IMG/VR virus record: IMGVR_UViG_3300006033_000013
Span: 1 to 36,040 of that record
Origin: a virus
Length of the DNA stretch: 36,040 nt
Reading direction: 5' to 3' (one strand)
The notes under the pieces were generated by a model. The model saw only the letters and a program-made list of their open reading frames with translations, ran no database searches and was not told the origin of the DNA. Each line of letters starts with the position of its first letter. Position 1 is the first letter of the stretch. The position numbers were made by a program, and so were the translations under genes. Positions 1 to 36,040 of the stretch are shown piece after piece.

Positions 1-50
1 ATTGATGTGTGGCAGGGCGGAGACGCTGTTCGGATCATGACGGAGCGCGG
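1..50. repeat. Terminal direct repeat, left copy (circular closure)
   Basis: These 50 bases are identical to 35991-36040. The reading frame that enters at 35853 continues without a break into position 51 and onward, so the repeat most simply reflects a circular or circularly permuted molecule whose linear assembly repeats its first 50 bases. A physical 50-bp terminal repeat cannot be excluded from sequence alone. Confidence 0.95.
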
Positions 51-96
51 GACAAAGCGCTGGTTGCATCCGACTGATATTTTTGAGGTTGAATGA
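1..96 (+). CDS. 3' part of cassette gene K3 (hypothetical, crosses the circle junction)
   Basis: This is the C-terminal part of the gene that starts at 35853. In the circle the frame reads from 35853 through 36040 and then from 51 to the TGA at 94-96, giving 77 residues. Within 1-96 the frame starts at base 1 and ends in DIFEVE. The stop overlaps the ATG of the SSB-like gene at 93 (ATGA). I do not recognise the family. It is the third ORF of the attC-like cassette array, and heptamer ATCGAAC at 96-102, just at its stop, is complementary to GTTCGAT at 35829-35835 where the cassette would begin. Confidence 0.8.
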   Translation: MDVWQGGDAVRIMTERGTKRWLHPTDIFEVE

Positions 97-557
97 TCGA
101 ACAACGTATTAGTATCAACTCAGTTGCGGATAACACCGGAAATTCCGCGTACCACGTAACTGGAAGAAGAAAGGGAAACGAAATAAGCGACGAAACGCAA
201 GAAATGCGATCCGGACAATTCTGGATTCGCGGAACGGTTGAAGATTACGCGGAAATCACACGCGGAAAGTATACGGCAAAGTATCTGAGGGTATTCGTTC
301 CAAACGAGCGAAACCCAAGGTTTCCAGACACTTTCTTTGTAAAGGTTCTTGACAAAGCGGCTGAAAAGCTTACGGCGAAAGTTGGCGACGAAGTAGAGGT
401 TACGTGCTATGTTTCAAGTCGATTGAACAATGCAAACGACGGAGCATGGCTGGATTGCACGCTGGCATATTGCAAGGTATTGAAAGCTGGTGCGCAAACG
501 GAATCGGGCACGCATGAGACCGAGTTGCAACCGGTTGACGATCACACGCCTTTTTAA
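93..557 (+). CDS. Single-stranded DNA-binding protein (OB-fold, acidic tail)
   Basis: 154 residues. The centre (about 43-132) looks like an OB-fold with alternating strands, including GTVEDYAEITRGKYTAK and GDEVEVTCYVSSRL. The C-terminus is DDHTPF, matching the acidic DDxPF-type tip by which bacterial SSB proteins recruit replication partners. It would coat single strands during phage replication or recombination. DUF3127-type phage ssDNA-binding proteins are the other possible family. The start at 93 overlaps the previous stop by ATGA. Met38 at 204 is an alternative start, and the first 37 residues look poorly conserved, perhaps because a cassette boundary lies at 96-102. A small basic or acidic gene pair follows. 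Confidence 0.75.
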   Translation: MIEQRISINSVADNTGNSAYHVTGRRKGNEISDETQEMRSGQFWIRGTVEDYAEITRGKYTAKYLRVFVPNERNPRFPDTFFVKVLDKAAEKLTAKVGDEVEVTCYVSSRLNNANDGAWLDCTLAYCKVLKAGAQTESGTHETELQPVDDHTPF

Positions 558-583
558 CGATCACAAAAAACCAAAGGAGCACA

Positions 584-841
584 ATGAAACCGGAATCAAT
601 GAGAATCGCAATCGACAAAATCAAGGCTGACGTTTGCGCTTTGATCGAGGAAAAGGCCGAAACAATCATGCGCGACATGGGTGATAGTTTCGTGCAACAG
701 GTGGCGGAAGATGAGGATAAGAAGCTCAAGTTTTCGGTGAGCATCAAGGCTGATATTCTTCCGATTGACAACAAGGTTGCGGCGAAAATCACATGGGGTA
801 TCAAGAAGACGGCGACGGCTGAATCACAGATTAACGAGTAA
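584..841 (+). CDS. Conserved small phage protein, unknown function
   Basis: 85 residues, preceded by a clear Shine-Dalgarno AAAGGAG nine bases before the ATG. The N-terminal half (1-45) is predicted helical and charged. The second half contains strand-rich text such as LKFSVSIKADILP followed by KITWGIKKT. It resembles small proteins encoded beside SSB genes in other phages, but I cannot name a function. It lies 26 bp after the SSB-like gene and directly before a 46-residue basic ORF, probably on the same transcript. Confidence 0.7.
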   Translation: MKPESMRIAIDKIKADVCALIEEKAETIMRDMGDSFVQQVAEDEDKKLKFSVSIKADILPIDNKVAAKITWGIKKTATAESQINE

Positions 842-850
842 ATGATAAAC

Positions 851-991
851 ATGAGCGAAGACAACAAACGCAAGCCGCGTGACGGTAGCGGAAAGACACG
901 GTTTAACCGTGAAAAGAGCAAGGGTGAGTCTTGGACGGACTTACGTCAAAAGGCAATTGAAGCTGGAACGTTCAAACCTCGTGTGAAGTAA
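851..991 (+). CDS. Small basic hypothetical protein
   Basis: 46 residues, strongly basic and low in hydrophobic residues (14 K or R, counted by eye), ending FKPRVK. An in-frame ATG at 842 would add MIN and touches the previous stop (TAA at 839-841). Neither start has a strong ribosome site, so translational coupling to the upstream gene is likely. No family recognised. A nucleic-acid-binding role fits the charge but is only a guess. Confidence 0.55.
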   Translation: MSEDNKRKPRDGSGKTRFNREKSKGESWTDLRQKAIEAGTFKPRVK

Positions 992-1002
992 GTAGAAACA
1001 AC

Positions 1003-1033
1003 CGCGCCAGTCCGATTAACGTTGGCTGGCGCG
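1003..1033 (+). other. Intergenic GC hairpin without T-tract
   Basis: CGCGCCAG at 1003-1010 and CTGGCGCG at 1026-1033 form a perfect 8-bp inverted repeat with a 15-base loop. No run of T follows, so it is not a standard intrinsic terminator. It may act in RNA processing or stability before the HNH gene. Confidence 0.6.
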
Positions 1034-1044
1034 TATAACACAAA

Positions 1045-1362
1045 ATGAAAAAACATCCAAACCGCAAGCCATATACGCCTGATAGTCAAATCAAAAACTG
1101 TCTACGTAAGCTATGGCTTTGGTCAAGAGAGAGAAACTCGGCTGTCAAGGCTGTTGGAAACACATGTTGTAAATGCGGTAGAAAGGGCTCTCAGGCAAAA
1201 GGCAAAGAAGTAACGATTGAAGTACACCACATTAACGGGATTGATTGGAGCGGTATTTGCGCATTGATTCGCGACAGGCTCTTACAGACACCTGATAAGC
1301 TGGTTTGCATGTGTAAGGAATGCCACTCGAAAGAGCATGAAGAAAGAAAGGAAACTGAATGA
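1045..1362 (+). CDS. HNH-type zinc-binding protein, probable nuclease
   Basis: 105 residues. Cys41 and Cys44 (CCKC), a central VHHINGIDW (60-68, with His61-His62), then CKEC (90-93) followed by His94 and His98 give the layout of a small HNH or zinc-finger endonuclease of the type common in phages. The motif His-His, Asn and a second CxxCH cluster would hold a metal and the catalytic His. Such proteins nick or cut DNA, sometimes near packaging genes, but here it sits in the early region. The gene ends in an ATGA overlap with the next. No strong Shine-Dalgarno is visible. Activity is inferred from layout only. Confidence 0.65.
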   Translation: MKKHPNRKPYTPDSQIKNCLRKLWLWSRERNSAVKAVGNTCCKCGRKGSQAKGKEVTIEVHHINGIDWSGICALIRDRLLQTPDKLVCMCKECHSKEHEERKETE

Positions 1363-1574
1363 AAATTACGATGACTGAATACGACGGCTGTTTTGCGTTC
1401 GACATGGTTGCTGAAACCGTAACTGACGCTACTTTGTTGGCGCGCTTTTCTATGAACATAACAAATGTTATTGTTTCTGCTAGTTCAATAGCTGATAGAG
1501 ATGGTACTTTTAGAGGATACCTTGTTGCAAAGAAACGTCGTAACCCTAGAATCAGTATTGCGAGGGCAAAATGA
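1359..1574 (+). CDS. Hypothetical protein
   Basis: 71 residues, starting on the ATGA that overlaps the HNH stop and ending with an ATGA overlap into the next gene, so it sits in a translationally coupled string. The C-terminus is basic (KKRRNPRISIARAK). A DGTFRGYLVAKK segment suggests a small beta hairpin. Not recognised. Confidence 0.6.
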   Translation: MKITMTEYDGCFAFDMVAETVTDATLLARFSMNITNVIVSASSIADRDGTFRGYLVAKKRRNPRISIARAK

Positions 1575-1810
1575 AAGTTGACGTTATCACAGTGGCAGAA
1601 GCCACGTTCAAATCTCGCTGGCGCTGGTGGTCAAACTGGATCGACGTGGCTATGTTCGACTACAAATACGAAACGTTCCTCATTCAGATGCGTGTGAGCC
1701 GCACGAACGCAAAAGCGTTCCGGTCAGTATGCGTAACGGGCGACTTTTTCTACAGGCAAGTTACAACGACAACGGTCGGCGACCTCACGCAGATGAAAGG
1801 AAACGCATGA
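1571..1810 (+). CDS. Hypothetical protein
   Basis: 79 residues, rich in Trp (RWRWWSNW at 16-23) and aromatic residues, with an ATGA overlap at both ends. It contains no obvious signal or membrane segment. Not recognised. The overlaps and frame spacing support translation. Confidence 0.6.
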   Translation: MKVDVITVAEATFKSRWRWWSNWIDVAMFDYKYETFLIQMRVSRTNAKAFRSVCVTGDFFYRQVTTTTVGDLTQMKGNA

Positions 1811-2199
1811 ACACGAGCGACAAACAACAGTATCCTCGCCGTGGGCAACTGAGCGAAGACGGTAAGCTTTACACGCACATGGACGGAAGTGTATATGAGA
1901 AGGTTTCGGAAAGTCATGTGTGTAGTGTTGCAGACTGTAAAAAATGCTCAAACGTTCCTTTCTATTGCATGCGCTGGTCACGCATTGAAGTCGCGTACGT
2001 GCAAACGGAAGAAGAGCGCGACGCTTGCGACATGGCGCGAAATATGATCGAACAGTGTAGTTATTTTCGAGGATTGGCAATACCAGCGCACAGTCGGCAA
2101 TCTTGTGGACGTTGTTCATATCTATCAAACAAGGTTTGTCCGGCCCGCGAATACCTAGCCAAGCACGGTTGCTCCGACGCATGGGAGGTTAAGCAATGA
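1807..2199 (+). CDS. Cys-rich hypothetical protein, possible zinc binder
   Basis: 130 residues starting at 1807 on the ATGA overlap. A longer in-frame extension back to 1627 would cross the upstream gene almost completely and is rejected. Cys pairs occur at SVADCKKC, SCGRCSYL and KVCPAREYL, with another Cys near the end (HGCSDAW), suggesting one or two zinc sites. The gene ends in an ATGA overlap with the next ORF. Function unknown. Confidence 0.65.
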   Translation: MNTSDKQQYPRRGQLSEDGKLYTHMDGSVYEKVSESHVCSVADCKKCSNVPFYCMRWSRIEVAYVQTEEERDACDMARNMIEQCSYFRGLAIPAHSRQSCGRCSYLSNKVCPAREYLAKHGCSDAWEVKQ

Positions 2200-2360
2200 T
2201 CGACACAATCACAGACATCGTTAACAGGCATATGGCGAGGCTTCTCACAAACCTTGAAGACGCGCATTGTCCAGACGTGTATCTGCGGGCTGTAAAGTCT
2301 GAAATGCAATGGCTCAGAAAAGACTTGCAAGACGCTGTTGACGCGAAGGCACAAAGGTGA
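2196..2360 (+). CDS. Small hypothetical helical protein
   Basis: 54 residues, starting on an ATGA overlap and ending TGA at 2358-2360. The sequence is almost all helix-forming, with no Gly and only one Pro. It carries the -35 element of the next promoter inside its last codons. Not recognised. Confidence 0.55.
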   Translation: MIDTITDIVNRHMARLLTNLEDAHCPDVYLRAVKSEMQWLRKDLQDAVDAKAQR

Positions 2361-2366
2361 TAATAT
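2338..2366 (+). promoter_or_regulatory. Sigma70-like promoter upstream of the replication initiator
   Basis: TTGACG at 2338-2343 and TAATAT at 2361-2366 are separated by exactly 17 bp, a close match to TTGACA-N17-TATAAT. Transcription would start near 2373 and read a leader of about 165 bases before the initiator gene. Confidence 0.7.
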
Positions 2367-2426
2367 GCTTGTGTCCGATTGGTTCGGATATGGAGTAACT
2401 ACCATGCGTAAAAACAAAACACTTTG

Positions 2427-2495
2427 CCGAATAGCCTTTGAACGTGTCTGCTTTGTTGCAGGCTTTAGTTACCGTTCAAAGGCTTTCGGTTTTTT
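2427..2495 (+). terminator. Long-stem intrinsic terminator or attenuator in the leader of the initiator gene
   Basis: AGCCTTTGAACG at 2433-2444 pairs perfectly with CGTTCAAAGGCT at 2473-2484. CCGAA (2427-2431) and TTCGG (2485-2489) extend the stem with one unpaired T, and TTTTTT follows at 2490-2495. It sits between the promoter at 2338 and the ATG at 2541, so it would stop transcription from both the upstream operon and the new promoter unless relieved. This suggests attenuation control of replication genes. Confidence 0.7.
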
Positions 2496-2540
2496 GCTTT
2501 CGGCATGTGTAATCGCTTGTCAGCAATTGGAAGGACAAGC

Positions 2541-3236
2541 ATGAAATACTACACAGTCACAAACTGGTCTAATTTTCAGCATTACAGGGACAGAAATCCG
2601 CCTTGGATCAAGCTTCATTACGAGCTTCTTTCTAGCCGTGATTGGGTAATGCTGGATGATGCTAGCAGGGTGCTAGCAATTGCTTGCATGTTGGTTGCTA
2701 GCAGGAATGAAGGAAACGTACCAGACGATTCTGAATATCTAAAGCGAGTTGCTTATCTTTCAAAGGCACCTAACTTTAAACCATTGCTAGAGAGCGGTTT
2801 CCTTAAAGTTGCTAGCAATTGCAAGCAGATGCTAGCAGATGCTAGACCAGAGACAGAGACAGAGACAGAGAAAGAGACAGATGGAGAGTTACGTCTTTCG
2901 CCTTCCGGCGAGACTGAAAACGCAAAGCCTAAATCGTTTAAACAGTGGACTATTGAAGACCTCACAAAGTCAGTTGAAGAAAACAACGCCGATAATCTTT
3001 TGACAGAAGCAGAATCTTTAGACTTCATCGGATACTGGACACAAAAGACGGCAACCGGGCGTTTGTTGCTTGCAACTGAAAAGACATTCGACACGCGCAG
3101 GAGGATGCAGACCGCTTTGCGAGTTGTCTACTCGAAACAGCGCGGGCAAGTTGGATCATCCAGCAACACATCCTTCGCAAACCAAAAGCCCGCATCGTTC
3201 TTCAAATCGAAAGAAATGGTTGATTATGGATTCTGA
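2541..3236 (+). CDS. Replication initiation protein (O-like, replisome organiser)
   Basis: 231 residues from ATG 2541, with GGAAGGA upstream. The N-terminus (NWSNFQHYRDRNPPWIKLH at 8-26) is the typical start of phage replication initiators with a winged-helix domain. An acidic repeat TETETEKETD (105-114) links to a C-terminal part with FIGYWTQKTATGR and KTFDTRRRMQTALRVVY, which resembles helicase-loader-binding tails. The helicase loader gene follows with an 11-bp overlap, the classic O-P arrangement. Codons 41 to about 103 contain a cluster of TGCTAGCA palindromes, suggesting the origin lies inside this gene as in lambda. Confidence 0.75.
   Translation: MKYYTVTNWSNFQHYRDRNPPWIKLHYELLSSRDWVMLDDASRVLAIACMLVASRNEGNVPDDSEYLKRVAYLSKAPNFKPLLESGFLKVASNCKQMLADARPETETETEKETDGELRLSPSGETENAKPKSFKQWTIEDLTKSVEENNADNLLTEAESLDFIGYWTQKTATGRLLLATEKTFDTRRRMQTALRVVYSKQRGQVGSSSNTSFANQKPASFFKSKEMVDYGF
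2660..2847. repeat. Iteron-like palindromic octamers (candidate replication origin)
   Basis: Perfect TGCTAGCA occurs at 2660, 2671, 2696, 2810 and 2830 (first bases). Near copies TGCTAGAG at 2785 and TGCTAGAC at 2840 bring the total to seven in 188 bp. Elsewhere I noticed only two perfect copies (3912 and 7781). CTAG-containing palindromes are normally rare, so the density is unlikely to come from protein sequence alone. A purine-rich strand of GAGACA units (2849-2880) follows. Placement inside the initiator gene parallels lambdoid origins. Confidence 0.6.
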
Positions 3237-3948
3237 AAACAAACCTGACTTTCAAAAGACGCTTGATGAAGTTGAAAGAATCTGGAAAGTCAACTTTGAC
3301 CGAATGGTTGCGCGTGATCGAAAGCACATGAGCCGCGAAGAGTTCAACGCTAAGTACGAAGGTAAAGCCGATTACGGGCCAGACAAGGTTGTTCCTGTAG
3401 TTCCAGTCGAGAAGCGTTTGATTGATTCAGGATTCAAGCGCGAGGTTGCCGGAGAAGACTTTGATTTGATATGCAGAGCTTTCGACATAATATCCAGCAT
3501 ACCAAACATGGGACTTCTTTTGACAGGAAACGTTGGAAGCGGTAAGACGTTCGCGATTACGGCGGTTGTTGACGAAGGCGTGCTTGTTCGTCTGACTGAT
3601 AAAGCCGACTTCCTGACGCTTGAACCGTCAATCGACGAAGACACAGGCCGAACAGTATGGCAACATATCGTTACCGGAGTCGACGTGATTCTTGACGATC
3701 TTGGCAACGAGCCTGTCAAAAGCGATTACGGCGTTAAAGTCGATGTTGTGGCAGACTTCATTTTGAAGTGGTACACAGAAAAGCACGAACGCGGCGGAAA
3801 AGGAAGGTTGTTCGCGACAACGAACCTTGACGCTGGACAGTTGACAGACCGTTATGGCGACAGAGTTACAGACAGATTGTTTTCAATGGTGTGCGTAGTT
3901 AAGCTCGCTGGTGCTAGCAAACGGCGAAAACCGATTGTTATCAAGTGA
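3226..3948 (+). CDS. DnaC/IstB-like AAA+ helicase loader
   Basis: 240 residues from ATG 3226 (GAAAGAA upstream), overlapping the initiator by 11 bp. A Walker A motif GNVGSGKT lies at 101-108, Walker B VILDDLGNE at 154-162, a sensor-1-like FATTNL at 196-201, and an arginine-rich GDRVTDRLFS follows at 211-220. This is the order of DnaC-type ATPases that load the replicative helicase. The N-terminal 70 residues would contact initiator or helicase. A longer in-frame extension to 3070 overlaps the initiator heavily and is rejected. No phage replicative helicase of the DnaB type was seen, so the loader probably recruits the host one. Confidence 0.85.
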   Translation: MDSENKPDFQKTLDEVERIWKVNFDRMVARDRKHMSREEFNAKYEGKADYGPDKVVPVVPVEKRLIDSGFKREVAGEDFDLICRAFDIISSIPNMGLLLTGNVGSGKTFAITAVVDEGVLVRLTDKADFLTLEPSIDEDTGRTVWQHIVTGVDVILDDLGNEPVKSDYGVKVDVVADFILKWYTEKHERGGKGRLFATTNLDAGQLTDRYGDRVTDRLFSMVCVVKLAGASKRRKPIVIK

Positions 3949-3969
3949 GACACGAAAGGAAACAGTACA

Positions 3970-4293
3970 ATGACCAACGAACAGATCAACGTTGCGATTG
4001 CAGAGGAGTGCGGATGGAAATTCGTAGATGCTATGGCGATACGTCCAGACGGGTGGCGCATGCACAGCGCAATCAATAACACGAGTGCTGGGTTTTGCCC
4101 GAACTACTGCAACGACCTGAACGCGATGCACGATGTCGAGATCAATTATGATTGGTCTAATGATTGTTCACGGCTTGACTATGTGAACATGATAGAAAAA
4201 ACAATGGATTTTAAGTATGATGCAACACTGTTTGCCACCGCACGTCAAAGAGCAGAAGCTTTTTTGCGTGCAATCGGAAAGTGGGTGGACTAA
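3970..4293 (+). CDS. Phage ABA-sandwich-like protein
   Basis: 107 residues with GAAAGGA before the ATG. The pattern is that of a small phage family: INVAIAEECGWKF at the start, PNYCNDLNAMHDVE in the middle, and FATARQRAEAFLRAIGKW at the end. This matches what I know of the phage ABA sandwich domain (Pfam Phage_ABA_S). The role is unknown and members are common in early regions. It overlaps the next gene by TAATG. Confidence 0.65.
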   Translation: MTNEQINVAIAEECGWKFVDAMAIRPDGWRMHSAINNTSAGFCPNYCNDLNAMHDVEINYDWSNDCSRLDYVNMIEKTMDFKYDATLFATARQRAEAFLRAIGKWVD

Positions 4294-4544
4294 TGCTAAC
4301 CAAGAAACAACGCTACTCTTTGTCTGCGGCCGCTAGATTTTTCGACAAGCGTGCAAAGATCGTATACAAGTGCGGAAAAGTGTATGTTGCAGACAAGTTC
4401 GCGAACTGGGCTAAACTCATACGTGACGCGCTTTCGATCATGCCTATGGGTTGCGCTGGTTGCAAGTATGAGTATTCACAAAACGGACGTTGCGTAGACT
4501 GTCGCAGGGTTGCGAACAGGGTTGACAACTACCGGAGCAAGTAG
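4293..4544 (+). CDS. Small zinc-ribbon-like hypothetical protein
   Basis: 83 residues from the ATG in the TAATG overlap. An N-terminal helical region is followed by CAGCKYEYSQNGRCVDCRR near the C-terminus, two CxxC knuckles suitable for zinc. The sequence is basic. Function unknown, possibly nucleic-acid binding. Confidence 0.6.
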   Translation: MLTKKQRYSLSAAARFFDKRAKIVYKCGKVYVADKFANWAKLIRDALSIMPMGCAGCKYEYSQNGRCVDCRRVANRVDNYRSK

Positions 4545-4573
4545 AGCCAATTATTTGTGACCGAGTGGTCATG

Positions 4574-4632
4574 TTCCGTCCGCCGTCTGAAGTATGTTGA
4601 GGATGACGATGTGCAACGGGAGGCGGGCGGAA
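4574..4632 (+). other. Inverted repeat in the leader of a small gene
   Basis: TTCCGTCCGCC at 4574-4584 pairs with GGCGGGCGGAA at 4622-4632 over 11 positions, one of them a G-U pair. It lies between the stop at 4544 and the GAAAGG of the next gene, so it may regulate that gene. If the GTG at 4557 is the real start, the repeat is inside coding sequence. Confidence 0.4.
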
Positions 4633-4649
4633 ACTTTGAAAGGCAAAAC

Positions 4650-4784
4650 ATGAGAATCGCAAGAAACAACGCAAGGAACGCGCACAACGCGCTAGACATT
4701 GTGAACCATGTAATGACAGCGGACGGCATGTTACAACGCAATGGCGGTACCGTCTCGCTTGAATTTCGGCATGTTGCGCGGTAG
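4650..4784 (+). CDS. Small hypothetical protein
   Basis: 44 residues starting at ATG 4650 with GAAAGG nine bases upstream, a ribosome site typical of this genome. An in-frame GTG at 4557 would give 75 residues but lacks such a site. The protein is Asn, Ala and Arg rich (NNARNAHNAL) with no recognised domain. Confidence 0.5.
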   Translation: MRIARNNARNAHNALDIVNHVMTADGMLQRNGGTVSLEFRHVAR

Positions 4785-4796
4785 AAAGGTTTTGAC

Positions 4797-5012
4797 ATGA
4801 GTAAAAACAGATGCAGAGACGGCTTTTGCGGTGCTGACGACTGCGAACGGTGCAGACCGGGAAGCGGCGATCTTGTCGAATGCGCTTTGTGTTCGGTCGA
4901 GATCAAGCGGCATCGTTCGGTTGAGTGCCGTGTGTGCGGTTCGGTTGTCTGCGGAGAATGTTCGGTTGACGGCGTTTGCACGGCTTGTCAGGAAAGGATT
5001 TACGAGCAATGA
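4797..5012 (+). CDS. Cys-rich zinc-finger protein
   Basis: 71 residues with GAAAGG before the ATG. Twelve cysteines fall in pairs (6/11, 16/19, 29/32, 44/47, 52/55, 61/64), with a CRVCGSVVCGECS block that looks like a treble-clef or B-box fold. Two or three zinc ions could be held. Such mini proteins often bind host proteins, but no partner can be named. It is coupled by ATGA to the next gene. Confidence 0.65.
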   Translation: MSKNRCRDGFCGADDCERCRPGSGDLVECALCSVEIKRHRSVECRVCGSVVCGECSVDGVCTACQERIYEQ

Positions 5013-5320
5013 GCAATTACGACATTATCCTTTGCGGACCGATCATCGGAATACCAGACTACAGAGAGCGGTTTGCAATCGCGCTGGTTAACGTTCGCCG
5101 CAAGCATATTCAGGAAGGAACGAAACGCCAGAAGATTTGGAATCCTGCCGTTTTGCAGGAAGACATGCCTAAAGAGTGGTATATCATTCAAAGTTTTAAC
5201 GCCATTTTCAGCAGTCCGAACGCAACGCTTGTTATGCTCAAGGGTTGGGAGCTTGATAGTAAATCGAAAGCTGAGCACGCGCTAGGGTTGTTTCTTGGAA
5301 GAAAGGTTGAGGAGTTATGA
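5009..5320 (+). CDS. DUF4406-like (nucleoside deoxyribosyltransferase-related) protein
   Basis: 103 residues from the ATGA overlap at 5009. IILCGPIIGIPDYRERF (6-22), a WNPAVL segment and LVMLKGWELDSKSKAEHALG follow the pattern of DUF4406 and related Rossmann-like phage proteins of the nucleoside 2-deoxyribosyltransferase superfamily. The family may act on nucleotides, but a catalytic role is not shown here. A 10-codon ORF (5317-5349) fills the gap to the helicase gene. Confidence 0.65.
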   Translation: MSNYDIILCGPIIGIPDYRERFAIALVNVRRKHIQEGTKRQKIWNPAVLQEDMPKEWYIIQSFNAIFSSPNATLVMLKGWELDSKSKAEHALGLFLGRKVEEL

Positions 5321-5341
5321 GAAAGACGAAAGGTAAAGAGA

Positions 5342-6694
5342 ATGGATAAGTACGAAGAGTTCTTAGCACGAAAGACGCAGGAAGGCGCGGATTTTGGATT
5401 CGAGCCGTCGTTTATTCCAACAATGTTATTTCCGTTTCAGGTCGCGCTTACGACTTGGGCGTTAAGAAAGGGCCGTGCCGCAGTCTTAGCTGACTGCGGC
5501 CTTTAGCTAGGAAAGACGTTCATGCAACTTGTTTGGGCTGAAAACGTGGCGCGAAAAACAAACGGGCGTGTTTTGATTCTTACTCCGCTTGCCGTGGCAT
5601 TTCAGACTGTCAAAGAAGGGCAAAAAATCGGCGTTGAAGTCGTGCACAGACGCGACGGGTTAAAGCATGGAGATAAAATTGTAGTCACAAACTACGAACG
5701 CTTGCACTACTTCGATAAGAATGACTTTCAAGCTGTCGTTTGTGATGAGTCAAGTATCCTGAAAAACTTTGACGGCGAGACGCGAAAAGAGGTTACAGAC
5801 TTCATGCGCAAGATCCCTTATCGACTGTTATGCACAGCCACGGCCGCGCCAAACGATTATATCGAACTTGGCACGTCTAGCGAGGCGTTAGGCGTAATGG
5901 AACGGAAACACATGCTTGCGCAGTTTTTTACGCACGACGGAGGTGATACGGCATCATGGAAGCTGAAAGGACACGCCAGAGAAAGACTATTTTGGCGTTG
6001 GGTATGCTCATGGGCGCGGGCCGTGCGAAAACCGTCTGACATGGGGTTTTCAGATGAAGGTTTTACTTTGCCACCTCTAAATGTGCGCAGTCATGTTGTG
6101 CGTGCAAGTAAGCCGCTTGATGGATACCTGTTCGACATTCCGGCTGTTGGACTTGACGAACAACGTCAGGATTTGCGGCGTTCGCTTAAAGAGCGTTGCA
6201 GTATGGTTTCTGATCTTGCGAACGCTCACGATAAACCTGTTGTGTGCTGGACAAACCTGAACGCAGAAGCCGATATGATAGCGCGTAGCGTTAAAGGAGC
6301 GGTAAATGTTCAAGGTTCGGATTCTGAAGAAAAAAAAGAGGCCGCATTTAATGGGTTTCTTGACGGATCTGTTCGTGTTATTGTTTCTAAGTCTTCAATC
6401 GCAGGATTTGGACTTAATTGGCAACACTGCGACCATATGACGTTTTTTCCATCACACTCGTACGAACAATACTACCAGAGTGTGCGCCGTTGTTGGCGTT
6501 TCGGACAAAAGAACGCTGTTAAGGTAGACATGGTTACAACAGACGGGCAAGAAAATGTTTTGTGTAACATGCAACGTAAATCAGATGCCGCTGATATGAT
6601 GTTTTCGCAATTGGTGTCTTTAATGTGCAAAGAGATCACAATTGAGAAGACAACCGGATACACAAAGAAAGAATCAGTTCCTTTGTGGTTGTGA
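5342..6694 (+). CDS. SNF2/DEAD-like helicase, interrupted by TAG inside Walker A
   Basis: The reading frame opens at ATG 5342 (GAAAGG upstream) and runs to GGC CTT, then meets TAG at 5504-5506. It continues in the same frame with CTA GGA AAG ACG to the stop at 6692-6694. The N-terminal text FEPSFIPTMLFPFQ and RKGRAAVLADCGL, and the later MQLVWAENVARKTNGR, match the well-known phage SNF2-like helicases whose Walker A is DCGLGKT. Later motifs are CDESSILKN (motif II), TATAAPNDYIELG (motif III) and QSVRRCWRFGQ (motif VI). If the ribosome skips six bases (CTT to CTA), a 448-residue intact helicase results. Readthrough would instead insert two residues into the P-loop. ATG 5522 with GGAAAG upstream could also start a 390-residue protein lacking Walker A. 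The gene may alternatively be inactive. Confidence 0.75.
5477..5521 (+). promoter_or_regulatory. Candidate ribosome-bypass site: hairpin, CTT TAG CTA, SD-like element
   Basis: GCCGCAGTC (5477-5485) and GACTGCGGC (5492-5500) form a perfect 9-bp stem with loop TTAGCT. The next codons are CTT (5501), TAG (5504), CTA (5507) and GGA (5510). The two leucine codons can be read by one tRNA, and a hop between them restores DCGLGKT exactly. GGAAAG at 5510-5515 resembles a Shine-Dalgarno sequence just after the landing codon. The T4 gene 60 bypass site also has a stop directly after its take-off codon and an upstream hairpin. Function is inferred. Confidence 0.5.
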
Positions 6695-6731
6695 GAGTTG
6701 GAGTTTTTAAAAACAGAAAGAGGGTAAAATC

Positions 6732-7700
6732 ATGGCCGTAAGAGATCAAATAATCACCGATAAATATGCGCTTTACAACGGAGACTCTTGTGAAGTGTTA
6801 AAATCATTGCCGGATAACAGTATTGACTTCTCTGTATTTTCTCCACCGTTTGCAGACTTATATTGTTACAGCGACAACCCGGCAGACTTGGGAAACAATA
6901 CGACTTATGAAGAGTTTTTTAATCACTTTGGATTTATTATACAAGAGCTTGCGCGGGTAATTAAACCGGGTAGACTGTGCTCCGTCCACTGCATGGATTT
7001 GCCGTCGAGCATATCGCACGACGGATTCCTTGGAATCAAAGACTTTACAGGGGATATTATTCGTGCGTTTCAAAAAGAAGGTTTTATTTACCATGCGCGT
7101 CATTGCATATGGAAAGACCCTCTTATTGCGGCAACACGCACGAAGGCAATCGGGCTTCTACACAAACAACTATGCAAGGATTCTTCGATTAGCCGTAGCG
7201 GGATACCGGACTATCTGATTACATTCCGCAAGCCGGGAGAAAACAAAGTGCCTATCGAGCATCCATACGGACTCACAAAGTATTGCGGAAGTGATGATCC
7301 GAGCATAGGGCAAGACGGTATCAAGAAATCACATTTTATATGGAGATCGTATGCTTCTCCCGTTTGGATGGATATCCGGCAAACAAACACGCTGGACGCA
7401 AGGAAAGCTCGTGACCCGGAAGACGAAAAACACCTTTGCCCGTTACAGCTTGACGTTATCGAGCGGGCGTGTGTTCTTTGGAGCAATCCCGGCGATGTAG
7501 TGCTGACCCCTTTCATGGGTGTTGGATCTGAAGTTTATGTTGCTGTTATCAACGGAAGAAAAGGAATCGGAATCGAATTAAAACCATCGTACTACAATCA
7601 AGCTGTTCGCAACTGTACGGCGGCGAGCAACCGCAAGGAACAAGACGAAATGCTGTTGCTTGCTGGTAAACAGGACGAAGAGTTGCAAATGGAAGATTGA
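6732..7700 (+). CDS. Site-specific DNA methyltransferase (N4-cytosine or N6-adenine)
   Basis: 322 residues with AAAGAGGG before the ATG. Catalytic motif IV is SPPF at 37-40 (VFSPPFADLY). AdoMet-binding motif I is near 257-265 (LTPFMGVGS), followed by GRKGIGIELKPSYYNQA. Motif IV comes before motif I, the order of the beta class. Acting on phage DNA it would protect against host restriction or mark DNA. No partner endonuclease gene is adjacent, so it is probably an orphan enzyme. A helicase-methylase pair is common in phage early regions. The target base cannot be decided from the motif alone. Confidence 0.85.
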   Translation: MAVRDQIITDKYALYNGDSCEVLKSLPDNSIDFSVFSPPFADLYCYSDNPADLGNNTTYEEFFNHFGFIIQELARVIKPGRLCSVHCMDLPSSISHDGFLGIKDFTGDIIRAFQKEGFIYHARHCIWKDPLIAATRTKAIGLLHKQLCKDSSISRSGIPDYLITFRKPGENKVPIEHPYGLTKYCGSDDPSIGQDGIKKSHFIWRSYASPVWMDIRQTNTLDARKARDPEDEKHLCPLQLDVIERACVLWSNPGDVVLTPFMGVGSEVYVAVINGRKGIGIELKPSYYNQAVRNCTAASNRKEQDEMLLLAGKQDEELQMED

Positions 7701-7707
7701 AAACAAG

Positions 7708-7736
7708 TTGACACGTCGCGTTTTTGGGCCTATCCT
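7708..7736 (+). promoter_or_regulatory. Sigma70-like promoter
   Basis: TTGACA at 7708-7713 and TATCCT at 7731-7736 with a 17-bp spacer. It lies in the 128-bp gap after the methyltransferase and would drive the block of small genes starting at 7829. A TGCTAGCA octamer, the same as the iteron-like repeats, lies downstream at 7781-7788. Confidence 0.7.
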
Positions 7737-7828
7737 TGCGCGATATATTCAACAGCACGACTACACGCACAACGCGCTATTGCTAGCACACACACGCCAC
7801 GGCGCGACACAAACGAGGAGAGAACGGT

Positions 7829-8050
7829 ATGAGCATTGAAAGCAAAACAAAAGAGCTAGAGCCTATTAAAAACAAGGTTAGTCTTGCGATTGTACTTGCA
7901 TACGAATCCGGTTACAACTCCGCTATTGACGAGGCAGCGTCACGGTTAGAGATGATTGCGGCTTGCGTTCCGTCAAGCGTTACCAAGTCTCAACTGTTAA
8001 AAATGTGCGCAGACGAGGCGCGGGCTATTCGTGCGAGGTCTATGAAATGA
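7829..8050 (+). CDS. Hypothetical helical protein
   Basis: 73 residues with GAGGAGAG before the ATG, the first gene behind the promoter at 7708. It is predicted all helical (AIVLAYESGYNSAIDEAASRL) with two Cys residues. It overlaps the next gene by ATGA. Not recognised. Confidence 0.65.
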   Translation: MSIESKTKELEPIKNKVSLAIVLAYESGYNSAIDEAASRLEMIAACVPSSVTKSQLLKMCADEARAIRARSMK

Positions 8051-8331
8051 GCGACAACAAAGACACGATTCATCTGGTTCTTACTGTATACTGGTTCGAT
8101 CAGGTTCAGCATGGAAAGAAGTTCGTTGAGTATCGAAGCATGAGTGCGTTTTGGAAGAAGCGCATTTTGGACAGGCGCGATACGCTGAAACACGTTGTCT
8201 TTCATAGAGGGTACACGAGTAGAACGATACTTGTTGACGTTCTTGCAATTGACGTTGGGGGATGCCCGTATCCTAAATGGAATCAGATTTACTATCGGAT
8301 TCACTTTTTGAAGCGGCAAACAGGCTGTTGA
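8047..8331 (+). CDS. ASCH/PUA-like domain protein
   Basis: 94 residues from the ATGA overlap. LVLTVYWFDQVQHGKKFVEYR at the N-terminus and VVFHRGYTSRTILVDVLAIDV in the middle follow the ASCH fold: a beta strand, a W-F-D-x-I-like turn, G-K-x-x-E-Y-R, and a G-Y motif. ASCH domains bind RNA or modified bases and are frequent in phages. The end (GCPYPKWNQIYYRIHFL) is less typical. An RNA or nucleotide-related role is inferred. Confidence 0.65.
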   Translation: MSDNKDTIHLVLTVYWFDQVQHGKKFVEYRSMSAFWKKRILDRRDTLKHVVFHRGYTSRTILVDVLAIDVGGCPYPKWNQIYYRIHFLKRQTGC

Positions 8332-8345
8332 TAAGCTGTTGATAA
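8325..8345. repeat. Tandem DnaA-box-like repeat
   Basis: CTGTTGATAA occurs at 8325-8334 and 8336-8345, 11 bp apart. The opposite strand reads TTATCAACA twice, one mismatch from the DnaA box TTATCCACA. The first copy overlaps the end of the ASCH-like gene. Confidence 0.45.
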
Positions 8346-8444
8346 CTCAAAACCTTGACTTTGTACCAATTCGTTGACGTTAAGGTACTTCCATAGGTTT
8401 TGAGCGAAATACCAAGTTGAACGAAGCCATCAAAAAACGAATTG
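8346..8444 (+). promoter_or_regulatory. Structured leader with nested and alternative pairings
   Basis: CTCAAAACCT (8346-8355) pairs with AGGTTTTGAG (8395-8404). Inside it GTACC (8363-8367) pairs with GGTAC (8384-8388). The loop segment CAATTCGTT (8367-8375) is also complementary to AACGAATTG (8436-8444), just upstream of the ribosome site for 8473. This gives a pseudoknot or a switch between two folds, as in cis-regulatory RNAs. No known riboswitch class is recognised. Confidence 0.5.
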
Positions 8445-8472
8445 TAACGCCAAAAGCGAAACAAGGTTTACA

Positions 8473-8694
8473 ATGACTGAAACGCAAAACAGAAACAGAA
8501 CAGGATGGTTTGACAACAAAGAAACGATGCGCCGTGAACTGTGGGATAATGGCGAATTGGTTTGGTTTATAGATTCAGAATGCGTGAAATATATAACAGA
8601 GTCGCACAAAGACGTAGCATGGTCTAAATGTTGGGGACATTATCCAGACGTGACTGGCGAGGTTGACAATCAAACGAAACGGAGTAAACAATGA
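8473..8694 (+). CDS. Hypothetical protein
   Basis: 73 residues, with ACAAGG before the ATG, downstream of the structured leader at 8346-8444. Trp-rich (seven Trp) and charged, with SECVKYITESHKDVAWSKCWG in the middle. Coupled by ATGA to a Lar-like gene. Not recognised. Confidence 0.6.
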   Translation: MTETQNRNRTGWFDNKETMRRELWDNGELVWFIDSECVKYITESHKDVAWSKCWGHYPDVTGEVDNQTKRSKQ

Positions 8695-8888
8695 TCCATG
8701 CGGATACAGAAGGATTGCTAGACCGTTGCCATTGCGGTGTGGTGGCTGGATTCGAATACTTAGAAGGTTCAAAGATGCGTGCACGTTGTACAGACTGTTG
8801 CGAGCAGACCGAACCGTCAACAAACATTTCAGTTGTTGTCGTTGAGTGGAACATGACGCAAAGAGAAAGAAAGGAATTAGACAAATGA
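8691..8888 (+). CDS. Lar-like restriction alleviation protein candidate
   Basis: 65 residues starting in an ATGA overlap. Two Cys clusters, CHC (13-15) and CTDCC (33-37), followed by a VEWN segment (51-54), match the layout of Lar-type small zinc proteins, which end with A-x-x-x-W-N-x-R. Lar of the Rac prophage moderates type I restriction. The match is in layout only, and the first cluster is CxC rather than the usual CxxC, so function is tentative. It sits near an orphan DNA methyltransferase, in line with a defence-evasion theme. Confidence 0.5.
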   Translation: MIHADTEGLLDRCHCGVVAGFEYLEGSKMRARCTDCCEQTEPSTNISVVVVEWNMTQRERKELDK

Positions 8889-9082
8889 TAAATGAAAAAC
8901 CGTGTTTGCTGTGCCGGTTGATCGGGCACAAGTGGATTGATAAAAGCAAGAAGGAGGCTAAATACTTTAAGCATACCAAGCTAATATTCTTTGATAGTTG
9001 TATTCGTTGCGGAAAACCTTTTCCGTTTCGAGACAATGATTTAGGAAGCTTGGCACAAGTACACAAGGAATCAAACAAATGA
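8885..9082 (+). CDS. Small zinc-ribbon-like phage protein
   Basis: 65 residues from the ATGA overlap at 8885. CLLC (7-10) followed by RLIGHKW and SCIRCGK (39-44) gives the C-x2-C, G-H-K-W, C-x2-C-G pattern of a common short phage protein. The function is unknown. The sequence is basic with an amphipathic middle. A longer frame from 8846 overlaps the previous gene and is rejected. Confidence 0.6.
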   Translation: MINEKPCLLCRLIGHKWIDKSKKEAKYFKHTKLIFFDSCIRCGKPFPFRDNDLGSLAQVHKESNK

Positions 9083-9324
9083 GCAACGAGACGATACCTA
9101 TTGAAGGAACAGGAGAGTTACAGCATAAATGGCTGACAACGCAAGAGACGCAAGAAGACAGAGGCGTGCCCATACGTCAAGAAGTTTGGTTACGCGCTTG
9201 GTGCTACGTTGCGTCTTCCTCAAACGTTAACAACAAAGAAACGTGCGCTAAGTGGGCTGACAAGTGCCTAAGCGATTTTGATGATCGGTTTACAGCAAAA
9301 AGCGTAAGGATAAACCATGAGTGA
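9079..9324 (+). CDS. Hypothetical protein
   Basis: 81 residues, ATGA-coupled to the previous gene and overlapping the next by 8 bp. Its central part (VWLRAWCYVASSSNVNNKETCAKWADKCLSDFDDRF) recalls short phage proteins that begin with a W-x-x-A motif and carry A-D-x-x-L-x-x-F, but I can name no function. Confidence 0.6.
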   Translation: MSNETIPIEGTGELQHKWLTTQETQEDRGVPIRQEVWLRAWCYVASSSNVNNKETCAKWADKCLSDFDDRFTAKSVRINHE

Positions 9325-9799
9325 TAAATATGTTTCAACCGAAAATACGCCGTCACTTGATCGGCTTGGTTCGGCATTGGTCGAAAGAGGACGGACTTTC
9401 AGATTCAACGATCACGTTGTAGTTGAAATGTTGATCGGAGTCACTGACGAAAAGAGAAGCGGGCGGCTTGTACAAGTCCGGCGCAATTGCGGACAGTTTG
9501 GTTCAAACGTATACCTAATTCGTTTGCGAGACGGCTCTTTAATGACATTTGAAAATGTGATGATTAGACATGTTAATGACCAGCGTTTTGAACAGTCTTT
9601 TTACAGGGACAACGGAATGATACCTCCAATTGTCGGTGAACAGCCCGTAGATGACACAGACACTGAGCATACCGAATACACAATTGGTGATCGCTGGCCG
9701 GAAACGGGATTCATTGTCGATAGGCCTGTACAACCGGAGACACCTGGATTGTTTGCAGTGGCTATTTCTATGCCTAACACCCGCAATGAGGCGCGGTAG
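9317..9799 (+). CDS. Hypothetical protein ending inside an attC-like element
   Basis: 160 residues. The middle (NDHVVVEMLIGVTDEKRSGRLVQVRRNCGQFGSNVYLIRLRDG) is strand-rich and looks like a small beta-barrel. The last residues NTRNEAR and the stop codon are encoded by the left arm and loop of the repeat at 9772-9826. The gene at 34963 ends in the same way (NTGNEAR), although the two proteins are otherwise unrelated, which points to a shared mobile 3' element rather than homology. The stop TAG lies in the apical loop. Confidence 0.65.
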   Translation: MSDKYVSTENTPSLDRLGSALVERGRTFRFNDHVVVEMLIGVTDEKRSGRLVQVRRNCGQFGSNVYLIRLRDGSLMTFENVMIRHVNDQRFEQSFYRDNGMIPPIVGEQPVDDTDTEHTEYTIGDRWPETGFIVDRPVQPETPGLFAVAISMPNTRNEAR

Positions 9800-9826
9800 T
9801 TCGTCGCCTACAACGATTAATTGGCC
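9772..9826 (+). repeat. attC-like element A (solitary, incomplete right end)
   Basis: GCCTAAC at 9772-9778 fits RYYYAAC. AGGCG (9789-9793) and CGCCT (9805-9809) form the stem, with CGG and TCG inside, loop TAGT (9797-9800) and one unpaired T at 9804. The right end ATTGGCC (9820-9826) lacks the G of GTTRRRY. Its length of 55 bp and internal spacing equal those of elements B and C. It may be a decayed or recombined site. Confidence 0.55.
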
Positions 9827-9855
9827 GATGATCGGCTAGAAAGGTTATGGTTAAC

Positions 9856-10335
9856 ATGGGACTGGATACAACGCATGGTTGTTGGCATGGCTCGTGCAGA
9901 GCATTTATGCGGTGGAGACGTGAAATTGCTAAAGCGGCTGGATTACCTCCATTGCAGTTTATGGATGGGTTTTATGGCTATCGTGATATTACGCATAATG
10001 ATGCGCAATCGGCAGTGCAGGCTCTTGGGTTTGCAGAAGAACACAAATGGGCCAGCGAAATCTTACAGTCATTCTACTTTGGATGTAATTTTCCGATCAA
10101 GTGGGAATGCTTGAAACCGTCTCCATTACACAAACTTCTCGATCACAGCGATTGCGAAGGAAATATTATATCATCCGAATGTGCTGGAATTGCTAACGCT
10201 CTTGAGGAACTTCTTCCTGAATTGCCAGAAGAATCTTGTGGAGGTCACATAGGTAACTGGCGTGAAAAGACTCAGACGTTTATCGACGGGTTGAGACTTG
10301 CGGCTAAGTTAGGTGAGGATGTTGAATTTCATTAA
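9856..10335 (+). CDS. Conserved phage protein (MGLD family), unknown function
   Basis: 159 residues if translation begins at ATG 9856. The preceding ATG at 9847 is very close to its GAAAGG site. The start MGLDTTHGCWHGSCRAF with MRWRREIAKAAGLPPL resembles a small conserved phage family that begins with G-L-D-x-x-H-x-C-W-x-G and contains F-x-x-W-R. No function is known to me. It lies directly before the large terminase, where a small terminase is often found, but it shows no helix-turn-helix that I can recognise. A 13-bp palindrome (GCCGATGATCGGC, 9824-9836) precedes it. Confidence 0.65.
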   Translation: MGLDTTHGCWHGSCRAFMRWRREIAKAAGLPPLQFMDGFYGYRDITHNDAQSAVQALGFAEEHKWASEILQSFYFGCNFPIKWECLKPSPLHKLLDHSDCEGNIISSECAGIANALEELLPELPEESCGGHIGNWREKTQTFIDGLRLAAKLGEDVEFH

Positions 10336-10346
10336 GCCTAGCCCCT

Positions 10347-12344
10347 ATGCGCAAAACCCCAGACATAAGCAATAGCCGCGTTGAACGCTTCCGCAAAAAG
10401 GAACGCGAGGTAGAGCTATTGCCTGTCGATGACATGCGCAGACGCGAGAAACTTGAAAAGGATACGCCCGCATGGTTGCGATGGTATATGGCTAATTCGT
10501 TCCCTTACCCGTTCGCAAAATCCCATCATAACTTGATCGAAGGAATCGAATGGGCGGCGAAAACGGGTGAAGGCTTTTCAGATGCCGAACCGCGCGGACA
10601 AGGCAAGTCAACTACGGCGCGAGGAGTGGCGGTAAAGCTTGTGGCAACTGGCGTTATTCGCTTCCCTGTTTTGGTAAACTGGAAGCACATAGACGCTAAG
10701 GCCGCGCTTGAACTGTGGCTGAAAACGCTTTGTGACAATCAGCGGTTTGCGGCCGACTATCCAGAAATATGCGCCCCATTTATGCGCTCTACCCATGCGA
10801 CGGCGCTAAAGAATCTTACTTGGAAGCACAACGGCGAGAAGTGCGGCGCAATGGTTGACACGCTATCAAAGGTTATCACGCTTCCGAACAGCATAGGCGC
10901 AATCGCGGCACGTTCGGCGCAGGGTGACGCAAAAGGCTTAAACGCGATGATGCCTGATGGTACTATCTTGCGGCCTGACTTTGTATTATTCGATGACTCG
11001 CAAGACCCCGACCAAGCCGGAAACCCATCCGCAGTACGCAACACGATTGACACCCTAGAGAACGTATTTCTTGGTATGGCTGGCCCTCAGAAACGCTTGT
11101 GCTGTGCGTTTGTGGGGACGGTGGAACATGCCGACGATGTGGTTGAATACTTCTTGAAGCGCAGGGGGTGGAAGTCTAACCGCGTTTCCCGTATCATGCG
11201 ATGGCCGGACGGTTCGCAAGGAGGCACATGGGAAGCTGAAGACGGTTGCGAGGTTCGCAAGCTTTGGTCGGATTGGCGCGATATTTACGAAGGAGATGGC
11301 GGACAATCGGCGGCGAACAAGTTTTTCCGAAAGAACAAAAAAGCGATGGTCGGAAAAATGGAGATCAACTGGCTCCATCGATTCGACGCGCAAAAAGACG
11401 TAGGGCCATATGATGCGGCCATGCGAGATTGGTTTCATTTAGGCGCGGACGTTTTTGCTCGAGGGCAACAAAATCAACCGCTGAAAAAAGGCGTTGACGT
11501 TTACACGCTTACCACGCAACTTGTATGCGCGAAACAGGTTGACAGGGCCCCGCTTGTCGTTCCTGCACGTTGCGAGATTGCGACGGTCGGAACGGATATT
11601 AACCCGTCTTATGCGCTTACTACTTGCTCAATAGGTTTCGCGCCTGACTTCTCGGCTGACTATCTTTGGTACGGACGGTTTACGGATTACCCGTTACCGG
11701 CAACGCCTGAAATGTCACAGACGCAACGGGAGCAAACGATTTATGATGCTTTGTGGCGTCACGGTGCGCAGATTCTAGCGATGCCTATCCAGCACAAAGG
11801 ATGGATGATTGACGGCGGCGGCGCGCAATCCAACGTTGCAAAGAAGTTTCGTTACGAATGGAACAAACGTTATCCGCAATTACCAGTATTTGTTGGCTAT
11901 GGACGCGCAGGAAAAGCGGCACGTATCAACGCCAGTAACGACAAGATACGTCAACGCGGTGACAACTGGATTCTTTGCCGTGCGCCGGACAAAGATTACA
12001 GGACAGATGAATGGGTTTTGTGGCACGCCGACTATTGGCGCGAGATTCAACAACGCGCTTGGACTTGTGAGCCGGGTTCACCGGGTGGGGCGACTTTACC
12101 AAGAGGCGATCACCGTGAGTTTGCCGAAGAGGCCACGCGGGAAAAACTCATAGCAAAAGGTCTCGTAGGAGATAAAATGGTATGGGACTTTCAGAAGGGC
12201 CCCGGTAAAGTTGACTTTCCAGACGCGGCGAACATGGCTTATGTCATGGCATCTATTTTAGGCATGGCTCCGGGTGGTGCCGTGCGGAGAGAAAAAGCAA
12301 AAGCGGTCTATTTCTCAAGTAGACCTACTCAAAACAGGGGCTAA
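10347..12344 (+). CDS. terL: Terminase large subunit
   Basis: 665 residues. Walker A is PRGQGKST (82-89), Walker B RPDFVLFDD (about 209-217), and a nuclease acidic motif VGTDINPSYA begins near 413. This is the order of phage packaging motors, with ATPase then RNase H-like nuclease. The enzyme translocates DNA into the prohead and cuts it. No Shine-Dalgarno is visible before the ATG (context GCCCCT), so translation may depend on the upstream gene, which ends 11 bp before. It is the first gene of the late region and is followed by a zinc-ribbon gene. No small subunit was identified nearby. Confidence 0.93.
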   Translation: MRKTPDISNSRVERFRKKEREVELLPVDDMRRREKLEKDTPAWLRWYMANSFPYPFAKSHHNLIEGIEWAAKTGEGFSDAEPRGQGKSTTARGVAVKLVATGVIRFPVLVNWKHIDAKAALELWLKTLCDNQRFAADYPEICAPFMRSTHATALKNLTWKHNGEKCGAMVDTLSKVITLPNSIGAIAARSAQGDAKGLNAMMPDGTILRPDFVLFDDSQDPDQAGNPSAVRNTIDTLENVFLGMAGPQKRLCCAFVGTVEHADDVVEYFLKRRGWKSNRVSRIMRWPDGSQGGTWEAEDGCEVRKLWSDWRDIYEGDGGQSAANKFFRKNKKAMVGKMEINWLHRFDAQKDVGPYDAAMRDWFHLGADVFARGQQNQPLKKGVDVYTLTTQLVCAKQVDRAPLVVPARCEIATVGTDINPSYALTTCSIGFAPDFSADYLWYGRFTDYPLPATPEMSQTQREQTIYDALWRHGAQILAMPIQHKGWMIDGGGAQSNVAKKFRYEWNKRYPQLPVFVGYGRAGKAARINASNDKIRQRGDNWILCRAPDKDYRTDEWVLWHADYWREIQQRAWTCEPGSPGGATLPRGDHREFAEEATREKLIAKGLVGDKMVWDFQKGPGKVDFPDAANMAYVMASILGMAPGGAVRREKAKAVYFSSRPTQNRG

Positions 12345-12345
12345 C

Positions 12346-12699
12346 ATGGGAAGACCTAGAAAGTATCCGCTGGAAACGAACACACGCGACCCGCAAACGT
12401 CAATCCGCGATCCGGTTATCAGACAGACGCCGATTGATGAACCGTCAACAACCGCAACAAGCAGACGCCCGCGTAGGTACATTCCTGCTTCTATGCCGAC
12501 TGTTTGCCCTGATTGTCACGGAAATACGCGCATGGATGACGGTCGGCATGTTGACCCTGTGCGCGGGCGTATTCTTGAATACCGCACTTGCGCTCATTGC
12601 GGTGCGTTGCTTGCGGCCGGGCGTGAAATGACCGAACGGGAAAAGGCGTTGTTGTGCACAAGAAAGGAAGCGGTAGAAGAGTATGAAAAAACCATCTAA
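12346..12699 (+). CDS. Zinc-ribbon protein between terminase and portal genes
   Basis: 117 residues from ATG 12346, one base after the terminase stop. It opens with MGRPRKYP, an AT-hook-like basic GRP segment, has a Thr, Pro and Arg-rich linker, and then CPDCHGNTRMDDG and CAHCGALL, a two-knuckle zinc ribbon. Small proteins in this position help packaging or head-neck assembly in some phages, but the role here is not known. Confidence 0.6.
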   Translation: MGRPRKYPLETNTRDPQTSIRDPVIRQTPIDEPSTTATSRRPRRYIPASMPTVCPDCHGNTRMDDGRHVDPVRGRILEYRTCAHCGALLAAGREMTEREKALLCTRKEAVEEYEKTI

Positions 12700-12799
12700 C
12701 GAACAGCGGAATGTAAAAACCAAAGGCTTGATTTTGTCTCGAATATGTTGGGAAAAATTCTGCAAAGACTATGGCATAAAAACAGACCTAGCAGAGTGA
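12683..12799 (+). CDS. Small basic hypothetical protein
   Basis: 38 residues overlapping the end of the zinc-ribbon gene in another frame. AGAAAGGAAG lies upstream of the ATG. The sequence is basic with two cysteines (RICWEKFCKDYG). A further ORF of 16 codons (12808-12858) follows. Only the start context supports these tiny genes. Confidence 0.35.
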   Translation: MKKPSNEQRNVKTKGLILSRICWEKFCKDYGIKTDLAE

Positions 12800-12933
12800 T
12801 TATAGAAATGAGTAACGGCGAATCACTGGAAAAACAACTAGCGGCTATGTCTGATTAATCATCAATTCCGAATCTCGGATAAACGCTTTCCGGTGCTATT
12901 TACAAGTTCTGTTGACTGTGCCAAAAATAAGGC

Positions 12934-13455
12934 ATGGCAACAGAACTGTCTATTTTTCCCACTTCAATTACAGCCGGTGAAAGCTTCACCGCAACGCTAC
13001 CAGCAACCGTAACAGTAACAGGGCGGACGTGTGTCTATCAGTTCAAGGCCGCTGTTCCTTTCTCGGTTAACTGTTCTGCAAGCGCGACACAATTCACGCT
13101 TTCAGTGTCGGCGGCACAGTCTTTGACTCTAAAGGCTGGCAATATCTATTTCGCGGCTTTTGCAACCACGACAAGCGGCGGTGCTGTTGAGTGCGTTGAT
13201 AGCGGATATCTAACTGTCAACCCTAATCCGCTTGCAACGTCCAGCTATGAGACGGCACTTGCGGCGGTTGAAGCGGCCATTGCGTCGTATGCAACGAATC
13301 CTAATAAGCGCGTTAACGTTGGTGATATCTCAATTGAGTATCGAGACCTTAACGACCTAATTTCTCTGAAAGCCTACTATCAAAGCGAAATCACACGAGA
13401 CTTGACCGGTCGTGGCTCTGGCCCGTTTCGCATTTCTACGAGGTTCGCATGGTAA
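12934..13455 (+). CDS. gpW-like head completion protein with N-terminal Ig-like domain
   Basis: 173 residues. Residues 1-96 form a strand-rich domain (ELSIFPTSITAGESFTATL, then YFAAFATTTSGGAVECVDSG). Residues about 104-155 (TALAAVEAAIASYATNPNKR, then ISIEYRDLNDLISLKAYY) match the small helical gpW/gp16-type head-tail joining fold that lies between terminase and portal in lambda-like phages. The Ig-like extension is common in related phage proteins and may decorate the neck. It overlaps the portal start by 7 bp. Confidence 0.65.
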   Translation: MATELSIFPTSITAGESFTATLPATVTVTGRTCVYQFKAAVPFSVNCSASATQFTLSVSAAQSLTLKAGNIYFAAFATTTSGGAVECVDSGYLTVNPNPLATSSYETALAAVEAAIASYATNPNKRVNVGDISIEYRDLNDLISLKAYYQSEITRDLTGRGSGPFRISTRFAW

Positions 13456-14960
13456 AAAACCCGTTTAAATGGTTTTCGCGCAAATCAAGCGCAAGAGGCC
13501 GGACGATCAACACCGGCAATTATCGCGCATTTGCGGCGGCACAAGTCAACCGCTTGCTTGGGCCTTGGAAATGGGATAACGGGTTTTGTAATGACGACAT
13601 CCGTTCTCAGCTTGTGACGGTTCGGGCACGTTCGCGGGACATGTATAAGAACAGCCCGCATCACAGGCGGTTTGTCAACCTTGTGGCAACCAATGTGGTT
13701 GGAGACGGGTTCACGCTGAAATCTTCTCCTCACGATGGAATGCCGGGAATGCCGAATTACCGTCCTGACAAAATGGCCAGCAAGTTTTTAGAGACGCACT
13801 TCTGGCGTTGGGCAAGCAATCCCGCTTATTGCGATGCTACCGGACGCAAGACGCTTGCGGAGATTGACCGCTTGAACGCTCGTACATGGGCGCGTGACGG
13901 CGAGTATTTCAACCTTTTAGACACGACGGCAAACAATCCTTACGGTTTCGATATCCGTATTATCCGCCCCGACGCGGTTAATGAGCGTTACGAAGGTCGC
14001 CTGTCAAACGGCAATACGATTCGCATGGGCGTAGAGCTTGACGCGGACAGTTTGCGTCCTGTCGCTTACTATCTGCACACGATTAAAGAATACGCTACTT
14101 GCATGGGTGGATATGGGCCTTTGGTGCGCGTTCCTGCTTCGATCAATGGTAGCTATGGAATCATTCATGGTTACACGCAGGAAGATGAAGACCAGACGCG
14201 AGGCATGCCGTTAGGGCACGCCGGACTAACCACATTGAAGATGCTAGAAATGTGGAACGAAACGGAACTTGCGGCGGCGATTGATGAAAATTGCACCGTT
14301 CGTACTTACCATGCACCGGCTGGACGTGAAGGAGAGATTGCTAACCTTTGCGACGTTGAAAATTCAAGCACGGTTGCGGCCATGACTGCTCCGAAAGAGC
14401 AAGGGCAAAGTGAGGTTTTACCGCAAGGATGGGACGTTACAACGCACACACCGCAACACCCTAACCGAGAAACCACGGCGTTTAAAGCTTCGTATCAGCG
14501 CGACTATGCGACGGCTGTAAACTGCGAATACTCTAACCTGTGCAACGATTGGAGCGGTGTAAATTACGGTTCTGTGCGTGCCGGTACACTGTCGGAGCGC
14601 GACATGTGGCGCGTAATGCAACAACAGATGATCGGCAACGCAAAAAGCCCAACGTACCTTGCATGGCTTAAACGGTTTTTGAATGTAGAAATCAGCGGCG
14701 GTTATCCGGCTTCAAAGTACGAGAAGTTTTCAGAACACGAATTTCGTGGTCGTCGTTGGCTTTGGGTTGACCCGCTCAAAGATATTAAGGGTGCAGAAAT
14801 TGCACGTTCTCACGGATGGAAGACAGATCAACAGATTACCGCAGAATTTGACGGCGATTTTGAAGACAACCTAGAGGAAATACGCAGGGCAGACGAAGCA
14901 ACAAAGGGAACTAGCGTAGAGGTAAAAACAAATGAAAAACAAGCAACCGCAACAGCCTGA
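13449..14960 (+). CDS. Portal protein, lambda type
   Basis: 503 residues. RARSRDMYKNSPHHRRFVNLVATNVVGDGF (about 57-86) is the conserved opening of lambda-family portals (Phage_portal_2). Later text, LLDTTANNPYGFDIRIIRPDAVNERYEG and EDQTRGMPLGHAGLTTLKML, agrees with the clip and stem region. Twelve copies would form the ring for DNA entry and tail attachment. The end is charged (EEIRRADEATKGTS). It overlaps the next gene by 29 bp. Confidence 0.9.
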   Translation: MVKNPFKWFSRKSSARGRTINTGNYRAFAAAQVNRLLGPWKWDNGFCNDDIRSQLVTVRARSRDMYKNSPHHRRFVNLVATNVVGDGFTLKSSPHDGMPGMPNYRPDKMASKFLETHFWRWASNPAYCDATGRKTLAEIDRLNARTWARDGEYFNLLDTTANNPYGFDIRIIRPDAVNERYEGRLSNGNTIRMGVELDADSLRPVAYYLHTIKEYATCMGGYGPLVRVPASINGSYGIIHGYTQEDEDQTRGMPLGHAGLTTLKMLEMWNETELAAAIDENCTVRTYHAPAGREGEIANLCDVENSSTVAAMTAPKEQGQSEVLPQGWDVTTHTPQHPNRETTAFKASYQRDYATAVNCEYSNLCNDWSGVNYGSVRAGTLSERDMWRVMQQQMIGNAKSPTYLAWLKRFLNVEISGGYPASKYEKFSEHEFRGRRWLWVDPLKDIKGAEIARSHGWKTDQQITAEFDGDFEDNLEEIRRADEATKGTSVEVKTNEKQATATA

Positions 14961-16758
14961 AAATAAGCGCGATTTGAACGGACTTTCTTTCCGCGAATCG
15001 GTAATCGAAGTGCGCGAAGAGGAAGGTAAATCGCCTGTCGTGCGCATGAGCGTTTCCAGCGAAACGCCCGTTTTGACGTATATACGCATGGGCGATAACT
15101 GGATGTATGCATATGAGATTCTCGATCACAATGAATCAAGCATTGACCGTTCGCGCTGTGCTGACGGTTTAGTGATTCAAGATACGCATTACGGCGACCA
15201 GATCGGGCTTATTCGCGCTCCGATGATCGTTGATAAAAAGCTTGGCGGAATTGTTGAATTTTGTGCTGGCGAACGGGCTAAAGAAATTGGCTTGGACGCG
15301 GCAAACGGACTCAGGAGAAACACAAGCGTGGGATATCGCTGTGACCCTGAGAAGTACGTGGTTGAAGGACAAAAAGACGGCTATCCGGTGGTACGGTCGT
15401 TGTCTTGGTGTCCTCACGAAGCATCGTTTGTCAATGTCCCTGCTGATACTTCTGTCGGTGTCGGTCGTGCGCTAAACCTAAACGAAAACAAAAACCCTCA
15501 GAACGAGGGAGAAGGAAAAAGAATCATGACTCCTAAAGAAATGGCAGAACTGTTTAAACGTGCCGCGCAGTACGGTATCGAAGCCGACGCGGTGCAGGCG
15601 TTGATTGATAAGGATCAGGGCCGCGCAGAGCTTGACGCGCTTATTGTCGAGCGTCAGGCGTCTCAGATTGTCGAGTTGCGCCAGCCGAAAAAGGAAGACC
15701 CGACGCAGAACAAGCGAGCGCAGGTTGTGACCGCCGCGCCTTCCGCTGTTCCTGAAAAGGAAATGCGGCAGTACAGCGTTAATAACGTCATTCGCTCGAT
15801 TACCGGCGATAACGTTGACATTGGGCGCGAGCGTGAAATCAGCCAGCAGTTGGCGGTCGAGCGTAACAAGCCCGCATCTGGTATCATCATTCCGCATGCC
15901 GTGCTTGCACAGCGCGTTTTGACGGTTGCCGGAACGTCTAGCGCGACGGTTCAGACCACGGTGCAGTCCGGTGACTTCATTGACCTTGTGCGTTCGGCTT
16001 CAATCCTCGGCGACCTCGGCGTTCGCTTTATGCCGGGTATGGTCGGGAATATTGCATACCCGAAGATGACGGGCGGTGCGGTTGGTTACTGGGTTGCCGA
16101 AAACGGAAACATTACCGGAAGCACTCCGACGCTTGGACAGGTCCCAGGAACTCCGCATACGTGCGGGGCGTTGGTTGATTTGTCAAGGCTCATGCTTAAC
16201 CAGAGCACGCCTTCGTCTGAAATGTTCACGCGCAACGAGATTATTGAGCGTCTTGCGCGGACGATTCAGGTTGCGGTGTTTGCCGGAACCGGCGCGGATG
16301 GTCAGCCTAGCGCGATCACTACCGCTACTGGCATTGCAAACCCGTCTGTCACGCAGGGCATCCCGACGTATGCCGAACTACTCGGTTTCCCCGGCACGAT
16401 TATGAACAACAACAGCGCTGGCCGGAATATGAAGTGGGCTATGACCGGCGAGGTTTGGGCGAAGCTGGCGGCGACCGCGACGAACGGCGCTGGTTCGGAG
16501 CTTGCCCTTAACCCGTCTACTCGCCGCATGGCTGGTTACGAGTACGTCGAGCCTTGCTCTGACTTGCCGGATAACTCGCTGTGGTTTGGCGATTGGTCTA
16601 CCGTCATGATTCCGATTTGGGGCAACGGCGTTGACTTGATCGTTGACACGTCTACCCTTTCGGCTTCGGGCGGTCTGCGTCTGGTCGGGTTGCAGGATGT
16701 TGACATCTGCGTCCGCAACGGTAAGGCGTTGGCCTACAACACCTCCGTGACGAGCTAG
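14932..16758 (+). CDS. Fused prohead protease and HK97-fold major capsid protein
   Basis: 608 residues. The N-terminal 190 form an S78-like protease: LDHNESSIDRSRC (His66) and NTSVGYRCDPEKY (Ser132) give the His and Ser of the usual catalytic set. After a linker with MTPKEMAELFKR at 199, residues about 275-608 have the HK97 capsid pattern (GDFIDLVRSASILGDLGVRF, GYWVAENGNITGSTPTLGQV, LVGLQDVDICVRNGKALAY). The fusion is known in some phages. An internal ATG at 15526 behind GAGGGAGAAGGA could give separate capsid subunits. Confidence 0.88.
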   Translation: MKNKQPQQPENKRDLNGLSFRESVIEVREEEGKSPVVRMSVSSETPVLTYIRMGDNWMYAYEILDHNESSIDRSRCADGLVIQDTHYGDQIGLIRAPMIVDKKLGGIVEFCAGERAKEIGLDAANGLRRNTSVGYRCDPEKYVVEGQKDGYPVVRSLSWCPHEASFVNVPADTSVGVGRALNLNENKNPQNEGEGKRIMTPKEMAELFKRAAQYGIEADAVQALIDKDQGRAELDALIVERQASQIVELRQPKKEDPTQNKRAQVVTAAPSAVPEKEMRQYSVNNVIRSITGDNVDIGREREISQQLAVERNKPASGIIIPHAVLAQRVLTVAGTSSATVQTTVQSGDFIDLVRSASILGDLGVRFMPGMVGNIAYPKMTGGAVGYWVAENGNITGSTPTLGQVPGTPHTCGALVDLSRLMLNQSTPSSEMFTRNEIIERLARTIQVAVFAGTGADGQPSAITTATGIANPSVTQGIPTYAELLGFPGTIMNNNSAGRNMKWAMTGEVWAKLAATATNGAGSELALNPSTRRMAGYEYVEPCSDLPDNSLWFGDWSTVMIPIWGNGVDLIVDTSTLSASGGLRLVGLQDVDICVRNGKALAYNTSVTS

Positions 16759-16780
16759 TCAACCGTGTAGCATAACCCAT

Positions 16781-16802
16781 GCGCGGGGACTCCAACCCGC
16801 GC
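16781..16802 (+). other. Intergenic GC hairpin after capsid gene
   Basis: GCGCGGG (16781-16787) pairs with CCCGCGC (16796-16802) over 7 bp with an 8-base loop. No T-tract follows, so it could stabilise or process capsid mRNA rather than end it. It is followed by AAAGGAAA before the next gene. Confidence 0.55.
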
Positions 16803-16822
16803 CAACCTCAAAAGGAAACGAT

Positions 16823-17263
16823 ATGAAAAAGTTTATGCTGTTTTTGGCGTCCGCGATGCTTACCCTGTGCATTTGTGCGCAGGACGCAAACCGGATGTTT
16901 TACACGACTCTGTTTAATCCTGATATCGCCGTGCCGGGGTCCGGCGTTGCGGTTGACGTTGCGGCTTACAAGGGTAACGCTACGTTTGTTATTAACTGGG
17001 GTCAAACGACTTCAGCGGCTCATACGTCAACGGTGACGATTGCGCACAGTTCCACGTCGGGCGGGACTTACGCGACGATTACAAACTTGGCTGGAACCGT
17101 TGCGGCGTTGACTAATTACGGTCTGTCAACCAACACGATCACGACCTATCCGATTGATTTGGGTAGGCTGAGTAAGTATGTGAAAGTCACGGTTGCACAA
17201 ACCGCTGATACCGAGACCAACAAAGTCGGTGTGATTCTTGTCGCTCCGATGAAAGCGCAGTAA
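16823..17263 (+). CDS. Putative capsid decoration protein with signal peptide
   Basis: 146 residues, directly after the capsid gene, where decoration or head-stabilising proteins usually lie. From residue 35 it is a strand-rich fold (VAAYKGNATFVINWGQTTSA, YVKVTVAQTADTETNKVGVIL) like virion decoration domains. The first 20 residues, MKKFMLFLASAMLTLCICAQ, have the charge, hydrophobic core and A-x-Q cleavage area of a Sec signal peptide, which is unusual for a protein that acts on the capsid in the cytoplasm. AAAGGA lies before the ATG. It could be an exported surface protein instead. Confidence 0.6.
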   Translation: MKKFMLFLASAMLTLCICAQDANRMFYTTLFNPDIAVPGSGVAVDVAAYKGNATFVINWGQTTSAAHTSTVTIAHSSTSGGTYATITNLAGTVAALTNYGLSTNTITTYPIDLGRLSKYVKVTVAQTADTETNKVGVILVAPMKAQ

Positions 17264-17272
17264 CAACCACTA

Positions 17273-17302
17273 ACGCCCGTCCGTCTGTAAAAAGGCGGGC
17301 GT
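17273..17302 (+). other. Intergenic GC hairpin
   Basis: ACGCCCG (17273-17279) pairs with CGGGCGT (17296-17302), a perfect 7-bp stem with a 16-base loop between the decoration and neck genes. There is no T-tract. It resembles the hairpins at 1003 and 16781. Confidence 0.5.
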
Positions 17303-17319
17303 GATTCGGAATCGAAACT

Positions 17320-17931
17320 ATGGGCGCGTTCGCTGACACAATCGCAGGAGTCCTTGACTCGGTAAGACAAGCAATACCCGAGGTGTCTATTTCCGTGTCG
17401 TTGGGCGATCAAAGCGGATTTGGTGTTGGCGCGTCTAAAAATATCCTAGTCGTTCAAGCCGGACTTAGCGACGGTCAAGCTGACCTGTCTTTCGTTACGG
17501 TAAAAGCAAAAGAATTTTCGGAGCCTAAATTCGGAGATAGAATCACCGTTGGCGACACTCTTTATTTTGTAACATCATGCTCTACTGATGCGGTTGGAGC
17601 GACTCGCATAATCGGCCTATCTCCGTATTACGATCTAGCCGCGATGCTTACAGGCCGCATGAAGGTTGACGGAGCGGCGTTACCTATTTCGCTTGATATC
17701 CATGTGCGCATTCTTGATCCGACATTGCAGGACTTCACGCAAAACGAGTTTGTCAGCGCGTCTCAAAATCAGAGCATCATCGTTTTCCGTTCTGTGGATT
17801 GGCCGTATTATTTCAAGCCGCAGACGGGATTTGAAATAGACGTTTTCGGCAAGGCAAAGTATTACGTTGTCAACGCGGTTATCAACAATGGCGATTGGCG
17901 TTGTGTATGCCGTGAGTTGGGGGGTGCCTAA
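17320..17931 (+). CDS. Putative neck or head-tail connector protein
   Basis: 203 residues located after the capsid genes and before a gp10-like tail completion protein, the position of the head-tail connector. The sequence is strand-rich (SFVTVKAKEFSEPKFGDRITVGDTLYFV) and ends with a basic GGA segment. No specific family is recognised, so the name rests on gene order. Stop and next start overlap as TAATG. Confidence 0.5.
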   Translation: MGAFADTIAGVLDSVRQAIPEVSISVSLGDQSGFGVGASKNILVVQAGLSDGQADLSFVTVKAKEFSEPKFGDRITVGDTLYFVTSCSTDAVGATRIIGLSPYYDLAAMLTGRMKVDGAALPISLDIHVRILDPTLQDFTQNEFVSASQNQSIIVFRSVDWPYYFKPQTGFEIDVFGKAKYYVVNAVINNGDWRCVCRELGGA

Positions 17932-18641
17932 TGGTTGCCGTCCAAGCAAAAGTTATCGGAGACGGACTTAAAAGCATGGGCGAGTCTATCAAGCGTGCTC
18001 AGCAAGCTCTTGGAAAGTCTCCTAAAAATGCGATCAGTTGGGCTGGTGCGCTTGTGTGCCGCAGTTTAGTTGCGCGTACAAAGCAATCTGCAAAGCTTCG
18101 CAGAATCGTTTCAAATCCTGCATTCAAGGGCAAAGGTGGAGCAGATAGAAAGCGTGATATGCGGCGTGCTCGTTTCGGCGTAATGAAGTACAAGCAGGGC
18201 GTTGAAACGTTTGTTCCGATTTATCGTGGAGGAGAGTTTGGGGCAAAGATCAAGTATATTAGCCGCGACAAGGTTCTTTTGAAAGTTGGCAGGAATTGGG
18301 TTCCGTATGACGCAGGGCGCGAAGAGTGGCAAGCACAAGGACTGCAAGACCATCCTAAACGCAAGATTGGAAGAAGCGGTCTTGCTAAAAAAAGTTGGGG
18401 ATGGGCATCGAAAAGCACGCGCAAAGGTGGCACGGCTACAATCATGGGCGCACCGCAAGCCATTGAAATCAAATGGAACAATAGCAAAGAACAACCGCGC
18501 CTGAGGATCACAAATAACTTGCGATACATCATCAAGGCTTTGAAGGGCGGAAAATCGGCTGTAAATGAGGCTCTGCTTGCGGCATCTAGCGCGATGAAAA
18601 AGCGGATTGAGAAGGAACTTGCAAAGGCTATCAAAGCATGA
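17931..18641 (+). CDS. Tail completion protein (HK97 gp10-like)
   Basis: 236 residues, strongly basic. The start (VQAKVIGDGLKSMGESIKRAQQALGKSPKNAISWAGALVCRSLVA) resembles gp10-like or minor tail proteins, with two N-terminal helices and a later basic part. It sits between the connector and the tail terminator, as in siphophages. Function by position and helix pattern. Confidence 0.55.
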   Translation: MVAVQAKVIGDGLKSMGESIKRAQQALGKSPKNAISWAGALVCRSLVARTKQSAKLRRIVSNPAFKGKGGADRKRDMRRARFGVMKYKQGVETFVPIYRGGEFGAKIKYISRDKVLLKVGRNWVPYDAGREEWQAQGLQDHPKRKIGRSGLAKKSWGWASKSTRKGGTATIMGAPQAIEIKWNNSKEQPRLRITNNLRYIIKALKGGKSAVNEALLAASSAMKKRIEKELAKAIKA

Positions 18642-19090
18642 TCGAAAAAACCTTAGAGTCAAAGCTTATCGTTGCCGTTGCGAATGTCATAACCGATGTT
18701 CAAATAATCGGCTTTTGGCAGGATGTTACAGATGGAGAGACGGCAAAAAAGGAACCTCCGTTTATCGCTGTCACGGTCAAGCCGAAGAAAAACAGTATCG
18801 AATCGTTGCCGTTTTACGAATGCGAGATTGATATCACGGCGGTAAGCAAAGAAGAGACAGACCCGCGCAAGTCGTATATTAACGCATGGGGCGCGTTTCT
18901 GTCGGCTCTCATCGACTCATGGAACGGTGGGCCCAATAGTGTAGGCCGTGCGGCACTCAAAACGGCACTTGACGCGAGCGGAGAGTATGACGTTTCCGGC
19001 ATTCTGGATAACGGAGGCGATTGCGGATACAACGACGGCGAAGACACTTGGTTTGTAACAAAGGCTTTGACAATCACGTTCACAGCCTAA
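18638..19090 (+). CDS. Putative tail terminator protein
   Basis: 150 residues. LESKLIVAVANVITDVQIIG opens it, followed by PPFIAVTVKPKKNS and an acidic later part (DASGEYDVSGILDNGGDCGYNDGEDTWFV). Its length and position directly before the major tail protein match gpU-like tail terminators, which cap the tube and stop its polymerisation. ATGA overlap with the previous gene. Confidence 0.55.
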   Translation: MIEKTLESKLIVAVANVITDVQIIGFWQDVTDGETAKKEPPFIAVTVKPKKNSIESLPFYECEIDITAVSKEETDPRKSYINAWGAFLSALIDSWNGGPNSVGRAALKTALDASGEYDVSGILDNGGDCGYNDGEDTWFVTKALTITFTA

Positions 19091-19111
19091 CAAAAAGAGA
19101 GAGGTACAATC

Positions 19112-19804
19112 ATGGCAAAGGGCGCATTAACAGACTTTTTCGGCTTGGCCGGAACCGAACTGAAACTTAACGGCGGAACAGAAAACAAATCTATTCAGGT
19201 TGTTGAAGCCGTCAATGAACGCGGCGATCAAATCGCAATCGATACATACGAAGAGTTGAAAGCTCCGTCAAACGATTTATCTGTCGCGGTAGATTTCGAC
19301 TGCACTGGTATCGTGTTGGGAACGCTAATAGATAACGGTGCTGAACCTGATTTTGTGCTTACCGGATTTTCGATCAGCACAGGAGCTGGACAAGCACCTA
19401 CTGTCAGTGTATCCGGCGAGCAAGTTCCTACCGGAAGCGTTCAAAGCAATACGTACACGACGCCAGCGATGACCTTGAGCAAGGAGCACAAGGCGCAGAT
19501 TCTTTTCGCGGCGTTCACGTTGTCTGGAACCGGCGTGCATCTTAACACCTGTTCCGCTACCGGCTCATGCACTCTTACGCGGGCGTATGATGATGATGCA
19601 GAAACAATCGCTTGGGACGTGTCAAAAGGACAGATTGAAGTAACAGGTGAAATCGTGAAAAGCGGAGCAACGGCCCCGACTTTCGCGGCGGCGGCAAACT
19701 GGACTATTGTAAGTCCGCTTACTCTCACAGAGTCAAACGCGGATTACGAGAAATTCAGCTTTACGGTCCGCTTTACGCCAGCAAGTGTCGCGCCCATAGC
19801 GTAA
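19112..19804 (+). CDS. Major tail tube protein candidate
   Basis: 230 residues with AGAGAGG before the ATG. The sequence is strand-rich with Gly, Ser and Thr (DLSVAVDFDCTGIVLGTLI, TYTTPAMTLSKEHKAQILFAA, PTFAAAANWTIVSPL), without membrane or signal segments, and lies between the terminator and the chaperone-like gene. This order is that of the siphovirus tail tube. Length and position support the call more than family recognition. Confidence 0.65.
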   Translation: MAKGALTDFFGLAGTELKLNGGTENKSIQVVEAVNERGDQIAIDTYEELKAPSNDLSVAVDFDCTGIVLGTLIDNGAEPDFVLTGFSISTGAGQAPTVSVSGEQVPTGSVQSNTYTTPAMTLSKEHKAQILFAAFTLSGTGVHLNTCSATGSCTLTRAYDDDAETIAWDVSKGQIEVTGEIVKSGATAPTFAAAANWTIVSPLTLTESNADYEKFSFTVRFTPASVAPIA

Positions 19805-19822
19805 CAAAGAAAGGCGCACCGC

Positions 19823-20575
19823 ATGGTTTCTTCTCTCGCCATTTCGGATGTGCGTGGTTTGGTTTCTTCCGGTGTTGTAGTTACGCCGGAAGAAATCATT
19901 CGTTTGAACGATTTAGCCGTAGCTATTGAGAGAGTTCAAGACGTTGCCGAAACGTGTGAAGCCCCCCGTGTTGCATGGTTAGGAAATACGCCGGTCTATC
20001 AAAGAACGATAGCGGCTGAATCATGGTACTCTAAATATGCTTGTCGTTGGTGGCGCGGTGACTCGCTTTATTACGCGCTTGCATGGTGTTGCGCTCATGC
20101 GATAGAACCGGGATTCTTTGCGGATTACACGGATGAAAAAGCAACGCGGAAAACAATCGTTGAATGGTGGCGTTCGCTAAGCGTTACCAAAGCACAGGCA
20201 GAGTCGGCACTTGTCTATGTCATGTTCGGCGAGATTGACATCGCCGGAAGCGAACAAGATCAAGAAGAAGAGCCGGATAGCGGAGAAGACCGTACGCAAG
20301 CGGATATCGAGGCCGAACAACGCGCAACCAAAAACTGTCCGTATACCTTGCTTGTCAATCGTGCGCTTGCGGCAGGGCTAGGGATATCGCTTGAAGCATA
20401 CGGAGCGATGACAGCAAGCCGCATCATCGACATTTTGAACCGTTGGGCGCGTTATCAGGTTGCGGCTAATGGTGCGAGTGCGGCGGATATCACAAAAGAG
20501 TTGCGCGAGTCTGCCAGGGTGCGCTATTTCAAGTTTTTAACGAAGCTGCAAGCGAGGATAAAAAAGAATGGCTAA
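19823..20575 (+). CDS. Tail assembly chaperone-like protein
   Basis: 250 residues, located between the tube and tape measure genes, where assembly chaperones are placed. It is largely helical, with an acidic hinge (GSEQDQEEEPDSGEDRTQADIEAEQ at about 136-160). Phages usually make two chaperones by a programmed frameshift in this position. I found a single continuous frame and no obvious slippery site at its end, so a fused or unshifted form is likely. It overlaps the tape measure gene by 8 bp. Confidence 0.5.
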   Translation: MVSSLAISDVRGLVSSGVVVTPEEIIRLNDLAVAIERVQDVAETCEAPRVAWLGNTPVYQRTIAAESWYSKYACRWWRGDSLYYALAWCCAHAIEPGFFADYTDEKATRKTIVEWWRSLSVTKAQAESALVYVMFGEIDIAGSEQDQEEEPDSGEDRTQADIEAEQRATKNCPYTLLVNRALAAGLGISLEAYGAMTASRIIDILNRWARYQVAANGASAADITKELRESARVRYFKFLTKLQARIKKNG

Positions 20576-22298
20576 CGACAAGATTACAGTAGAGATCGGC
20601 GCGAAAGACCTTGCAAGCGGCGTGTTTGGGCGCGTCACAAAGGCTTCAATGGCTTTTGGTGTCGCCATGGGTAATCTAGCAAGCAAGGCCATAGTTGCCG
20701 GTATTAACGGTCTTCGCGGATGGATCAATGAGGCGTTGGAAGCTGAAAAAGCAAACGTCATGCTTGATGCGGCGTTACGCGGTACGGGCCAATATACTCC
20801 TGTTCTTGCGGCACAATTCCGCGACTTGGCAAACGCCATTCAAGACGAAACCGGCGCGAGTGACGAATCGGCCAAGGCTAATATTGCGCTTCTGACAACT
20901 CTCGGCGTTGCGCCTGACAAAATGAGCACGGCGGCACGCGGGATGCAAGCTTTGACGGCGTTAAACATTGAAGGCTCAATGGCGGCGCGTGCTTTGGCGC
21001 GTGCGCTTGAAGGTGACTTTGCTGGATTCGATAGACTTTCTCCAGCCGTTCGCCTTGCAACTACGGATCAAGAAAAGGCTGTCGCGATCAGTAATCTATT
21101 GCAAGCAGGATATGAGCAACAGCGGGCCACGCTTCAAACGGTAGGCGGGGCATGGTCAGCTTTAAAGGGAAGGCTAGGAGACGCAAGGGAAGACCTTGTA
21201 GGAGCGATTTTCGAGGGGTTGAACCTTGGCAAGACGTTTGACAGTATGCAAGCCAAGGTAGGCGCGTTCCTAAAGTCTGAATCGTTCCAGAACATCACCG
21301 ATAGGTTGCGTGAAGGCGCGGCGTTCGCAAAGGATATTTTTGGAGCATTGACTACTAAAGGTACGGCTGGAGAATCATTTTCTTTAATAGGAGATTTGAT
21401 TTTAGCGGCATTTGATGACGGTTCAAAAATAGTTGGCAATGCTATAATGAAAGGATTTGAGTTTGGTGTAAAAAAAATAAAAGAGGCCGCTATTGGGACG
21501 CCCAAAGAGCCTATGCCCAAAGCTGATATAGGAGGGCAGATAAGCGGTTTTGACTTCGGGGCACATCAAAGAGCGCGTTCGTTGCAAGATACAATTCCAG
21601 ATACTCCGCAAAAAGAACAGACAGAGGTTCAAAAGGTTATAGCTAAAATGTCTGCTTTGCGTCAGCGGCATATTGACGCTTTGCAAAAGCAAGTTGACTA
21701 CGGCGAAGACGGCGAGGCAGACGAGGCCGCATATCGTCAAAACGAGCAGATGCAAAACGACTTGCTTACCGCTTTGAAACAAAAGGAGGTTCAAGCCGCA
21801 TACAACGCGCTTGCGATGGATAACCAGAAGGCGGCGGCACAGGCTAAGGTATCGGCGGCAGAACAAGAGCTTGCCGATGCTGTCGAAAGAGAGCGTGCGG
21901 CGGCTGAAGAAGCGGCAAAGGCGGCGGCAAAGCGTAAAGAGATTCAAGGGATGAGTGTCAGAGACTGGATCAATAAACAGCAAGGCGGTCGAGCGGCAGA
22001 GGACGAGGCTGATAAAGAGCGCGTTGCCGATGCGAAACGGGCCGCAACATTAAGCAGAAAACGCAAAGCTGGAACCAAACTTAGTAAGCGCGATGCTGAG
22101 TGGCTCAATGACTTTGAGGGAAAGCCTAAAGCAGAGGCGGCGGCGAAAAAGGCAGAGCAAGACGCTATTCAGAAAGCAAATCAAGCGGCCATAAAGGCAG
22201 AGGAAGCGCGCCAGCGCGTTGAGGACTTGCAAAAGCGCACTGCGATTGCTGTTGAAGCGATGCAAAAGGATTTGGCGGCATCAATGAGGGTTGAATAA
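20568..22298 (+). CDS. Tape measure protein (short)
   Basis: 576 residues. The N-terminus (AKDLASGVFGRVTKASMAFGVAMGNLASKAIVAGINGLRG) has the repeated small-residue and hydrophobic pattern of tape measure proteins. Later it is Ala, Lys and Glu rich with long coiled-coil helices (about 430-575). By the usual rule of about 0.15 nm per residue, the tail would be near 86 nm long. This fits a short siphovirus tail and sets tail length during assembly. Confidence 0.8.
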   Translation: MANDKITVEIGAKDLASGVFGRVTKASMAFGVAMGNLASKAIVAGINGLRGWINEALEAEKANVMLDAALRGTGQYTPVLAAQFRDLANAIQDETGASDESAKANIALLTTLGVAPDKMSTAARGMQALTALNIEGSMAARALARALEGDFAGFDRLSPAVRLATTDQEKAVAISNLLQAGYEQQRATLQTVGGAWSALKGRLGDAREDLVGAIFEGLNLGKTFDSMQAKVGAFLKSESFQNITDRLREGAAFAKDIFGALTTKGTAGESFSLIGDLILAAFDDGSKIVGNAIMKGFEFGVKKIKEAAIGTPKEPMPKADIGGQISGFDFGAHQRARSLQDTIPDTPQKEQTEVQKVIAKMSALRQRHIDALQKQVDYGEDGEADEAAYRQNEQMQNDLLTALKQKEVQAAYNALAMDNQKAAAQAKVSAAEQELADAVERERAAAEEAAKAAAKRKEIQGMSVRDWINKQQGGRAAEDEADKERVADAKRAATLSRKRKAGTKLSKRDAEWLNDFEGKPKAEAAAKKAEQDAIQKANQAAIKAEEARQRVEDLQKRTAIAVEAMQKDLAASMRVE

Positions 22299-22672
22299 TG
22301 GCACTTTTAACTGGATATGCTTCTACAAACAAGGTGCAGAATCAAGTTTCCGTAACAAGGGAAATCCGTACCTTTTTTGAGACTATCGGATACTTCTGGT
22401 GGTATGTCGAGTCAATCACAACCGAAAGCTTTTCATACGTTGGCATGACTAAAACGGCGGCAACAACGTGCCAAGGCGACATGATAACGGCATACACGAA
22501 ATCAAAGCTGATTCCAACCGTTTCGATTGTTGACAACCAAGGCGACGTTACATACACCGCTGTTACCGAACTTGTGGCGGATATCAGAACCGTTCGGGAT
22601 AACTGCGGTTGGAGAGTTGATGTTAATGTCAACGAAAACACTAAAACGATTGAACCGGCATTTGTAGCATAA
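22298..22672 (+). CDS. Small tail-region protein, unknown
   Basis: 124 residues, starting at an ATAATG overlap with the tape measure stop. Aromatic-rich N-terminal half (FFETIGYFWWYVESITTESFSYVGM), then strand-rich. Its place after the tape measure is that of distal tail or baseplate proteins. No family recognised. Confidence 0.5.
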   Translation: MALLTGYASTNKVQNQVSVTREIRTFFETIGYFWWYVESITTESFSYVGMTKTAATTCQGDMITAYTKSKLIPTVSIVDNQGDVTYTAVTELVADIRTVRDNCGWRVDVNVNENTKTIEPAFVA

Positions 22673-22681
22673 GGATTCACC

Positions 22682-23065
22682 ATGGCATTTGTATTCAATT
22701 TCAGGCTTAGAAAAGAAAAGGCACTCGGCGCACAACGCGGCTTCGCTGATGCTTTCAACAAGGTTTTGGACATTCTCGAAAACATTGAAGGATTAGGGCC
22801 TGTTGAAATCAAAAAAACCGGGCGTGATTGGAGGGTGGTTGTAAAAGAGGCTTTAACAAACGGAGGTAGTGGCGGAATACCATCGGGGTATGAAGAGGAA
22901 ACATTAAACATCATAACCGATTCCGGAATTGTTACGCGCAAAGTTTTGGTTGAAACTGCAACAAAAGCGAGCGTTGAATCATTCGGAAGCGGTGATTCTA
23001 GGCTTTTGCTTTCGATCAACACAGGTGGAGTTGTTCGCAAGAGCAAGGGTTATCTCAAGGAATAG
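22682..23065 (+). CDS. Small tail-region protein, unknown
   Basis: 127 residues, in the distal tail block. It begins with a helix (RKEKALGAQRGFADAFNKVL), has a GGSGGIPSGYEEE loop and a beta-rich end (VTRKVLVETATKASVESFG). Nothing identifies a family. It ends three bases before the next ATG. Confidence 0.5.
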   Translation: MAFVFNFRLRKEKALGAQRGFADAFNKVLDILENIEGLGPVEIKKTGRDWRVVVKEALTNGGSGGIPSGYEEETLNIITDSGIVTRKVLVETATKASVESFGSGDSRLLLSINTGGVVRKSKGYLKE

Positions 23066-23068
23066 CAT

Positions 23069-24121
23069 ATGGGGTGGACAACCATAACGGCTGATACGAG
23101 TTGGCAAGAATTGGCAATCGCGCAACAGATAGCGACGGCGTTCAACAAGCGTGTAAACGCGCTTTCATCCGCAGAGCAGACGGCGGCGGGAGTATCAACC
23201 ATTTCGGCTAGCGAAGCCGTGACGGTGTTTGACTTCATTGAAGCGGTTCAAACCGGCGTTCAGCTTCTATACCCGTACTTTTCAGACCCGACATTATCGC
23301 TTGCCGGGCAATCAGGTTTTCCGGTTGTTTATTCCAGCGTAGGCGAAATGTTCGACGCGGCAGGGCTGACGGCAACGGGCCGTTTTCGCAGGATAGCTGA
23401 CGGTGGCACGGCTCCTAATCCTTGGACAGACTACGATGATGAGGGATGGGTTTACGGCGCGATTACAGATAAAGACCTTGCGGGGCCATGGCTGTTTAAA
23501 GACCTTCAATCCGTGTTATCCGTGTTGACCCGCAGGCTACAGGCTTATGATAGCGGAGTGGTTAGCACGGTTGCAAAAAAAGCCATAGTTAGCAATTTAG
23601 ATTATTTGACATATAAAGACAACCCGACAACAATCACTTATGTTGACGGCGCGGAAATTCCTTTTTACGCGAACAAAATAAGCATCGGAAAAAACACGCT
23701 AAGCAACCCCGACAACTACCTTTACGACTTGGCTTTAACGCACTCATACAACGATTACACGTTTGAAACAGAATCAACAGAGCCAGCGACCGTTAGCTTG
23801 GTTGGGGTGCCGCATCATGTTTGGGCGGTTGATGACGAGGGAAGTGACCCACCTGCCATTCCAACAACCTTTAATTCCGGTTTAACGGTTGACGGAACAA
23901 CCAAAGTAATCGCAACGGGAGAAGCATCATCCGGCGAGGTCACAATCAGGGACACGGAGGCGCAAGCATCATGGGCAACTATTCGTGATGCTTTCGCGTG
24001 GCCTAGCGACCCGGCCGACGGTGTAATTTATGTTCGCGGAAGTGATTTGCGGTTCAATGATGATTCGCAGACGGGTGCCGGTTATCCGTTCTTTGTGATT
24101 GATTACGATTTTAACCCGTGA
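23069..24121 (+). CDS. Tail structural protein, unknown
   Basis: 350 residues, with AAGGA upstream. The first half is helical (ELAIAQQIATAFNKRVNALSSAEQTAAGV) and the second half beta-rich. It lies between distal tail proteins and the fibre gene, so it may be a baseplate or fibre-anchor protein. No motif supports an enzyme. Confidence 0.5.
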   Translation: MGWTTITADTSWQELAIAQQIATAFNKRVNALSSAEQTAAGVSTISASEAVTVFDFIEAVQTGVQLLYPYFSDPTLSLAGQSGFPVVYSSVGEMFDAAGLTATGRFRRIADGGTAPNPWTDYDDEGWVYGAITDKDLAGPWLFKDLQSVLSVLTRRLQAYDSGVVSTVAKKAIVSNLDYLTYKDNPTTITYVDGAEIPFYANKISIGKNTLSNPDNYLYDLALTHSYNDYTFETESTEPATVSLVGVPHHVWAVDDEGSDPPAIPTTFNSGLTVDGTTKVIATGEASSGEVTIRDTEAQASWATIRDAFAWPSDPADGVIYVRGSDLRFNDDSQTGAGYPFFVIDYDFNP

Positions 24122-24123
24122 TA

Positions 24124-24152
24124 TTGACCGTAAGCGCGATGCTTGCTAAACT
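24124..24152 (+). promoter_or_regulatory. Sigma70-like promoter upstream of the fibre gene
   Basis: TTGACC at 24124-24129 and TAAACT at 24147-24152 are separated by 17 bp, in the gap between the tail protein and fibre genes. The -10 is weak (4 of 6). The same spacing recurs in the other three promoters, which supports it. It would allow separate late expression of the fibre, lectin and lysis genes. Confidence 0.5.
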
Positions 24153-24171
24153 GATTTTGAAAGGGTGAGAC

Positions 24172-27100
24172 ATGAAAAAAACGGTTCTGATTATGGCTAT
24201 GATTGCTGGCGTTTCGTTCGGAGGCATACCGATTCAATGGGACGTTAAGGTCGGCTACGATCAACGCTTTAACGAGTCCTCGCCTGTCGCGTACAACATT
24301 ACGGCCATGCGCGGAGAAACGTTAGACCTCATGCCGCGATACATGTCAAGCGGCTATCCGTTTTCGATTGCGTCAAATGCCGACGTGCGAATCTATCTGC
24401 GCGAATACGGCACCACAAACTCTTTCACTGTTTCGTCCACGTCCGGCACGGTCTATACCACGTCTTCGCAACTGGGGCGCGTGCGTGCTGTTCTGCTCCC
24501 GTCTGACATTCCGTCCGCAGGAACCAATCAGTTTTTTGTCGGCATAGAATCAAGCGGGATGGTTTATCGCGCATACGGAAAACTGACGTTGTTGGATAGC
24601 CCCGGCGTTATCGTTTCAACGAATCAGATTGCGCGTGGCGTTTTTGATTCCAGCATGTTCACTTTCTCGAATAGTCACCTTGCACCGTGGTTGCTTTTGT
24701 CAGACATCGGAAACTATTGCGGGGTGCAATCTGTTAACGGTCTAACAGGAATCGTTACAATCACGGCTCAATCTTTAGGCGCATTGACCAATATCCCGCC
24801 GCAAGACTACACGATAATTACAAACTCGCCTTGGGCATTACGTTCGAGCGGCACGATCACGAATATGACGGTTGCCGATAAGCTTAACTTCGCAATCACA
24901 TTCGCGGACGCTCTCACAACCGGTCAAATCGCATGGGATTCCGATTGGTCAACATTCCGAGCAGGCGTAGGCGACGGTGTGACGGGGCAGTTTTTTCAAG
25001 AGTCGCACATTTACGCGAAAAACGTTTCGGGCCAGCTTGTCACAAACGGCATGGCCGTCAGGTTTTCCGGCGCGGTTGGCAATAGTGGAAAATTAGAGTT
25101 CACACTTGCAAAGGCGGAAGTCGGAGTTCGGCCTGCGACAACTCTTGGCATCGCCACACACGACATCGCGAACGGAGCTTTCGGAAAAATAACTTGGTTT
25201 GGCAACGTCAACGAGCTTGACACGACGGGAGCACTTTACGGCGAAACTGGCTGGACAAACAACATGCTCGTATTCCTTTCAACGAACACAGCCGGATACC
25301 TTACGAAAAACGAGCCACAAGCCCCGCAACCGCGTATATGCATCGGCGCGGTAATCAACCGCCACGCGAACGTCGGGACCATCCTTGTGCGCCCGACATG
25401 GGGCATCCGTATCACAGAGGCCGATGATGTCGACGGAACGCCTCTGACAGCAAGTGGACAAATCATGGTTTGGGATCAGTCACGCGGCGTTTTCGACTTC
25501 ACTGACAACGTTGGGAACTATGCGACAACCGGGGCGTTGACTTCCGCGATTGCGGCGATACCTTTTCCGACAACCATTAATGACAGCCAATCAGCCAGTT
25601 ATTTCCAGACGCTAGAAAACGGCACATCCACGGTTTGGGAGATTACCGGCCCGTTCACCAATTTCAACGTAACGTTATCCGATACTTTTGAGGAAACGTA
25701 CGCGAACACAAGGCCATATTGGACTAACAATGTTTGGCCGTTCTTGGACGGTTATTGGTCTGGAAACACTTACGGGCCTACGTTCATATTGGCTTTTGAT
25801 GATGGTTCGTTTTCGTCCCAGTGGGCTAACGGTTCTTTTACTGGATTTCCGGTTTTACTCGAACCTTCTTTCGGAGCGGCAGGAACGGCGATAATTTCTC
25901 AAACTGTTTACTACGCCACCAATGTCTACTCGCAAGGCGCGACCGTATCGACCGTTCAAACGTTGTCGGCAGACATCGCCACCCAAAGCAATAGAATAGA
26001 TAACGTCAACTCGAACCTGAACGCCTGTTATCTTTCGATATCGAACCAGCTTGTCTTGCTTCCGGCATCGTTGCGACCGCGTGCGTCAACAGTCTATGGA
26101 GACTTCGCCACGACCAACACGCTTGGATATGCGGCGTTTTTGGCGACGAATCCTCCTTATTCAGAAGTGCTTTCCGGCGGCGTTACGAACGGACAGCGCA
26201 TGGCTAGATTCAGGTACGCGCCGTCTGACAGTATCGAATCTTCCGTTTCTTTCAGCGGATGGGCCGCGAGCGGTTCCACTCCCGCAACCAACTTGCTTTC
26301 CTTGTTCGCCGTGATTTCTGTTTTTGATGCGAACGGCGCAAGCGTGGCCTCGGCATCCGGTGCCGTGAAAATGGTCGGAGCGCAACTGGCCAACGCATCC
26401 AACTTTACCGCTTCTGTAAGTTTCTCTGGCATCGTTTCGAACGCTTCTGTTGTGGTGGATGTGTTTAGCGCGACCAACACGACGAGGGCTTGCGCCGTCG
26501 TTTCAGGCGCGACCACTCCCGCCGCTCTGACGGTTAATCTCAACCCTCTTCGCTATCTGTCGTTGTTGCACACAGATGTTTCGGCGACACCAGATCCTCA
26601 CGACATGTACATCAAGACAAACGACACGGACGCGATCAACCTCACCGGAGCTGCATATGTTCGCGTTCCGAATCCGGCTTCCGGCATGGACGCGGCCACG
26701 GCGGACTTTGTGCGCTCCCTGATCGCGGTCGGAAATCCGTACTACTCGACAACTAACATTGCGCACGTCGCCTACGACCCGACCAACGCGGCGTTTTTCT
26801 CTTCGCTCACGATCCCGCCGACATCCGCCGCGACGTTCAACGTTCCTTCTAACAACGCCTACGTGCTTTCTATGACAAGCCCTATGCGGTTTACCGGAAC
26901 GCTTCGCGGACCTATGACGCTGGAACTTCATACCTATCTGCCGACTGGTCTTCCGGTGGCGAATTATAACATGTCAATAGAACCGGAGTTGTATTACACG
27001 CCGGACACAAACTCGCCTTCGCTGACACTGGGCGACTGGGCCGCATCGAGATCGCAGGCACTCGTTCCCGGCACGACCAACGTTAACACGTTCACCATTC

Positions 27101-27636
27101 CTTTTGATGACAGGGAGGTCACGAACGCATGGGTTGTCGTGCGGCTCAAAACAACGTCGAAGGGTAGCGCGGCCAACTCGATCACCCTTTTGAGCGGCAC
27201 GGAACAAGCGTCGTTCGCCCTCTTCCGAACGGTCAACACAGAATCGCTTTCTACACGCGGGGCGACCAACATAACTTTCGCGGCGGGTTGCTCTGTGCCC
27301 ACGAACGCGGTCTTTAACGATGTGACGCGCACATTCACTTTCAGCGGCTACACGTTGCCATTGCCGGGCAACACTGAATTGACGCTGGATGGAACAAACC
27401 TGACGGTGACAGGCGCGACGTACGCCTATCGCGCCACGGTAACGAACGCGTATAGGCTCAATATATCTGACTATGCTCCGGCGTTCCATTACGGGCTTAC
27501 GATCATCGGCACGAACGCTGTGACGTTCGCCGACAACCTTCTGTTGCGAGGAACGGCGACCGTCACAGGTACAAACTGTGTCGCGTTCCAGCCGTGGACA
27601 AATGGAACATGGGAAGTCCTGTGGGGTGGCAAATGA
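24172..27636 (+). CDS. Large tail fibre or receptor-binding protein with signal peptide
   Basis: 1,154 residues with GAAAGGG before the ATG. The N-terminal MKKTVLIMAMIAGVSFGG looks like a Sec signal peptide. The body is Thr, Asn, Ser and Ala rich with repeated beta segments. VQSVNGLTGIVTITAQSLGAL near 185-206 is the repeat motif typical of phage fibres. The end, TNGTWEVLWGGK, is short and aromatic. It is followed directly by a LamG-domain gene. The signal peptide is unexpected for a fibre assembled in the cytoplasm. A secreted adhesin or a fibre with atypical export are the alternatives. Confidence 0.65.
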   Translation: MKKTVLIMAMIAGVSFGGIPIQWDVKVGYDQRFNESSPVAYNITAMRGETLDLMPRYMSSGYPFSIASNADVRIYLREYGTTNSFTVSSTSGTVYTTSSQLGRVRAVLLPSDIPSAGTNQFFVGIESSGMVYRAYGKLTLLDSPGVIVSTNQIARGVFDSSMFTFSNSHLAPWLLLSDIGNYCGVQSVNGLTGIVTITAQSLGALTNIPPQDYTIITNSPWALRSSGTITNMTVADKLNFAITFADALTTGQIAWDSDWSTFRAGVGDGVTGQFFQESHIYAKNVSGQLVTNGMAVRFSGAVGNSGKLEFTLAKAEVGVRPATTLGIATHDIANGAFGKITWFGNVNELDTTGALYGETGWTNNMLVFLSTNTAGYLTKNEPQAPQPRICIGAVINRHANVGTILVRPTWGIRITEADDVDGTPLTASGQIMVWDQSRGVFDFTDNVGNYATTGALTSAIAAIPFPTTINDSQSASYFQTLENGTSTVWEITGPFTNFNVTLSDTFEETYANTRPYWTNNVWPFLDGYWSGNTYGPTFILAFDDGSFSSQWANGSFTGFPVLLEPSFGAAGTAIISQTVYYATNVYSQGATVSTVQTLSADIATQSNRIDNVNSNLNACYLSISNQLVLLPASLRPRASTVYGDFATTNTLGYAAFLATNPPYSEVLSGGVTNGQRMARFRYAPSDSIESSVSFSGWAASGSTPATNLLSLFAVISVFDANGASVASASGAVKMVGAQLANASNFTASVSFSGIVSNASVVVDVFSATNTTRACAVVSGATTPAALTVNLNPLRYLSLLHTDVSATPDPHDMYIKTNDTDAINLTGAAYVRVPNPASGMDAATADFVRSLIAVGNPYYSTTNIAHVAYDPTNAAFFSSLTIPPTSAATFNVPSNNAYVLSMTSPMRFTGTLRGPMTLELHTYLPTGLPVANYNMSIEPELYYTPDTNSPSLTLGDWAASRSQALVPGTTNVNTFTIPFDDREVTNAWVVVRLKTTSKGSAANSITLLSGTEQASFALFRTVNTESLSTRGATNITFAAGCSVPTNAVFNDVTRTFTFSGYTLPLPGNTELTLDGTNLTVTGATYAYRATVTNAYRLNISDYAPAFHYGLTIIGTNAVTFADNLLLRGTATVTGTNCVAFQPWTNGTWEVLWGGK

Positions 27637-28361
27637 AGCGTTCAATCATCGTAGCGGCGATGCTGATGGTGTTCGCGGCGCGGGCTCAGGATGCAGTGCC
27701 TTGGTGGGGAGCGTTGGCGGCTGACGGCAAGCCGGATGTGCTAACCGGGCTTGTCGCCTGGTGGAAGCTTGACGGCAATGCTCTGGATAGCGTCGGGTCT
27801 GCGAACGGAACGGTATATAACGCAGTTTCCGCGTCCGGTAAAGTCGGCGGTGGGTATTATTTCAACGGTACGAATGCATACATTGACGTTGGCGGCATGC
27901 TTACGCGCTCTAACTTCACCGTTTCGGCGTGGGCAAAATTGGATGCGTTTGAGGAAACACTTGAGTATTATAACGGAATATTCGGGGATGCGGACGCGGG
28001 ACAATGGGGTTTCGGATTGCGGGCGAGAAACGACGATCATAAGATGCAGATTGAATTCGTTGACGGAACCATGGCCTACCATGTTGCGACCGACCCAACT
28101 CCGGTAAGTTTCGATACTTGGACGCATTGGGTCGCTGTGCGAAACGACGCGCAAGCTTGCTTATATCGTGACGGCATTCTTGTCGCAGAGATTTACACTG
28201 TTATCGCTAGCGGTCCTTTGCGCGGTGCTACGACTATTCAAACAATTGGTAGTGCCGTGACGACAGCGAATTACTGGAAAGGCACGATAGATGAGGTGAG
28301 GGTTTACAATCGCGCTCTGTCCGGCGATGAGATTTTAATTATTAACAACCGGGACAAATAA
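27633..28361 (+). CDS. LamG/concanavalin-like lectin protein with signal peptide
   Basis: 242 residues from ATG 27633 in an ATGA overlap. MKRSIIVAAMLMVFAARAQDA is a signal peptide with A-R-A before QDA as the likely cut. GLVAWWKLDGNALDSVGS and VGGGYYFNGTNAYIDVGG followed by FTVSAWAKLD and DEVRVYNRALSGDEI are the standard strands and closing motif of LamG-like lectins, which bind sugars. It may bind host polysaccharide as a receptor-binding protein. It shares the AQDA cleavage area with the decoration protein at 16823. Confidence 0.75.
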   Translation: MKRSIIVAAMLMVFAARAQDAVPWWGALAADGKPDVLTGLVAWWKLDGNALDSVGSANGTVYNAVSASGKVGGGYYFNGTNAYIDVGGMLTRSNFTVSAWAKLDAFEETLEYYNGIFGDADAGQWGFGLRARNDDHKMQIEFVDGTMAYHVATDPTPVSFDTWTHWVAVRNDAQACLYRDGILVAEIYTVIASGPLRGATTIQTIGSAVTTANYWKGTIDEVRVYNRALSGDEILIINNRDK

Positions 28362-28373
28362 GGAGTAATCGCA

Positions 28374-28700
28374 ATGAGCGAAGAGCAAAAAAAAGAGATT
28401 CAAAAAGGAGTTGTTAGGGTCTTCCTTATGTTTGTTGTCCTGTCTATCTATTCTATGGGGATAGCGTATGCGGTTGAAATGCCGGACGCTGTAGACGCGG
28501 CTGAGAGAGTAGACAGGATGGGTGCTGTTGGCGTGCTGGCGTTCGGGTTTATCCTGTCTCTGGCAACAACAGGATATCTTGTAAGATGCCTGTTTGGAAA
28601 GCTTATGCAGGTAATCGACAATTGCACGAAAACGCTTTCAGAGACGAACCAGACCATGCAACAAGTCAACACGGCAATTCAGCATTGCCGCGAAAAGTAA
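28374..28700 (+). CDS. Putative holin (two membrane segments)
   Basis: 108 residues with AAGGAG before the ATG. Transmembrane helices near 13-33 and 50-71, a charged N-terminus and a long helical tail (75-105). A small protein with two membrane segments at the end of the late region, before DUF1353-like genes, suggests a holin that opens the inner membrane for lysis. No enzyme is fused. Confidence rests on topology and position. Confidence 0.55.
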   Translation: MSEEQKKEIQKGVVRVFLMFVVLSIYSMGIAYAVEMPDAVDAAERVDRMGAVGVLAFGFILSLATTGYLVRCLFGKLMQVIDNCTKTLSETNQTMQQVNTAIQHCREK

Positions 28701-28710
28701 AAGGAGAAAT

Positions 28711-29361
28711 ATGAAGGTAGTAGTTTTCACAGATTGCACGACATGCGCTTATTGCAAGAAGATTAAGCCTGTTCTGTCGGCTGGCTCTGCTTTTCGCGCT
28801 TATCTTGGTTCGGTTGGCATCGGCTTTGATTGGGGTGATAGGTCACAAGACCCAGCTCACTATGCTGGCTTGAAGCGTCAATACGGTTTCAGCGGTTCGT
28901 ATCCGGCAGTTTACGTAATTGGCGACAATGGGAAGACGGTTGCGCGTTTCGTTGCAAGAAACTACACGGCGCAAAAACTGATTACGAAGATCGGCTCTTA
29001 TTGCGCGTCGTGCAACACTGGAAACGCTACGGCATCGAAAACCAAGACTTGCCCTACATGCAAAGGTAGCGGCGTTGTAGCGGTGGCTCTTGCGTTAATG
29101 CTGTCGATTGCGGTTGGGTGCGTATCGACTTTTGGAAACTACAAGGCCGCGACTAAACTAGACGAAAGCCCGTCTTTCAAGTTCTACCGTTTCGCCGTTT
29201 TGTATCCGTTCGCAATCGAAGACGTTGAATTTCCGAATGGAGTAAAGATTGGAAGGTGGAGTTCAACAGGAGGTGCCGCAGAGCTTGTTCCGCTGGTTGA
29301 CGCAACAGGTAAGTTGGTTGGATATGTCGCGGCTGGTGCTGTGAAGGGGGCCGTTAAATGA
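28711..29361 (+). CDS. Thioredoxin-like, zinc-ribbon and lipoprotein-like fusion protein
   Basis: 216 residues with AAGGAG before the ATG. Residues 1-95 look like a thioredoxin or glutaredoxin fold with a TCAYCKK active-site-like CxxC (12-15) and SYPAVYVI (63-70, the cis-Pro strand). Residues 98-117 have CASC and CPTC, a zinc ribbon. Then a hydrophobic run (121-136) ending in IAVGC (Cys137) looks like a lipobox, and a C-terminal domain (KFYRFAVLYPFAIEDVEFPN). This unusual layout might be two ancestral genes joined. It sits between holin and DUF1353 genes, so a role in lysis or envelope remodelling is possible. Confidence 0.5.
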   Translation: MKVVVFTDCTTCAYCKKIKPVLSAGSAFRAYLGSVGIGFDWGDRSQDPAHYAGLKRQYGFSGSYPAVYVIGDNGKTVARFVARNYTAQKLITKIGSYCASCNTGNATASKTKTCPTCKGSGVVAVALALMLSIAVGCVSTFGNYKAATKLDESPSFKFYRFAVLYPFAIEDVEFPNGVKIGRWSSTGGAAELVPLVDATGKLVGYVAAGAVKGAVK

Positions 29362-29816
29362 GCAACGAAACATGCGCTTGTGACAAATGCAACGCGGTAG
29401 AGCGGTGGCCGCAGATGCCAGCATTGCGCCCGCTGTCGTATCCTGTCGGACTGTGGCGCGTAGACTGTCATTGGGTATCTCCATCCTTTGACGGTTGCGC
29501 GGTTCGTATCAATCGCGGATTTCTGACGGACGGCGCGAGCATACCGCGTGTTGCATGGCGCATCATCGGGCATCCGTTTATTAGCGACCTGCTACCGTTC
29601 GCGCTAGGGCATGATGCGTTGTATTCCGCTGAGCTTTTAACGCGCTCTGAGTGTGACGCTTGGTTTCTGGAAACAATGAAGCTTGGTGGGATAGGTTGGA
29701 TAAAGCGCAATGCGATATGGTCGGCTGTTCGGACGTTCGGCGCGTTCGTCTGGAAATCGCACACACCGCATAGCATTGAATCGGCCCGCAAGCTCTGTTT
29801 CATTGAACGATCATAA
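29358..29816 (+). CDS. DUF1353 family protein
   Basis: 152 residues from the ATGA overlap at 29358. GFLTDGASIPRVAW (54-67) and LGHDALYSAELLTRSECDAWF (83-103) are the signature of DUF1353, a phage family often next to lysis genes. Some members are proposed to act on the envelope or at the virion, but the function is not established. It is the last gene before the terminator. No known endolysin was found in the genome, so this family or the fusion upstream are candidates for envelope work. Confidence 0.8.
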   Translation: MSNETCACDKCNAVERWPQMPALRPLSYPVGLWRVDCHWVSPSFDGCAVRINRGFLTDGASIPRVAWRIIGHPFISDLLPFALGHDALYSAELLTRSECDAWFLETMKLGGIGWIKRNAIWSAVRTFGAFVWKSHTPHSIESARKLCFIERS

Positions 29817-29849
29817 TCACCGCAACCCACACAAACCAATAACATATAT

Positions 29850-29887
29850 GCCTGTCGCGTGCCACTCCTCACGCGGCGGGCTTTTTT
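29850..29887 (+). terminator. Strong intrinsic terminator ending the late region
   Basis: GCCTGTCGCGTG (29850-29861) pairs with CACGCGGCGGGC (29870-29881) over 12 bp, two of them G-U pairs, with an 8-base loop, followed by TTTTTT (29882-29887). It closes the late transcript 34 bases after the DUF1353 stop. Confidence 0.9.
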
Positions 29888-29938
29888 ATGTGTACTAAAC
29901 ACGCAGATAAAATACACAAAAAAAGATGCTCTACGCAG

Positions 29939-29967
29939 TTGACTACACATGCGAGCCGTGTTATATT
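29939..29967 (+). promoter_or_regulatory. Strong early promoter
   Basis: TTGACT at 29939-29944 and TATATT at 29962-29967 are 17 bp apart, just after the late terminator. It is the best candidate for the main early promoter, driving the small genes and the recombination block up to the circle junction. Confidence 0.8.
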
Positions 29968-30023
29968 GTTCTCATTCAGGCGGGCAATAGGGCACGCGAG
30001 AACGAAACGAAAGATGGCGAAAG

Positions 30024-30299
30024 ATGAAACAAACTCACAGAATGAATCATCACTGGAACTCGATCACCCTGTGTGACGGATGGGGTGATTTGACCGACGA
30101 GCAGATTGACCTGTTGACGGGTGAGGTGGTCGGCCGGTTCGAATCAGAAACCGGGTTTACGTGGGTGCCGCAGACATCTGAGATTATCGCTGACGCGGAC
30201 GCCGAGGTTGATGTTGATGAGCTAAACGAGAAACGTCTGGAGATTGTCGAGGCTATCTTTAACGATCAGGACAACCTACTGGCAGCCGCGAAACTGTAA
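30024..30299 (+). CDS. Conserved small acidic phage protein
   Basis: 91 residues, first gene behind the early promoter. The N-terminus (MNHHWNSITLCDGWGDLTDEQIDLLTG) is the recurring part of a small phage family, and the rest is acidic (ADADAEVDVDELNEKRLE). Met7 at 30042 is an alternative start. Function unknown. Being first behind the strongest promoter suggests a host-takeover or inhibitor role, but that is inference. Confidence 0.65.
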   Translation: MKQTHRMNHHWNSITLCDGWGDLTDEQIDLLTGEVVGRFESETGFTWVPQTSEIIADADAEVDVDELNEKRLEIVEAIFNDQDNLLAAAKL

Positions 30300-30316
30300 T
30301 GTCGCGAACGACCCGC

Positions 30317-30336
30317 GCCCGCGCGTATTCGCGGGC
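30317..30336 (+). other. Intergenic GC hairpin
   Basis: GCCCGCG (30317-30323) and CGCGGGC (30330-30336) form a perfect 7-bp stem with a 6-base loop. No T-run follows. AGAACGGAG, a ribosome site, is right after it, so it may influence translation of the next gene. Confidence 0.5.
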
Positions 30337-30351
30337 AGAACGGAGATTTAA

Positions 30352-30497
30352 ATGAAACAGGTAATCACACACGGAATCTTGGCACACCGCACACAGGCAA
30401 GCGCAGATCAGGAAGTAAACACCTGATAAAAAATGGCGTGAAAGCGTCAATCGTCTTTCACAAAGAGAACGGCGGATATTTCACGGTTGAAAAGTAA
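30352..30497 (+). pseudogene. Small gene apparently broken by a one-base frameshift
   Basis: ATG 30352 (ACGGAG upstream) gives 24 codons and then TGA. In the -1 frame the text continues naturally as HLIKNGVKASIVFHKENGGY to a TAA at 30495-30497. Joining the two gives 48 residues with a typical phage ending FTVEK. The 146-base span is one short of a multiple of three, which fits a single extra or missing base. No canonical slippery heptamer is at the join. A real mutation or an assembly error are both possible. Confidence 0.45.
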
Positions 30498-30542
30498 CAA
30501 CTCTAAACTCCAACTAGTATTAGCTGACAGAACGGAGCTAGA

Positions 30543-30683
30543 ATGAAATCGAGTTCATTTTACAGCAGAAAAGCGAGTGCTCTAAGAGAGCTTGGAAGGT
30601 GGTCTTGCGCAGACGAAATGGCCAAGCTTGCAAAAAAGGCTAGGCACATTGAAAAAACTCGTAAACAGAATGGAGATAAATGA
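30543..30683 (+). CDS. Small basic hypothetical protein
   Basis: 46 residues, behind an AGAACGGAG ribosome site like that at 30336. Very basic and helical (SRKASALRELGRWSCADEMAKLAKKARHIEKTR). Coupled to the next gene by an ATGA overlap (ATG at 30680, stop TGA 30681-30683). May bind nucleic acid. Not recognised. Confidence 0.55.
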   Translation: MKSSSFYSRKASALRELGRWSCADEMAKLAKKARHIEKTRKQNGDK

Positions 30684-31051
30684 GCAAAATCATGTTCAAG
30701 GGCCGCGAGGTTGTCAAGGTGAAGACGGATAAAAAGTTCCTTGAAAAGTGCGCTGATTGCGTTGGAAAAGAGTGGTTCACAGATGACTGTATATTGCTTC
30801 CTGCATGCGGATTAATAGGCGGTAATATCGTCTACCAGTATGAACACCCTGTCAATCGCAAGGTGTCCAAGCGCAAGGTGGCTAGGTGCTGGATTTTAAT
30901 GCACGGTGTAAATTTTTTCTGTTTTGAGACGCATATAAACAAGGTTTCTTGTTGCAAAGTTTACCACAGTGGTAAATCCGCAATCCGTGGCGCACGTCGT
31001 TTCTGTGCGGCTATCGGTTACGAGTGCGAAATCGTGAAAGGAGACAAATGA
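30680..31051 (+). CDS. Hypothetical Cys-rich protein
   Basis: 123 residues. Many cysteines (for example KCADC, CCKVY, CAAIGYEC) with a basic C-terminus. No family recognised. It ends in an ATGA overlap. A zinc site is possible, but the spacing fits no known finger. Confidence 0.6.
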   Translation: MSKIMFKGREVVKVKTDKKFLEKCADCVGKEWFTDDCILLPACGLIGGNIVYQYEHPVNRKVSKRKVARCWILMHGVNFFCFETHINKVSCCKVYHSGKSAIRGARRFCAAIGYECEIVKGDK

Positions 31052-31212
31052 GCTTACGAGATTACCTAGTGCCTAGTGATAGTTTTAAATGGGATGAAAA
31101 AGACGTGTTTTACTTTCCCTGTTGTGTATGCATTTACAAGACAAAAAAACAAACAGATGAACCTTGTAGGACGTGCGATCATAATTTATGCGCGGAAAGT
31201 GAGTTGAAATGA
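31048..31212 (+). CDS. Small Cys-rich hypothetical protein
   Basis: 54 residues from the ATGA overlap at 31048, after GAAAGGAG. CCVC (25-28 region) and CRTCDHNLC near the end give two to three Cys pairs, probably a zinc-holding mini protein. Function unknown. Confidence 0.55.
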   Translation: MSLRDYLVPSDSFKWDEKDVFYFPCCVCIYKTKKQTDEPCRTCDHNLCAESELK

Positions 31213-31376
31213 AGATCGAAACAATGCAGGAACTTGACATAGCTAACACGCTAATGCAAAGTGCGGTGCGGCTGGCTCAGGTTTCAGAGGATCCAGAAAC
31301 AAAGTCACAGTGTACTCGTTGCGCGTCAATCGCAATCGAGGCTATGAGTGCCTATCTTGGAGGTGCCAAAGAATGA
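31209..31376 (+). CDS. Small helical hypothetical protein
   Basis: 55 residues, ATGA-coupled on both sides. Helical throughout, with QCTRCAS in the middle. The start and end overlaps support it. Not recognised. Confidence 0.5.
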   Translation: MKIETMQELDIANTLMQSAVRLAQVSEDPETKSQCTRCASIAIEAMSAYLGGAKE

Positions 31377-31786
31377 CCTACTCAGTAACAGCACGTCGCG
31401 AGAAGTCGCGCTTTGAATGCAAAGGCATAAGTTTAGAAGAAGCTGAATATCAAAAGCGGCTTCTTGATCGCAACGGATGGGTTGCGATTATTGTACGCAA
31501 CGAGGAAACGCCAAAGAACGCGGATACGAACGCTTCTGATGCGTCCGGCGTTATGGACGGCATAGACGAGCACAAGCAGACGCGCAACGCAAAAAAGAGC
31601 ACTATGGCTTTTATTTTAGACTATGCAATATTCGTGTCTGTTCTGTGCATTTTCGGAATGTTGTTGTATAAAGCATCTTGCGCTTTTCCAGCTATCATGG
31701 TTTTGTTAAAGGCTTGTGGCTGGCTTCTGTTCGCGTTCGGTCTGGTAGTTGTAACTGTAAAGTTTGCGAAGGGGTTTAGGAAATGA
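31373..31786 (+). CDS. Membrane protein with two predicted segments
   Basis: 137 residues from the ATGA overlap. The N-terminal 75 residues are soluble (SVTARREKSRFECKGISLEE), with hydrophobic helices near 79-98 and 106-129 and a basic end (KGFRK). It could act at the host inner membrane, for example in superinfection exclusion, but nothing specific shows this. A longer frame from 31310 crosses the upstream gene and is rejected. Confidence 0.6.
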   Translation: MTYSVTARREKSRFECKGISLEEAEYQKRLLDRNGWVAIIVRNEETPKNADTNASDASGVMDGIDEHKQTRNAKKSTMAFILDYAIFVSVLCIFGMLLYKASCAFPAIMVLLKACGWLLFAFGLVVVTVKFAKGFRK

Positions 31787-31878
31787 GTGAAGAAGAAACA
31801 AAAACGTGTCCAATATGCGGTTTAAAAAACGACGCATGGAAGTTATTTTGCTGGTTTTGCGGTCACTATTTTTATTGA
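31783..31878 (+). CDS. Mini zinc-ribbon protein
   Basis: 31 residues, ATGA-coupled. CPICG (9-13) and CWFCG (23-27) form a complete two-knuckle zinc ribbon, so it is unlikely to be random despite its size. Function unknown. Confidence 0.55.
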   Translation: MSEEETKTCPICGLKNDAWKLFCWFCGHYFY

Positions 31879-31891
31879 AAGGATTTACAAA

Positions 31892-32269
31892 ATGAGCTTG
31901 GAAAACAAGACCTTCGCGGCATTTATCAAACAGGCGGCATCGTACAACATGCGACAAGCCTCTTCTGTTGCGCTATACATTGAAAAGCGCACGGACTCAA
32001 AGCACGACATTCAGAAGCGCATAGACACCGCCCACGCTTCTGGAAAGATCGACGCAGGATACAAGCAGATTTTGACGGACTATTTAGATGCGTGCTTTAA
32101 AGCATGGCTGAAAAGCGGAAAGATGGTCGATCACCGCGAGCCGTCTGATTGGGAATCGTTGGGCGATGGTAAGTTTATGCGGAAGGTGCATAAGGATTCA
32201 GATCAATATGTTGCGAGATCTGGATTTGCTCCTCGCATTAGTTTGGTTGACAAGGCTAGGAGGTTTTAA
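31892..32269 (+). CDS. Hypothetical protein
   Basis: 125 residues with AAAGGA before the ATG. Helical N-terminus (KQAASYNMRQASSVALYIEKR), helix-rich middle and a basic tail (RISLVDKARRF). Not recognised. Gene order and spacing support translation. Confidence 0.6.
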   Translation: MSLENKTFAAFIKQAASYNMRQASSVALYIEKRTDSKHDIQKRIDTAHASGKIDAGYKQILTDYLDACFKAWLKSGKMVDHREPSDWESLGDGKFMRKVHKDSDQYVARSGFAPRISLVDKARRF

Positions 32270-32270
32270 G

Positions 32271-32609
32271 ATGGAAAAGATTATTGCTCATTTGATATCT
32301 GAAGGTTGGAAAGAGTATCAAGACCAATTCAGGAGGTATGCACGTTGTTTTTACAAGCGATTTGACACGCCTACGCGGTGCGCGTGTAATGATGACAAAT
32401 CCGGTATTCAGATTGTATGCTATGTTTATGGACGCGTATCATACGAGCTAGAATTGTTCGGCGAGTTAAGGGATGGAACTTGGACTAAGGTTTACCAATA
32501 CGGAATGCCGGAAGATATCACGCAAGGGCTTTCTTTAATTCCGCGAATGCTGTCTACATGGGAGCACATGGCAAACGCTGAAACAACGTTTAATAGAAAG
32601 GATTATTGA
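32271..32609 (+). CDS. Hypothetical protein
   Basis: 112 residues starting one base after the previous stop, with GCTAGGAGG upstream. The middle (IQIVCYVYGRVSYELELFGEL) is strand-rich, and ACARCFYK-like text carries Cys residues. An upstream in-frame start at 32166 lies inside the previous gene and is rejected. Not recognised. Confidence 0.6.
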   Translation: MEKIIAHLISEGWKEYQDQFRRYARCFYKRFDTPTRCACNDDKSGIQIVCYVYGRVSYELELFGELRDGTWTKVYQYGMPEDITQGLSLIPRMLSTWEHMANAETTFNRKDY

Positions 32610-32610
32610 T

Positions 32611-32721
32611 ATGAGCGAACAACCCAAGCGCGTAAAGGCGTTCAAAGAAGACTGGATTAAGCGGGCTGTGCTTGCTGAAATGGAAGCGCATAACTTGCGG
32701 ATTGAAGTCTCTAAGCTTTAA
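32611..32721 (+). CDS. Small helical hypothetical protein
   Basis: 36 residues, with GAAAGGATT upstream of the ATG. Charged and helical (AFKEDWIKRAVLAEMEAHNLR). Short but with a good ribosome site. Function unknown. Confidence 0.45.
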   Translation: MSEQPKRVKAFKEDWIKRAVLAEMEAHNLRIEVSKL

Positions 32722-32777
32722 AAGCAACTCGAATCAATTACGGTATGGAAGATAATCAAGCGGAAGGTGTTCGGCAA

Positions 32778-32954
32778 ATGAAAAAGTTCAACCCGAGCCA
32801 ACTTGCGGCCAAGAGATGGAAAGGACACAAGAAAGAGCCGACACAGGCGCGACGGCTCAGGCTTACAACGATTGCGCGAATCAAGGCACGCGCAGAGAAG
32901 CATGGAGTAACTTTCGATCAGGCGGTTAACGGATTATTGGAGGATGAGAAATGA
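32778..32954 (+). CDS. Small basic protein, possible ribbon-helix-helix DNA binder
   Basis: 58 residues from ATG 32778 with GGAAGG ten bases upstream. The C-terminal part (RRLRLTTIARIKARAEKHGVTFDQAVNGLLEDE) has a strand, helix, helix pattern as in ribbon-helix-helix proteins. A start at 32745 has no ribosome site. If real it may be a small regulator of early transcription. It overlaps the next gene by ATGA. Confidence 0.5.
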   Translation: MKKFNPSQLAAKRWKGHKKEPTQARRLRLTTIARIKARAEKHGVTFDQAVNGLLEDEK

Positions 32955-33352
32955 GCGAGCAAAAACCTGATATGAGCAATGTCGTTGTCGGGACTATGGT
33001 TCGCCACAGAAATGGAGATGTGGCGGATGTTACACACGTTTTAGAAGGCTCTGTTCTTCCAATTCGTACCGGACTTGGTTTTTGGCACAAGGATAACGGT
33101 GTATGCGCTGGAATAGAAGATCAATACCGCCAGTACGACATCATCAAGATTATTTCGCATCCACCCGCGAACAAAGAGGCGAATGACACGGTTGCCGTTG
33201 AAAAGGTTCCTTGCGATGAGAAAGCCTCTCTGCGAGACCTATTCGCGATGTCGGCTTTGACTGGTTTGATATCAGCAGGTGCAGGGTTAGACGATGCCGC
33301 GCGCTGGTCTTATACAACCGCAGACGCTATGTTGGAAGCGAGGTCAAAATGA
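32951..33352 (+). CDS. Hypothetical protein with conserved phage C-terminal motif
   Basis: 133 residues. The N-terminal half (GTMVRHRNGDVADVTHVLEG) is beta-rich, and the C-terminal half contains SLRDLFAMSALTGLISAG, a motif common at the ends of small phage proteins. Function unknown. ATGA overlap with the next gene. Confidence 0.6.
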   Translation: MSEQKPDMSNVVVGTMVRHRNGDVADVTHVLEGSVLPIRTGLGFWHKDNGVCAGIEDQYRQYDIIKIISHPPANKEANDTVAVEKVPCDEKASLRDLFAMSALTGLISAGAGLDDAARWSYTTADAMLEARSK

Positions 33353-33468
33353 GCGACAACCGAAAAGAAATGTTCGACCTAGCTTGCGAACGTGTTGCCT
33401 TGTTTGTTCTCATCGTTTTCGCGCTCGGTCTGGCTTATCAATGTGCGTTTTGCCTGTTGCGGCACTAG
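33349..33468 (+). CDS. Single-span membrane mini protein
   Basis: 39 residues, one hydrophobic helix from about 16 to 37 (VALFVLIVFALGLAYQCAFC). ATGA-coupled. Could act in the host membrane. Function unknown. Confidence 0.5.
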   Translation: MSDNRKEMFDLACERVALFVLIVFALGLAYQCAFCLLRH

Positions 33469-33475
33469 GAGAGAT

Positions 33476-34291
33476 ATGAACACAGTAAAATACAACATGC
33501 CATTTGAAGAATACTCGCTTGTTGAAGCTATCAACGCGAGTTCGCTAAAAGCCGGACGCTTGTCTATGAAGCACATGCGCCACGCGATGACAAAGGGCTA
33601 CAAAGAAACGACTCCAGCAATGCAATTCGGAAAGCTTGCGCACGCGGCCATATTGGAACCTCTTACACTCATGCGTGATTGCGTTGTTTGGGACGGTGGC
33701 GCAAAACGAGGCTCCGAGTGGACTAAGTTTCAAAACGAAAACGAGTGCAAAGAGATCGTGACGGCTAACGATCTTTCGCGGTTGCAAATGCTTGTTGCTT
33801 CCGTCCAGTCTAACGCCGATGCACGCGACTTGCTTTCAAACTCTAAGCATGAGGTTTCATGCTTCTTTAATGATTCTGTTTACGGAGCGGCCAAGGCTCG
33901 GCTCGACGGTGTTTGTGATGCTGGCGTAATCGAGGTCAAGACTTGCAACAATCTAGACGAACGGTCTATCGGGAATCAGTTTGTTTCGATGGGTTATGAT
34001 TTGCAGGTAGGCTGGTATCATCATGCCGCTGATGTGTGTGAATTGTGCAAGCGCAAAACCGTTTACATGGTCTATGTAGAAAGCAATGAGCCTTTTGACT
34101 GCGTTGTGTTTACAGTACCTAAACGCACGATCACGAAAGGCTATCAGACGGCTTGCGAGTTGGCTGCACGTTATCGCGAGTGCGAGGCCGCGAACAACTA
34201 TCCCGGCACGCAGGATATAGGCATTCGTGATTTGGCTATGCCCGCATACTACGAAGGCGACGTAGAACTTGATGATGTTATGCCGATGTGA
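33476..34291 (+). CDS. Exonuclease VIII-like PD-(D/E)xK nuclease
   Basis: 271 residues from ATG 33476 (AGGAGAG upstream). FGKLAHAAILEP (51-62), KARLDGV (140-146, Asp144), VIEVKT (151-156, Glu153 and Lys155) and YDLQVGWYH (174-182) are the motifs of phage exonucleases related to RecE and DUF3799. The pattern D, ExK and QxxxY supports a 5'-3' exonuclease for recombination. The next gene may be its annealing or ssDNA-handling partner. A longer frame from 33392 lies inside the previous gene and is rejected. Confidence 0.85.
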   Translation: MNTVKYNMPFEEYSLVEAINASSLKAGRLSMKHMRHAMTKGYKETTPAMQFGKLAHAAILEPLTLMRDCVVWDGGAKRGSEWTKFQNENECKEIVTANDLSRLQMLVASVQSNADARDLLSNSKHEVSCFFNDSVYGAAKARLDGVCDAGVIEVKTCNNLDERSIGNQFVSMGYDLQVGWYHHAADVCELCKRKTVYMVYVESNEPFDCVVFTVPKRTITKGYQTACELAARYRECEAANNYPGTQDIGIRDLAMPAYYEGDVELDDVMPM

Positions 34292-34305
34292 AAGGACAAA
34301 ACGAA

Positions 34306-34941
34306 ATGAACGAAGACAACCTAAGCGATACAATCGCGCCAAAATCAGATCAATTAAACGCAGACGATTTGCTTACCGGCCCAATCACGGTAACAATCGA
34401 AAGGGTCACGCGCAACGAAAGCAAAGAACAGCCGATATCGTTGCACATCGGCAACGGGCGGCAACCTTACAAGCCTTGCAAGTCAATGCGCCGTGTTCTT
34501 ATCGCGGCATTGGGTGAAAAAGGCTCTGCTTGGGTCGGCAAAAGTCTTACACTATACGCAGACACAACCGTTGTGTTTGGCGGCGCGAAAGTTGGCGGTA
34601 TCCGTATCAGCCACGTATCCGGCATCAACGAACCGTTGCGCCTTTTGCTTACGGCAACACGTAGCAAGCGGGCTGAGTATGTTGTTAATCCGCTTGTTGT
34701 TTTGAAGCCGCAATCCGAATCGATAACCGGCACGATTGAAGACGTGATTGTGTTGCAATCGAAGCCGGACGCTGAAAAGGCATGGACAAAGTGGGGCATC
34801 AAGATCAACTGCGAAACGTACGGAACTTTCGACAAGACGCTTGGAGAGGCCGCACTTGCGCTTGTAAAATCGGTTGCGGTTGTTGAATGGAAAGCTGACG
34901 GAAAGCACAAGACGGCGTTGAAGGTTGCGCCGGTGGAGTAA
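34306..34941 (+). CDS. Conserved phage protein next to the exonuclease, unknown role
   Basis: 211 residues with AAAGGA before the ATG. ITVTIERVTRNESKEQPISLHI, PYKPCKSMRRVL, then TLYADTTVVFGGAKVGGIRISHV belong to a family I recall beside phage exonuclease and SSB genes. No catalytic residues stand out. It may bind single-stranded DNA or help annealing, but this is inference from position. It is the last ordinary phage gene before the attC-like cassette block. Confidence 0.6.
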   Translation: MNEDNLSDTIAPKSDQLNADDLLTGPITVTIERVTRNESKEQPISLHIGNGRQPYKPCKSMRRVLIAALGEKGSAWVGKSLTLYADTTVVFGGAKVGGIRISHVSGINEPLRLLLTATRSKRAEYVVNPLVVLKPQSESITGTIEDVIVLQSKPDAEKAWTKWGIKINCETYGTFDKTLGEAALALVKSVAVVEWKADGKHKTALKVAPVE

Positions 34942-34962
34942 CACAGAAAGTGAGTTTTAGGA

Positions 34963-35217
34963 ATGAGTGGAGCGAATGACGATAGCCTCCAGCGCATTGT
35001 TGGGCCGGACGTTTCGCCCACCGATGACGCTGGACGGTGGGAGCGCAGCAAGTCCCCGTGGCACGCTGACGCCTTCCAGCCATATTTCAAGGACCGCGCA
35101 CCGGAGCAGTGCGACCGCAAGACCGGGTGGCTCGAAATCGACTGGTGCGGCAACGCTATCGGGTGGGTGCCCGACGGCACTGTGATAAGGCCGAACACCG
35201 GCAATGAGGCGCGGTAG
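34963..35217 (+). CDS. Cassette gene K0, high-GC hypothetical protein
   Basis: 84 residues. Three 60-base lines counted by hand (34981-35160) give 116 G or C of 180 (64%), against 45-53% for two lines counted in the gene before. The sequence has no recognised domain. The last residues NTGNEAR and the stop codon (TAG at 35215-35217) come from the left arm and loop of attC-like element B. The composition and shared 3' end suggest the gene was brought in from another genome. Its 5' boundary is unclear, since no TTCGGC is found before the ATG. Confidence 0.65.
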   Translation: MSGANDDSLQRIVGPDVSPTDDAGRWERSKSPWHADAFQPYFKDRAPEQCDRKTGWLEIDWCGNAIGWVPDGTVIRPNTGNEAR

Positions 35218-35244
35218 TCCGTCGCCTAGGGCGATTTGTTAGGC
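35190..35244 (+). repeat. attC-like element B (end of K0, start of K1)
   Basis: Left end GCCGAAC (35190-35196), right end GTTAGGC (35238-35244). Central stem AGGCG (35207-35211) with CGCCT (35223-35227) and inner CGG with CCG, loop TAGT (35215-35218), one unpaired T at 35222. Total 55 bp. The expected crossover lies between G35238 and TT. Confidence 0.65.
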
Positions 35245-35264
35245 GTTTTTAGTTGGAGGTTGAA

Positions 35265-35519
35265 ATGATCGACTACACAAAACAGACTCCTGAAACCGAC
35301 TTCTTCATGAACCGGATTAACGGAGACGAAATAGACCTTGAAATGGTACGCGCTGCGATGCATGACATGGAGGTTGAACGCGACTATGCACGGGCGCAGT
35401 CGGCCGCATGGCGTCGCTTGGCGCACGATGCGGCAACTGTTCTTTCCGCACATGCGGTTGGCCACGCCACACAACGTGTAATCGAAGAGGCCGAAGACGC
35501 TGAATCCGTCTTCGCCTAA
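35265..35519 (+). CDS. Cassette gene K1, hypothetical protein
   Basis: 84 residues from ATG 35265 behind TTGGAGGTTGAA, a strong Shine-Dalgarno shared with K3 and unlike the usual GAAAGG of this phage. The protein is charged and helical (MVRAAMHDMEVERDYARAQS, AWRRLAHDAATVLSA) with no known domain. The stop TAA (35517-35519) lies inside the left end of element C. The cassette would span 35239-35562. Unknown function. Confidence 0.65.
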   Translation: MIDYTKQTPETDFFMNRINGDEIDLEMVRAAMHDMEVERDYARAQSAAWRRLAHDAATVLSAHAVGHATQRVIEEAEDAESVFA

Positions 35520-35568
35520 CACGGGAGCCCAGCCACGGTAGTCCGTTGGCTGTGGCGATTGGTTAGAG
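35514..35568 (+). repeat. attC-like element C (end of K1, start of K2)
   Basis: Left end GCCTAAC (35514-35520), right end GTTAGAG (35562-35568). Stem AGCCA (35531-35535) with TGGCT (35547-35551), inner CGG with CCG, loop TAGT (35539-35542), unpaired T at 35546. 55 bp. CGCCTAAC at its left end is the exact complement of GTTAGGCG at the start of K1. Confidence 0.75.
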
Positions 35569-35593
35569 CATTTTTTTGAAAGGAGATGATGAA

Positions 35594-35794
35594 ATGATCA
35601 AGTGGACAATGACAAGAAATGGACAAAGCAAGTCTCTCAAAGACGTTCCGTATACGGCACAGATTGAGAGTGTGAATGGGCGCGTATGCGTAGGCATGTG
35701 CGAGAACTGTTCAAAGCCTATCTTAGAAGGCCATAAACACCATCACGATACAGAGGGCATTATGTGGCATGCTCGGTGTCGCTCTAACACGTGA
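35594..35794 (+). CDS. Cassette gene K2, small zinc-finger-like protein
   Basis: 66 residues from ATG 35594 behind AAAGGAGATGATGAA. CENC (about 37-40), then GHKHHHDTEG, and HARC near the end form a Cys2 and His or Cys cluster like small treble-clef phage proteins. A TTG-initiated longer form from 35576 is less likely. The stop TGA (35792-35794) is inside element D. The cassette would span 35563-35829. Confidence 0.65.
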   Translation: MIKWTMTRNGQSKSLKDVPYTAQIESVNGRVCVGMCENCSKPILEGHKHHHDTEGIMWHARCRSNT

Positions 35795-35835
35795 GGCCAG
35801 CCACGTATCACGTTGGCTGCGCCGATTTGTTCGAT
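35782..35835 (+). repeat. attC-like element D (end of K2, start of K3)
   Basis: Left end CTCTAAC (35782-35788), right end GTTCGAT (35829-35835). Stem AGCCA (35799-35803) with TGGCT (35814-35818), inner CG with CG, loop TATCA (35806-35810), unpaired T at 35813. 54 bp. GCTCTAAC at 35781-35788 is the exact complement of GTTAGAGC at the start of K2. Confidence 0.75.
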
Positions 35836-35852
35836 GAAAATTGGAGGTTGAA

Positions 35853-36040
35853 ATGCTGGAACAATGGAAGAAACTTGACAGAGAATTACAGTGCCAGAAA
35901 ACACTGATGGCTGCATGCCTGCGGTGCTTGGTGGGCAAAAAGATGATTTACCGCAAGGGCAATATGTGCGTAGCCAAACCGTGCATTGTGATTGATGTGT
36001 GGCAGGGCGGAGACGCTGTTCGGATCATGACGGAGCGCGG
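35853..36040 (+). CDS. 5' part of cassette gene K3 (continues at base 51 in the circle)
   Basis: ATG 35853 behind ATTGGAGGTTGAA, the same strong ribosome site as K1. The frame is open to the end of the window and continues through bases 51-96. The full protein is 77 residues: MLEQWKKLDRELQCQKTLMA, then MIYRKGNMCVAKPCIVIDVW, strand-rich at the end. It has three scattered cysteines before residue 50 and no known domain. The cassette starts after G35829 (TTCGATG). Confidence 0.75.
   Translation, partial: MLEQWKKLDRELQCQKTLMAACLRCLVGKKMIYRKGNMCVAKPCIVIDVWQGGDAVRIMTER
35991..36040. repeat. Terminal direct repeat, right copy
   Basis: Exact copy of positions 1-50. The base before it (35990, g) is the last unique base, giving a closed length of 35,990 bp. 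Confidence 0.95.

Follow-up and report, generated by a model that had tools for sequence, protein, structure and literature searches.

The window analysed here, the complete 36,040-nt viral record IMGVR_UViG_3300006033_000013, very probably holds an integron cassette array without intI (CALIN) in the circular 36-kb genome of a tailed phage, with two complete, inverted cassettes and an old attC site (element A) elsewhere. Three attC sites (B, C, and D) were found to delimit these cassettes (324 bp with an 84-aa ORF and 268 bp with a 66-aa ORF), and all three point opposite to the cassette genes, with each attC located 5' of its own ORF. Comparison with other arrays demonstrated that cassettes are inverted as a rule in the sampled viral arrays but only exceptionally in bacterial arrays, and that many phages carry a complete version, with canonical intI/attI/attC geometry and cassette genes that are read towards and together with intI. 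The window array represents a new member of the phage CALINs and an instance of an apparently widespread inverted phage integron. Coordinates are given in Table 1.

Table 1. Features of the window and, in the last two rows, of two viral contigs with complete integrons (positions refer to the respective contigs). CM, covariance model.
Feature	Position	Strand	Evidence and remarks
Element A, isolated decayed attC	9772..9826	-	Intact end GCCTAAC, other end ATTGGCC; CM R1/R2
Portal and major head protein genes	13449..16758	+	phrog_21 E 4e-73; phrog_617 E 2e-82; mark record as tailed phage
Exonuclease VIII-like phage gene, upstream of array	33476..34291	+	phrog_412 E 6e-34; DUF3799 E 3e-13
phrog_11517 family gene, unknown function, adjoins array	34288..34941	+	phrog_11517 E 3e-51
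Small ORF, 84 aa, stops inside attC B	34963..35217	+	C-terminus ...PNTGNEAR-stop; C-terminal peptide matches ORF ending in element A
attC site B, own site of cassette 1	35190..35244 (55 nt)	-	Minus-strand reading GCCTAAC...GTTCGGC; CM R1/R2, fold
Cassette 1, attC B + RBS + ORF	35196..35519 (324 bp)		7/7 complementary ends; inferred cut points
Cassette 1 ORF, 84 aa, GGAGG RBS	35265..35519	+	Antiparallel to attC B; codon log-odds
attC site C, own site of cassette 2	35514..35568 (55 nt)	-	Minus-strand reading CTCTAAC...GTTAGGC; CM R1/R2, fold
Cassette 2, attC C + RBS + ORF	35520..35787 (268 bp)		7/7 complementary ends
Cassette 2 ORF, 66 aa, CxxC...HxxxC zinc-ribbon-like	35594..35794	+	Antiparallel to attC C; codon log-odds
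attC site D, distal cassette boundary unproven	35782..35835 (54 nt)	-	Minus-strand reading ATCGAAC...GTTAGAG; CM R1/R2
77-aa ORF across circle junction to ~95	35853..36040	+	Possible third cassette (own site D); weak, uncounted
G067 = IMGVR_UViG_3300037311_000474 (L279/L327/L342)	intI 10-942		Complete phage integron, attI junction, at least 6 attC, inverted cassettes
G002 = IMGVR_UViG_3300033076_001413 (L084/L221)	445-2595		Complete inverted integron in viral contig

Phage Setting of the Array

Direct repeats of 50 bp at both termini of the record indicated a closed circular genome of ~35,990 bp. Tailed-phage genes detected in the window included those for a terminase (phrog_38), a portal protein (phrog_21), a major head protein (phrog_617), a helicase, and a DNA methyltransferase. 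Past the circle junction, the right neighbour of the array is possibly an SSB-like gene, for which only a weak match was obtained. Neither a terminase-based search nor a search of viral contigs with the exact core pattern of site B recovered a near relative of the window phage, and cassette turnover in this phage could therefore not be seen. The array and its ORFs also had no match in INPHARED (blastn, tblastn). A strong intergenic hairpin (GCGCCAG...CTGGCGC) without attC core boxes was observed at positions 1000-1035 of the window.

attC Sites in the Window

A first-pass annotation of this DNA had described B, C, and D as attC-like sites of 55, 55, and 54 bp with a stem, a loop, and a single, identically placed unpaired T, and both the coordinates and the layout were confirmed. 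The three sites, packed into 646 bp, each form a single short stem capped by a loop of 3-4 nt, and the unpaired T occupies the same position in the 3' arm (plus strand). Outer heptamers on the plus strand were GCCGAAC/GTTAGGC (B), GCCTAAC/GTTAGAG (C), and CTCTAAC/GTTCGAT (D). Relative to the core boxes RYYYAAC/GTTRRRY, the AAC and GTT triplets were intact in all three sites, with one or two deviations at degenerate positions. Those from GTTRRRY concern the right core GTTCGAT of D and the last base of GTTAGAG in C; the earlier remark that some right ends deviate from this box was confirmed. DNA-fold z-scores of B, C, and D ranged from -2.4 to -3.3, with values of -2.6 (plus strand) and -3.1 (minus strand) for site B. 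An Rfam search of the window gave no match.

Element A, which the first-pass annotation had also listed, was likewise found, with a core box that fails at one end (ATTGGCC) and without any fold excess (z 0). It was 87% identical to B across 47 nt. The ORFs that terminate in A (9772-9799) and B (35190-35217) share an attC-encoded C-terminus, PNT(R/G)NEAR-stop.

The sites were evaluated with two covariance models. Model R1 was trained on nine attC sites of class-1 integrons (from plasmid records; loops shortened in two) and three attC sites of phage TJE1, contained zero window sequence, and was run on the window with filters off. Its top four matches in the 36 kb were B (27.5 bits, E 9e-5), C (25.0 bits, E 4e-4), A (24.6 bits, E 5e-4), and D (17.8 bits, E 0.026), every one on the minus strand; D is weak in this unbiased model. 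B, C, and D thereby fulfilled the criterion of a match to an attC covariance model, here one built for this analysis without window sequence. The broader model R2 also excluded the window sites and yielded scores of 48.1 bits (E 2e-9) for C, 40.5 bits (E 1e-7) for D, 35.5 bits for B, and 19 bits for A, but is less independent than R1 because some of its sites had been retrieved with a window-derived pattern. The best plus-strand score of R2 was 9.8, versus 35-48 bits for B, C, and D on the minus strand. A further match at 34936-35005 (15.4 bits in R1, 12.9 bits in R2), where the phrog_11517 gene borders on the following ORF, was weak and was left out of the count.

Chained Ends of Two Complete Cassettes

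In integron cassettes, the opening bases TTRRRY are complementary to RYYYAA at the end of the same cassette. The unit between B and C starts with GTTAGGC and ends with GCCTAAC, an exact 7/7 complement, and the unit between C and D starts with GTTAGAG and ends with CTCTAAC, again 7/7. Pairing inside one site reached only 5/7, versus 7/7 between successive sites. Among 300 Markov shuffles of the window, a single chained pair occurred in one and two pairs in none. Since the end of one site complements the start of the next rather than its own, B, C, and D carry the mark of recombined cassettes. This between-site complementarity, like the minus-strand orientation of the sites, was absent from the first-pass annotation. 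Cut points of cassette 1, AA^C on the plus strand (G^TT on the minus strand), were inferred from general integron knowledge.

Short stems between tandem genes, with stop codons inside them, would also be expected if the elements were transcription terminators or regulatory hairpins that resemble attC by chance. No T-run follows the stems, however, and terminators or chance hairpins do not yield chained cassette ends; together with the independent covariance-model matches and the outcome of the shuffles (0/300), this left virtually no room for such an explanation.

No intI was found in the whole record (no match to TIGR02249), as the first-pass annotation had stated, and the window fails the criterion for a complete integron, intI and attI beside the array. 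The proposed CALIN reading, which requires two or more adjacent attC sites and no intI, was supported by the covariance models, the chained R''/R' boxes, and this very absence. Because the record lacks intI, recombination at the window array has not been demonstrated. The array could be a fossil whose cassettes entered once via an IntI-bearing ancestor and are now immobile. The missing intI, the decay of element A, and the divergent core of D are in line with such a history, which differs from the preferred reading of a CALIN still open to mobilisation solely in its last step. It was nonetheless judged rather unlikely: the B-C and C-D ends are perfectly complementary and the stems intact, and decay has therefore not touched these two cassettes. 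The heptamer ATCGAAC at positions 96-102 is complementary to GTTCGAT of D and shares bases with the stop codon that ends the 77-aa ORF; it might mark where a third cassette joins the phage backbone, for which support is weak.

Orientation of the attC Sites

Extrahelical bases of attC sites are located on the R''-side arm, as was also seen in the class-1 and TJE1 sites. When folded as minus strands, the window sites showed two extrahelical 5'-arm bases in C and D (both A in C) and one in B, and fulfilled the attC criterion of an imperfectly paired hairpin that has a spacer and carries extrahelical bases on its L'' arm. The minus-strand reading thus fitted the extrahelical bases, the spacer AACAAATCGCC, and the model score. 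Both cassette ORFs, as well as the surrounding phage genes, lie on the plus strand. Each cassette therefore has the order attC-RBS-ORF, and the conventional bacterial criterion (ORF parallel to attC, attC 3' of the ORF) is not met. The earlier observation that the sites follow plus-strand ORFs was correct in that stop codons lie inside them (TAG 35215-35217, TAA 35517-35519, and TGA 35792-35794), but the inference that each site ends the preceding ORF did not hold, as each attC is 5' of its own ORF.

A plus-strand layout of RBS, ORF, stop codon, and hairpin does look conventional, and R''/R' chaining is symmetrical and cannot distinguish strands. Ordinary parallel attC sites, with a bulge that happens to lie on the other arm, were consequently considered as an alternative. 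Spacer, both extrahelical bases, and the difference in model score (9.8 versus 35-48 bits) all fitted the minus strand, and further evidence against parallel sites came from cassettes shared between phage contigs and from arrays beside phage intI (see below). Parallel sites in the window were accordingly regarded as very improbable.

Viral and Bacterial Arrays With Similar Sites

Viral contigs were sampled by two attC patterns and one IntI profile. The attC patterns, of which only one was based on the window sites, yielded about two dozen further multi-site viral contigs. Bacterial attC sites of the window type were obtained by scanning a genome collection with the window-derived pattern; of nine confirmed bacterial loci, six were in Verrucomicrobiota, and similar attC sites also occurred in Planctomycetota and Gammaproteobacteria. 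Coding direction was called by simple codon log-odds across the cassette and both flanking sites, unless a CDS was annotated. A count of orientations by longest ORF was superseded by these log-odds and dropped; it was misleading because antiparallel ORFs extend a few bases into the sites.

Antiparallel cassettes outnumbered parallel ones by 80:7 in viral arrays (87 called), versus 2:23 in bacterial arrays (25 called). Counted per contig, the ratios were 25:4 and 0:11, respectively (Fisher p 6e-7). Chaining was 7/7 in 67 of 88 viral cassettes. Site strands assigned by R1 and R2 agreed in the viral arrays, and since R1 was trained on parallel-type sites only, the orientation result is not circular. 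In two deposited phages, MW202573 and Pseudoalteromonas phage H101 (PH101), the antiparallel layout followed from their own CDS annotation. Inversion is not universal, because TJE1 and a few contigs (L297, L289, L286, L380, and L415) have parallel cassettes. The p-values overstate independence, as contigs from the same sample can be related (L313/L317, L354/L356, L348/L349, and L390/L391), and do so further in that G067 was counted in both viral sets (attC patterns and IntI profile). Despite this, the contrast between viral and bacterial orientation is near complete.

When array neighbourhoods were compared, the phrog_11517 gene was common only to the window and L075, a viral contig that had been reached via phrog_11517. 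In L075, the exonuclease and phrog_11517 genes are ordered as in the window and precede five attC sites with chained ends (4/4), with a cargo that differs from that of the window. Two of its cassettes were called parallel; we think that these calls are failures of the codon model, as the ORFs are short and the plus-strand ORFs look genuine on inspection. A second chained attC pair was observed in L075 at 25-349, on the opposite strand and near a divergent HTH gene, which suggests that another array, likewise antiparallel to transcription, lies on the repressor side.

Two units were common to pairs of viral contigs, one of 299 nt with 83% identity (L075/L278) and one of 292 nt with 87% identity (L279/L303). 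Both comprise the attC that lies 5' of the ORF, and both end at the core of the following site (G^TT breakpoint). Since the 5' attC is carried in the common units, and thus moves together with the ORF, these data confirmed the orientation and demonstrated cassette exchange between phage contigs. They also contradicted the possibility, named in the first-pass annotation as a refutation, that related phages have the same hairpins between unrelated genes without recombination. A cassette common to L284 and L285 was set aside as uninformative because all sites there are near identical.

In six Verrucomicrobiota MAGs (L103, L107, L145, L146, L149, and L138), attC sites were of the AACAAATCGCC type and ORFs were parallel where readable; no full-length intI was found in these MAGs. 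Similar sites in Verrucomicrobiota, Planctomycetota, and Gammaproteobacteria, and the metagenomic origin of the record, would be compatible with a bacterial integron fragment misjoined to the phage during assembly. The record, however, closes into a circle, the array is flanked by the exonuclease and phrog_11517 genes on one side and by phage genes of the same strand on the other, ORFs are parallel in bacterial arrays with this attC type, and inverted arrays like that of the window occur in many other phage contigs. A misjoined fragment was hence considered scarcely credible.

Complete Integrons in Viral Contigs

Two attC-bearing viral contigs, G067 and G002, encode an IntI in which the insertion specific to IntI is present and the catalytic residues are intact. 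Their attI-cassette junctions, GTTAGGC in G067 and GTTCGGG in G002, each chain to the first attC. The G067 contig also encodes a primase and a virion structural protein; among the scanned long ORFs of G002, no phage protein match was found (PHROGs).

A profile built from five IntI retrieved 170 IMG/VR viral stretches with IntI relatives (L342-L421); integron integrases of phages look common, not rare. In the best 80 of these 170 stretches, all 171 attC matches were on the strand opposite to intI and 166 of 167 were on its 5' side, which corresponds to canonical integron geometry; an attI junction was found in 48 of 53 phage intI contigs. Within the same 80 stretches, antiparallel cassettes outnumbered parallel ones by 100:11 and antiparallel contigs by 37:2 (39 called). 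As the cassette ORFs are antiparallel to attC and attC is opposite to intI, the ORFs are co-directional with intI. In matched bacterial intI loci, the antiparallel:parallel ratio was 1:31 for cassettes, and 0 of 11 contigs were antiparallel (phage versus bacterial sets, p 5e-21 for cassettes and 2e-9 for contigs). That attC beside phage intI occupies the canonical strand (171/171) while the ORFs are reversed also argues against ordinary parallel sites in the window.

IMG/VR records can contain host flanks. Phage head, packaging, tail, endolysin, or primase proteins were detected in 15 of 16 intI contigs scanned (PHROGs, long ORFs); Pfam portal and terminase models matched few intI contigs, and it was PHROGs that revealed the phage genes. 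Most of the 16 contigs carry phrog_21 and/or phrog_617/phrog_4523, and the window phage has phrog_21 and phrog_617, a portal/head link that is only suggestive because these families are broad. L415, which together with one other contig had parallel cassettes beside intI, is isolate-derived and looks like a chromosomal integron adjoining a prophage.

Relation to Known Integrons and Possible Mechanism

Textbook integrons are bacterial, with cassettes read from a promoter in intI/attI and with cassette and gene in the same direction. Class 1 mobile integrons (plasmids, phage-plasmids) share with the window the attC layout, extrahelical bases, and sites of 55-60 nt, but have parallel ORFs, a promoter Pc in intI, and resistance cargo, all of which are missing from the window. 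Sedentary chromosomal integrons (Vibrio, Xanthomonas, Verrucomicrobiota, and others) share attC structure and chained ends, and the Verrucomicrobiota MAGs even the spacer type; their cassette ORFs run in the attC direction and diverge from intI (31:1), in contrast to the antiparallel, intI-less window. The IMG/VR phage integrons G067 and G002 have inverted cassettes like the window, but their own intI and attI.

The first-pass annotation knew of no precedent for an attC array in such a phage. However, Qi et al. (2023, PMC9892861) had already described 17 CALINs and 3 complete integrons from phage genomes, and a phage-borne array as such is therefore not new. The complete integrons in that study belong to temperate phages; IntI1 recombined five of six phage sites assayed, those of PH101 included, bottom strands performed better than top strands, and antiparallel genes were not mentioned (PMC9892861). 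No report of the antiparallel phage layout was found in the literature searched, with subscription papers and preprints outside the scope of the search. The phage CALINs of TJE1, PH101/H101, P12002L, and MW202573 resemble the window in that their attC arrays lack intI; the phages concerned are virulent or uncharacterised. In MW202573 and H101, attC sites are antiparallel to the annotated genes, as in the window, in contrast to the parallel cassettes of TJE1. Both attC sequences and cargo of published phage CALINs differ from those of the window, and the P12002L sites were not detected by our attC model.

We consider it likely, though with less confidence than for the array itself, that phages evolved their own integron branch, an "inverted integron" with canonical intI/attI/attC, genes co-read with intI from phage promoters, and a largely separate cassette pool of phages, of which the window would be an intI-less member mobilised in trans. 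The coding (plus) strand of the window is inferred to be the attC bottom strand, whose hairpins would fold when single-stranded during replication, transcription, or entry. An IntI recombinase would then be expected to cut between G and TT of the folded sites; it may be supplied in trans by the host, by a co-infecting or resident intI-bearing phage, or by a gene since lost. Cassettes could thereby be gained, removed, or swapped, which remains an inference without recombination data for the window. Inversion would fit cassettes whose expression depends on phage operons, not on an intI/attI promoter: a phage promoter would lie upstream of the entire array, all genes would be co-directional, and intI, where present, would be last in the operon. 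Why phages favour inversion over the bacterial layout is a matter of conjecture.

The textbook rule for cassette and gene is systematically reversed in phages, in dozens of viral contigs and also beside phage-encoded IntI. If this interpretation is correct, phages maintain and trade a cassette pool of their own using integron machinery, phage cassettes would not be expressed from Pc once captured in a bacterial integron, and vice versa, and tools that assume parallel ORFs would misread such arrays. Inverted arrays also permit a direct test of the reason for the coupling between attC strand and gene strand.

Cassette Cargo

A Shine-Dalgarno sequence is located just ahead of the ATG in both cassette ORFs. 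Codon log-odds were 14.2 for the ORF of cassette 1, versus 0.4 for the opposite strand, and 4.9 for that of cassette 2, whose opposite strand has no competing ORF of at least 25 aa. The first ORF belongs to no known family, with no Pfam match, only a weak PHROG match, and no phage tblastn match, and no significant relative of the second was found in Pfam, PHROG, and INPHARED searches. The cargo probably consists of small accessory phage genes, with methyltransferases in some relatives. In G002, the protein of the first cassette may be a Mom- or acetyltransferase-like modification enzyme. DNA methyltransferases were recurrent as cargo of phage cassettes (L089/L090, L223, L298, and TJE1).
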